Shown here in pieces: positions 1-64,000 of a stretch of 64,000 nucleotides of DNA. Source of the DNA: Aquanectria penicillioides (Eukaryota; Ascomycota; Sordariomycetes; Hypocreales; Nectriaceae); contig PYIU01000008.1 in NCBI GenBank assembly GCA_003415625.1, positions 1,736,001 to 1,800,000 on the forward strand, read 5' to 3'. The stretch's first letter is position 1. Each line of letters opens with the position of its first letter. A program made the translations under genes and the position numbers. A model generated the notes under the pieces. That model was not told the DNA's origin, searched no databases, and was given only the letters and a program-made list of their open reading frames with translations.

Positions 1-3000
1 AACTAGCCGGATAGAAAAGAGAACTTACTAAAGCAGCAGCCCTAAAGAGTATAATCTATTAAAGAAGGATTATATCTTAAAATATAAGGATTTAAGCAAT
101 AATAATAGAAATTCAAACAAATAAAAAGAATAGATCTAAAACTCTAGTTTCTTCATTAAGATTGCAATCGCTATATAGACCTTTATAGCACTAAAGCATA
201 AGCTATAAATATTTTAATATTATTCTATTAAAATTATATAGTTATAAAAGCAATAAATTACTTAACTAATATAAAAAGCTTAATTTAATATTATTAATAT
301 TAAATAGCTTTAGCTACCTAAAGAAAGGAAGGAAATAAGTTAAATAGGTATAAATTATATATATAAGCTATCCTTTAGTTCATTTAGGGTTACATCTTTA
401 GTATTTAATAAAGTCTTGCTTAATGCTATAGTTGCAATAGATAATCTAAAAATTATAGAAAATAGTATATTAAATAATAAAATTAATATATTGTAATTAT
501 AGAGTAGAAGGATATCTTTTAGTAATTGAATTATACTATAATTATTATAATCAATTTTAATTATTTTATTTAAGCTAAAAAGGGGAAAAAGGGGTATCTT
601 TTAGTGGATTATACTATATTCTATATACTTAGCATTTTAAGTATAGAATTGGACTTTAGTAGATACTAAAGCTAATATTCCATTCCTTTTAATAATGTCC
701 TAATTATTATATTAAAGTAAGTTATATAATGCACTATATTAAACTAATGCTAATTACTTTATATAGTCCTTATATTATATTAAGTTAGGAGTTTATAAAA
801 GATATATTATTAAAAAGTAAATTCTATTAAAAGGTATAGTATTAATATAATTATGCATTAATTATATATATATATATTACTTTATTAACTAATTATATTT
901 CTCTATAAATAACTTTATACTTTTTTAGTTTTTAAGGTTTTTTAATATTTTCTAGTAATACCTTACTTATAGTATAGGGCTAACTAAAAGATTAATTTAC
1001 TTATATTTAATTAATATATAGGTCTATTTATAAAGGAGAACTATAATGTTTAATGCCTTTATATATAAACACTAAAGCTCTTAATTAACTATAATCTATA
1101 TTAAAATAGATATATAACCTATAGTTAAAACTTTTAGAAACTAATATATATAGACTTTTAAAAAATTTAATTAATTTCTTTATAAGTTTAAAATAAAAAG
1201 GCTGGCCTAAATAATACTTATATAGCAATAGATTAACTAACTATAGGCTTTAAAATTTATAGTAGCTATATATTACTATTAATATTTATATTTCTATATA
1301 TATCTAAAGGGTTTGCATTTTAAAAAGCTATAATCCCTATTTAAAAGTTATAATTTGCTATTAAGTTAGCTAATTTAGCTGCAGCCTTATTGCTACTATA
1401 TAGCCTTATTGCCCCTTTATGCTTTAAGATAGACTCTATTTGCTAATTTAATAATTATATATGCCTATTATCCCCTCTATTAAACTCTTAGAAGTTAATG
1501 CATATAGACTTTTTATAAAATTTAAATTAGTTCCTTCTTAAGTTTAAAGAATAAAGGCTAGTTTAAGTAATATTAAAGCATTAAAGACCTATATATATTT
1601 TAATTATAAGTGCTTTATTGCCTTATTGCTTCTATTCTACCTTCTATATAATGCTCCCAATCCATTTCTTAGCTTTCTATAATGCCTTTTTTAGATCTAT
1701 TTTATGCTTAATTAAAAATCTTTAGATTTTAGCTAAAAATAGCTTTCTATTTAGTACTATATCCTAAAACTTCTTAAATATAGTAGTAATATTTTTGCTA
1801 CTTAAATATATAATATAAAAAAGGCCTTTAGCTTATTCCTTAAAGGCTAGCTTAAACTTAGCCTTTATATTAATTTAACTAAAGTAAACTAATGCCTCTT
1901 TTAAGCTATTTAAATAATTAATTATAATTATAAATATATATCCCTTATAAGTAGCAATACTATTAAGTATATTAAGTATACTATTAAAAGATATACTATT
2001 ATTATTTATAATTAAAGTAGACTTTTAAAAGCATTATAGATTAGCTATATTAATATTCTTAATTAGTAAAATGCATTATTAAGGCAAATAAGCAATTAAC
2101 TTTTATAGGCCTTTATCTATTAACTTTAAACTACTTAAATTAAGAATATAAATATTAAGACTAAAGAGATTAATAATACAGTAAATAAAACTTATTTTTT
2201 TAGTTCTTAATAGCCTATAAAGTATATATTCTTGCCTTTAAGGAGTACCTTTATCTTAATATTACTTTATAGACTTTAGATTTAAATACTTATTTATATC
2301 TATTAAAAGCTTATTTTTAGTCTTTAAATTAAGCACTATAGTATCTATATTTCACTTTAGCCACTTTAATGATTTTAACTAAATATAGCTAGGTATAGAA
2401 ATAGTTAATAGGGCATAAATATAAATATTGCCCTTTCTTTTATATATAGCTTAAAGAAAGTTCTTAATTAATTCTAGCTTATTTATTAAAAATAAAAATA
2501 TAAAATAGATCTAATATATATATCTATTAAAATACTAAATTGCTAAATTATTAACTTATTATAGAGTTTAAAACTCCTACTTAATATAAAGTATAGTAAT
2601 TTACTTATATTAAGCTAAAAATAACTACCCTTATATTAAAAGCAATTTAATTAAAAAGGGATAAATTATATAGCCTTTCTCTATTAGCTTTTTAATTAAA
2701 ATATATAAATATTAATATATTAATCCTTTTAAAAACCTTAAATAATTAAAAAAACCTTTATATTTATTTATAAGGTTTTTATTAACTTTACTATCTATCT
2801 TAAGGTTAAATACCTAAAGGCTTACTATTAAATTAGTATAATTAAGATTCTATATTTAGCTAGAAAGGAATTGTTTTATTTCTTTAAAAAGGGCATTATA
2901 GTTAAGTATAATAATAAAGTAAATAAATAGATAATAAAAGCCTTAATTTAAAATAATTAAGGTCTATTAAATACTTTAAAAAAGAAAAACAAAAATAGCT

Positions 3001-5599
3001 AAAGTCCCTAATTCCTTATAGAGAGTATAAATAAAAGGTACTGCTTAATAAAAAAAGCATTTATAATTATTATTAAAAATAAAAAGTTGCTTAAAATAAA
3101 AGGTTGTCTTTGCCTTTAAACTAATTGCTAATTTAATTATTTACTATTAGTATTTTATTTTCTAAACTAATGCTATTATAATATAGCCTACTAATAGTTT
3201 ATTAACTATATCTATTAATTAAAGTATCTATTTGCTTTTAACTAATAAATAATAAATTATCTATAGTAGCTAAAATATAGGGAGGGGAGTATATATTAAT
3301 ATAAGGCTAAGTTTAAGGAAAGGGATATACTATAAATTTTTTATATAGATAGCAATATAATAGTTAAAGCTAATGCTTTTATAAAATAAGGGTATAGCTA
3401 TTAGGCTTAATTATAGGTATTACTTAATTAATAGATATGCATTATAGTTATATAAGTAATAGGGCTCTTAAGTTATAGGCTAACTATTGCGCTTAGATTC
3501 CTATTAAATCAATCTATAGCAATAAGTGCTTATAAAAAGGAAAATAAAAGATAGTAAATAAAAGATAGCTAAAACTAAAAAAGAAAATAAATAATTAAAA
3601 GTAATCTTACTAAAATATTAAGATTAGTTTTTAGTTTTAGTTTTAACTATTAGGCATAAAAAGAAAATATATACTAAAGCTTTAGTAAATAGTATTAATA
3701 AGGTTTTACTATTATATAATTGCACTTATTTTATTATATTTTATAATATTATATAATATAATTATAGAAAAATCTATATTACTTATTCCTTTATATTAAG
3801 TATATATAGAAACTAAAACCCTATATACAATAAGACCTATAGATATAGGGTAGTCTAAAAGACTTTATACTTTTAAGAAAACTAGCCTCTTTATATAAGT
3901 GGCTGCTTATTAATAAATTAGTAATATATTACTTAATATTAAATAATACTATATTTAATAATATTAGATTTAATAAATAATACATTCTATACCTTTTATA
4001 TTGCTACTTAATATTAGTTTTATACCTATATTATATATATTATATTCTATTTATATATTTAGGTATTAAAATAGTATATAATTAATTAAGCAAGTTTAAT
4101 ATTTACTTAAGCTAATTAGCTTTAATTTATAATATTAAATTAAATAGCATTAAGAGCTATTTAATAATAGTATAGTATAAAATTGTATTTAGCTATAATA
4201 TTAATAAGCTTATTATAAAGTTATTAATTAAATTCTTAATTTAGGCTATATTAATTATATTAAAAAGCTTATTATTAAATTATTAATTTTAATTCTTAAA
4301 TTTAATTTATTTTCTATACTACCTTAAATAAGGCAGCCTAAATAGTATAAACACTTTATAGCAAGCCTTTAAACCTAATATAAAAGTAAGAATATAAATA
4401 GGCTAAGAAAAATTAAGATAGGCATACTTTAAAGAAAGCTATTGTATTTAGTAGTAATACTAAAAAGCTTATTGCACTATAATTAATCCTTCTTCTTTAC
4501 TTTATTTTAAATCTTATTTATAATATGCCCTATAATACTAATAATTATTCTATTAAGCAACTTAAAATAAGCCTAAAGATTTTCTATAGTATTAATTTAA
4601 TATTAAGTAATTTATATTATAATATTTACTTACTTATAGGCCAATTTAATTAATTTAGCTATAGCTAGTAAGTATCTAAAGCTATCTTTATAAATATACT
4701 ACTTTACTATTTATAACCTTATATTAAAGTAGTGCTATATTAGGTTATTTACAGTAGCTAGTATATATAATATTGCAATATATAATAGAAAATAAAAGTC
4801 CTAGAATTTAAAGTTAATAATTTAAGCATAACTATATATCTTTATATATACTAATCCCTAGCCTATAAGATATTAATTATTTATTTTGCTTAATACTAAA
4901 GCTACTTAAATTTAAGTCTATTAAACTATTTGCTATAATTATAAGCTTAATTTTAATATAATAAATTATTTATATTAATTTAAGATATAGATATAGTAGT
5001 AAGAGTTCTTAATTAAAAGAATAAAAGGATTAATATAATTATTTTTTCTATATATATTAGGCTATTAGTATCTTATAAATTAATAGCCTAAATAGCAATA
5101 TAATAATTATTATAGTATAGATTTAAAAGTTAGATTAAGCTTATATCTATTATAGCCCCTTTATAATTATATCCATTAAAAGCTTTTATTCTATTTCCTT
5201 TATTTCTCCAATCTATTAAAAAAAAGAAAAAAAAAGAAAAGAAATAGCTTTCTTACTTAAAGTTAATATTACTTAATATTATATATATTTTTGCCTATCT
5301 ATAATTGCTATAATTGCTATAGTTTTTTAGCTTTAGGGTATAGTATTGTCCCTATTAAAAATATAGTATAATATACTAGCTGTCTATTAATAACCCTATT
5401 AGTAAAGATATAGATTGAGATTCTAAAGGAGTAGAAACTATATTTGCCCTTTAAGGATATAAATTTTTAATAATCCCTTACTTTCTTTAACTATTTAATA
5501 TATAAATTTAAAGTTAAAACTTTTAGTAATTAAAAGTTTTAAAAGATATAATAAATAGTAAATTAATAGTAAAATATATTATAACTATTTAATTTAATA

Positions 5600-6030
5600 A
5601 TAGAAACTAGCAATTCCTTAAAAGATATAAATAGTATTTACTAGGCTAAATACTGCTATAAAGACTATAACTTTAGTTCTATAGCTATAATTATTTTAAA
5701 AAGCATTAGTAATAATATTAAGGCAACCCTTAAAAGAGAAGAGAAATACCTTTAGCTATTAATTGCTATTCTAATAAGCAGTAAAGCTAATAATAGAATT
5801 ATAAATAGTAAGCTTATATTAAAATCTATTATAATTATATTAATGCACTAATAGAAACTTATAATTTCTCTAAAGATAAAAATGCTATTATTTAGTCTAA
5901 ATACTACTAAAGAGATTGCAACTTTAGTCCTATAGTTATAGTTATTTTAGAAAGCATTAGTAATAATATTAAAGTAACTATTAAAAGAGAAAAGGAATGC
6001 TTTTAGCTAGCAATTATTACTTTAACTTAA
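5600..6030. repeat. diverged tandem duplication, about 250-bp unit
   Basis: Two copies lie head to tail, about 5,600-5,780 and 5,851-6,030. Both begin with ATAGAAACT, and both contain a closely similar core: AAGCATTAGTAATAATATTA at 5,701 and again at 5,953. The offset drifts from 251 to 252 bp, so at least one indel separates the copies and they are not held in one reading frame. Most differences are A/G and C/T, as expected if a duplication was later mutated by RIP. A short local duplication is itself a possible RIP target. No coding function can be claimed. Confidence 0.75.
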
Positions 6031-8989
6031 ATAGTAAAATAGCTTAAAGGGGATAGCAATAATAGCAGTAGTTTTATACCACTAAAGATAGAAAGGAAGG
6101 TTAAAGAAAAAGCAATATAAATAAAGTAGGAATCCAAGATTATAAATAAACCTAAATTATATTTATAGAGTTATAATCGCTTTATTTAAGGAAAAGAATA
6201 CTTTAAGGAATATATTTTAAACTTAAATAGTTAGCCTTATGGTTTATCTATCTTTAATATATTAATCTATAAGGTCTTCTTATTAATAAACTTAAATAAT
6301 ATTATAATATTGGCATAATATAATAATTATGCTTTTAAACCTATAGAAGTATTTACTCCTTAATAAAATAGAGTTTTAGCCACTTCTATTATTATAAATT
6401 ATATAACTAAATTATTAGCTATAGAATAGATTAAATAAAAAGATAAGGCTACTTTTTAAATTAATCTTAATATTCTATATTAATAGGGTCTATAAATTAA
6501 ATATATATTTTGCTTTAAATAGGGTTAGTTTTATAAATATAAATTAAAGAAGAATTTAAATTAATATACTTAAGATTATTAATTAAGCACTTTAGCTTAA
6601 TATATAGTAAAATATAAATTACCCTTAATATTGCCCTATTTTAGATCCTTTTATATTTTATAATTAATAGGTAATATTTAATTTAAAATAGTAATTAATT
6701 TAAAGAAAGTTGCTTGTATAATATAATAGTGGATTGTATAAAAGCTAACTATATCTTAAGGAGGATATAACTATTTTATATTAATTTTATTAGGTATATT
6801 AAAGCCTTTATCTCCTTAATTATTATTAATTTATATTTTGCCTTAAGGGTTATATACTTATATTAAGATATTATATATTTTATTAATTAGCTTTAAAAGT
6901 TAAATATATATTAATATATTTTTTATAACTTAAATTTTTTTACTTAAGATTAAGAACTAAAGAATAGAGAATAAAATAGAGATTAAAAATTAATTAATTA
7001 TAAAATGCTTTTAATATTTTATTATAAACTTAATATTAATCTATAAAATAGGCAATTTAAATAAAGTATAAAGAACTAAATAATTTAAATAAAATAAAGT
7101 GGATTGCAATTAATAGCAATGCTTAATATAAGCCTATATTATAGAAGCAAATATTATTCTAAAGCTTTTTAATAGCTTAATATTACCTAAAATAATTACT
7201 TTAGGTATAATATATTTAACTATCTTAATGCAACTAATAGTTAAATACTTACTAAAGAATTAGCTATATTATTATTTTTAAAATAAAAAGCCTTATTATA
7301 ATAAATAGCTAAAAGCTATTGCAATAAGTAAAGTTTTTTAATTAAAGAAAGTTTCTTTAATCTTTAAGAACTTATTGACTGTTTTAATTAAATAAGAGAA
7401 AGGTATATAATTAGTATACTAAAACATTAGAATTAAAAGAATATAGGCCTAAATTGCTATAGTATTTAAGGCTATTTCTTAATTAATTTATAGTTTAGCT
7501 TCTATAAACCAAATAGTAAAAAGAGAATATTAAGGCTATAAATTGCAAATATTATTGCAAGTATTATCTAATAGTAGCTTAAGTCTAATTATAATATATT
7601 TAACTTAAGATATTTAGCAACCTTTTATATATTTATTGATAAGACTATAGAATAAAGCAGGCTTAATAATAGAGAAAATATATAAAATAGTATAAATAAA
7701 CTTAATAATAGTATTATTAAGCTATAGCTAAATTAATAACTTAATTTATAAAAGCTAATAAAAGGAAATAATAGTATACTTTATCTATTTTTAATAATAG
7801 ATTAAAAATAGAATTAAAATATTATTTAAACTAAAAGGGTGGCTAAGGTCTTATATACAATTAAAGTTAATAATTTATTAATAATATTAATAGATATAAA
7901 TACCCTTAAACCTTTTAGTATCTTTTTAAAGTGCTAAAATTAATATATTTACTTTCTTTTTAGTCCTTAAGATCTAATCCTAAAATCATTTAGGCTAATA
8001 GTAATTATACCTAAATCTACTAATAGCAATATTGCACCCTTTACTCTTTTTCCCCTTATTATAAATATACTTATAGAAGCTCTTTTTATAAGCAATAGCA
8101 CCTTATATTAAAATTATTGCCCTATACTATAGGGAACTTTATTTAAAATACTTATTAATTATTATTTAATTAGGGTTTATTTTTTAAATAGGCTTAAAAG
8201 ATTTAATATTGCTAGTTATACCCCTAATTTTCTCTTAACTATAGTAGTGTTTTAATTAGCTTATATACATAAGGCATTATAATTTTAGGGTTTAAAATTA
8301 ATATTTTAAATAATTAAATTTTAATTAAGGAGATAGTTATCTCTTTTTTTTAGACTACTCTATAATATAATATATAGATAGCCTTAATAGTGCTTAAGCA
8401 CTTTATATAGTATAGGGTAATATAAAATAGTAAAGATAAAAAGGCAATTTCCCCTAAAGTCTTATTATACAATTTCTATTTTATAATTTAAAAGGGCTAA
8501 AGAGAGTAAAGATAACTTAAGGGACATTATAGAGCAAGCTTTATAAAGTATAAGTTATAGCTATATATAGTTTATATTAATTTAAGCCTAATTAATTTAT
8601 TTTTATTGGCTTTAGCAATTTATAAATATAAAAAATAAAGGATTAATTCTTAAATATTTTAGTTTTTTAATTAATACTTAACTTTAGCAATTTAAATAAG
8701 TAGTATTATATTAATTAGTATATAAAGAAGATTATTTTACTTTCTTTTATATTAAGCCTTTTCCCTAAAGACTATTGCTTTTACTTTATATTTTAATTTT
8801 AAGGCATTATTATAAAGATATTATATATAATAGCTTTATAGATATAAATAAAACTAGCTTAAATAATCTTTTTATAGTAATCAATTGGCTAAAAAAAGGC
8901 ATTAAATTTAATTTAAAAATAAAATTTAGCTTAAGTAATATAATTGGCTATTATTTAATAGACTTACTTAAGGTAATTCTATAATTCTA

Positions 8990-9115
8990 TTGCTCTTTAC
9001 TATCTTTTAGATTCTATATCTTTTACCCCTTTTACTTTTTTACCTTCCTTTCTATCCCTTTTATCCCTTCTACCCTTTTTCTATCTTTTATATCTTTTCT
9101 ACCTTTAAACCTAAT
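8990..9115. repeat. pyrimidine-rich minisatellite (inverted copy)
   Basis: This tract is almost only C and T with isolated A, built from variants of CTTTTAC, CTTTCTA and CCCTTTTAT. On the minus strand it reads as GTAAAAG/TAGAAAG, the same vocabulary as the purine tracts at 11,557 and 18,730, so it looks like a short copy of that repeat in opposite orientation. I found no shared flanking sequence among the three. Confidence 0.65.
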
Positions 9116-9439
9116 ATTAAAGCTTAATAAATCCTTTAAATTATTAATTAAAATTAAGGATTATTTAATAGAAAATAAATATACTTTTTTTATTAAATAT
9201 AAATATTATTTTTAATTATATATTAATCTATTATATAAAAATGCAATTATATATATAATTCTATAGCTAGTAACTTAAAGTAAATAAATAAAATTATAAA
9301 AGATCTTATATAATATCCTTTTATAATTTAGCTAGTATTAGTTTATTTTATATAGTTTATTATTAAATATAATATTATTAATAAAAGCTAAGGACCCTTT
9401 TTTATTTATACATAAGGTTAAAATATAATAGAAAGCAAT

Positions 9440-10380
9440 AATATTTCTGCCTAAATTTATGCATTTATTAGAGCAGCTTTAACTTAAATATCTTTTAGAT
9501 ATAGATAAACTTAAGTAATTCCTTTAGTTATATAATTTAGGCTAACTTTTAGTAGATATAAATGTTTTTAAATATATATACTTTAATAATCTTTAAGATA
9601 AGCCCTCTATTAATCAATTGATTAAATGTATTGCCTTAAATAAATAAGCCCCTCTAAAGCCTATAGATACTAATAACAATAAATAAGCCTTTAGCAAAAT
9701 ATAAGGTATTAAAGCAATATATTAATCTAAATATAATATTAATAGCAATATAGAAAAAGATAGTAAAATTGATTTTAATAATAATCTTTACTTATTATGC
9801 AATAACCTTAGGGCAGTAAATATAATACTTAAAGCTAATAAAATTTAATTATAAACTGCTTTAAATAAGGCTAATAGTATAAAGAAAAGGCTTAAGGCTA
9901 AATTAAAATAAATTAAAAAGAAGCTTAAAGAGACTATCCTTTTATATAACAAGCTTAATGTTAAACTTTAAAATGCCTTATTAAGAATAAGCATTCCTAA
10001 ATAGAGCAGCCAGCTATTATTAAAGGGTGCCTATACAGTTAAAGATAGTAATAATAAAGGCTATAATAATAGTAAAAAGGATAATAGTAGCAATAAGAGC
10101 AATAATAATAATAATAATAAAAAATACTAAAGTAAAATTATAGATAATTATAAATTACTTAATTAATATAACTATATTATTCCCTATAATATAATTAAGG
10201 AAAATACTAATCTCTATTAGTACCTTTAGGCTTAAGCACTTATTAATTAAGCTATTAAAATATTATAATATTACTTATTAAAAATTTAGACTTTAATATA
10301 TAATTGCATTTCCCTTATAGATTTATTCTATCTCTATTTATTGTCTTTAACCCTAAATATCTATCTTTAGTTAAATACTT
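9440..10380 (+). pseudogene. possible RIP-fossil ORF, lysine/asparagine-rich, unassigned
   Basis: If in-frame TAA/TAG are read as mutated Gln or Trp codons, one frame from the CTG at about 9,447 to about 10,380 gives a protein-like sequence. It starts with a Leu/Lys-rich helical stretch, passes through a Lys-rich segment with heptad-like spacing (about 9,850-9,990), then an Asn/Ser/Lys low-complexity run (10,036-10,130) ending in an (AAT) repeat at 10,101-10,120, then a hydrophobic C-terminal part. I do not recognise the family. Because TGA is depleted everywhere here, an open frame after this correction proves little. The support is only the sensible residue pattern, so treat it as a candidate relic of a transposon or repeat gene. 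Confidence 0.35.
10101..10120. repeat. (AAT)n microsatellite
   Basis: Nearly seven uninterrupted AAT units. In the candidate fossil frame that spans it they encode a run of Asn, continuing an Asn/Ser/Lys-rich segment just upstream. Confidence 0.8.
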
Positions 10381-11556
10381 AAAAATAAAAAAAAAGATTA
10401 TAGATATAACTAATGCCTAGGGCAGACCAAAAGGATTAAGTCTAGTTATTAAGAAGTCTTTTAGTTTTATAGCGCTTAATTAATAAATAATTATATAGCT
10501 AAAATAATTATTAAATATTAAAGCAATTTACTTTTTATTTTGCCTTTTAATAAACTTAATGCAATATTCTATAAAGTATATAAATCTATAAGTCTTTTTC
10601 TAACTAATAAAAACTATATATTCTTTATTTTTTTATTTAATTCTACCTTTATAGTTGTTTTTATTATTTTAGATTTATAAATGCTTAAATAATTTACTTA
10701 TATTAATAATAATTATAATTATATTCTTTAAAGGCAATACCTTTTTATTATTAGTATATTATTGCTATATAATAGCAATATTTAAGCTTATCTTTTTATA
10801 CTATAATATTTTAGTTAATTATATAGAGTTAATAGGCTAATTATACCTTTTGCTTATATATATTATATAATATTTTATTATTAATCTTACTATTAAAATA
10901 GATCTTTTTTATACTTTAAGTAAAGTCTTTAAATTAGCTTTTATATTACTAATAGAAAATAGAAAAGTTTATATTTAAAAAAAAAAATTATAAATAAAGA
11001 GCTTTAAATAGGGGAATAATATAAAGGTATAGTAATTTTATAGTAAGGTTATTTTATAGATACTTAATTAAATGTTTAAGCGCTTAATTAAAGCAAATAT
11101 AAAGATATATATAATTATAAGGTTTTTATTTAATAGAATATAAATTATAAATCCCAGCCCCTTTTTTAAGAGGGGTTTTTTAATCTCTTTACTTAATATA
11201 AAGATATTATTATATTATATATAAATATATAAATAAAAGTATTTTATTAAATCTTAATTAAAAAAGCCTAAAATATAAGATTAAAGCTTAAGTTTAAATA
11301 AAAGCCTAATAAAAAGTTATAAAATATATAGTATTATAATAATTTAATAAATAAAGATAAAATTATTAAATTATTCCTTTAAATAAAAGGAAATAGCTAT
11401 ATATTAAGGATAAGCAATAAACCTATTTTATAAAATTATAAGACTTATTATATTAAAGTAGAGATTAACCTATAAAAGTATTTTTATTTAATAGAATATA
11501 ATAAAAGGTAAAAAGGGCATTTTAATAAATAAAAGGATTAAAGCAATAAAAGTAGC

Positions 11557-12060
11557 AAAAGATAGAAAAGTAAAAATAAAAGTAGAAAAGGTAAAAAGGA
11601 GAGTAGAAGGAATAAAAAGAAAGGTAGAAAGGTAGAAAAGAGGGTAAAAGAGGTAAAAGAAATAGAAAAAGTAAAAAGAAGGGTAGAAAGGTAGAAAAGA
11701 GGGTAGGAAGGGTAGAAAGAGTAAAAGGAATAGAAAGAAGGGTAGAAAAAAAGGTAGAAAGGTAGAAGAGAGAGTAAAAGGAGTAGAAGAAATAAAAAGG
11801 AGGGTAGAAAGGAGGGTGGAAAGGTAAAAAGGAGGGTGGAAGGAGTAGAAGGAATAGAAAGGAGGGTAGAAAAAAGGGTGGAAAGATAGAAAAGAGAGTG
11901 GAAGGAGTAAAAGGAGTGAAAATAAAGGTAGAAAGGAGAGTGAAAAGATAGAAAGGAGGGTAGAAGGAGTAGAAGAAGTAGAAAGAAGGGTAAAAAGAAG
12001 AGTAAAAAGGAAGGTAAAAAGGTAGAAAAGAAAGTAAAAAAGGTAAAAAGAAAAGTAATA
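11557..12060. repeat. cytosine-free purine minisatellite, 504 bp
   Basis: Between the C at 11,556 and the C at 12,061 the plus strand contains no cytosine at all. It is built from degenerate copies of AAAGGTAGAAAGGAGGGTAG-like units: G/A runs separated by single T in GTA, ATA or GTG. There is no strict period; the units look shuffled and diverged. With no C on one strand and almost no TpG, the tract offers essentially no CpA target on either strand, which may explain why it keeps a far higher G content than its surroundings. Long homopurine tracts can form triplex (H-DNA) structures; whether this one does is unknown. Confidence 0.9.
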
Positions 12061-15000
12061 CTAAAAGAGAAATTAATAATTTAAATATTCTTATTAAGGC
12101 AATTAAAGATTTTCTATTATAATAATATCTATAGCTAAAATATATCTTCCTTATAAATATATTCTATATAGAAGATAATCCTTATTATATAAAGGATTTA
12201 TTTAATATAGTTCCTTTAGGGTTAAAGTTATTGCCCTTTATATTGTCTTTAAATATTTAAATAATGCCTATATCTTTTTCCCTATTAATAGGTTTTATAG
12301 AATTAATAGGCTTAAGGGTAGGCTATTTATTTTTCTTTTTATTTTAAAAAGGCATTATACTATAGCTATTAATTATCTATTTAAGCTATAAGAGTGTATC
12401 TTATAGTATAATTAATATATTTTTAATTAAGATTTATAGATAATTAATTATAAAGAAAAAAAGGAAAATTAATATAAATTCTATATTTATATATAAAAGC
12501 AATTAAAGAAAAGGCTATAATTAAATGCCTTCCTTACATTTATTTAAACTTAGCTTTTAGCTTTAATAAGATTATATAGCTAGCTTATAGATAGCATTAA
12601 CTCTTAATTTAATATTTTAACATCTTTATAACCCACTATTATTTAATATAGTATTTAATTAATTAGTTTAAATTTCTATTATAAGCTTTTTATATTAATC
12701 TATTTTTAGCTATTTATATATAGAATAAAGCAGTTAAGGGGTTTATACAGCTATTTATTAGACCTTAAGCTTTAAGCTATAGGGCCAATAGAGTAACTAG
12801 CTAAAAACTAATTAAAATAGTGCTATTAACTTATATTAAATATACTATATAATATTTTAAATATATAAAATAAAGTATTAATTATTAATATAATAGCTTT
12901 AATATATAATTAGGTATAGAAGTATTATATTTAAGGTTTAAGTAACTTTTATATTTAAATATATATACTTTCTTTAATTAGCTTATATTTTAGCTTAATA
13001 TTTAATTACTTACCTTTTAAACTTTAAATTAGCTAGCTCTTTAAGCTTATTCTCTATTAAATAATTAACCTTTTTGCAGAACTATTTAAATTTATAATAA
13101 AGTAGCACTACTATTTATAATTTAATGTTTATATTAGATTAATCTAAAGTGCATTTAACCTTTCCTTTTTTAAAAAAGTTAAAGCCTAAAGCCTTTATTA
13201 AGTCCTTTATTATTTTACTAATATAAATATATTTTTCCCTTCTCTTTAAGAGTTAATTATATGCCTTTAGCTATTTTAACTACCTTTTATAATAGTACTT
13301 AAGAATTAATATTAGCTAAAATAACTATACCTTCCCTTTTGGCTTAAAATATCTATTAATTTTCTAGCAAATAATATATATTTCTTTTAAACTACTATAT
13401 AGTTAGGCAAATATAAAATTAAAGCAGCTAGTTGCATAAATCTAATATCTATTAATGCTATTTTTATAGATTTTAATATTTAATACTAGGGTTTCCTTAA
13501 TAAATAATAGTTAATTAATAATAGTAATATAGGCAAAGCAATATTTTATTATAAAGTTGCTAAAAGTATTAAAGAAAATAAAAGTAATATATTACTAAAA
13601 TATATATATATAATGCCTATAATCCAGTCCCTTTACTTAAGTCCAATACTTCTTAAGGATTCTATAGAGTTAGCTTATATAATTTATTAATTAATAGCTA
13701 TTAACTATAATTATTATATTAAAAATAAATTAATAAAATATAAAGAATATATAATATTGCTATATTTTTCTTTAATTGTTTTATCTATAGATTCCTTTAT
13801 TTATATTAATATAAATACCTTTTAATTGTCTTTTAGATTTAGTTATTAAAATCTAAACTTAATTATATATTTTTGTAGTTTTTTTGCTAAAATAGGGGGT
13901 CTTTTGCAATATTTAGACTCTATAAAGTCTATTAATTAATTGTTCTTAAAGATATTTATTAATAAAGCCCTTTTTTTATTATATAGGGTTATATCTTTAG
14001 TTATTTTAGTATTAAAGTATATATTAATTAATCTATTATAAAATTAATTTCTATTTAAGTCTAAATAAAAGGGATATAATTTATTAAAAAAAGTATAAAT
14101 TAATACAATAAGCATTAAAAAGAAAATTAAAATATAGTAGTTAATAGAGAGTAAATAGGCAATAGAGTTAACTAGCTATATCTATATTGCTTTAGGGAGA
14201 CTATTATATATATTAAAGCACTAAAAGAACTGCTTATTTTAGCCTTATGCTTAATGCTAAGAAATTAAAGGTACTAAAAGTAAGGGCTTTCTATATATCT
14301 ATAATAAAGCAATATTTTAATAAAGAAGATCTATTTTTTAAAGCATTAATTATTATTCTTTAAGATATTACTATTAATATACTATTATACTACTATTTAT
14401 ATATTAAAATAAAATATTATAATAGAAGTAAGCTAAATAATATAAAGAATACTTTAATTTTTTAGGAATTATATATATTACTTTTATTTATATAAAGCGC
14501 TAATTATCTTAATATTAAGTTATATAATATACTTAAACTTTAATTATATATTTTAAAGTAACTTTAGCTTTATAGTTTGCCTATATAGTATTTACTACCC
14601 TAAAGTATATATATTAATGGCTATATTGCTAAAGGCTAAATAAGCTGCCTTTAGGGCCTAAAAAAGCCTAAATAGAGCTAAATTAAAGGTAAGAGTACTC
14701 CTTAAAACCTTTAAAGTTTTACTATTTAATTAATATAATTTATTAACTATTAATAAAAAGGTTAAAGCTTTAATAGGCTGGCTTTCTTTTAAATCTTTAG
14801 ACAACTTAAAAGGGGGGATAGAACCTATTAAACTACTTTATAAATATACTAACTATATTAATACAATTAAATAAAAGAATAATAAAGGGGAAAGTAAGTT
14901 AATAAAGGCTATATTTTTTAGTATATATTACCTTACCTAAATAATCCTTTATATTCTCTAGCAGTAGATTAACTATATTATAAGAATAATAGAGAAGGGG

Positions 15001-18000
15001 TCCAATAATACACTTAGGTTTAAATATACAGTAATGCTAAAATTTCTTTAGCTTTTATAAGCATTTTAAAGCTAGTATAGTAATTAAGCCTTAAAATTGC
15101 CCTTATAATAATATAAATTATTTCTATATTTAGTTTATTATTTTAGTATTAATTACTTTAGGGCAAAAGCTATTTATTAGCTATATATATATATTAAATA
15201 TTAAGTATGCTTGCATTATTTATAGCTATAGATTAATTTAGGAGGTCTATTAAAAAATAGAAAAACCTTTATATAAGTTAATATAGTTTTATATTCTCTA
15301 TTTTAATAATTTTATCTATAAATTATTTATAGGGCATTATAGATTAGATTAAACTGCTATTAATAATAGCCTTATTGTAATGGGTTTTTCAGTCTATAAG
15401 GAAGACTCTTTTATAAATAATTTTATTGGGTTTAATAGCCTTAAATTACTATATAAAGATAGCAATTAGTTAATTAAGTTTATAACTAATTTTACTTAAG
15501 ATAATTATAGTTAATTATTTAGTCTAGAAGATTAAATATATAAAGGTTATTCTCCTTTTTAACTTTAGTTTTAATTTAAAGAAATAGAGTGTATAATTTA
15601 ATTGCTAAATTAACTCTTTTATTTCTTGTTTTATTCCCTTATTTATACCTATTTAATTAAGAATAATGCCTATTTAGCTAAAAAGCAGCACTATAATGGC
15701 TATTTAGCTATTAAGGATTTAAAATTTATTAAATATCTCTTTAAATTAAAATATTTTTAGTAATTTAATTAATAAGTCTATATCCTTTACTTATTTCCTA
15801 AATATATTATTAAATAAATCTTTTCTTTTAAATTACTTAATTATAAATAATAATTAAAATATATTAGGCAAGTAAAGGACTTTTAATTTAGTAAAGTAAA
15901 ATAGACTTTAATCTATTTTAAATAGATAATATATAAAGATATATAATATATACTCTCCTTAATTTATTATTAAGTTTAGAATTAGTATTGCAATTTCTAT
16001 AGTAAGGTCCTTTTAGATATAGTAAGTTTCCTTATTTAAAGGAAATAAGCTATAAAGTAGGCCTTATTTAAAATATAGGGTTTTAAGTACTAAAGCAAAT
16101 TTAACCTTAATTTATAGTATTGCTTTACTTAATCTATTAATTATAATCTCTATAGTTAAATAAAGAGGTTAATAGTAATTATAATTAATATTATAGTTAG
16201 CTTAATTAATAAATTAATAACTTATACTTACTTATACTTAAAGCAAAAATCGCTATATTTTATTAAGGTAATTGCTAAATTAAAGTATTATTTATTAATA
16301 GATTAATGCAATAAGTTAATATTAGGGTCTATTTTCTGCATTACTATACTTATATAAAGAGCCCTTAATTTCTATATAATAAAAGTTAATTAAATAATTT
16401 AGGCCATAATTAAACTAATGACCCTAACCCTATATACTTTATATATCTTTTATAGGGCATTTCCATTAAATTAAAGCAATTAGTATACTTTATTATAGGG
16501 TATCTTTTAAAGCCTTAAAATATAATGAACTCTTTATTAAATTTTTTAGCTAAATTCTATAATTTAATAAATAGTAACTATTAATTAGCAGTTTTTACTC
16601 TATAAATTTTAGCTATTTTAGTAAAAAAATATAGTAACTTGCCTTTATAAAATAGTTAATTATAGCGCTTTTTATAGGGAAGATATTTAAGATATATAAA
16701 GGGGGCTCTTTATATAAATATAATAATATAGAAGTTTAGAATATACTTTTAAATCAATTATTTAATTAATACTTTATATTATTTACTAATAATATACTTA
16801 TATTTTATATACTACTATATATTCTTTTGCAATCTTTTGCTTTATATTATTAATAGAGCAAAAAGGCTAATAATCTACTTCTTTTAATATTCTTAAAGCC
16901 TTAATAATATTAATCTTATTTTGCTTTATTACTTTAATTTTATTTTTAAATAAAAGAATTTAGTTTTAATATATTTAGTCTTATTAAACTTCTTTTAGAT
17001 CCTAATGCTAATACTTCTTCCTTTTATAGTAAATAGCATTTAATAAAAAATTATAGACCTAGCTATTAAAATACTATATAGTCGCTAGCTTAATAGCAAT
17101 ACTATAGTATTTATATATAATATTAAGTTATATTTTCTTATCTTTAATTAAGGCTACTAAAAATAATAAAAACACTTAAGGTATTAATAGTAAAAGTTAA
17201 CTATAAGTATAGGGGTTTACATTAAGCCTAAAAATATACTATAGACTTAAATTGCTTTACTTATATAAAAAAGCTATAAATTACTTTTAGTAAAAATATT
17301 AAATTAGAAATAATACCTATAATTAAGTGCTTTAGCCTAAAATATTATTATATTAAATATAAACTAAAATTAATTAAATTTACTAAACCTATTTTTAATA
17401 TAAATAAAAGGTAGCTTAATAAAAGGTTTAGTATTAAAGCTAATAATTAAAAATTAATTGCTTAAGTATAATTTATTATTTTATATATAAACCTTAGCTA
17501 TTAATATTACAGTAAGGCACATCTATAAGGTCTAAAAAAAGATATTTAGATTGGGGTAAAGAATTGATTATAGCTCTTATAGACCGCTTAAATATAAATA
17601 TATTATAAGTAACTCTATAATCTAATTATATAAGGCTTTACTAAAGCGCATATAAAGGGTTAATTATAAAGAATATACAATTTTAATTATAGATTAAAAT
17701 GCAATTATCTTTAGTATTTAGAAATTATATCTATTTAACTATATTGCCTATATAGTACTATATTAAGACTTTTATTATCTTTTTATTAGCTTAATTTTCT
17801 ATTAACCCTTATACTAAAAATATTATTATACTATTATTAGATTGCCTTATTATAGCTATATACTAAAAAGCTTATTATTAGGTTATTAGCTTAAGACTGT
17901 TTTATTAATTAAGGTATTAATCTATTTAAACTGCCCTTTATAGGCAAAGGTTTAAGCCTTACTTAATTAAAAATAGCAAAAAGGGACTAATCCTTATAGG

Positions 18001-18729
18001 CTTATAATAGTTATATGCTTTTATTTTTAAGCTATATTTAATTGCTTAGCCTAAATTATACTATTATTAATATATTAATCTATATTATTATATAAAGTAA
18101 TCTATTATTACTTTTCTTTAGGGCAGTACTTATATACCTTATTGCTAATTTAATTAAGTTAATTAATAAAAAGTAAAATATTATTATTATTGCCTTAACC
18201 TTAATATTTAGCTTATTTTATTAGTTAAATAAAGCTAGTTTTAAAATAAGGGTAACCTATAGTTAGGGCCTATAATAATTATTTAGCGCAATAATTGCTC
18301 TTTTATTAAATAATATCCTTTATTGAATAATTTTAGGCAATTTAGCTCTATAATAGATTTTAATGGCTCTTTATTATATATACTAATAGTAAAGAAAAAG
18401 ATTATTTTTAAAAGGATAAAAATAAATAGATTTTAATTAATACTTTTAATACATTTAATTATACTATTTACCTTAATATAAATAAAGAAAATCTTAATTA
18501 TTATTCCTTTATTAAATAGCTTAAATACTTATAATTAAAGATTAATTAATAAAAAACTAAATTATAGCTTTTTAAGATTTAATAAAAAAGGCAAAAGCTA
18601 GCAATAAATCCTTAAAGTTATTTAATAAACCTTTAAATAAATAAATAATCTATACTACTAAAAGTAATAAAGAAATAGGGCATTAAAGCCCTAAATATAC
18701 TATAATATAGATATAGAAAAGGAAGGGCA

Positions 18730-19000
18730 TTAAGTAAAAAAGGTAAAAGAGGTAAAAGGTAAAAGGCAAAAAAAATAAAAGAAGTAAAAGAGGTATAAAG
18801 AGTAGAAAAGAGAGTAAAAGGGATAAAAGGGGTAAAAGGTAAAAAGAAAGGGGTACAAAGGGTACAAAGGGTAAAAGGGGTAAAAGGGGTAGAAGGTAGA
18901 AAGAAAGGGGTGGAAGGGGTATAAAGGGTGGAAAAGAGAGTGGAAAGTAGAAAGAAAGGGATAAAAGAAATGCAAAAAGTAAAAAAGAAAGTAGAATAGA
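18730..19000. repeat. purine-rich minisatellite, second long copy
   Basis: Same style as the 11,557 tract and same orientation: GGTAAAAG, GGGGTAGAAGG and AGAAAGGGG variants with only a handful of C (for example 18,767, 18,856 and 18,866). The minus strand happens to stay open for 81 codons as a Phe/Tyr/Pro/Leu repeat (YPFYPLYPLYPF-like). I regard that as a by-product of a pyrimidine strand with no stop codons, not as a gene. Confidence 0.85.
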
Positions 19001-22000
19001 TAAAATAGCTTATTATTTTCTTTTTTCCTTATTATATATTTTATAAAAAAGAAAAGATTATAACTTAAATCCCTTTTGCTATATAATTCTAATAAGCAAT
19101 TTACTATAATGCTAAATGCTATAGGTATATAAATAATATTAAAGATATTACTAGCTAAATTAAAAGTATAAAATATAAATTTCTAAACTATTAAAGCTCT
19201 TTTAAACTCTTTTTAATTATAGCTATATTATTTTATTATTTCTTAAAAATAATATCTCTATTATTAGTGATTTTAAGCTTTATTTTAGCCTTATCTATTT
19301 TATTAAATCTATTTTTACTATTTTAGTTTAAAAGATTGTATAATAGTAAATGCTATATATAAAATAGAAATTTATTACTAATATTATAAATATAAAGAAG
19401 GTTTTAGCTAGCTAGATTTATTTAGTTTTATACTTCCTTTAGAATCTATAAAGCCTAAAAAAGCTAGTACCTTACTATTTGCAGTCTATATTAAATGCAT
19501 AAATAATGCTCCTATTAAGGTTAAAGTATAGATTTAATTAAGGCATACCTTAGCGTTTAACTATAATATAGATCTTACTATTAATAATAAAAAGGGGATT
19601 TATAGATATATTTTTTTAATAGATTTATTAAACTATCCCCTATTCCCTTTTAGATTACTCCCTATTAAAGTTATTATTTATAATTTAGTTCTTCTATATA
19701 TTTAATTGCTAAATAATTGTATTATTAATAATTTGCACTAAAAAATAATAGATATATTTAGGCTTAAAACTAATATAATTAAGAAAACTAAAGGCTAGCT
19801 ATATAAACCTTTAGCTAGGCTCTATAGGGTTACTTTAGCTTAACTATACTATATTAAAGATCTTAATTAACTTTAGCTATTAGTTTATATATAGAAGAGG
19901 CTTTTATTTAAGACTGCTTTATAAATAATAACTTAATATAAATATTAATAGAATAAAATATATTAATTGAATTATCTCTATTAGGTTTAGCACTCTAAAG
20001 GCCCTATAACCTTACTTAAGTAAGTCTCCCTATTTTTATATAGTAGTATAGATATAAGCTATACTATCTTTACTTTAATCTTCTATATAAAGTATAGATA
20101 AAAAAGCTATATCTATATTTAGTTAATGCAATATATATTTAACTATCTTATATTATACTTTATATTATAAATTATAGCTTGCCTATTTAACCTTTTTTAA
20201 TTAATTTAATAGATTAATTAAACTATACTTACTTACTAAATATATTACTTGCCTTAATAACTTTAAAGAAAAGTAATACTCTATTAAAATATTTATAGTA
20301 ATTAACCTATATAGTGCTAATAGATATAAGCAGTAAAGAATTTAATATATAAAATATAATGCTAATATATTTACTATAGATTATAACTATACTTAAATAG
20401 AAAGGTAGCTAAATAAAATTTAAGGTATAAATATAATAAAGGCTATTATTTATATTTTATAACTATTATTGCTATTTTCTATTAAATAAATAGCAATATA
20501 TAAATAGAAATAAAGTTACTATATTAAACTTAATTAATAGTAGCCTAATGCATTTATTTAAATAGGCTAAACTAGCACTAGCTGTTTTTAGTCTATAGTT
20601 CACTACTTTATAAAGTAGACTAAAATACATTATTATATATATAAATAATAATGCTATACTTAAGATTAATCTTTATAAAACTATAGTCCTAAAGCATTTA
20701 TTTCCTTATAATTAAACTACCCTTTTAAGCTAAAACTAATACTATTGCTAATATATTTATTTAACTATAGATATTTTTAAATAGCCTGCCCTCCCTTTTA
20801 AGCTTAACTTTAATATTAATACCCTATTAAGCATTATTATATAAGATTTATTTAATTATAGTAAATTTGCAATAATAAAACTATAGACTTTTATATTAAA
20901 TAAGTATATTTTCTATTTAAAATAATAGGTTATTAGCTAAAAGCAGCTATTAATTAAGTATAGCAGTTAAAGATATTTAGACTTATATATTAATGCATTC
21001 TAAAGTTATTACTTAATTAATAGATATACTATTATAATAGAGGCTGCTATATTTAATAAAGCTAAGCAAATAAATGCCAATAATGCAATAATTAAGGAAT
21101 ATAAAAGCTAACTATTAAAAAGAAGCATTAAATTCCTAAAAGTATATTATTAATATAGCATTTAGGGAATAATAATAGTTAATCCTTACTATTGCATTTA
21201 AGTATATATAATTAGTGCCTAATAGCTTTAAGATATTTTTTCTTAAAGCTTAAATATTAAAATAAAGTTAGCCTATATAAATATAATAAAAACTTTAGCT
21301 TAATTTCTTTATATAATGTTAGTTATAATAAAATACTAAAAACTAAATATTAATATAATTAAATTGGCTTTTAATTAAATATATAATGATTTTTAGTTAA
21401 GCCCTTTTAAGACTAATGCTATTCCTAAAAGCTAGTTAAGTCCTTAATATATATTAGCTAAAATACCTAAATATTAAGTTAATATATTAATAGATATTTA
21501 ATTTATTGTAACTAAAATAAGAAAAGATAATATAAAATGCACTATTTATAGAATAAGTTTAGTAAGTAAGCTTAATAAAATATAGAAGAATGCTTTAGTT
21601 TGCTTAAATAAAAAGATTAAATAAAATTATAAAGTAAATAAAGGGAAAGCCTTATTTATTTATTAGGTCCTTTACCTAAAGGATTAAAGAATTAATAAAT
21701 ATAATAAAAAGAGAAAAGGTAGGGCCTAAGAAATATAGATATATTTAATTTAGTAATTTAAAATATAAAAATTTAATATTTTTTATAAAATTATAACTTA
21801 AAAGGTAGTTTTAATTAATATATAATAAGCTAAACTTAAAGGTCCTTTTTAATAGTTATATTATATAACTATATATAAAACTACTAAAGCTTACTGCCTA
21901 TAAAACCTTATTAGCCTAATAAGAAATTTAATCTATTAGTAAATATTAAGTAAAACTAAAATATTATTAAGAAAAAATAAATATATTTAGGTTTATCTTT

Positions 22001-25000
22001 AATGTAATGCTTATAGTATAAAGTTTAAATATAGTAATAAAGTAGCAGTTAATAAGAAAATATATATTAAATTAACTGCCTTTAGATTAATAAAAAGTAA
22101 TTCTTATAAAAGATAATACCCCTATAAAATTAAATAGCTATTTATTCTTAAAAACTATTTATATTAATAAACCTTTAAATTTATTGGATTTTTTAAACTT
22201 TTATTAAAACCTAAATTGTACTAATTGCCTTAAATTAATAAGGGAGGGAACATTCTATAATAATTGCTTATAGCTCTTTAAATAGTATTATAAGAGTATA
22301 AATAAGCTTTATCTTTTATAGACTGCATTAACTTATATAATGCCTTTTCTTTAAGACTTAAATCTCTCTTTAGCTCTATAAATGCTAATCCTTAATGTTA
22401 TTCTTGAATTATTTAAGGTTTTAAAGCTTAAAACTCTTTTGCTAGAGATAATTTAATGGATCTAAAGAGATTTGCAATTAGCTTTAATTTAAAGGTATAA
22501 TTATATTATAAGCCTTATATAAAGACTAATAGAGTCTAAAGGTAATAAGAATTATAGCTATTATTCCCTTTTAGCAATTAGATTTTAATAATATAAAAAG
22601 AGACCTTTTTTAATTAAACCTAATCTAAAGGGATTTATTTAGCTTTCCTTTAATAGTAAAGGATTATATTTTATTAAGCGATTAGAGCAATTAAATAAAA
22701 GTACTAATAATTCTATTTTTTAGCCTTTTTTAAAATTGTTTATTATAGAAGGAGTAAAGATACTATTAGAGGTAATAGTAGAATTTAAAGTTAGTATAAT
22801 CTATAATATATTAAGCTTTTTTAATATAGACAGTACTATTAGGGATATCCTAAAATCCCTTAAAAAACTTAATTTAAAGTTTAGGATATTTTATCTTCCC
22901 TTTATTTAAATAAATGCTTATTTTTACTTTATAAAGATTTAAAATAGCCTTTATTTATCTATTTTACTACTATTAATATTAAAATATACTTTAATATAAT
23001 TCTCTTTATTTTATTTAATAAAATTATTGCTATTTATATTTATACTAAAAGCTTGCTTATTGCCTAGGAATTATTTTATTGCTTTCTATCTTTATAATAA
23101 AAAAATATACTTTAGGTCTTTATGCTCTTTACATTAAGGAATTATATTATTGCATTTAGTGTTTAATTAAAGAGATAAAGAATAAAACTTTAATAATAGT
23201 GGTTTAGCTTTTTAATAAGTTATAAGATTAAATAAGTAAAATCTATAATTAATATAAAAAGTTTTAAATAGTAAAATCTAGAATTGTAACTATTAGTCCT
23301 TACTATAAGGGAGAGATATAAAACTTTATTAAAAGTACTAAAACCTAGCTTTCTATTATATATAGATAGCCTTAATATAATAGTAAAGTTAAAGACTTTA
23401 GTGTTCTATCCTAAAAACAAAATATAGTTTTAATAATAAATTCCTTATTAGCTAATAAAGTACCTTTTAAGTCTGCTTTATTTTCTTTTGTATTGCTTAA
23501 AAGTATTAGCTATACTATTATATTTGCTAATTTAAATATAGAATAGTATAAAGGAATTATTTTAAAATATAATAATAATATATAGCTAGCAATTAAGCAA
23601 TATTAATTAGGGCTAAATAAGGAATGCAAATATTTTATACTAGTATATTTATATTATATACTTTTTAAGGCTTATATAAAGTTTATTTTAAAGATAGATT
23701 ATAATAAAATGCAAAAGACTAATATAAATTCCTATAAAATAAAGGGCATTTTTATATTTTAGTTTAATATTTATTAAATCAAGCTCTTTATTAAGCAATA
23801 AGGCTACTTAAATAATAATATTTAATTTTTTTCTTTCTTTTTCCCTAAAGCTTAATTATGCATTACCTAAAACTTTAAAGTATTAGCTTTAGGGATTAAA
23901 ATAGGCTATATATTTATATAAGCAGGCTATAGTAATTATAGGTTTATTATAAGATATTAAGTAATAAAAACATTAATTAATTAATAGAATAGATTATAAT
24001 ACCTTATGCAATATTATTCTTTAATTTATTTATATTAAAAATATAATTTAATTACTTTATACTATAAAAATATTATATCTTTAATATCCTTTAATATATA
24101 GTTAGTATTAAATTACTTTCTATAACTCTATTAGAATAATTATAAGGCAATTAATTACCTATAAAATTAATTATACCTAATTGTAAAAGGCTGCTAAGGA
24201 AAGAGATAACTACCTTAGGGTATAGTAGCTACTAGCTCTAAAGGCCAGTTTGGATTATAGGGGTTATTAAGCAAAATGCATATAATATAAGCTTAATAGT
24301 TAATATTATAATTTAAATTGCACCTTTAGGTAAAATAAAGGTTAAAATAATTATAAATCTTAAAATAATGCACTTTTAGTTTCTTTTTAGGCTTTTTCTT
24401 TATTAGCTCTCTATAGGTACCTAAATTATAAAGATTAAATAGCTTTTATAGCTAATATATTAAGATTAACTATAAAATAAATGCATTAAGCTAGGCCTGC
24501 CTTACTCTATTATAATTTTAATTAAGCTAAAAGCTTTAATTTACTTTAAAATTAGCCTTTTTTATAAAGTATATAAACTTAATGTTTTTTAGAATACTTT
24601 TACTAACTAAAGGAGTTCTATAGAAGTATATTTAAAGGTAAAGACTATATATAGAATAATAAAAAGAGCACTTAACTAAAAGAAAAAAGGTATAAAAATT
24701 AATTTATAGTAAATAGTAAAGTATTTAATCTCTTATAGCTATTTAAAAAACAATAGTTAATTAAATAGAATAGAATAAGCTTAGCAATTAATTTGCATTT
24801 AAGCTATAGCTATAACTAGTAGATAGAAGGAAAGAGAATAGAAAAAGAGAGTGCTAAAGAAGGGAAAACTTTACTTTAAAAATTATTATAGGCTCTAAAG
24901 ATTTAGGTTCTTAAATAACTTAAAGTAAATAGTTATATAGCCTTACTTAACTATACTATCCCTTAATATATAAAAAGTAAATTAATGCTTAAAGCATTAT

Positions 25001-28000
25001 AGATATAGATAAATATAGGTGCTTAAACTAATAATTTTATAATAAGTTTTTTAGCATTATTAAAGTAAAGTAAAAATAGAATTAAATTAATTACAATCTA
25101 ATAAAAGTTTTAGTATTAATACTAAATAAAACCCTATATTAAATTACTATATAATCTAATAGTGCTAGCTTACTAATATTATTTTATTTTAACTTTAATT
25201 AAAAGTTTTTTAATTAGCTATTTATAAACCTAAAAGAAAGTAAATTAATTTAGCCCTTAAATTGCTTAATTAATTAATTCTATTCTACTTTTAGGCACTT
25301 AAATATAAATAAGGCTAGACTACTACTACTTTTAATATTAAATAGTTAGCCTTATTTAAATTTTTTTAGTTTTATAATTAAATAATTAATATATAAATAC
25401 TTATCCTTATTTATTTTAAATATATAATTTACTTGCTTTAAAAGATCTTAACTAAAGTTAAATAGATATAAACTATAAAGCTGCCTAAATAATACTATAT
25501 ATATTTATTAGAGCTTATATAATGCCTATCTACTATAAAAGCTTAATTATTAATTTTTAGTATATAAACTTTAGCCGCTATATTTATAAATAAATATAAA
25601 ACTAATGCTTTTATTTTTAAAAGTTATTTTATACTACCTAATATTTAACTTAAAAAAAGAAAATTAAAGGAGCAATTTAGAAATAATAATTGCTAGGCTA
25701 CTAAAGGTTAATAAAGGGAGGGTAAAGCTAAAATAGTAAAATTAATCTTAAAATTAAAGATAAATAGGGAAGAGAAAGAAAAAAAAAAGGTAAAAAAGGG
25801 CTTAAAAGCACTAAAAGAGATTAAATTAAGGAAGCTATACAATAATTATTATAATAATAAAGAGAGTCTTAACTATACTCCACTATATATAAGGGAAGAT
25901 ACTCCTTATAAGGTAAAGTAATAACACTATTTAGCTTAAACTTACTAAAGGTAATTTCTTAATAATATATATATATATTACTTTTTTATAATAATATTAA
26001 TTAATTAAATAGAAGTTTGGCATTAGTAGCTAAAGTTAATTATATATATATATATAATTTCTTTAAAGATGTTAAATAGTTGTTCTATAGTGCTATAAAA
26101 GTTTTAGTTTAATAAACTTTAAGTTAAATATTAGCTAAGAATCTATAAGACTAAAGGGGCATAAAGGAAGTTTATACTTTTTTATTAAAATATTTTAAAT
26201 AAACCCTTTTATAGCTAGATAGCTTTTTTTATAAAGGCTTAAGATAAGAGTGTATATTATTTACTTTCTTTAATTATAATTTAACTATATTATATAAGAT
26301 AGCTTAGTTTAACTTTTTTTATTAGATTTTTAAAAAACAGTAAGAAAAGAAAGGATAGTATAGTAAAATTTAGTTTTTAACTAAAGTTATTAATTAATAA
26401 AATAAAAATAATTTATTTTATTATTTTATTATTGTATTTTGCTTTTTCTATCTATTTTAATATAATGCTATACTAATAAATTCTTCTTTTAGTTAAGTTT
26501 ACTTTATTAAATATAAACCTATTAGCTATTAGCTAAATTAAACAACCTTCTTTATTTAGGAACTTTAGTAAGTAGTAATAATTAAAGAGCCTTTTAGCTT
26601 GCCTTAATAGCTAATTCTTTTAGTATAAGTAAAAAATTAGCTTATACTATAAGTTAATTACTTATAATAAATACTATATTTATTTTAAATATAAAAATCT
26701 AAATTATATTAATAGTAAGATAAGCAATATATATAGGTCTATAAGGAAAATTTATTTTATAACTATAGTCTTAAGTTCTAAGGTAATGCCTTAAGTTTTT
26801 CTAGGAATTAAAACTAATATATAACTACTATAAACCCTATAAAAAAAGTATAAATTTTAATTATATAAACTATATTAATTGCTATAGTAGACTATTTACT
26901 ATTTTAAGTAATATAGATATTAATTAAACTACTTATTAAAGCCATTAAAAAATAAAGTAATTTAAGGCTTTAATTACTTAATTCTTTATTGAAAATAAAT
27001 CTAATTTATAATTTATAGAAAAATGCAGTTAAGAAGCTAAAAGTAATTATTAACTTACTGCTAAAGCTAAAATATATTAATTAATTTAAATAAGTATAAT
27101 ACCCCTTCTATATACAGTAAAGGAGTATTATAAATAGCCTATTGTAAGACTTTACCTATATATAAGTTATTAAAAACATTAGTTTAACTAAGGGATATAA
27201 ATGTCCTTAAAAAGACTATAAACTTAGCAAATAAAAGCCAATTAGCTACTATAGCTATAAAGTTATATTTATTTTTTATTTTATATAACTATAAAACTAT
27301 AGTATTATATAAAAAGAGAATATTATTAAGTAATAGCCCCTTAATTAAGGCTATAGAGATTGCTTTAGGTTCTTTAGCTATTAGTTAAGGCATTATTTTA
27401 TATATATATTTTATAAATTAACTTTAGTAAATTAAAGAATCCTAATTTCTATAGGTTAAATATATAATATATATACTAACTTATATAGTAGGCTAATATA
27501 CTTTAAGTTTAGGTTTTAATTTACTCCCTATTAAGACTTATTTTAGCCTACCTTTTTATCTTTTAATCCTTCTTTTAGCCTTTAGCCTATATTTTATATT
27601 AAGTTATGCATTTTATATAATTTTTAGATTAAAAATTTCTTACTTGCATTATTACCCCTTCTTAAGATAGAAGGCTAAAATAGATAATACTAATATTTAT
27701 AGTATTTATATAAGTGGGCTTTTAGGCCTTTTTATTCTTTCTTTTATTTTTATTGCTATAATTAAGTTTTTAGACTTATATAAGTTTATTTAGCTGTATT
27801 TCTTAAAATATTTTTATTATGCCTTTCTTCCTTTTTGGTTTTATAGCTTCTTAAGCGTTTTTAGGTATAAATTGCTTTTAGTCTATTTTCTAGCTATTAT
27901 AAATATATACTGCCTTACTATTAAGGTAAAAGATACTATTAAGTTTATTAAATGGCTAGGCTATATAGCAATAATAAATATTATATTGCTTTACTTTAGA

Positions 28001-31000
28001 GTATAAATAAATTAAATTATTAAAAAGCAAATAATAAAATATAAATATTACCTTTAAGTATATAAATAGCTTAATATAATAGTAATTATAAAGGCATTAC
28101 TTTACTTTATGCTAGCTATATTATGCTATAGAGTTAGCTTTAATTAATTGCACTATATAGCTAGGGTTATTATAAGCAGTTAATTAATTTAAAGTATATT
28201 GCCTAATTTTTTTAGGCTATCTCTATAATAGAAGCTATTACTGCATTCTCTTTCCCCTTTTTATAGGCCTAAATATATAAACCCTTTTTTTATTTTTATT
28301 TTACTTTTATAATATGCATAATTATTGCTTTATAGATGCATTTTAGGCCATTTAAACTTCTTAAAGTCCTTAAGGTTTACCTTTTTATTGCCTTTTTAAT
28401 CTTTATAGTAATTAAAGCAGCTGCTTTATTAAGAATTCTTTATTATAATATTTTACTATAAGGAATAAGCACTATATAAATATATTAATTTAAGGGTAGT
28501 ATAGAAATTTAAATATATCTTATATACTTACTTTACTTTTATATAGGCTAATTTATTTATTTAAATATTTTGCAATTTATTGCATTTAAATTATATTCTT
28601 TTTATATATCTTAAGTAAATTAAAGTAAGAATAGCTAATAAATTATTATTTTATTTATTTAACTAAAGTATAGCTTTACTAAAAGATTGCTACTTACTAT
28701 AAAAAATAAAGACTACTATACCCTTATTAAAGGTCCTTATAGTAAAGAAATAGCTATTAATTAATATAGAATAGTACTTCTTTTTGCAATTAGTATTAAA
28801 ATTGCTAGCTAGCTTTTATATATAAAAGAATTAATAGATCTTTATTATACCTAAAGTATTAAAGCAAAAAGAATTGCACTTTTTTAGAAGTTAAATGCTA
28901 AAAGTAAATAAAGTTAATAGATTTATAGAATGCACTATATTAATTAAAATAGAAGATTAATACTTAATATAAAAATATATAAATTAGCTTTTAGAATTAA
29001 ATATAAACTATATTAAATACTTACTTTATATATTATTTAAATTAAAGAATTAATTAAATTATAGATTCTTAATATATAGCTCTTTATCTATAATTAAATC
29101 CTTAATAAAAAAGGAATAATACTAAAGTAAGGCAAATATAGCTAAATTATATTGCATTATATATTAATAGAACTTAAGGCATTAATTACCTTAAAGATTA
29201 ATAAGTATAAAGGCTATATACTTATATTATATAAGTTCCCTTAAGATTTGCTTTTAATAGATTAATAACTCTATAGTTTATATTAATATTTAAATAATAT
29301 AGGCTATTATTAAGATTATTAGACCTATTCTTAATAAAGATATTAACTTAAATAAATTAGACTTTTAGCCTTAGGCCTTTAAGTAGGTCCTAAAACCTTA
29401 AGATTAGCATTTAAAGTAGATATATTTAATAGAAATATAATACTTAAGACTTTTAGCCTATTTTCTTTTATATTATAATTAATATAAAATACTATATATA
29501 ATATAATAGAGATTAATATTATAATTTCTATATTATTACTTAATACTATAAATAGATTTAAAATCCAATTCTTTATATATATTTTTATACTTTTTATAGA
29601 AAGTCTTTAGAGCTAGCCTTAATCTATCTATAATATACTTTATTTTCTCTCTTAAGTCCTTATTAATCTTTTGGATTTACTATAAATATATTAATTCTTT
29701 ATAAAAATGCCTATTTTCTTTAGTCTTATACTTAATAATCTTCTTTACTAATAGAGGGCTTAATAATTTAGCTGCTTTTAGTTCTTTATAGATAGTATTT
29801 AATGCTACTATATAGCTATACGCTTATACTATAGCCCTATTTACTTGCTAAAGAACTGCAGGCTGCTTTTAGTTATATACTATAATTGAAATTTAGCTAT
29901 TTGCACTTAACTATATATTTAATTTAATTTTATCTTATAGGCTGGCTTTAGTGCATTATTTTGGCTCTTTTTAGGTGCTTTATTAATTCTCTTTTGGCCC
30001 CTTATTATAGGCATATTTAAGTACCCTATTAATTTTCTTTTAGCCCCTTAACCCTTTTTAGGTATATAACTAAAACCTTTTTATAGTAGGGCATTAATTT
30101 AATTCTTATATTATTAGTAAATATCTTTTCTTTATTTTAATTAGGTTTAATTAAATAGCTACTTTTAATCTACCCTATACCTATTATACTTTTAACTATT
30201 ATATTTCTATTATTAAAATTGTCTTAAATCTTCTATTATTATTTTAGCCTTTCCTTATAGCTAAATAAAATTATATTAAATCTTTAGGGCAACCTTAAAA
30301 GTAAATAAATGGCCTATACTACTTTAGCCCTTATAGTTTATGCCTTTTAGCTAGTTTCTTACTATGCATTTTATTAAGTTAAACTAGCCAATATATATAA
30401 GACCTAACTATAGAGACTATAGATTATTATAATAATAATTATATAATCTTCTATTATCTTTAATGCCTTATTGGTTTAGGTTGTTTCTATTTAATAATAA
30501 AATGCAATAAGATTTAAGAGAAATTTAGTATTAAAGGAAGTCTTATAAGGGACTGTTATATAAGTTATTGCTATATATATTGCGCCTTTATTTAATAGGA
30601 TAATAAGGTTAAGAGTAGATTTACTTAAGAGCCTATTAATTAAAGCTATAGTTCTAAAAAGAAAGAAATATATATATTAAGTGGCCGCTTTTAATAGAGA
30701 TATTAAATAGCTATAATAGTAAGGGGAGATAGGGCAAGCCCTTTTATTATTATTTAGGCCTTAAGTGCTAAAAATAGTAAAAAGAATAGTAAATTTAAGT
30801 GCTATAAATGCTATAAGATATAGTAGCTTTAGGCGCTATAAGTATAGCAAAATATAGCAATTTTAAGTATAACTAAAAAATATAATAAACCTTTATAGGC
30901 ATATATATAATATATTATACAGCCTTTTTAGCTTTAATAACTAATCTAAATATTTTCTTTAACTCTTTATTGAAAATAAAACTATAGATACTCCCTTTAG

Positions 31001-34000
31001 TATTCTTACTATTTTATATATAAACTTACCCTTTTTATAACTTTTATAGTTTTTTTTGCCTTATTGGCTAAGTGCAAATCTTATTAATAGCTTTCCTTTT
31101 GTATATATAGGTTCTAAAAATAGCTTTTATACTATAAAAGGAAATAAGTTTACTAATTGTATATAGCAATCTATTAAATAAGTAAGGTTTATAGCCTTTA
31201 TTTTCCTTAATTTTAATAAATAGGCAATTAAGTATAAAAAATGCAATTTCCTAAATAATATTTTAGTGGGAATTAATCTTTATAAGATATAATACTAGCC
31301 TTTTATTAATAAGGAGTATTGAATTCTTATAGTAATAAATAATTTTAGCTAAAGCTAGATTATTTCCCTTCCTTAAATAATAGATCTTACTTTTAATATT
31401 AAATTTAAGATCAATTTTAATTAAAATTGCATTAAGTTTAAAGTAAAATAGCTTTATAAAAAGCCAATTAGCTATTTTATTAATAGTATTTAAAAGATAA
31501 GTATTTATATATATTAGCAACTTTAATATTAAAATTGCCTTTATATTATTAAGATTTAGGGGTTATTATAAAGTAATATTAAGCCTATAGTAAGTACTAT
31601 CCTTTAATACCCTCTTTATAATATTAATATAATTGTTCTATATTTTTTGCCCCTTAATAAAAGATATATAGGCGCAATAAAGGCAGGCAATTAGGCTTTA
31701 TATAAAAGATAGATAGATATAGTAAAAATAAAAAGTTAAGCCTTTACTTAATATATTTATTTCTATATTAGCTATTAGCTTTTTAAGAGAAGAGCCTATT
31801 TCTATATTTAAGATAAGATCTAACTTTATTGTTAGTTTAAGAGCTATAAACTTAAAAAGTGCTATAAAAAATAGGTTATTTTATAGTATATTAATATCTT
31901 AAAGCATTTTAAATTTAAAAATATAATTAAGTATAAAAAAGCTTAAACCTATAAGTAATAGTAGAATAATTAAGGGATAGATACTTATAAAAGAGCAGTT
32001 AAATTACTATAAGCATTAAAGCAATTTAATTAAGTGCTAAAAATAATTGTTCTATTAGCTTATATTTAATAAGTTTTTATATTTTTATAGTTTTATAAAA
32101 TAAAATAGCCTATTCTTATTGCTTTTATTCTATTATAGTTTATAAAAAGGTATATAAATAGCTAATTAAAAGTGCTTATAGTAGGGATTCCCACTTTTGC
32201 CTTAATAGTATTTATATAAAATATATTAATTATTTTATTATTGCTAAATACCCTCTTTAATTTAGTTTTAATTCCTTTTTTAAAGTAAAAGCTTCCTAAA
32301 AGGATTAAGTTAATTCAATTAATAATAAGAAGCCTAAAGGGAGTGCATAAATAAAATGCAGTTTTAAATAACTTCTTAAATTTAATAGTATAACACTTAA
32401 TAGGCTATCTATTTATAAATAGCGCTAATATAATTAACCTACTTGCTTTTTAATAAAAGATTAAGGCTAATTTAAAGAACTAAAAACAAGAGCTACTTAT
32501 TAGCATTAATACTATATATATATATGAAATATTTTTAGATAGGAATTTAAAGCTTAAGATGCTCTTTAAGAAGCTTTAAAAGAGTTAAAGCTATAATTCT
32601 ATAGATTCCCCTACTATTAATATATAGTATACTATAACCTATAGTTAGTAAATAAATATAAATAATTAGTCTAAAAGCAGCCCTATATAAAATGCATTTC
32701 TTAAGCATAAATAACTATTTATCCTTTTTATTAGATTTTTTAAAAATTTAAATACACTTTTTATAATAAAAGTAACTATAGGGGCTCTTATATTAAGGCA
32801 TTTAAATTAAGTAAAAAAGGCAGGTAGTTATACTTTTTATTAGTTTTTACTTAGCCTAAAACTTAAATAAAGTAGCAAAATGCACTTTATTTAATATCTC
32901 TTTCTTTATTAACTGCTAGAAAAAAGTTTTTAAGTATTTAAGAATAATTAATAAAATTAAACTAAATAAGTCTTTAATATCTCTATAATACCTTTAATTA
33001 ATTGCCTTATTAGCTTTAATATATATACCCTTATAAAGTCAATAAAATATATTTATTAGTATAAATACTATTTAGCATTAGTAATAATGCTAGTAATATT
33101 AAGGAATATTTATATAATGCATTTTAGAAGGGTATTAATCTAAAATAATACTAAATGCAATAATAGAAGCTATAAAATTATAAATATCTTAAATAGATTT
33201 TACTTTATTTATAAAATAAATAAAATATACTATTATATCTTTTACTATAGGGTTATTTTATCTTGCTTTATATATAAAATTAAAATTATAGTTTATATAA
33301 ATAATAATTAAATTCTATACTCTTTTAAATAGCTTATTAAAATGTTTAATTAAAAAAAGATTATTAGCTTAATAATAACTTTATTAAAGAATAATAGCCT
33401 ATATAACTAAATATAAATGCAAGTTATTATATAAATTACTTTTAGGTAAAGAGATAATATTAAAACTTAAAAAAAAAAACTTTAGTATTTAGGAAATAAA
33501 GGTATAGATATACTTTTTGAAAAGTTTATAGGCTATATTAGAGCCATTTAATTAACACTAGTTTAACCCTTTAAGCATTAAAATAAAAGATAGCTAAAAG
33601 TGCATTTTAATATAAAAATGGCATTATATTTAAAAGGCTATTTAATAAGCAGTAACCTTAAAATCTTTTATACTATATAAATAAAAACAAAAAATATTAA
33701 TAAATAGAAAAAGAAATAAAGAATATAGAATAAAGTTAATATTAAAGTAGGTTTTAGCCTTAAGAATAAAATTCTCTCTTTTTAAAAGGCAGCAATTAAG
33801 TAATATATTAAAATTGATTTTAAGCGCTATAATGCTAATTAAAAGCTGCTACTTAAAATCTCTAGTATTTAGGTTAAGGTATAGCTAGTTTAGCTATTAA
33901 TTAGGCTAATATATAAAATCCAGCTGCTATTTATATTTAATAACTAAAATTAGGCTTAAAGTTAAAGACTAAAGCTCTAATAGAAAAGTTACTTTCTATA

Positions 34001-36176
34001 AATACTAAAAAGCTATAATAATAGAATAATAGTCATCCTAATACTACAGCCAGTATAAATAGAAACAATCTATATTATTTAAGTTTAAATATACTATATA
34101 TATATAATTAATAGATTTAAGCTTAAGGAGCTTTAAGATTATATAGTATATAATTAAAGACTAGTTCTAGTCTATTTATTTTTATATAGGGTTCTCTTTT
34201 AGGTCCTTTAAGACCTTTACTAAAATAGATTAATTAAACTCTTATATGCAAATAATATATAAGGAATTAAATAGGCTAAAATAGTGGCTTTTAAAGCATT
34301 ATTAAGTATAATTATTTAATAATTAATAATTATAGCTAGCTTAAGTTTATTCTTTATAGAAGCTATCCTTAATTTTAAGTAAAGTAATAACTTTTTTATT
34401 ATTTAAAAGGACTAAAATATTAAAAATATTAATTATATAAACATTCTTAGCATTAAAAGCTTTAGCAATAAGGTTAATAAGGTAGCTTTTACTTTTAGTT
34501 AGAACTATAGCTATAGCGCTACTATACCTAGCAATTTAAGTTATAAGCTAAAAAATAAATTTAATAATATTAGTTCTTGCCTTAATATAGTTACCTTTAG
34601 TAAAACTATTAGTTAAAAACTTAAGCTATTATCTTTTTATTGCTAAGTATATAAATAAACTAAATTTAATATTAATAAGCAGTTATAAAAAGCAAAAATA
34701 TTAGGTAACTTTATTAGTAAATAGAATATTTTAAAAAGTTAATATTTAACTATTAAAAATTATATAAAAGATTTTAAATATACTTAAATAATATAAGTAT
34801 TATTAAAATAGTAATATACATTAAGAGTATAAAGGCTAGTAGAGATTTAAAGATAAAATAGGCTATATTATTATAAGTGAGTTTCTCCTTAATTACCTTT
34901 ATAAAATTGCAATAGAAATTCAATTAGCTAGAGAGTAGTTGCTAGTAGCAATCTCTTAAAATAATAATATAAAGATATTTAAAGGCAGGTAAAATATAGA
35001 TAGTTAAAAAATAGAAATAAGTCCTAAAAGTATAATTAATATACTCTATTGGCCTAAGGCTGCCTAAAATAGCATAGGGTTTATAACTAATTAAACTATA
35101 ACTATTTAATTATTTTCTTTTAAGTTATTTACATTTTAATTCTATAATTTAAGTTTATCTATTCTAAAAGGGCAAAAAGTTTAAATTAAAGTATAATTTA
35201 AATTAATTAAAAGGAATATAAATAGCACTATAAAAATTTATTATTTATAACTATAATATATTATTATTAATATAAATTAAATAAACTACTAAAGCTTTTA
35301 TTAGCTTTACTTTAATAAAAATAGGTAATTTAATAGATTAAGTCTTATAGATTAAAATATTATTATTATAAAGAAGTTAAATGCTTTAGCTAACTATTTA
35401 TAAGAATAAGTAAGCCCTATAGTAAAAGATAGGCTTTTATCTTTATTTATAAGCATTATAATAACTCTATTAAATAACTTAAAGAATTTAATATAGTTTC
35501 TATCCTACTTATACTATTTAATATTGCTAATTTTTATAATTCTATTAGCATTAATTAATACATTAAAACATAAAATATTCTTATAGATTAAATTAAACTA
35601 TAAAAGATATTTAAAAGTAAAGAGAATCTAAAACTTTAAGCATAAATACTTTAATAATATATAAGCTTCTTATCTAATATATTATTAAGCTAAGCTAAGG
35701 TTTTAATAGGTATCTTAAAGAATAATAAATATAAAAAAGAGATATTACTATTATCTCTAATATAAGTAAGTAAGTTTTATTGCTATTAGTATATAATTTA
35801 ATATTCTTTATAATATATAGATAGAAAAGCTAATATATATTTTAAACTTATTAATTTATATTTGCCCTTAAGATTAATTAAACTATAAATAGTTATTTAT
35901 TAGGGCTTTACTATATTATAACTATAAATAAGCACTAGAATTTTATACAATACTTAATCTTATAGTAAGGCTATAGAGATCTTAATATAATAGGCATAAT
36001 AAAACTATAGCTAATACTCTTTATTAAAAAGCAATTTAAATATAGTTTAGTTAAAGTTATGATTTTTTAGCTTTAGGCATCTTACTTATTGTTCTTACTA
36101 TTTAAAATATTAATACTTCTTTTAAGGTAAAGCTCCTATAGATAACTTAGCTTTATATAGTTTTATTATAGCTCTA

Positions 36177-36224
36177 TTTATAGCTGGGTTTATAGCTAGA
36201 TTTATAGCTAGGTTTATAGTTAAA
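36177..36224. repeat. four tandem copies of a 12-bp unit
   Basis: Units are TTTATAGCTGGG, TTTATAGCTAGA, TTTATAGCTAGG and TTTATAGTTAAA. The differences are mostly G/A and C/T transitions, so a perfect 12-mer array that has since been point-mutated is plausible. As a multiple of three it could be an old four-residue protein repeat, but no coding context is visible. Confidence 0.7.
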
Positions 36225-36660
36225 TTGTATAAAGCTAGGCGATTTTAGCTAATGCTAGACTGTAATAAAGCAGCTTAATTAATAATTTATTATTAATAAA
36301 AAGAGTATAGTAATTAAGTTTCTTTATTATTAATTTTTAATATATTTGCTTTTAGTATAGTAGCTTTATTTAAAAAAGCTTACTATAAAGTATTTAAAAA
36401 ATTAAAGGAAGCTTATATAGATTATTAAAATAGTTCTTAAGTAACCTTAAAATAATCTATATAATTAAGAATTTAGCCCTAATAGGCATTAAATCAATAA
36501 TAGGTTTATAAAAATTCAAGTTTCCCTAATATATTAACTTATTTAATAGCAATAGCCTAAACTAAAACCTATATAATTATTTCCCTTTCTTTCTTTTTTA
36601 TCTTTATTTTACTTAATAAAGGGAGAAATTATAGAATTTTATAGTAGATAGGAAAATAAT

Positions 36661-38280
36661 AAATATCTAGGAATAGTAAAAGTAGCAATAAAGGCTCTTG
36701 TATTTACACTTAATAATATACTATATAATATAAATATTAATTTTAGTAAAATTAAATAACTTAAATAGATATTTAAATTAAAAGGAAATAATAGATTTAA
36801 TCCTAAAAACTATATTTTAGGAGAAATATTTAAATATATCCTTTAGGAAGCTATAGCTAAATCTAATATTACCTAATTGGACCTTAAGGCAGATAAACCT
36901 TAAGAGCTCTATCTTTCTCTTTATGCATCTATATAATGCCTATATAGCTAGAGTTATATAAAAGCCCTTAAAGAGCTTAATAATTATAGTTATATCTTGT
37001 ATTAGTAGACTATTAATATTTATATAAATAAGGGAGATAGTATTTAAGAATAACTAATATATTAAATAGTAAATAGCATTAAAGCTAGAAGAGTTTATTC
37101 TATTAAATAAAGAGTACTTAAATAAAAGGAAACTATTAAATAGATATATTTATATAAAGTATACACTTTATAGCAATATAAATATATTTACTAAAAAACA
37201 ATAGTTAGCTTATATAAATATAAATAAAGTAGCTATTATAAAATAAATAATAAGTTATTTAATAATAGGGCTATCTTTTATAAAAGTCCTATAAGATATA
37301 GCTGCTATATGCAATTAGCTAAAAATTAATATTTAGTATAAAATAATTAAAGCTAAAGTGCTAAAGGTATTAGCTATAAATTTAATTAATAAAGATTAAA
37401 TTAATTGTATTAGGAAATATTGCATTATTTAGGCTATATCTATAACCTTTAGGTTTATATTATAGGTTTTAAAGATGCCCTTTAATTTATAGATATTTTT
37501 ACTATTTATAAACTTAAACTTTAATGTCTTAGGTTTTTAGACTAAAATTATAGATATATTATAAATATTATATTAAATAGAAAAGCCTTTAAGAGTTTAA
37601 TTAATAATAAAAAAAGAAAAAAGATAATAAAGCGGCTAAAAATAATTTAATATTTAATACTCTTTATTTATATATTATAAAAGGACTTTAAGTATTTAAG
37701 AGAATATACTAAAGTCTTAAGGCAGCTTATCCTTAGAACTGCTTAAATACCTTTTAGTATATAGTTAATTGCTCTAAAAGCTTTTTGCTTTAAAAAAGGT
37801 ATTATTATATATATAAAGGAAACTTTTATCTTAAAAATAAAGGTTTTATATTTATATATTATATAAAATCTAATTGAACTATTAAAAGAAAACCTATTAA
37901 TAGAAGATAGCTTAAATATACTCCTTAAATAAATTTATAATTAAAAAGCTTAAAATAAATTAATAAATTAGGCAGTAGATATTAATTTCTATTTAAATGA
38001 AATTTTTAGATTAATATATAAAGACTTAAATAAATAGATAGCTTTAAGAGCATTAATAAAGGCTTAGCTAGCTATAAAGTATAAATATAACTATAATTAC
38101 ATTAAAGAATCTATTACTTTAATAAAAAAGATATTTCTATAAGTATATTTAAAAAGAAATAAAGTATCTTAAGGTTCTTTATTTATAACTTTTAAAAAGG
38201 GGGAATTAATAGATAGACATTATAGTTATTACTATTTAAAGGCTTATGCCTAAAACCGATTCTTTCTAACACTTAATGCC
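36661..38280 (+). pseudogene. RIP fossil of a DUF3723-type fungal repeat gene
   Basis: One frame reads through about 1.6 kb with only TAA/TAG interruptions. Undoing RIP (TAR from CAR, TAG also from TGG, TAT from CAT/TGT) gives the DUF3723 signature: KYLGI at 36,661; an IF+L+G.NRFNP+NYI motif at about 36,769-36,830; a CL(H)G(Q).(H)IKALKEL motif at about 36,930-36,980; then two adjacent TAG codons at 37,003-37,008 exactly where the family has Trp-Trp in the WW.I.IY motif. Further on, a KYLREYTKVLRQL stretch (about 37,690) fits the family's C-terminal half. DUF3723 proteins are multi-copy in many filamentous fungi and their function is unknown. The gene is dead: dozens of stops. Assignment is from remembered motifs, not a search. 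Confidence 0.6.
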
Positions 38281-41200
38281 TTTTAGCAATTAATAATAAA
38301 AGGAAATAATATAACTTCCTTATTTATTTAAAAGTTAATATTTTATGCATTTTAGGGAATTAACTATTATAATATAGATTTAAGCAGCAATATACTATTG
38401 CCTTATTATCTATTTAAAATTAATAGTATAAATAACTATAATAATAGAAATTAAAATATAGAAATTAATAAAAATGGCTATTAAAACCTAAAAGACAATT
38501 TAAAGAGTTAGTATAATTAAGATAAAAAAATGCCTAATGCATTAATTCACTAACCCTTAAAAAAGAAAACTTAAGATTCTTAAATATATAAGGTTAACTA
38601 AAGAAAGATATTAAAAAAGGCAATTAAAAGGCAAGATTAAGCAGTTTTAGTATTAATTCTAAACTTTATATTATATAGCCTATTTATTTTAAGAATAAAT
38701 AAAATTATAATTGCAAGCTTACAGCCACCTTTAGATTAAAGCACAATTATAACTAGTGCAGTTATTTTAGCCTAATAACTATTAATTAATATAGCACTTT
38801 AAGTTGCATTTTTATTAAATATATAAAATAAAGGAAAAATTAGTATTTATATTTAAAGAAATAAGGGCATTAAAATTTAAAAGTATAATTATTAACTAAA
38901 AGATATTTTGCAAATAATCCAATTAATAAGATTAGACTATAAGGGTAGCTTAGACTTAATAATATATAATAAATATTAAAGAGAGATTAGTTTAAATATA
39001 TATAATAAAGTTAATAATATATTTTTATATTCTAAAGGTATAAAAAAGGCTTTTTTTAAAGAAATATTTTAATTGCATTTTAGAATAAATAGAAATATTA
39101 ATAAAGTTTATCTATAAGGTTATTAACCCTATATTATACTAAATTAAGGTATATAAAGGGAAAGCCTATAATATCTATAAAATAGAAAGTTAGCAATTAA
39201 TATAAGTTACTAATTAAAACCTATTAATTATAGCTAATCTTTCCCTTCTTTATACTATTAAATAGTGCCTTAATAGAATATAATAAAGCTAAGTTAATTA
39301 TATTAAGGACTGTTAATAATATAATTAGAAATATTTTTTTTAATTTTTATTTAGTTTTTAAAAGGCTATTTTATAACTTTAGTATAATTATTAAATTAAA
39401 TTAAATTAAGGAATTAAATAAAACATTTATATATTTATTAAATAAACCTACTATATATTATAGCTAGAATCTTATTAAATAAATATAAGTTATTTTTTTA
39501 TTTCTATTAAATTTAAGTTCTATTCTTTAATATATAAAATATTACTATTTTATAGACTATTTATAATATTAATATTTATATAGCTAGTATATACTTTTTA
39601 TTTCCCTTTTAAAAACTCTATTATATACTTAAAAGGCTAATCCTAAACCTAATATAGTATATAGCTATCTTTAATATTAAGTAATAGGTAAATATTAATT
39701 TAGCACTAAAGATTGGCCCCCTTTAAATTAGCTAAAACTTTAATAAACTGTTCTTACTGCCTTAAAGATATAGCACTATTATTAATTTAATAGCATTTAC
39801 TATTATTAAATAATAAAGCTACTAATAACTTTTTATATTAATTGCCTTTTATACTATTTATATTTTAAATCTAATAAATATTAAATATTTTATCTTTATT
39901 TTAAGGCTTTAATATTCTATAAATATAAATTATTATAGAACTATCTTTTTAAAGAGTATTTTAAGGTAAAGTAATATAATTATTTTTTTAATATTAAATA
40001 GCAATAAAATCGCCTAAATATACTTTAAGCTAAAGAAAGGCTATATTATAATTATTAATTAGCTATATTTTTTTATAAATATTATTTAAATTTATAATAT
40101 AAATTCTTTACTTATTAATAGGTAAAAGTAAGTATTGCATTTAAAGGTTATTAAAGGAAGGATTAAGTCTTAAAACTGCACTTTAAATATATTTAAATTA
40201 TTTAATTATTATTCTATTTAAATCTACCTTTAGTAATCGCTTAGCCTAAGAATAGGCTATAGTAAGATTAGTATTTATAAGTATTAAAAAGAAATTTAAA
40301 AGGTTTATACTATTAAATAAGCTATATTAAGAATAAATAAAATAAAAAGTGCTTAAGCTAATATTTAATTAATTGCTAAATATTAGGCTAAATATAGACT
40401 AAAAGTGGCTTTAGTAGGATTAAAATAGTACCTTAATAAGGCTATAGGGCCAGAAATAAATACTTATATATATATAAATTGCATTTATAGAAGAATAATA
40501 ATAAATATTAGGCCTTAAATGTAAAATTAAAGCATATAATTCCCTAATCTTATTCTTTTTAATAAATTAATCCTATAGTATAAATTTTATTTATCTTTCC
40601 CTTTTTATTTTTTATTTATTGCAGTATTGCATTTTTATATTTATAATTAAATATATTTCTATAATGCTAAAAGAGATTTAAGCTTGCTTTAGTACTATAC
40701 CTACTTAATATAAGCTTAATAAGCAATATACTAAAATAGTTTACTTCTATTATAAAGAGAATTAGGGCCCTTTATACTTTATCTATTATTTAATACTTAA
40801 TTATATATACTTTAAGCTTAAATTTAAGTTATTAAGCTATATTGGCTTTATTTTTATTAAACCTAAAGCTATTTGCTAAATGGCTAAATAAGCCAATCTA
40901 TATTATCCTAAAAAAAATTATTAATATTATACTTAGTCTATTATTAGATTATAGAAATAGATATAAACCCTTTAAATTCTTTATATAGCTAAAGACTAAA
41001 AATAGCTAATTTAATTTATTTTATTAATAACTCTTTAATAGAATAAAAAGCTTAAGGCAGGCAATAACTCAATTTATCTATATTAAGTGCACTATATATT
41101 AGCCTAAATAATATTACTAAAGTAGCTCCTTATTTTATTTTTTAACTATTAAATTATTTATTTTTTTATTATGCATTTTTATCCCTAAGATTAAGGAAAA

Positions 41201-44200
41201 TATTAAACTTAAATATAAAGTAGTATATATAGATTATTATAAATTTAAATATAAGCTATAAATATATTATAAACTTAACTTTATAAAAAAGTAAGGAAGG
41301 CCTATAAAGATTTAATAGTTATATAGCAAAATATCTATAGCTATAAAGCACTTAAGCATAAAGGTATATATACTTATCTTTTATTTATAATAAATCTATA
41401 TTTTAAGCCCTTTACTTATCTATAGATTACTTTTAGTCCTTTAGTATTTAACTTTTAGCCTTTATATTCTTTAAGGCTATATTATATATCTTTATAAATA
41501 GATAAATATATAAGTAAGTAAAGTAATTAATAGAAATAATTAATCTTTTTATTATTTTTCTTTATCCTTCTTTATTACTTTAAAAATTTATTTTAGATAA
41601 TTTATTTTAATGTATTATAACTATAAGGCATTTTACCTTTTTACTAGCTTAAGGAAGGATAGGACCTATTGCATCTATCTATTAGCCTAAGTTAGTGCCT
41701 ATAATAATAAATAGGGTTTTTTATTTTTTATATTTAAAAGCTCTTTCTATTGCCTAATAACCTTTATATTATTAAAACCTTTATAGATAAAAGTAGCTAT
41801 TTTTTCTTTTAGTATATTATTAGCCTCTTTATTAAAAAGATTGCATTTTACTAAAGTAAAGTTATAATCCTACTTATTAAATACTAAGCGCTAAAAATAC
41901 TATAATAAAGAAACTTATTTATATATATACTAATACTATAGATTGCCCTAATATATAGTCCTATTAAAAAGAATTAAGACCTTATATATTATGCTAATAT
42001 CTCCTCTAAAAGGCTTTAATTTAATATTATAGGTTACTACTATAATATACCCTTTAATTTCTATTTAACTATTAATATACTTTTTTATTAACTAAAAGAA
42101 TTGCTATAAAGAATATAGTTAATACTTTAATTTAAACTATTTAAAAAGTAACCTTAAATTAAAGTGCTTATATTTATAAAGAATATTATTAATTATACTT
42201 ATTATAAAATAAAAGGCAAATATACCTATTAATAAAAGCTATTATACTATTAATATATTTAAAAAGTAGTATTAAGTTTAGGGGCAGTTTTATATAGTTA
42301 CTTTATCTTAAAGCTAAATAGAATAAATATAAAAATAGAAATTATAAGAATTATTGCCTTTATTAAAGATTTTAAAGTAAATTAATCTAATATTTATATT
42401 TAAAATAGTTAGGTATAATATATTTATAGAAATAAATAAAATATACTTCCCTTAAATTGCATACTTAATTATATACTTAAGGCCAACTTTTTGGTTATTG
42501 CTTAAATTAAAGTATTAATTAAGTTTATATTGCCTTTTTACTTTTTTTATTTATTTTACTTAAGAAATACTTTTATATATAGTTAATTAATAAAAGGGCA
42601 ACTAAAAGGCAAAATTAGCTATATTCTTTATATATTTTAACTAAAATGCCTATTTATAGGCCTAAAGGTAAAGTCTAGTAACTATAAAGAATAATTGTAA
42701 TAACCCTTAATATATACTAGCTGCTAAGGCTATACTAATAAATATAGGGGGGATAGAGACTTGCCCTATAAATTTATACTGCCTAGCTAATTTTAGTAAA
42801 ATAATTTTACTTCCTTATTACTTTATATATTTAGCTTTTAGCCTCTATAAGGACTATAATATATATTAGCTAATGCTATATTTTATGCTTTAATAGATAA
42901 ACTGCTATATATTTAAAAAGACTATTTACTAAAATGTATAAACATTTAGACTTCTTTTCTTTATTTATTTAAATTATAGATTTTAGAATACTATATTATA
43001 ACATTAAGTTCTTAGCAAATAATATTATAAATATAAAGCCTATAGTATATAATAATATATTATAGCTTTATTATACATTTAATAACTTTATGCAAAAAAT
43101 GCATTATATAAAGCAGCTATTAGATTATATCTAATAGATAGAAATTTAATTCTAAAGGGATAATAATATTAATATTACTATTTACTATTTTATTAGTTAA
43201 GAGATAATTTAATCTATAAACCTATTGCTAGCTATTTTATATATCTATAATAGTAGTATAGTCTATAGAAGTGTTAAAATATATAGCCTAATATTAGCTC
43301 TTTTGGCTAATATAATTAAAATGCTATTCTTTGCAGTAAACTATTATTTTACTTTAAAATATTCTGCTCTAATAGCTATTAAAGATATCTTTTATAGATT
43401 AAAGTTTTTATTAAGCTAATTAAAAGTATAGAATATTAATCTAATATATATCTATATTATAGAAGATTTAAGTAGTAATAGTATTACAGCCAATATAGCC
43501 CTTAAGGCAAAAGATAAAGGCCTTAAGCTATTACTTATAAAGTAAATGCTATTATATTTAATGCTTAATAACTATATAAAATTAATAAAGAACTTTTCTT
43601 TTAAATAATTTTTAATTTAAATAGAAAATAATAATATACTCTTTTAATAAGCAATACTAAAAGATTAAGCTAGTCTAGAAATTATAAAGGTACTAAAGTA
43701 TTTAATAGTAGTATATAAAATTAATATTAAATATCTACTGCTAATATATATTAATATTAAGGGTTTAGACTTATTCTATTATAAAAATGCAATATATATT
43801 AAAGTACTAATAGAATTAAAAGTAAAGGTTAAGTTCTATATTTGGCTTAGACTTCTATATAGCTTTAAAGAAATCTCTTTATAGATTATATAGGCCTAAA
43901 TAGTAAAGGAAACCAAAAAGAAATTTCTAATAAAACTCTATAAATAATAGATTTAGTTTCTTAAAGAGTAAAATCTATAGAGTAAATATTTAAAAGTATA
44001 AATTTATATTTATATCTTTTTAATAGTATAAATTAGCTTTACTTACTATAAAGAAAGATAAAATAAAGAATAATAGGGTTAATATAAGTTTAATAAATAC
44101 CTTAAAAATATATTAGCTAATTAAGTTTTTACTTTTTTAAAACATTTTAGCCTTAAATATCTATTGTATTTAATTATAGGCAGTTTTAAGTATTGGCCAT

Positions 44201-47200
44201 TAATTATATAAGACCTTAGGCATTTAATAAAGGTAATTAGCATTAAATATAGATTAACTATAACTTTTAATACATTATATACTATTTAACCCTTTGCTTA
44301 TTGCAATTAAAAAAACTTAAAAGGCAAAAGAATAGTAGAGTGAGCCTTATTTATATATTTACTTATACTTAAGAAAATTCCTAATATATAGTTAAGTTTC
44401 TTATTAAAAGATATATATTAACTATAGCTTATAATTAATATAAATAAATAAAAATACTAAGCTTAAATGCAGTTTATTATTTTAGGCTTTTAGATGCTAA
44501 GGCTTACTAAAGCTAAAGCACCTAAAACTTCTATTGCTTATATTAAAAAACCATTTAATTAGGACTAATCTATATAAAACAATTAGCTATAGAACTAACC
44601 TTTTTAATTCTCTTTATATTAAAGAAAACCTAATAATAATCTTTCTTTTTTACTATTAGTATATCTATATATATATTAATTAACTTAAGACTAGGATTTT
44701 TATTTAAGCCTATTATAGCACTTATCTTTAATTTAATAATTTATTCCTTAAGAGAAATAATAGTTTAGATTCTTTTCTTATAATATTTCTATATTAAGCT
44801 TATTAATTTTAACTATTAGATATAACTATAGTTAATTATATAAAAATATCTTAATGCTTTAAGTAAAAGTAAAATATAAATAATTATATTTATAATATTT
44901 AAAATTATATTTATAATATTTTCTATTAAGATTTAATTAATAATTAAATAGGGATTAAAAAAGGCAAAAAGAGCTCTTAAGTATAGTAAGCTATAAATTA
45001 ATATAGATAACTATTTTTATTAATTCTATACTTCCTTTATATTTTAGGGACCTATAATTTAATTAACTTATATACTAATAGCCTATATACTATATTGCTT
45101 AATAGCTATATCTAAAATTAAACTTTTAAGGAGTTTAGATCTACTATAATCTATATAAGGCAGCTTAAGGTCCTTTAGTAGAGCTTTTAGAACTAACTTC
45201 CCTTTTGGCTAGACTTTAATAGTGCTAATACTAAAGATATAAATAATTAGAATAGATTTTATTATAGTAGCTATAAAATTTATAAGATACTATATACTAT
45301 ATATATATAAGGTAAATAAAGCAATATAAAGATTAAAGTTTATTAACTATATATTATTTATAATATAGTCTATAATATATAAGAGCTTTTAGTATTTTGC
45401 ATTATTAAGTTTAAAATTAAAAGATAATAAATTAGCATTTAAAAACTTAACTTTAATAAACTTAATAATTAATCCTTTATTAGTATTAATAGATTATTAC
45501 TGCAATTTACTACTATTATTGCCTTAATTTAAAGCAATTACTTTTTTAACTATCTTTAGGATATAGAGTTAATTAAGAAGGTAAGCACTAAAAGAGCTAG
45601 TTATCCTAATAATAAAAATAGTTAGACCTTTATTTAAATATATCTTTTTAAAAGGGCTGCAATAAGAAAAGTTTTTTATATATTCTAAAAGAAGGTTTTT
45701 TATTACTTTTAATTCACTTTAGTTATCCTTTTTAATATATTAAGCAGCTTAAACTTCATTTTAACTAATAATTAATAAAAGATATTTAGCTAATTGCTTT
45801 ATAATAGGGTTTTTATAAATTAATTATAGTAAAACTAGTCTTAAATTAAATAAATAACTAAGCACAATAAGGCTAGTATATAGTAAATAGGCAGTATTTA
45901 AGATCTATAGAGAGTTAAGCCCTATATAAAAAAAATTGGTTTTTTTATTAAAGTTATATTTGCCAATATACTTTAAAAAAAGCTAAATAAAAAATAGTAT
46001 AAATATTGCTTTATTATTAATATTTAACCTTTTAGGTTCTAAGAATTATTATTAGTAAAGGTTCTTAATTTTATCTTAATAAAGCTTTAGGGTTATACTT
46101 TATATAATAGTTCCTTTAGGCACTTAATAAAATGGTTTTATAGGCCTTAAGACTATTATTAAATAGCAAATAATATATCTATATAATAAAGAATATTTAT
46201 TAGCCTTTACTATTAAAGGCTAAGTAGTATTAATTAGTATTTTAGTAGCCTTACCTATATAGAATACAATAAGCTCTAAAATAAGACTAAGTTAAGATTT
46301 CCCCTACCCTATAATAATAACTCCTTAAATCTTATTATAGGCTATAATAATATCTTTAATTGCAATAGGGTTAAGTTTCTTCTCTATTAAAAAAACAATT
46401 ATATAATCTATTCTACCTTAATAAAGCTAATAATTAAAAAGAGTAAAATAGGGCTTATAAAGGTTCTTAATAGACTATTTATTTAAATATAAAAAGGTAT
46501 AAAATATTAATTAAAGGCCTAGGCCCTTAGGTTTATAGCAGTAGACAATTAGTTTTAATAAGCCTTTATTGCTAAAATCTTACTAATTGCTTTCTATAAT
46601 TTTGCTATTAATAATAAAATATTACTAGTTACCTAAATTAGATTAAAAGTAAAAGGGATATAGGAAATACTTAAACTTTAATTAGCAGTAAATTAAATAG
46701 CTTAATTTTTAGTATTTATTTTATTAATAAAATAATATTACTAAAAAAAACTTTATTCTTTATAAGTTTCTTTTCTATTTATTTATTTAAAGTGCCTATA
46801 TTTTATATATAATTAGTTTAAAATAATTGTCTATAAAAGGATATATAGAAAAGTTATTACCCTCTATAAATCCTATAAACCTAAGGTTAAAGAGAGCCTT
46901 TAGACCCTTATATATAGCTAACATCTCCTCTAAAATAACTAAAGGTAATAGTATTCCATTAGCTTTTATATACTATAAACATTTAATAATTAAATTATAG
47001 TTTAAAGGCTATTTAGGTATACTAAAAGCAATTTAAATATTATAAAAAATCGCTATTAAAAGAAGAAAATATATTCTAGCTATATAGAATAATAGTATTA
47101 AAAGAAATATTTAATTAGCTTTATCTGCCTATACCTAAAGGATAAATTTTCTATCTTAATACTTAAGTAAATTATATAAGGTATTAGTAATAGCAAAAGT

Positions 47201-50200
47201 GCCTTATATAATAATAATTAGCTTAAAGATACTAATAGATCTATTAGTATAAAGAACTATAGCTAGCTTCTACCTAATCTCTTTAAAATCCCTAAAGTAT
47301 AGGTACTTCTTTAAAGGCTTAATTTAATCTTTTAGATTTAAAATTACAATTATTTAAGGGCAATATTTAAAATTCTATGCCTTTATTATATTTTTAAAGA
47401 TATTAATATACTATAGAATATTGCATTTAATAGCCTTAAAGAGAGCCTTTTATATAGCATTACTATTATACAGTAATATAAATAAGGCTTTATATTTAAC
47501 CTTAATATATATTAAAAGAATAATTGTATAGTATGCATTATTTTGCCTTATATATATTAATATTAGAAATTTACTATTAAATGCAAATATACTATAATAA
47601 TTTTTAATCTTCTATACTATAAAATTAATAATATAAGAGATTTCTTTAAACATTATAGGCTTCTATCTATTACTTAAGTTTAAGGACCTTAAAGTAAAAA
47701 TAAAAGGTTATAAGGGATTATTAGTAGTAATACTTTTAATAGTATTTACTATTAATTGTTATTTAATATACCTTTAGGCTTCTATAGGAGATTAAACTAT
47801 ATTAATAAATAATAAAAAAACTTAAAATTTTGTTTTTTTATTTTTATTTTTAATCTCTATATATAGTCTATAATTGCCTATAGCTAATATATACCTATTA
47901 TAGTGTTTATAGCCCTAAAATAAATTATCTATAAACCTTTTTTAGCCCTTTATATAATCTATTAAAATTAATTAATTAATTAATAGTTAGTTTCTACTTA
48001 AATATAATTGCATACCTATAGATATACTTAAGGAAGAAGGGGATTAACTAAAGGCTAGGCCTAAGGGTTCTATAATAATTTAAGGTATATATATAAAAAT
48101 ATAATAAATAACCACTTTTAGCCTACCTAATATTAGGGAGTGCTCTTAAGTATAAAAGGGCTATATAGAGAAAAGAGAAATAAATACTAGTTTTTAGCTC
48201 TTATATTACTAATATAATATAATAACCTTTATATAGCTTATATATAATTATTTATATTTTAGTAATATTTTATTTTATCTATTAGCAATAGATTTTATCC
48301 CTTTTTAGCTATTATTAAATAATTATATTGCTTAAATAATACTTTAAGATTTAAGTATAAAGACCTTCTTAAGGATGTATTATAGATTAAAGCAATACTA
48401 GCAAAAGACTATATATTATTATTAATTAGCTTTAATTTAAAAGGCATTTTTTATTTTTATAAATTTTTATTAAATTATTAAAAGACTTATAATAGAAAGA
48501 AAAGAAGAATATTATAGCTAATTCCCTTTGCAATAAAGATATATAAGAATAGCTATAAGCTAAAGGGAGTTAGCAATAATGCAATGCCTACTATAAATAA
48601 GTATAGTAATATATATTAAGTCTTTAAGGATATATATAAAGATATAAAGGATATAAAGGGCTATAATATAAAATCTATAGGAGATTAGTTTAAAGTAATA
48701 ATTAAGTAAGATTTAATTAGGTTCTTTTCTATAATTTAATATTATAAAGTAATAAGCAAATAAAGACTATAAACTTAAATAACTGCTAAAGTTAATATAT
48801 AAATTTAATAAGCTAAAAGATAGAATATATATAAAACTAGCATTTTTATATCTTTAATATAAAATTATTATAATCTTTTAGCTATTTATATTTAATAAGG
48901 CCATTAAATACACTTTTAAGCTTAAGACCTTTTTTATTAACTTAAATTGCTAGACCTTTTGCTTCTTTAATTTTATAAGTATAGAATTAATAAAGCTTCT
49001 TAAGGAGTTAATCTAAAGCCTTATTTTAATAATTATAATAGCATTAATATTCTTCTTTAGATCTTTATAAAATATATTTAAAATAGTCTTTTTATTAAGA
49101 TAGTTATTACTATAAAGAGAAACATTTATTTTTAGGACTTTAGGGGCTTAAAGGCACTTTAACCTTTATTATTTGTTTTCCTCCTTAAAATGCAATAACT
49201 TCTGCTTTTTATTCTCTTCCTTATAGTATAGGCATACTATTAGTAAGAATACCTATAAAGACTTAAAGTCTTTATATAAAAAGACATATTATAGTTATTT
49301 ATAGTACCTTAATTTATTTACTTTACTATAAAGAAAAATTATTTTTTTAACTTTATTTTTAAGTTAAATAGTATAATAGTTAATATTTTAAACCTTACTT
49401 AAATAAAGCAATTATTTTAGCACTTAAGTTCTATTAATCTACCTAAATATTTTAGAATTATAGCTGCCCCTATTATTAAGCTTTAAATAGGGTAATTCTA
49501 TCTCTCTTCTTTATAGAGACTATTTACATAAATTTAAATTTATTTTTATAGTTTAAATGCTTTTCCTTATAATTAGCTATAGCATTTATGCCAATATTAC
49601 TTTTTTTACTTTAGCTATTAATGCTATTTAAAAAGCCCTTTTACTTTACTTTATACTATACTTGCTTTTTAATATATCTCTTTATAATTAATATCTTAAC
49701 CTTAAAGTTACTTTATTCTTTTATAAGTGCATTTTGCCTAAATATAAATAGAGCATTATTATTTATATTACTATTATTATTTTATAAAAGGCCTTTATAC
49801 TTATTACTTTAATTAATAGTCTTTTAGATTAATTTACTTTTAATATTATTAATACTATTAATAAAATTAATATAAATATTAAATAGTAACTTAATATATA
49901 TTAAGTCTATAGCACTTAAGCCCTATTGATTAGTATCTCTAGACTAAAGCTTTAGGTTAATAGAATATTTAGGATCTATTAGATTTAAGTAAAAGGCCTA
50001 AGAGTTAATACTTAAATTTAAGAAATTAAGATTTAATAAAGAATTATTAGAATTAGAACTTAAGTTAGCTTTAATTAACTTAAATAGTAAGGTATCTAAA
50101 GGTATTAAATTAATAAAACTTTTCAATTTATTTATAGGGTTTATAACTTAACTTTTTAATAATAAAGTAGCAATTTCCCCTTTAAACTTAATAAATTTAT

Positions 50201-52869
50201 ATACCTTTAGTTTAGGCCTAGGCTTTTTAGGTTTTTTATTATTTTTAATTTTTACCTTTTATTTTCTATAATACTTTTATTTAATACTATAAACATTTAA
50301 TAAATAATACTATATTTCTTTAAGGCTATTATATATAATAGAACATTATAAATAGGGACATTTTAGACTAAAGAAATTAATATTCTTTAGTCCTTTAAAA
50401 TAGTCTAAAATATAATTAATAATATATTATCTTTAGGCAATTTATTTAGGGAATTATAGTATTCTCTTACTTACTAATAAATTAAATCTTTTAAAATATA
50501 TAGGACAATACTCTATATAGGCAACTTTATATTAATAAGTAATAGAATTGCAATAAAAGGGAATGCTTTTATTCACTATATAAAAAGTATAGTAATCTTT
50601 TTAATTAAAACTTAAAGTTATTTACTAACTATAAATAAAGCAAAATTTAATAAAGCTATATAATTTAATATAAAAGAGTTTAAAGTATTTATAAATATAT
50701 TATTAGCGCACTTTACCCTTAAATTTAAGTATTAATATTAATAAAGATGCATTCTTTATTAATTAAATCAATAAATATATAGCATTTTCTTATATTATTA
50801 TATCTTTTTTATATAATTTAATAGAATATTTATTATTAATAGATTATAGGATTTTTTAATAGGCAAAACTATAATCTTATATATATATTGCTATTAGATC
50901 TTAAAGAGCTTAAATCTATAATAGGGTTTATAATAGTGCCTAAATAAGGAAAATCTTAAAAAGCCTAATTCACTTTATAAAGAGTATATAGCTAATATAG
51001 CTAAAGTATAATTAATGCCAATCTCTTTATTTATATTCTTTTTAGAAAATTTTATATATAATTAGCTAGCTCTTTTAAAACTTCTTAAGTGTTTAAGTAT
51101 ATAGTGCTCTTTTCTCTTAATATAAAGCTTAGCGCTTATCCTTTAATGCCTCTTTAAGTTTATTTATAATAAAGTTATTAAATTAATAATTAATAATTTT
51201 AATTTTAGTAGATATAAAAATATATTCTTTATTACTTTTAAGCTTACTTTATAACTTAAAGGGCATTAAGAAGTATAGATTTAGATTTCTTTTTATTATA
51301 GCTAACTTAAAGCACTTAATAACTTTAGGTTATTATTTGCCTTTATATTAAGCTGCTTTATAATTAACTTTAAAAATAGATCCTAAATAATAGTAAATTA
51401 TAATATTAATGCTTTTATATAAAGAAAACTTAATTAATTCTTTAATAGAATAGCTTAAATTTAAGAAATATTAATTAAATATATATTTTAGAAATTTTAA
51501 TAATACTTACTATTAACTTTTATAATAGCTTTATAGTAAGCTATATAAAGGCTAAAGCTATTTATAAATTTAAATTATAATGCTTAATTTAATACTTAAT
51601 TTCCCTATAATATTAATACCTTTAGCTTAAATATTAAACCCCTATTAATTTATATAGAAAAAATAAATTAATTAGGATTTAACTATTATATTTTATAGAA
51701 AGTTGCATTCTTTAGTAAAAGCGCCTTTAGAATATTATTTACTATATTAAAATCTTAAAAGGCCTTAAATAAAATTAAAATTGCTAGCTAATATAATATA
51801 AGCTAGCCAAAAAGCAATAAAGCTATTAGCTTATTATTTTTATTCTTAATAATCTTAAAAAATAAATACTTTAGTTTAGATTTTTATTAACTTTAAATAT
51901 TAATATAATTTATTTATTTTACTTTTATAAACCTATTTCCTTATAGAATGCTTAAGTAAATTTAATAAAAAACTTTAGTTTCCTTTCTATCTATAAAAGA
52001 AAATATTATAAGTCCTAAAGAATATTAGCTACTTTATTAAAATTTAAGGAATTATATATACTACTTTAAGCTTTACCTAATATACCTTTAATAATTTTAT
52101 TAATATATTGCTATAAATATTTAGCAATTAGCAATTATTAGCTTAAGCTCTTTTATATATTTTAATATAATAGTTATTTAACTAATAGTACTATTATATA
52201 TATATATAATTAGGAATTATTAAAAAGTCTTTTACTTTCTTTATATTTTTTAATTTAATTTATTTTATTAGTTTACTATAGATATACTATTAGGCATTAA
52301 TAATAAAAATATATTTATAATATAAAGGGCTTATTATTATTATAGTTTCTTTAATATAAAATATAATATTTGCTTTATTTTTATGCTTTTATATACCCTA
52401 AAACTATTGCATTTTTAATTAAATACTTTTTAATATTAATTTATTATTTTTTAATAATCTTTTCTTTATAATACTAATAATAAATTATATATAATGCTTA
52501 TAAATCTAAAGATCTTAAGGATTTACTTTTAAAAATAATTCTTAATATCTATTTATAATTTAATTTATTAAATTAATATAAAAAACTTAAAAAAAGAATA
52601 TACTTTTACTAATATTTTTACTTTTTATTATATTAAAGAATATTAAAATTAAAAAGCTTTTAATATATAATATTTCTATTAATCTTTAATTAATTTTAAA
52701 TAAAATTGCTTTTAAAAGTATATTTAAATAGATCTTTTAGGGCTATAACTTACTTTATTTATTATTTAATAGTTTTTATTCTTATAATAAAAGGCATTTT
52801 AATAGCAAAAATATAAAAAATAATATAAAAAAAGATAATAGATTTATAAATTAAATTAATAAAATATAT

Positions 52870-53160
52870 AGCTAAAAAGCTATCCCTCTTTATAAAGGTT
52901 ACTTAATTTATTGCCTTAAGCACTTAATTAAGCTGCCCCCTTACTACTATAATAAAGGTAGGCCTATATCTCTACTTAAGCCTTACTTTATTTACCCTAT
53001 AGACCTTACCTTAGTCCACTTAATAAAGGTGCTTACTAAAACTTAATGCACTGCTTAGTGGGCTTAATAAGCTCACTAAACCTCAAGTAGAGCATAGGGT
53101 GAGCGCTAGTAAGCATAGGGTGAGTACTAGGGGAATAGATCTAGATCTATTGGCCCTAAA
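52870..53160. other. transition zone at the edge of the RIP block
   Basis: Base composition rises here from AT-rich to near normal within about 300 bp, and CpA, CpC and TpG reappear. It contains a near-perfect inverted repeat at 53,055-53,079 (arms TTAGTGGGCTTA and TAAGCTCACTAA, 11 of 12 pairing), the word AGCATAGGGTGAG twice (53,091-53,103 and 53,112-53,124, a 21-bp step), and the perfect 12-bp palindrome AGATCTAGATCT at 53,137-53,148. It looks like the less-mutated end of a repeat element. No gene is visible. Confidence 0.6.
53091..53132. repeat. 21-bp direct repeat, two copies
   Basis: AGCATAGGGTGAGCGCTAGTA is followed directly by AGCATAGGGTGAGTACTAGGG. The first 13 bases are identical and the rest differ mainly by transitions. 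The repeat sits about 30 bp inside the start of the normal-composition region and may belong to the terminus of the repeat element that borders the broken amine oxidase. Confidence 0.7.
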
Positions 53161-53162
53161 AG

Positions 53163-53640
53163 CGGCAATAGGTTGCGTTGAGATTTGCATGTTATAACAG
53201 CCATTTTCATGGCCTCTTTCATGCGAGGCAATCAGGTCCAGCTCCATCTTGTACCGCTAGAGCTCGGCAAGGACGTAGCCAAAATAATGGGTGACATAAG
53301 TACTACCCATTTCATTGATAAATCCTAGTTCCCTTCCAGCTTGGTCGCATAGTTTCTTCTTCTAATGGGTATCAACCTGCCATCATCGGCACCCTCAACT
53401 GTGTAAGTACGGCCACCCACCCGGTCTCGGACTTCAAGGAGCAGTACGGAACGGCTTATTCAGTGTTTAGCAACTGTGCTAAATTATTGATTCTTTGTGA
53501 AGACTCACTGGATGTGGCGAGATCTCGGGCCCCATGAAGTCCAGCGTATCCAGCACCTACAACGATGACGTCGTAAGGCTCGGATCTAGCACTGAGGTTC
53601 TCATAAGGTTCAATGACACCTCTACATTTGAGACAACCCT
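53163..53640 (-). pseudogene. flavin amine oxidase relic (N-terminal part)
   Basis: The minus strand carries the FAD-binding start of a monoamine-oxidase-like flavoenzyme, a family that oxidises amines with FAD. Reading down: GVIEPYENL, then DVIVVGAGYAGL (Rossmann GxGxxG, 53,537-53,572); a probable 54-bp intron with GTGAGT donor at 53,508 and CTAAAC branch; then VLLLEVRDRVGGRTY (about 53,405-53,448); and, after another gap, NEMGSTYVTHYFGY and RYKMELDLIASHE. Lesions: the exons do not join in frame across the first intron (one base off), and there is an in-frame TAG at 53,257-53,259 inside ..AEL*RYKM.., consistent with CAG to TAG. It ends at the RIP-block border, so the FAD-domain remainder and substrate domain are missing. 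Family identity is firm; gene function is lost. Confidence 0.8.
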
Positions 53641-54050
53641 TTTTTGGTGCCTTGGGCTTTGGTCCAGGTGTATTCGTCTGTGGTTGTGTCCATCACGTCG
53701 CTGCTTTCCCTATGGCTGCTGTCTATTGAAGGAAACGAAAAATCTACTTGTGGATCGAAAAGCCAGGGGAAGAGGTAGGAGATCTCTAAAAAAAAACCGA
53801 TGGCTAACGAACTTGGAGTGGTGGAGAAGGGAATGATGGCACCGAACAAGCCGATAACGACGCCAGAAAAGAAGCCAAAAAGGAGGGAGAATGCAATCAT
53901 CCCGCCTCGCGATTCGATGGCAAGCCAGCACAAGATTAAAATACCACAGATGACTGAGGAGCCGATCAATGTGTTAAAGCAGCCTATGTGATTGGCAAGG
54001 TGCGGATAGGCTCAAATCTTCGGCGCACTTGCCGACAAGGGCCTTTTCAA
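53622..54050 (-). pseudogene. MFS monocarboxylate-type transporter relic
   Basis: The minus strand reads LANHIGCFNTLIGSS, then hydrophobic CGILILCWLAIESRGGM and IAFSLLFGFFSG, which match the loop and two consecutive helices around TM7-TM9 of fungal monocarboxylate-porter-like MFS proteins (family pattern: GRI.P..LAD+IG.FN, C..L.LCW, ..FGFFSG). An in-frame TGA at 54,012-54,014 interrupts the frame just upstream, where the family has its GRI motif. There is no ATG start, and after FFSG the sequence decays into something unlike the family, ending at TAG 53,622. It therefore covers perhaps a fifth of a transporter. Its last codons overlap the first readable part of the amine oxidase relic in another frame, so a deletion may have joined the two. 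Confidence 0.65.
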
Positions 54051-54231
54051 GACTCCTACTGCGGGTTGACGAGTCGAGGCGCACGGAGTGTTCTGAAGGA
54101 TGCGCCCGGAACGCAGAGTCCTCCTGCGCTGAGGTCCCATGAGATATTTGAATCGAGTGAGCCCTCGAGTCCCAAGGCAGAATTTCATTTCAATCATCGT
54201 TTAGTCCTTTCCAACTAATCTTCACCTTGCG

Positions 54232-55072
54232 ATGTGGCAATCTGTTCTGGGTTTGGCGCTCATTGCGGGCCTCCTCGCCGCGACTAAATTCTCTAACCCT
54301 GCCGGCGACCCTCCCGGCAATTACACTGATAACCCGTCATACAAGATCGGAAACTTGCTAAATGTGGAATGGGAAACGGACTACGACCGACTAAACTTGG
54401 GCCTATTCTAGGTTTACGATGAAGGGGACCACAGTGGTGCTTGGGCTCCGAGTGAGTCGGGCTGTAATATGATTGCGATTGTCCTTGATCTAACGAAGGA
54501 CGCGAAGGAAACACCGATGCTACATACTACCAGTGGACTATTGGATTTCACAACTTCATCGATTGAAAAACAAGCTCGATTCCTCCCGCCTCAATAGCTC
54601 AGCCTTCTATTTCCGCCTATGCAAAGTCGGCTCGAGAGATGGAAACCGATCCCGATACTTCAACATGACCGGCACCGTGGCTGCTTCATCTTCATCGCCA
54701 TCAATGCCACAAACAGTAGCGAGTTCGACAATAGAACCGAGCAAAACATCAGTCTCATTATCTGCATCAACGTCAACAACGTCACCGACATCAGAGTCAG
54801 ACTCGACTTCCAGTGCTGGTAATGGAACATCAAAAGGAGCAATTGTCGGAATTACAGTCGTAGCGACAGCAGTTGTGTTCTCATTAATAGGGTTTCTGAT
54901 ATTTTTGGCCTAAAACATCTACGAAGGGAGAAGTCAAACGACCCCAAGGACCACTGTGATGAAGATTCCCTAAGTAAACGGGAACACCTTCCAGTGGTAT
55001 TATATCCCGGAGACAAATGTGTGAAGTGGAAATGTCCACAGATAGCACAGTGGCACCTGGACACGAGCTTCT
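54232..55072 (+). pseudogene. secreted/single-pass membrane protein pseudogene
   Basis: From ATG 54,232 a signal peptide (MWQSVLGLALIAGLLAA) leads into FSNPAGDPPGNYTDNP, YKIGNLLNVEWETDYDRLNLGLF and onwards. This is the layout of a common fungal family: signal peptide, beta-rich ectodomain, Ser/Thr-rich stalk, one membrane helix. Breaks: TAG at 54,409-54,411 (LGLF*V, consistent with CAG to TAG); a frameshift near 54,510 into TYYQWTIGFHNFID; a stop there and a third frame from about 54,560 that gives SSAFYFRLCK, SRYFNMTGTVAAS, the Ser/Thr stalk and the helix GAIVGITVVATAVVFSLIGFL ending at 54,913. Another frame continues with a charged tail (LKHLRREKSNDPKDH) to about 55,072. With one nonsense and two or three frame changes I call it a pseudogene; unrecognised introns could explain some of them. 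Confidence 0.65.
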
Positions 55073-55334
55073 AGCATAGAAATTACATGTATTTACGACG
55101 AAGTTGGAATCTCCTGCCTCGGCTATCACGCATACATTGCCGACTCCGATCGAGAAGCCGAATAGCGGAACCCGATTTATGAGGCGCCTATATGGAGAAG
55201 CTGGTTGGAGACGGACAAATCTTAAATTAGCAAATCGGTCGAAAGGCATTGGGCGGAGCTAATAATCATGAAAGCGCATAGAAAAATTGGCGCTTGAAGG
55301 CTTTCAGGTTGAAGCGTGTTTTAGAACGGCGAGG
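55073..55334. other. intergenic, no gene seen
   Basis: Between the membrane-protein pseudogene and the 3' end of the Hsp70-kinase gene. Short open frames exist on both strands but none shows domains, a start context or family resemblance. It probably holds the 3' UTR of the Hsp70-kinase gene; I see no strong polyadenylation signal. Confidence 0.5.
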
Positions 55335-58300
55335 CTAATCATCACTATCTTCTTCCCAAAGATGGCCATCGTCTTCACCACCACTTATAGATGCTCCATC
55401 ATCATGGCAGCACAAACCGCAGAACAAGATTTTGTGCTGAGATGATGCTTCTATAACGTCCTCCACTATCTGCGCTGCAGTGGGACGAGCTAATTGGTCC
55501 GGCTGCAACATACTTTTCGCCCATCCCAAAATGACATTATCTGTTTTTGGGGCAAGTTCATACAGCTGATCTATCCAAGCAATGGTGTTATCGCGATTCG
55601 CGTGAAAGTAGTAGTTCTCACTTCGTTCCTTGAAAAACAATTGCATCTCGTCCACCGACCTGCCTTTGAGAACCGTGGCCATTTCTAGGAATACGCAGCC
55701 TAGGGACCAGATGTCTGCAGATTCGTTCCGCGCCTCAACCCGGACGACTTCGGGTGCCGCATAAACCAGGGTTTTCCCAGAATCGGCCGTCGTCGTCCCT
55801 CGCGTCAAGTTCTCCCAGCAGAAGGAGATACCAAAATCAGTCACCAAAACACAATCTCCCTTGACGACGATATTCTGAGGCTTTATGTCCCGATGCCGGA
55901 TTTTTTGGTCATGTAAGTACGCCAGAGCATTGGCGAGACAGCCAAAGAAACTTCTCAAAAGAGAAAGCTTATCAGAGTTGTCTCGGGCAGCTTCATAGAA
56001 TGAAACAAAATTATAGTCGCCGACAGGTTCCATAAGAAGAGCGAAGTACTTGGGGTCAGAATAGCTCGCAATCTACCGATGGTCAGTATCTCTCTTACTG
56101 GACTCATAAGTGGCAGAGTTGGAACAACTAACCAACTCCACACAATGCCTGTGGTTCACACGCTTGAGCACAGTGAGTTCCGTAATGAATGTTTTGACGT
56201 CGACCTGTCTTAGACCTCGGACTCTCCGGTACAGCTTCCTAGCGTATTCCTGGTGCGACGTGGTACTCATTACTTTGTCAACGATTCCGTAAGCGCCGAT
56301 TCCCAATTTCGCAATCGAATTGAATGGAAGATGGTCGTCTTGAGAAAAGTGCGCATGCTTGCGCGTATCACTTTTCTCAAGTTTGAAGCCCTTTGAATAG
56401 ACCACTGATTGAATATCGAGAAATCGAGTGCGATCCGCGGGCTGCAGGCTTGACGGTAAGGTAGCAGATGAAAAGGGAAACCACATGTCGGTAATACCTT
56501 TCGTCATGAAGCTGCTCATGGCATCGAGTTGACCAATTCGACGAAGCACCGTGTATAGTCTTGGGACATTGCTCCATTCTGGGTTTCCAGTATTTCGTAG
56601 AAAGGTCGACACGTGCTCGAATTCGGCATCTGTAAATGCATCATGCATGGAAGCATTGGAGCTTGAGAACATGCCGTCAAGCCCCTGAGCATCATTTGGG
56701 GCTGGCTGAGGCGCTGAACTTGGCGGCGCCGGCTGTTTGTCCATCATCGCCGGCCCAACTTCCTTTGAAGATTCCCGTTCTTTTGTGACATGAGCCTCCA
56801 AGTGTTCCCAATCATCCGTCTTATTGGCCTGTTCCACCGAGAGGGGTAACGCCTTTGGCTTGACAGAGCTAGTGTGATAAGGAATATTGTGGCCTGGTTG
56901 CTCCGGCTGAACACCTTGCACATCCTGCAGCTTGGCTGGATTTAGATATGCCTTGTCAATTTCGTCTAGCCGTTTCAGAAACTGAAGATCCTCAATTGGG
57001 TCCTTGAGAGTAGACTTTTCAAGCTTTCTCATCATCCCCTCGACCTCATTCAGAAGTTGTTCAGTTATTGATGTTGAAGGAAGTAAGGTTAAGCCCTTGG
57101 AAACATGGTCAAGCCTAGCTTTGACAGCTTTGCAGTTTGAGTATATCTGTTGAATGGAACTCAACTCAAGGCCAATATTATCAACGTCGACTTCTAGCCA
57201 CTTTAGAATTTCGATTTTAGCGTCTGGGTCTTCCGATAAACGCAATCGAATCTTTTTAAGCGACCCGAGTAGTGCCTCCGACTCTGCAGTTGATTCTAAT
57301 TCGACGAGGTCCTGATGCATCGACGTAAGACGTGAGTCAAGTGTGTCATGTAGAGTTACTCTCGCGGCATCCGCCTCGTCAGCTTGCCTATACAGATTGG
57401 CATCCTCGGTTAACTCCTGAAGTTTTAGACTTGGGAGTTCTCCGGCGAGATTCAATCGCTCTCGCACAGATTGCCCAGTATCTTCTCTTTCCAAGATGCA
57501 GTGCGTAACCATACCATTGGGCGTAACATCAATAGTACATTTCAGTAACACCCAGTCCGTGCGAATCGGAAAACCTAAGTCTTTTAGGCTGATCGCCGCA
57601 ACGAATATATTATCCCGTGCCATTGACATGTTCCCCTCGTAGACGCGCGCGGCTCTGGTTCTGCCTAATACTTTAACATATGTCGTCTTTTTTCCAGGCA
57701 GTGTGTAGTTGGATGGAAACACTACGTGCATTTTACCACGGTATGACTCGATTCCAATGTTGTTAGGGAGGATTTCCATGGCTAGTAGCTCGCAAAGGTG
57801 CTTGCTGGATTGATCTTGAGATAGGACCGCAGCGTGAATCGCAAGCCCAGATACTGCTGCATTATCGGGGTTCAGTGATTTTGTCAAGGGCCTACCACTA
57901 AAGTAATCCGATAGGACCTGTTGAATCCGAGGTATTCGTGAGCAGCCTCCGACAGGCAGGACATGGTCGATGTCACGGCTGGATATCTTCGCACTTTGCA
58001 ATGCAATCTCTATTGGTTTGATTATGCGCGGGAATAGATCCTGACACAGAGATTCAAATTTGCTTCTTGAGAAGATGCTGTGGAAATCAAGATTGTTCCA
58101 CAGACAATCAATGTTGAGATGCACAGTCTGTGCGGAAGATAGTTCACAGACCACAGTTTCGCAGGCTGCGAGAACTCGTTGAAAGGCGCGAGAGTCCGGC
58201 TGTAATGATACTCCCCATTTGGCATTGATTTCTTTGAGCACTTCACCAAGAACTTGGTTTATGAAACTTCGGCTTCCTATATTCTCATCATAAGAAACCG

Positions 58301-58931
58301 TGTCCATTTGTAAAAGGCCTTCTTCCACGGTCGCCACTGCTACGCTGACAGCTCTTGTACCAAGGTCGATGACAATAATCCGGTGCTCCGTTTTTCGTAC
58401 GATTAGACTGTTCAATGTCCAGGTAAGGGCGATTGAGGATGGAGATATCATCGTGTGCAATACAACAAGTCCCGCAATTCTCGCAGCATCAGCGAGAGTG
58501 CTGCGGTCTCTTGTTGTGTAGCATGCTGGCACTCCAATAACAGCATAGGCGACTCTACAAGACAGATATGCCTCTGCATTTTGTTTCGCTCTAGAAAAGA
58601 TCATAGCCAAGATCTCAATTGGTGTCAGCATCCTCTTCTTTCCCAGATATTCGATTTCAATGACGGTTTCATTCCAATGATTGCTCCGCTGGATCGTAGG
58701 GATGTTGTTAACACCATATATGGACTTGATTGAGTTTCTGGTAAGTTTCGACTTTGCAGCTGTGCCAATTGACTTTCCTTTCTCATCAAAGGAAACATAG
58801 GACGGCATGTTATAGTTGCCATCAGTATCAGGTATCATTGTCACGGAATCATCTAGAAAGATCGCTACACGGGTATTGGCCGCGCCCAGATCTATCCCGA
58901 TGGCCAACCCTTTCTTGGCTTTTTTGTCCAT
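55335..58931 (-). CDS. Hsp70-like chaperone fused to Ser/Thr protein kinase
   Basis: Two exons (58,931-56,133 and 56,072-55,335) encode 1178 aa. The 60-bp phase-0 intron (GTTAGT..CTGAC..GGTAG) splits the kinase domain between CVEL and IASYSDPKYF; reading through it hits a stop. The start is ATG 58,931 with A at -3. Residues ~8-385 form an Hsp70/actin-type ATPase: GIDLGAANTRVAI (phosphate 1), IVIDLGTRAVSVAV (phosphate 2, altered), VLPVGGCSRIPRIQQVL (adenosine). Residues ~385-490 resemble the Hsp70 beta substrate domain (NNIGIES, VYEG, GMVTHCILE); ~500-670 are helical/coiled; ~690-745 a Pro-rich linker; ~755-840 the helical module often preceding fungal kinases (RLYTVLRRIGQLD). The kinase (~871-1150) keeps GIGAYG (877-882), Lys899, HRD (993-995), DFG (1012-1014), APE (1039-1041) and ends with FCGLCC. 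All catalytic residues are present, so an active cytosolic chaperone-kinase is likely. Substrates are unknown. Hsp70 normally stands alone; the fusion is unusual. Confidence 0.9.
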
Positions 58932-59055
58932 TTTCAAAATAACCTCGCGTCAGTTCTCTTGGGCACCCTCGGGCACCAAGTGGTGAAGGCTGTTTTGCAA
59001 CAGCCACAGCATCAAACTCAGGACCAAACCTTGGGTACATGCAAATTTACACGCG

Positions 59056-59063
59056 TTCTAGAA
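59056..59063. promoter_or_regulatory. heat-shock-type element TTCTAGAA
   Basis: A perfect inverted TTCnnGAA pair, 125 bp upstream of the Hsp70-kinase ATG. The heat shock factor site is alternating nGAAn units; here only two units are perfect. Its position in front of an Hsp70-domain gene is what makes it notable. Confidence 0.45.
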
Positions 59064-59140
59064 ATGGAGGCTGGTTGCCTCAATAGTGAATAAAAACCTC
59101 GTTCCAGATGCACGGAGCGTGGTCCCCTCTATTGCGTTTT

Positions 59141-59153
59141 GGAGCTTCGCGAA
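59141..59153. promoter_or_regulatory. heat-shock-type element GGAGCTTCGCGAA
   Basis: Three alternating units with correct spacing, GGA-gc-TTC-gc-GAA; the first unit is one base off the GAA consensus. It lies 210 bp upstream of the Hsp70-kinase ATG and 78 bp beyond the other TTCnnGAA site. It is consistent with heat-shock-factor control, but that is an inference from motif and context only. Confidence 0.5.
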
Positions 59154-59556
59154 AATGCTGCCGAGCTGAAGATCACTGCCATACCAAGATTTTCCCGGTT
59201 ATTGAAGGTATGCGATCTCTTTTCACTATTTCTGTCTTCAGCCAGAAATCGACGATGGTTCAAATAGTAAAAGCGACGGAATTGGAAGATGAAGGAAGGT
59301 TAGAGGAGCACAGGCGAGGCAGGGCCGTGAGGCTGACTTGGTCGACCAGGTTTGGGTGGGCCGGGATATATATTGACCGACCGGTTCCAATTACCCTGTC
59401 ACACTTTTCCTGACCAAAATATGCGCCATTAATAATAATAAGTACGGATACGAGTTGCAAAGCTGGTTTTCGCATTTGTAATGATCCAATTAGACCCACA
59501 GTGAAATATCACACCCACCACTCGCTACAATGCATTAATTTGACAGTTATCATCAC

Positions 59557-61470
59557 TCATATACAAATGGATTCCAAAGGTTTAATCACTTGCTCCCCAA
59601 AGTTCAGCTGCAATTGACCGTCCTTTTCCTCTTCCGTGTCCATAGGCTGAATCGGTAGCAAAGTTCCGTTCAGGCATGTTTTGACGGTATTCGCAAACAT
59701 ATCTCCAGCTTCTGATTCTAGTGACTCTAAAATTTCTTTTCGCAAGAGATGTGTCCTGACATTCTTTATCAGTGAAGATTTTATGTGCTTGCACACATCG
59801 ATGTTGAGGATGTCGTGCACCGGCATCCACACACCAATCTCAAATAGCACAATACCAAGACTGTAAATATCGTAAAGCTTTTTAAACCCACGATTCCCCT
59901 CTCTTGGAAAGTCAAATTGGGCGTTAGGGTGTCGGTATAGTTCGTGCAGGGGATTCTGGGATGGTAGCTCAGTCTCTTCTCCAACCCCGGACGGCCGCGA
60001 GTAGTCGAAGCCGCATAGGAAGGGTGTGGCGGTTTTGATTTGGGCCCGGTCTTGGAAAACGATGTTGTCACTTCTCAGTCCTTTGTGAAGCCAATTTGTG
60101 GCGTGAAGATACCAAACCGACGATGCAATGGCGCAGGCAATCCGAACCCGGGCTGTAAGGGATGGTTTTTTGATACTTGAGAACAAATCAAACAGCGATG
60201 TGGGAAGTTGTGACCCAAGCGACTCGGGACTCTTGTATATGAATCCAAATCGATAATGTGACTCTTGGCAGACATAACCAAGACATTCAGGAACATGAAA
60301 CTCAGAAGGTTTCATTCCATATCTCAGAAGTTTTGCCAATTTGGGTATTCGATGTCTGATAAATGGTGGAGGACTGTCATCTTCACCGACAGGTTCATAA
60401 TATCTCCATTCTATCCACACATTTAAACCGTCATATTGTGCATGTGATCGCTGTGGCTCTTCATCTTGCTCATTATCGAGGATTTTGCTCAACTTTTTAG
60501 GTGCTAGCTCGGCCGCAATAATGGCGTGATCGAGGATAGCGCGAGCTACGGGCTCATCGATAGGATTCGGCCGGTGGTCAATTGCAAGACTGAATGCTTT
60601 GAATCGTGTGAGACTTATGAGACGATCTTCGTATTTCAGCTTCCGGTAGTCTTCGCTCGACGGGCGTTGCGTTTGCTGTCCACCATTTGTCCTCACATTG
60701 AGCGTATTGAGCAACTCAACAAGGTCATCCATACGGTTATTAACTTGAAGAATTTGCATGAAGGTGGCTTCTTGCATCTGAAGATGTCTCTTTCGCTCGT
60801 AAGCTTCAAGAAAACCTAGCATATCTTCATTTAAAGCCCGCAAATGGGATAGAAGTTGCTCAAAATTGTCTTTATCAAACGACGCCCACCGGAGCTTTTG
60901 AGGATACTTTCGAGTCTTTGTGATAAAGCTCAAGGCTTTTTTCTGCAAGTCTGCAAATTCTTTTTGTAGAGGCTGTGGAACAATTTAGTTTGCGCTGCAC
61001 AACATGCTCTGCACGAACGTACTTTGCTAGTGGAAGAAGAAATATTCACTGGTGCAGAACCACCCTCTTCCGGGGCAATGATTAGTTTCAATTTATATCG
61101 TTTGTCAAGTTGAGCTGTATCAAGAAGTAGAATCTGGATCTCGCGTAGCGCATCGGTGATGTTATGTCTGCTTAATCTCAATGTCGGGCCTGCTAGATCA
61201 TCACCATCGGCAACCTTTGCCAGAAGTGCCCATCCAAGCAACTTCTCTTTCTCCATAGAGAGTCGCACCAAAAGGTATCTGGCAGATTTCGGCATGCCCT
61301 CTGCTTCTAGTATTAGTTCGTAGCCTGCGCCGGTCACACTTTAGTCAACATCCAGGACACGCAGGCGAGGAGCGGGGTAAATTGGCACAACCCTTTACGC
61401 AAGCCGAGAATAACTCAAACGCCAACGAAACAACGCCGACCCCGAGCCCAGCAACACCAAGCGGATCCAT
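59557..61470 (-). CDS. HeLo-domain protein with C-terminal pseudokinase
   Basis: Three exons (61,470-61,392; 61,324-61,023; 60,972-59,557) encode 598 aa. Intron 1 (67 bp, GTTGTG..GACTAA..GCGCAG) joins ..FSACVK to GYELILEAEG; intron 2 (50 bp, GTACGT..ACTAA..CACAG) restores frame from TSK to PLQKEF. Without intron 1 the gene has no ATG. Residues 1-215 match the HET-s HeLo fold in order: MDPLGVAGLGVGVVSLAFEL, MEKEKLLGWALL, ILLLDTAQLDKRYKLKL, the KTRKYPQKLRWASFDKD region. HeLo domains are membrane-permeabilising helical bundles of fungal incompatibility death. Residues ~300-565 are kinase-like but dead: LHKGLRSDNI (423 on) replaces HRDxKxxN, GFDYSRP (448 on) stands at DFG, and no glycine loop or beta-3 Lys is visible; YDIYSLGIVLFE keeps the fold. 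No C-terminal amyloid motif is seen. Domain logic resembles MLKL; death activity is inferred. It lies 626 bp upstream of the Hsp70-kinase gene, same strand. Confidence 0.85.
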
Positions 61471-61710
61471 TGTAATCCCCAGCTGTTTGAAGAGATGGAT
61501 ATTCGCACCAGAATGAGGGAGAATCGCAAATTTCTAGGTTGTGCGACATTTGTTTGCCACAATCGTGGCTGTGCATCAGGTATCGCTCGTTGGCCAATGG
61601 AGACGCACTTAGAATGGCCCCTCAAATCTGCCTTGTGCCTAGGCGTCGCGGAGGGCTCTCCCAACCACTGTTTTGGCGTTCCTGCAGGAGATTAGTGGTT
61701 GTAGTTGCGA
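61471..61710. other. short intergenic region, promoter of the HeLo gene
   Basis: 240 bp separate the ADAM stop codon from the HeLo ATG, so the 3' end of one gene and the promoter of the other share this space. The HeLo ATG has a good context (ACAATGG). I see no clear TATA box and no TTCnnGAA element here. Confidence 0.5.
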
Positions 61711-63700
61711 TTATGATGCAGAGCATAGGGATCTCCCTCGCAAGAGGTTTCCGGGAAATAGATTCGAACGTAAAACATCTAGGATATGCATTAATCTATC
61801 ATCGATATGTATACATTGGCACTCGGGGGTGCTTTCTATGGCGCTTCTTTTTTCCTCTGCTGTCTTTGCTCGTCGTTTCCTCAGACACCGAGTAACCACA
61901 CATGCAATAATAAGAAGACAAATAGCCCCGACAACTGATGCAATGATGATGACAACATTTCTGTTGTTATCAAACCAGTTTCCTGACTGACGGGTTCTTC
62001 CGGAATTGTTTGTGTTGTTATTGTTGTTGTTATTTGTTGGACTATCACTTGTTGCGCAAGGTTCTGCCGAACAACAACTGCTGTCCGTTGACGTAGTGTT
62101 GGCACATGGCGATGGCGGAATGTCAATGGTGGTGACATTGTCGTTTCCTCTCAAGCACTCAGTTCTTATAGTGCCTCGGCCGATAGCGGTACAGATTGCT
62201 CCAATTGTGCAAGGGGAGAATGCTCGGATGCCTCCTCCGGCCGCAGGGTTCATGAGGTATTGTCCACCTGCATCGCATGTATCTTGACTGAGAGGACAAC
62301 ATTGAGAGGCAGAAGTTGCATCAGCGCAAGTGTCAGATGTGCAATCATGAGTCGCGCCAAAGCTATGACCAATCTCATGAGCGATGACCTGCCATTCTTG
62401 TGGGTTTCGAATGATGATATTAGTGGACGAGGACGTTTGCAAAGTCTGGCCATTGTAGAAGTTATTCGACCCTTGGCGGCAGACTTCACCAAGCCATGAC
62501 ACACCAACAGTTGATCCAGTACGACACGCACTGAAAAGTGTCCACAAGGCATTGCGATCCTGAATTTGTCCCCTCCACCGAGAAAAACGGCTTAACCGAT
62601 CCGTCGTATCAGCATCGGCAGTACACGGGATATTCCACTCCGTGAGCGAGGAGGAGGTTGAGGGACAGGCCGCATCACTAATCGTGAAGTTCCGGATTGC
62701 CAAGCTGATATTGAAAGTGTCCTCGTAGACTTGGGAAGCAGAGTTGATCTGAGAGAACACATGAGAGCGTAGCTCATCCACGGAGCTAAATTCAGCAGTA
62801 TAGCTACAGTCCGTAGCGATGCCCATGAGAGCAACCAGCCTAGTTGATGGACATCCGGCTGTGGATCCGATTGTGTCGGTGAGATCGTTACCGGAATCTT
62901 GCCGTCCTACAAGCTGCATTGGCAAGTGCTTCAGAAATCCCTTGCCTTTTCGATCGCTTTGGCGAGAGCTGAGATGTTGATTGTCCGCTTGTTGAACGTT
63001 TTCCACTCCACAAATAAGGTCACCATCTGAATCTGACCTGCGCAGGTCCTCATGGTCCCCGGTTGGGTTCTCATCTCCATCCCTCCATACCACCATGAAT
63101 CGTTTATCAGAGGTTGTATCAGAAGCATCTGAAGCCGCATCTTTCTGGACAACTGAAGAATCGAGCTTTATATGAAATCGATCGCTGTTGATTGTGAATG
63201 TGCCATCAAACAAGGTATTCTCTCCAAGCTCTTGGATTGCTATTCTTGCTACCCCAACATCATTCCACCGGTCATTGTTAGCATCGTGTACAAAAGTCCT
63301 TCCTTTGAAAATGAAATGCTCAGATCTCCGAATAGGCACGATGCTGGATAAAGCTCCATCAGGACGAATGTAGTGGACAGCTTCTAGATTGGATAGAATC
63401 TCGTCATTAGGGACCAGTCGCAGCTTTAATCTCTGGTTTTCTCCATGTAAAGAGAATTTCAAGTCGATATTTGATGATGCATCAATAGTTCTTGACTCTG
63501 ATTCTACTGTCACATTCTCGATCCAGGTAGTGCGGCTAGGTAAGTTCCTGCGTATTGAGAGAGCTATAAAGGGAATCGTTAATTATTGAACCTAATGCGC
63601 TATAGATGAGCAGAATAGACTAGGGGGACATACCACTCAAATTGCTTGTGAAAACTAGTATCACCAGAAATATCGTAGCTGACCAGCTCGACAGCGCCAT
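61711..63700 (-). CDS. ADAM-type zinc metalloprotease, single-pass membrane
   Basis: Two exons (63,700-63,634 and 63,563-61,711) encode 639 aa; the 70-bp intron (GTATGT..ATTAAC..TTTATAG) separates the signal peptide from the rest. ATG 63,700 gives the signal peptide MALSSWSATIFLVILVFTSN; the longest single-exon frame would lack it. Residues ~24-240 are a propeptide, with Cys207 (DLICGVE) a possible cysteine switch. The catalytic domain (~255-495) has HEIGHSFGATHD (418-429, three Zn-binding His and the catalytic Glu) and the Met-turn YLMNP (458-462). Fungal ADAMs usually continue with a Cys-rich disintegrin domain; here only a short Cys-containing stretch and a Ser/Asn-rich spacer (NNNNNNNTNN) precede one helix (~559-579, VVIIIASVVGAICLLIIACVV), a CLRKRR stop-transfer and a ~55-residue tail. 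It probably cleaves or sheds surface or secreted proteins. It is co-oriented with the HeLo gene 240 bp downstream. Confidence 0.9.
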
Positions 63701-63753
63701 TGCCGAGCCAAATTTGCACAAAAATACCCAGAACCAGGCTGAGGGAATGTTGG

Positions 63754-63762
63754 GCTTATAAA
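63754..63762 (-). promoter_or_regulatory. TATA box of the ADAM gene
   Basis: Minus-strand TTTATAAGC, about 55 bp upstream of the ATG at 63,700. This spacing predicts a short 5' UTR of roughly 25-30 nt. Confidence 0.5.
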
Positions 63763-64000
63763 CACACCACGGATTAATTGCGTGTACTCAAAAGATAGCC
63801 AATCTAATGCCGTCAGCCCTGTCTGAATTGCCCAAAAAAAAAACTATGGAATCCACGGTATTATAAATCCTTCATTGCATTCACTGGTAAAGAGTGTCAT
63901 CAACCCTACAAGGGTTCAATGGATGAGAATCCATTTGAGATGAACGCGTGTTCATCGTCGGTCTAGGTCTGATCTCTAAGGAAAGATTGGGCTATCTTAA
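63763..64000. other. upstream flank of the ADAM gene, hairpin cluster
   Basis: No gene is visible. There is a run of ten A at 63,834-63,843. Three perfect short inverted repeats then follow back to back: AACCCT-aca-AGGGTT (63,902-63,916), AATGGAT-gaga-ATCCATT (63,918-63,935) and GATGAAC-gcgt-GTTCATC (63,939-63,956). They could be transcription factor dyads or the edge of a small structured element. Confidence 0.6.

Follow-up and report, generated by a model that had tools for sequence, protein, structure and literature searches.

The window, a 64,000-nucleotide stretch of the Aquanectria penicillioides genome, contains two adjacent genes on the minus strand (Table 1), with gene B upstream of gene A and 625 bases between the reading frames. 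The outer limits of the two frames (61470 and 55335) are those of the region under study. A sequence-only reading had placed here a gene for a HeLo domain joined to a dead kinase beside a gene for a live kinase joined to an Hsp70, in the same orientation, and Pfam searches and splicing confirmed this arrangement at these coordinates. When spliced, both genes give complete reading frames; gene B has GT...AG introns and an uninterrupted frame, and relatives of gene A carrying both of its domains were found. The domain assignments of both genes are supported by Pfam, PDB and AlphaFold (the last as models of orthologues). An AT-rich block of more than 50 kb is found no more than about 3 kb from the gene pair.

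Table 1. Coordinates of the two genes and their features in the window
Feature	Position	Strand	Details or basis
Gene B, HeLo-pseudokinase (HeLo-PK)	61470-59557	-	598 aa; exons 61470-61392, 61324-61023, 60972-59557
HeLo domain, residues 8-212	60718..61449	-	PF14479, E 4.9e-33
Pseudokinase domain, about residues 300-598	59557..60456	-	weak PF07714/PF00069/DUF7580 matches; orthologue fold
HKG for HRD, residues 423-425	60079..60087	-	sequence
GFD for DFG, residues 448-450	60004..60012	-	sequence
Candidate activation-loop phosphosites S452, T461	59971..60000	-	alignment conservation
Gene A, Hsp70-kinase	55335-58931	-	1178 aa; exons 58931-56133, 56072-55335
Degenerate Hsp70 (NBD and substrate-binding domain), residues 10-562	57246..58904	-	PF00012, E 1.3e-95
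Helical pre-kinase module, residues 741-870	56322..56711	-	conserved; no Pfam match within
Live Ser/Thr kinase domain, residues 871-1138	55458..56321	-	PF00069, E 1.7e-41
HRD catalytic triplet, residues 993-995	55887..55895	-	sequence

The HeLo domain of gene B scored 115.1 bits, above the PF14479 cut-off of 23.2, and a family profile of 75 relatives matched the solved HET-s HeLo structure 2wvo (E 4e-10). The protein has a hydrophobic N-terminal helix, with a best 19-residue Kyte-Doolittle mean of 1.86 at residues 7-25. Its kinase-type Pfam matches are weak and all lie inside residues 378-595: PF07714 (26.9 bits) is barely above its cut-off of 23.1, and PF00069 (25.0 bits; cut-off 31.7) and DUF7580 (24.2 bits; cut-off 27) are below theirs. 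In the AlphaFold model of an orthologue, the nearest fold to the pseudokinase was RAF, with RIPK1 and RIPK4 also among the matches listed; MLKL was not among the matches listed in the HeLo and pseudokinase profile and fold searches, a result which excludes nothing on common descent. The closest relatives among the 120 matches listed (P0121-P0123) share 64-65% identity over 92-100% of gene B.

Gene B encodes an N-terminal helical bundle and a C-terminal pseudokinase with neither HRD nor DFG. The replacement of HRD by HKG, claimed from the letters alone, was verified (H423-K424-G425) and was seen in 189 of the 208 HeLo-PK homologues in which the pattern was located, among 240 searched; aspartate at position 425 was absent from all 240 aligned rows. 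GFD or GFE was present in 217 of the 230 homologues with that pattern located (240 searched), G448 was kept in 238/238 aligned rows, and the lysine of VAIK was arginine in 16 of the 21 paired rows. Within the predicted activation loop, position 461 was threonine or serine in 223/238 aligned rows and position 452 was serine in 201/237. A role of T461 as a mark of paired HeLo-PKs was not supported (T/S in 21/21 paired rows vs 30/32, 65/67 and 107/118 in the three other groups), and since this Thr/Ser is about equally conserved where no partner was detected, it gives no specific pointer to the kinase of gene A.

The K/HRD/DFG set of the gene A kinase, also reported earlier as intact, is indeed present (K899, H993-R994-D995, DFG 1012-1014), as are an alpha-C glutamate and APE. 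The YARK lysine was found in 19 of the 21 partner kinases, and H-R/K/Q-D with DFG in all 18 whose gene models extend that far. The kinase relatives used throughout are the best 120 of 485, chosen by likeness to the gene A kinase. The pre-kinase module gave BLAST matches in 113/120 of those listed, including 34/40 of the ankyrin type, 10/10 of the TPR type and the single NACHT-like one, although this list was itself picked on residues 400-1178. With the window protein counted in, the module was matched in 114/121 sequences, compared with 9/121 for residues 521-740. Pfam detected no NACHT or NB-ARC domain in either window protein; the NACHT-like domain belongs to one metagenomic kinase relative, P0039.

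The model of the gene A orthologue P0005 has an Hsp70 fold with NBD, SBD-beta and helical lid (compared with BiP, Ssb and DnaK, TM normalised to the target up to about 0.9) and resembles ATP-bound open Hsp70s. We take the catalytic residues of the Hsp70 ATPase to be K71, E175, D199 and D206 (bovine Hsc70 numbering). At these columns gene A has N, S, D and S, the K71 column being loosely aligned. Among 26 rows, E175 was lost in 24, D206 in 21 and K71, in the same loosely aligned column, in 10, and D199 was kept in 22. The Hsp70 of gene A has retained its fold, has lost catalytic residues and probably serves as a sensor or decoy. Because of this catalytic decay, sensing through a normal chaperone cycle is unlikely, and a decoy or conformational sensor is a better fit. 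The earlier proposal of chaperone-based sensing is also corrected in that the system is not chaperone-specific, as ankyrin types are paired too. A 1024-aa Hsp70 frame elsewhere in the genome (C11:1579631-1581481) was rejected as a second Hsp70-kinase, since its translation shows no kinase; by eye, we take it to be an ER Hsp70 of the Lhs1/GRP170 type. Fusarium austroafricanum P0011 (partner P0124) lacks PF00012, and Pfam at E 10, NCBIfam and a PDB sequence search gave no Hsp70/actin-type match; by eye, its N-terminus resembles another Hsp70/actin-type ATPase, HSPA12-like.

The conserved neighbourhood on which the sequence-only reading had staked its proposal was borne out. Among the 120 HeLo-PK relatives listed, 21 sit on a contig of exactly the same size as a contig of one of the 120 kinase relatives listed; a control with shifted sizes gave a mean of 0.10 coincidences and a maximum of 2. 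Twenty of the coincidences, in other fungi or metagenome contigs, were taken to be pairs, and the locus tags are consecutive in six of these; neighbourhood was read from locus tags for 6 pairs and from equal contig sizes for 20, not from DNA. By shared contig or consecutive tags, the same two families are linked across ascomycete orders (which we take to be Hypocreales, Sordariales, Xylariales/Amphisphaeriales, Diaporthales and Orbiliales), with swapped sensors and also as paralogous pairs. The linkage is not uniform: in Diaporthe amygdali both proteins are on one 6 Mb contig with tags about 200 apart, in Cylindrodendrum they are on separate contigs, and 32 of the first 51 HeLo-PK relatives had no visible partner among the 120 kinase relatives listed. 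The kinase and HeLo-PK distance matrices of the 21 pairs correlate (r 0.83; 0/2000 permutations as high), which is weak evidence by itself because shared species history gives the same signal. In F. austroafricanum, however, there are two pairs, and the kinase and HeLo-PK of each agree on which other pair is their nearest relative. On the shifted-size control and this two-pair species, chance linkage was rejected.

The A. penicillioides genome also contains a second, diverged pair, an ankyrin-kinase and a HeLo-PK arranged tail-to-tail, their stop codons separated by 250 bases. Seven HeLo-PKs were selected by hand from the genome matches (one, on C2 near 65 kb, has internal stops), and two of the seven lie near a kinase match, for which the chance is about 0.002 by an estimate that ignores gene clustering; the other five have none of the 47 kinase matches within 200 kb. 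With the HeLo-PK of the second pair as query, 0/120 contig coincidences were obtained with the kinase list, which holds the best 120 of 485 by likeness to the window kinase. The 20 homologous pairs elsewhere, together with the second pair in the same genome, indicate that the pair is more than chance. Since the same kinase module is paired with HeLo-PKs when ankyrin repeats stand in place of the Hsp70, the sensor is the swappable part and the kinase module the constant one.

The domain make-up, the live and dead catalytic motifs, the conserved linkage and co-inheritance, the exchange of sensors and the catalytic decay of the Hsp70 are all observed, and from them we infer, with a probability of roughly two in three, that the pair belongs to a modular two-gene system of regulated cell death in ascomycetes, in which a sensor-kinase drives the release of HeLo from an MLKL-like executioner. 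Gene A would combine an exchangeable sensor (a decayed Hsp70 here, ankyrin repeats elsewhere) with the fixed pre-kinase/kinase module, and the pseudokinase of gene B would restrain a membrane-attack HeLo domain. Engagement of the sensor by a putative trigger, such as non-self, a pathogen or a client protein, would activate the kinase; the two proteins would interact, and the activation loop of the neighbouring pseudokinase (candidates T461 and S452) would be phosphorylated. This would free the HeLo bundle, whose N-terminal helix would enter the membrane and kill the cell. More tentatively, fungi may own a phosphorylation-driven, necroptosis-like switch built as a cassette into which different sensors can be plugged, the sensor here being an integrated decoy, a dead Hsp70 mimicking the chaperone of the cell and tripped by an invader (a virus, a bacterial or fungal effector or a foreign client protein).

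Several other readings were weighed against this one (the PMC papers cited here and below are drawn on in excerpt). The pair could be an allorecognition locus for vegetative incompatibility and not a sensor of pathogens or proteostasis, with a sensor and a HeLo-PK that both vary among strains and cause death at fusion. The HeLo protein HET-S is an established incompatibility determinant (PMC10197012), and the region beside the Hsp70 (residues 521-740) is much less conserved than the kinase module; nevertheless, the pair persists as a unit across genera, while het-S/het-s allorecognition is confined to one species (PMC10197012), and we regard this reading as rather unlikely. The two proteins could also form one complex in which the pseudokinase is not a phosphorylation relay but a scaffold or allosteric brake, HeLo being freed when the sensor-kinase oligomerises, in the manner of templating NLR systems. 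Conserved linkage would suit any physical partnership, and amyloid templating is what activates the HeLo/HELL effectors HET-S and HELLP (PMC12881547, PMC10197012). However, GxQxG, the RHIM/PP core and the sole amyloid pattern scanned, occurs in neither window protein and was found in 4/120 kinases and 11/120 HeLo-PKs listed, and a mere scaffold has no need of the catalytic residues kept in all 18 partner models reaching them, which makes this an unlikely account. Less probable still is an ordinary stress-signalling relay in which HeLo does not kill but serves in signalling or in docking to a membrane. In its favour, the HET-s allele has a HeLo domain without toxicity (PMC10197012); against it, gene B retains the hydrophobic helix at the N-terminus, with which HET-S attacks the membrane (PMC10197012). 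Linkage of two immune-type genes without a functional tie, in a gene-rich niche beside a heterochromatin block where gene order may be frozen, is highly improbable, being largely refuted by the shifted-size control and the two-pair co-inheritance and opposed by the linkage of the same families across several orders with swapped sensors and paralogous pairs.

Returning to the sensor-kinase and executioner system, the claim that it is undescribed stands in part. No kinase partner or Hsp70 sensor for HeLo-PKs, and no experiment on any member of the system, was found in the open-licence PMC papers searched (including the excerpted PMC9815663 and PMC5485727). The HeLo half is not unknown, as a 2025 review devotes one sentence to HELL/HeLo-like proteins with a kinase or pseudokinase domain (PMC12881547); the text consulted of that review names no kinase partner and has 0 occurrences of hsp70. 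Apart from that sentence, the links between fungal death and necroptosis in the review text consulted concern the killer domain and amyloid motifs (PMC12881547, PMC10197012). The other half appears here: a live kinase next to an MLKL-like pseudokinase, conserved as a gene pair whose sensors can be exchanged. The pair makes killing from kinase to pseudokinase in fungi directly testable, and likewise the stimuli read by the sensors, a major open question according to the same review (PMC12881547). A decayed Hsp70 as sensor, if true, would be a fresh idea of how cells could guard their chaperones.

Among known systems, the bacterial Hsp70 and GrpE conflict systems of Kaur et al. (PMC7159879) resemble the pair in the recruitment of an Hsp70 into conflict, but they are bacterial and GTPase-centred, and the consulted text mentions no Hsp70-kinase fusion. 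The HELL-kinase/pseudokinase proteins share the fusion of a HeLo-type domain to a kinase-like one (PMC12881547). In fungal gasdermin/protease clusters a sensor that bears an enzyme, along with NLR parts or repeats of various kinds, also adjoins a membrane executioner, but there a protease acts on the gasdermin, whereas here a kinase would act on a pseudokinase (PMC12881547). A HeLo-type executioner gene likewise adjoins a sensor gene in the NWD2/HET-S and PNT1/HELLP clusters (PMC12881547, PMC10197012); here the sensor is a kinase fusion and not an NLR, there is no amyloid motif by the GxQxG pattern, and the C-terminus of gene B is a pseudokinase instead of the prion-forming tail of HET-S-type effectors. 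Among the early-diverging fungi covered by one study, MLKL-family homologues are reported only in Glomeromycotina; the consulted part of it does not treat ascomycete HeLo-PKs (PMC8778642). The pair differs from RIPK3/MLKL in that the fungal genes are adjacent, the kinase chain includes an Hsp70 or ankyrin sensor, the VAIK lysine is mostly arginine in the paired HeLo-PKs and the window kinase has no RHIM (GxQxG); gene A could function in the manner of RIPK3 without being classed as one. The make-up proposed at the outset is supported, with a live kinase and a HeLo-PK that are linked, co-inherited and similar in composition to RIPK3/MLKL: gene A has the residues of an active Ser/Thr kinase, as RIPK3 does, and its neighbour, like MLKL, joins a helical bundle to a pseudokinase with a phosphorylatable activation-loop residue and dead motifs at the same two places, HKG and GFD/GFE in the HeLo-PKs and HGK and GFE in human MLKL (PMC5104457, PMC6013482).

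Spliced reading frames and Pfam domains agreed on the two adjacent, same-strand genes proposed by the sequence-only reading, a HeLo-pseudokinase (HeLo at residues 8-212, plus weak kinase matches) and an Hsp70-kinase (Hsp70 at 10-562, Pkinase at 871-1138), in the window at C12:1736001-1800000 (contig C12) of a 53.8-Mb genome of 13 contigs. The nearest relatives of both proteins among the matches listed were from Dactylonectria, Ilyonectria, Cylindrodendrum and Cosmosporella, which makes a place in the Nectriaceae probable. The pair lies in the normal-GC part past the sharp edge of an AT-rich block (window 1 to about 53000, 17-22% GC), perhaps a centromere or RIP-mutated heterochromatin, which contains a strand-skewed, low-complexity segment at 10-12 kb and is bordered by a gene remnant. 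The metalloprotease gene immediately upstream of the pair is ordinary in appearance.

Features of the window and the second pair of the same genome (G000; L031 and L014 are stretches of it)
Feature	Position	Strand	Remarks
HeLo-pseudokinase	61470-59557	-	598 aa; first of pair
Hsp70-kinase	58931-55335	-	1178 aa; 625 bases past HeLo-pseudokinase
FCGxCC-like motif and acidic tail	55335-55424	-	downstream of kinase domain
Small secreted or membrane protein gene remnant	54232-54913		in-frame stop and frame change, by eye
Reprolysin/ADAM-type metalloprotease gene	61711-63582	-	PF13688, E 5e-60
Second pair, kinase-ankyrin and HeLo-pseudokinase	C12:3286.6-3290.3 kb		L031 1231-2766 and L014 283-2199

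A conserved neighbourhood, sought in other fungi with two protein searches that listed the top 120 out of 485 kinase relatives and the top 120 out of 266 HeLo-pseudokinase relatives, was indeed found. The contigs of 21 of these 120 HeLo-pseudokinases were exactly equal in length to that of a listed kinase; shifting the lengths by up to 200 gave 0.10 coincidences on average (maximum 2). Of the 21, 19 fell among the first 51 HeLo-pseudokinase relatives. After exclusion of P0232/P0032 from Diaporthe amygdali, whose locus tags are far apart, 20 pairs were counted, six with consecutive locus tags (Cosmosporella, 022990/023000, where tags step by ten; F. decemcellulare, 2721/2722; Fusarium DS 682, 014683/014684; Purpureocillium, 004940/004941; Apiospora, 003603/003604; Orbilia, 000754/000755) and 14 linked by the common contig only. 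For 32 of the top 51 HeLo-pseudokinase relatives no partner was present among the matches listed, in which sequence clusters show one contig each; in Cylindrodendrum the two genes are on separate contigs.

Distances between the HeLo-pseudokinases correlated with those between the kinases over 21 pairs (r 0.83, matched by 0 of 2000 permutations), partly because of species history. Fusarium austroafricanum is the sharper case of co-inheritance: it has two pairs, and both proteins of one are closest to the F. decemcellulare pair, both of the other to the Fusarium DS 682 pair.

The own-genome kinase second in likeness to the window kinase (C12:3286846-3287541, 35% identity) is also paired. Its frame has MGICCS at the start, a possible myristoyl/palmitoyl anchor, and ankyrin repeats at the end, and it lies tail-to-tail with a HeLo-pseudokinase (matches at C12:3288641-3290209; 250 bases between the stop codons) with relatives in Neurospora, Podospora, Penicillium and Fusarium among the matches listed. 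Two of seven HeLo-pseudokinases of this genome are within 6 kb of one of 47 kinase matches (chance about 0.002), and the remaining five have none of the 47 within 200 kb.

The proposal of a live kinase beside a dead one also held. Among the partner kinases compared (the window and 20 others), H-R/K/Q-D (13 HRD, 4 HKD, 1 HQD), DFG and APE were present in all 18 models covering the catalytic loop (those of P0059, P0063 and P0074 end before it), and the YARK lysine in 19 of 21 (P0017 and P0052 are without that stretch). In the HeLo-pseudokinase alignment (241 rows, the window and 240 homologues, gapped rows left out of the counts), the catalytic Asp was missing from 240/240 rows, with Lys just ahead of its position in 236/240 and Gly at the first DFG position in 238/238. 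Where the patterns were located among the 240 searched, the string was HKG in 189 of 208 and GFD/GFE in 217 of 230. The position of T461, an activation-loop residue of the window protein, was Thr or Ser in 223/238 rows, with similar frequency in the paired proteins and the rest.

The sensor joined to the kinase is swapped between pairs. The N-termini of the 20 paired kinases comprised 15 with PF00012, four with ankyrin repeats (P0086, P0090, P0095 and P0100; the three with names are Orbilia or Drechslerella) and P0011 of F. austroafricanum, whose residues 1-430 had no match in Pfam, NCBIfam or PDB. By eye, this N-terminus looks like another Hsp70/actin-type ATPase. Counted by eye over all 120 listed kinases of the 485, paired or not, there were 45 Hsp70 (one with no kinase domain listed), 40 ankyrin, 10 TPR and one NACHT-like. 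The conserved helical module before the kinase (residues 741-870 of the window protein) was found in 34/40 ankyrin and 10/10 TPR kinases and in the NACHT-like one, although the search itself favoured this module. An FCGxCC-like cysteine motif, possibly a lipid-anchor site, was found in 71 of these 120, and with its acidic tail it is retained in both Hsp70 and ankyrin types. The NACHT-like protein, metagenomic P0039, has two kinase matches, with the module before the second and the cysteine motif behind; it is an NLR-like version of the sensor-kinase.

The reference for the Hsp70 part was L001, a canonical Hsp70 frame from this genome, with residues numbered as in bovine Hsc70. The window protein has lost the equivalents of E175, T204 and D206, and also of K71 provided the loose alignment there holds, and retains D10 and D199. 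Among 26 Hsp70-kinases (the window and 25 picked from the 45), E175 was lost in 24, D206 in 21, T204 in 20 and K71 in 10, and D199 was retained in 22 and D10 in 24 of 25 (scored on the window's column, since L001 begins later). T204 is inessential for hydrolysis, as stated in the title of PDB 1atr. These losses, with D10 and D199 retained, suggest that the Hsp70 part may bind ATP and that turnover is doubtful. Since turnover is doubtful and the peptide-binding part is still present in the structural model, made for an orthologue, a sensor or decoy fits better than a functioning chaperone.

We infer that the two proteins bind each other and that, upon a trigger, the sensor-kinase would phosphorylate its pseudokinase neighbour in the activation loop and free the HeLo helix for a presumably toxic action. 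Activation by amyloid templating, the described HET-S mode, is less likely because GxQxG, the sole amyloid pattern scanned, is absent from both window proteins. The claim that no such fungal system had been described stands in part: the open-licence literature searched yielded no description of a fungal kinase adjoining a HeLo-pseudokinase or of an Hsp70-kinase, but a 2025 review (PMC12881547), where Hsp70 is not mentioned, already reports some HELL domains in proteins with a kinase or pseudokinase domain. It also describes necroptotic-like pathways as often being two- or three-gene clusters. In animals, human MLKL has HGK and GFE (PMC5104457, PMC6013482) at the sites where the fungal HeLo-pseudokinases usually have HKG and GFD/GFE. 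We class the pair with the sensor/HeLo-effector clusters and with the kinase/pseudokinase death switches.
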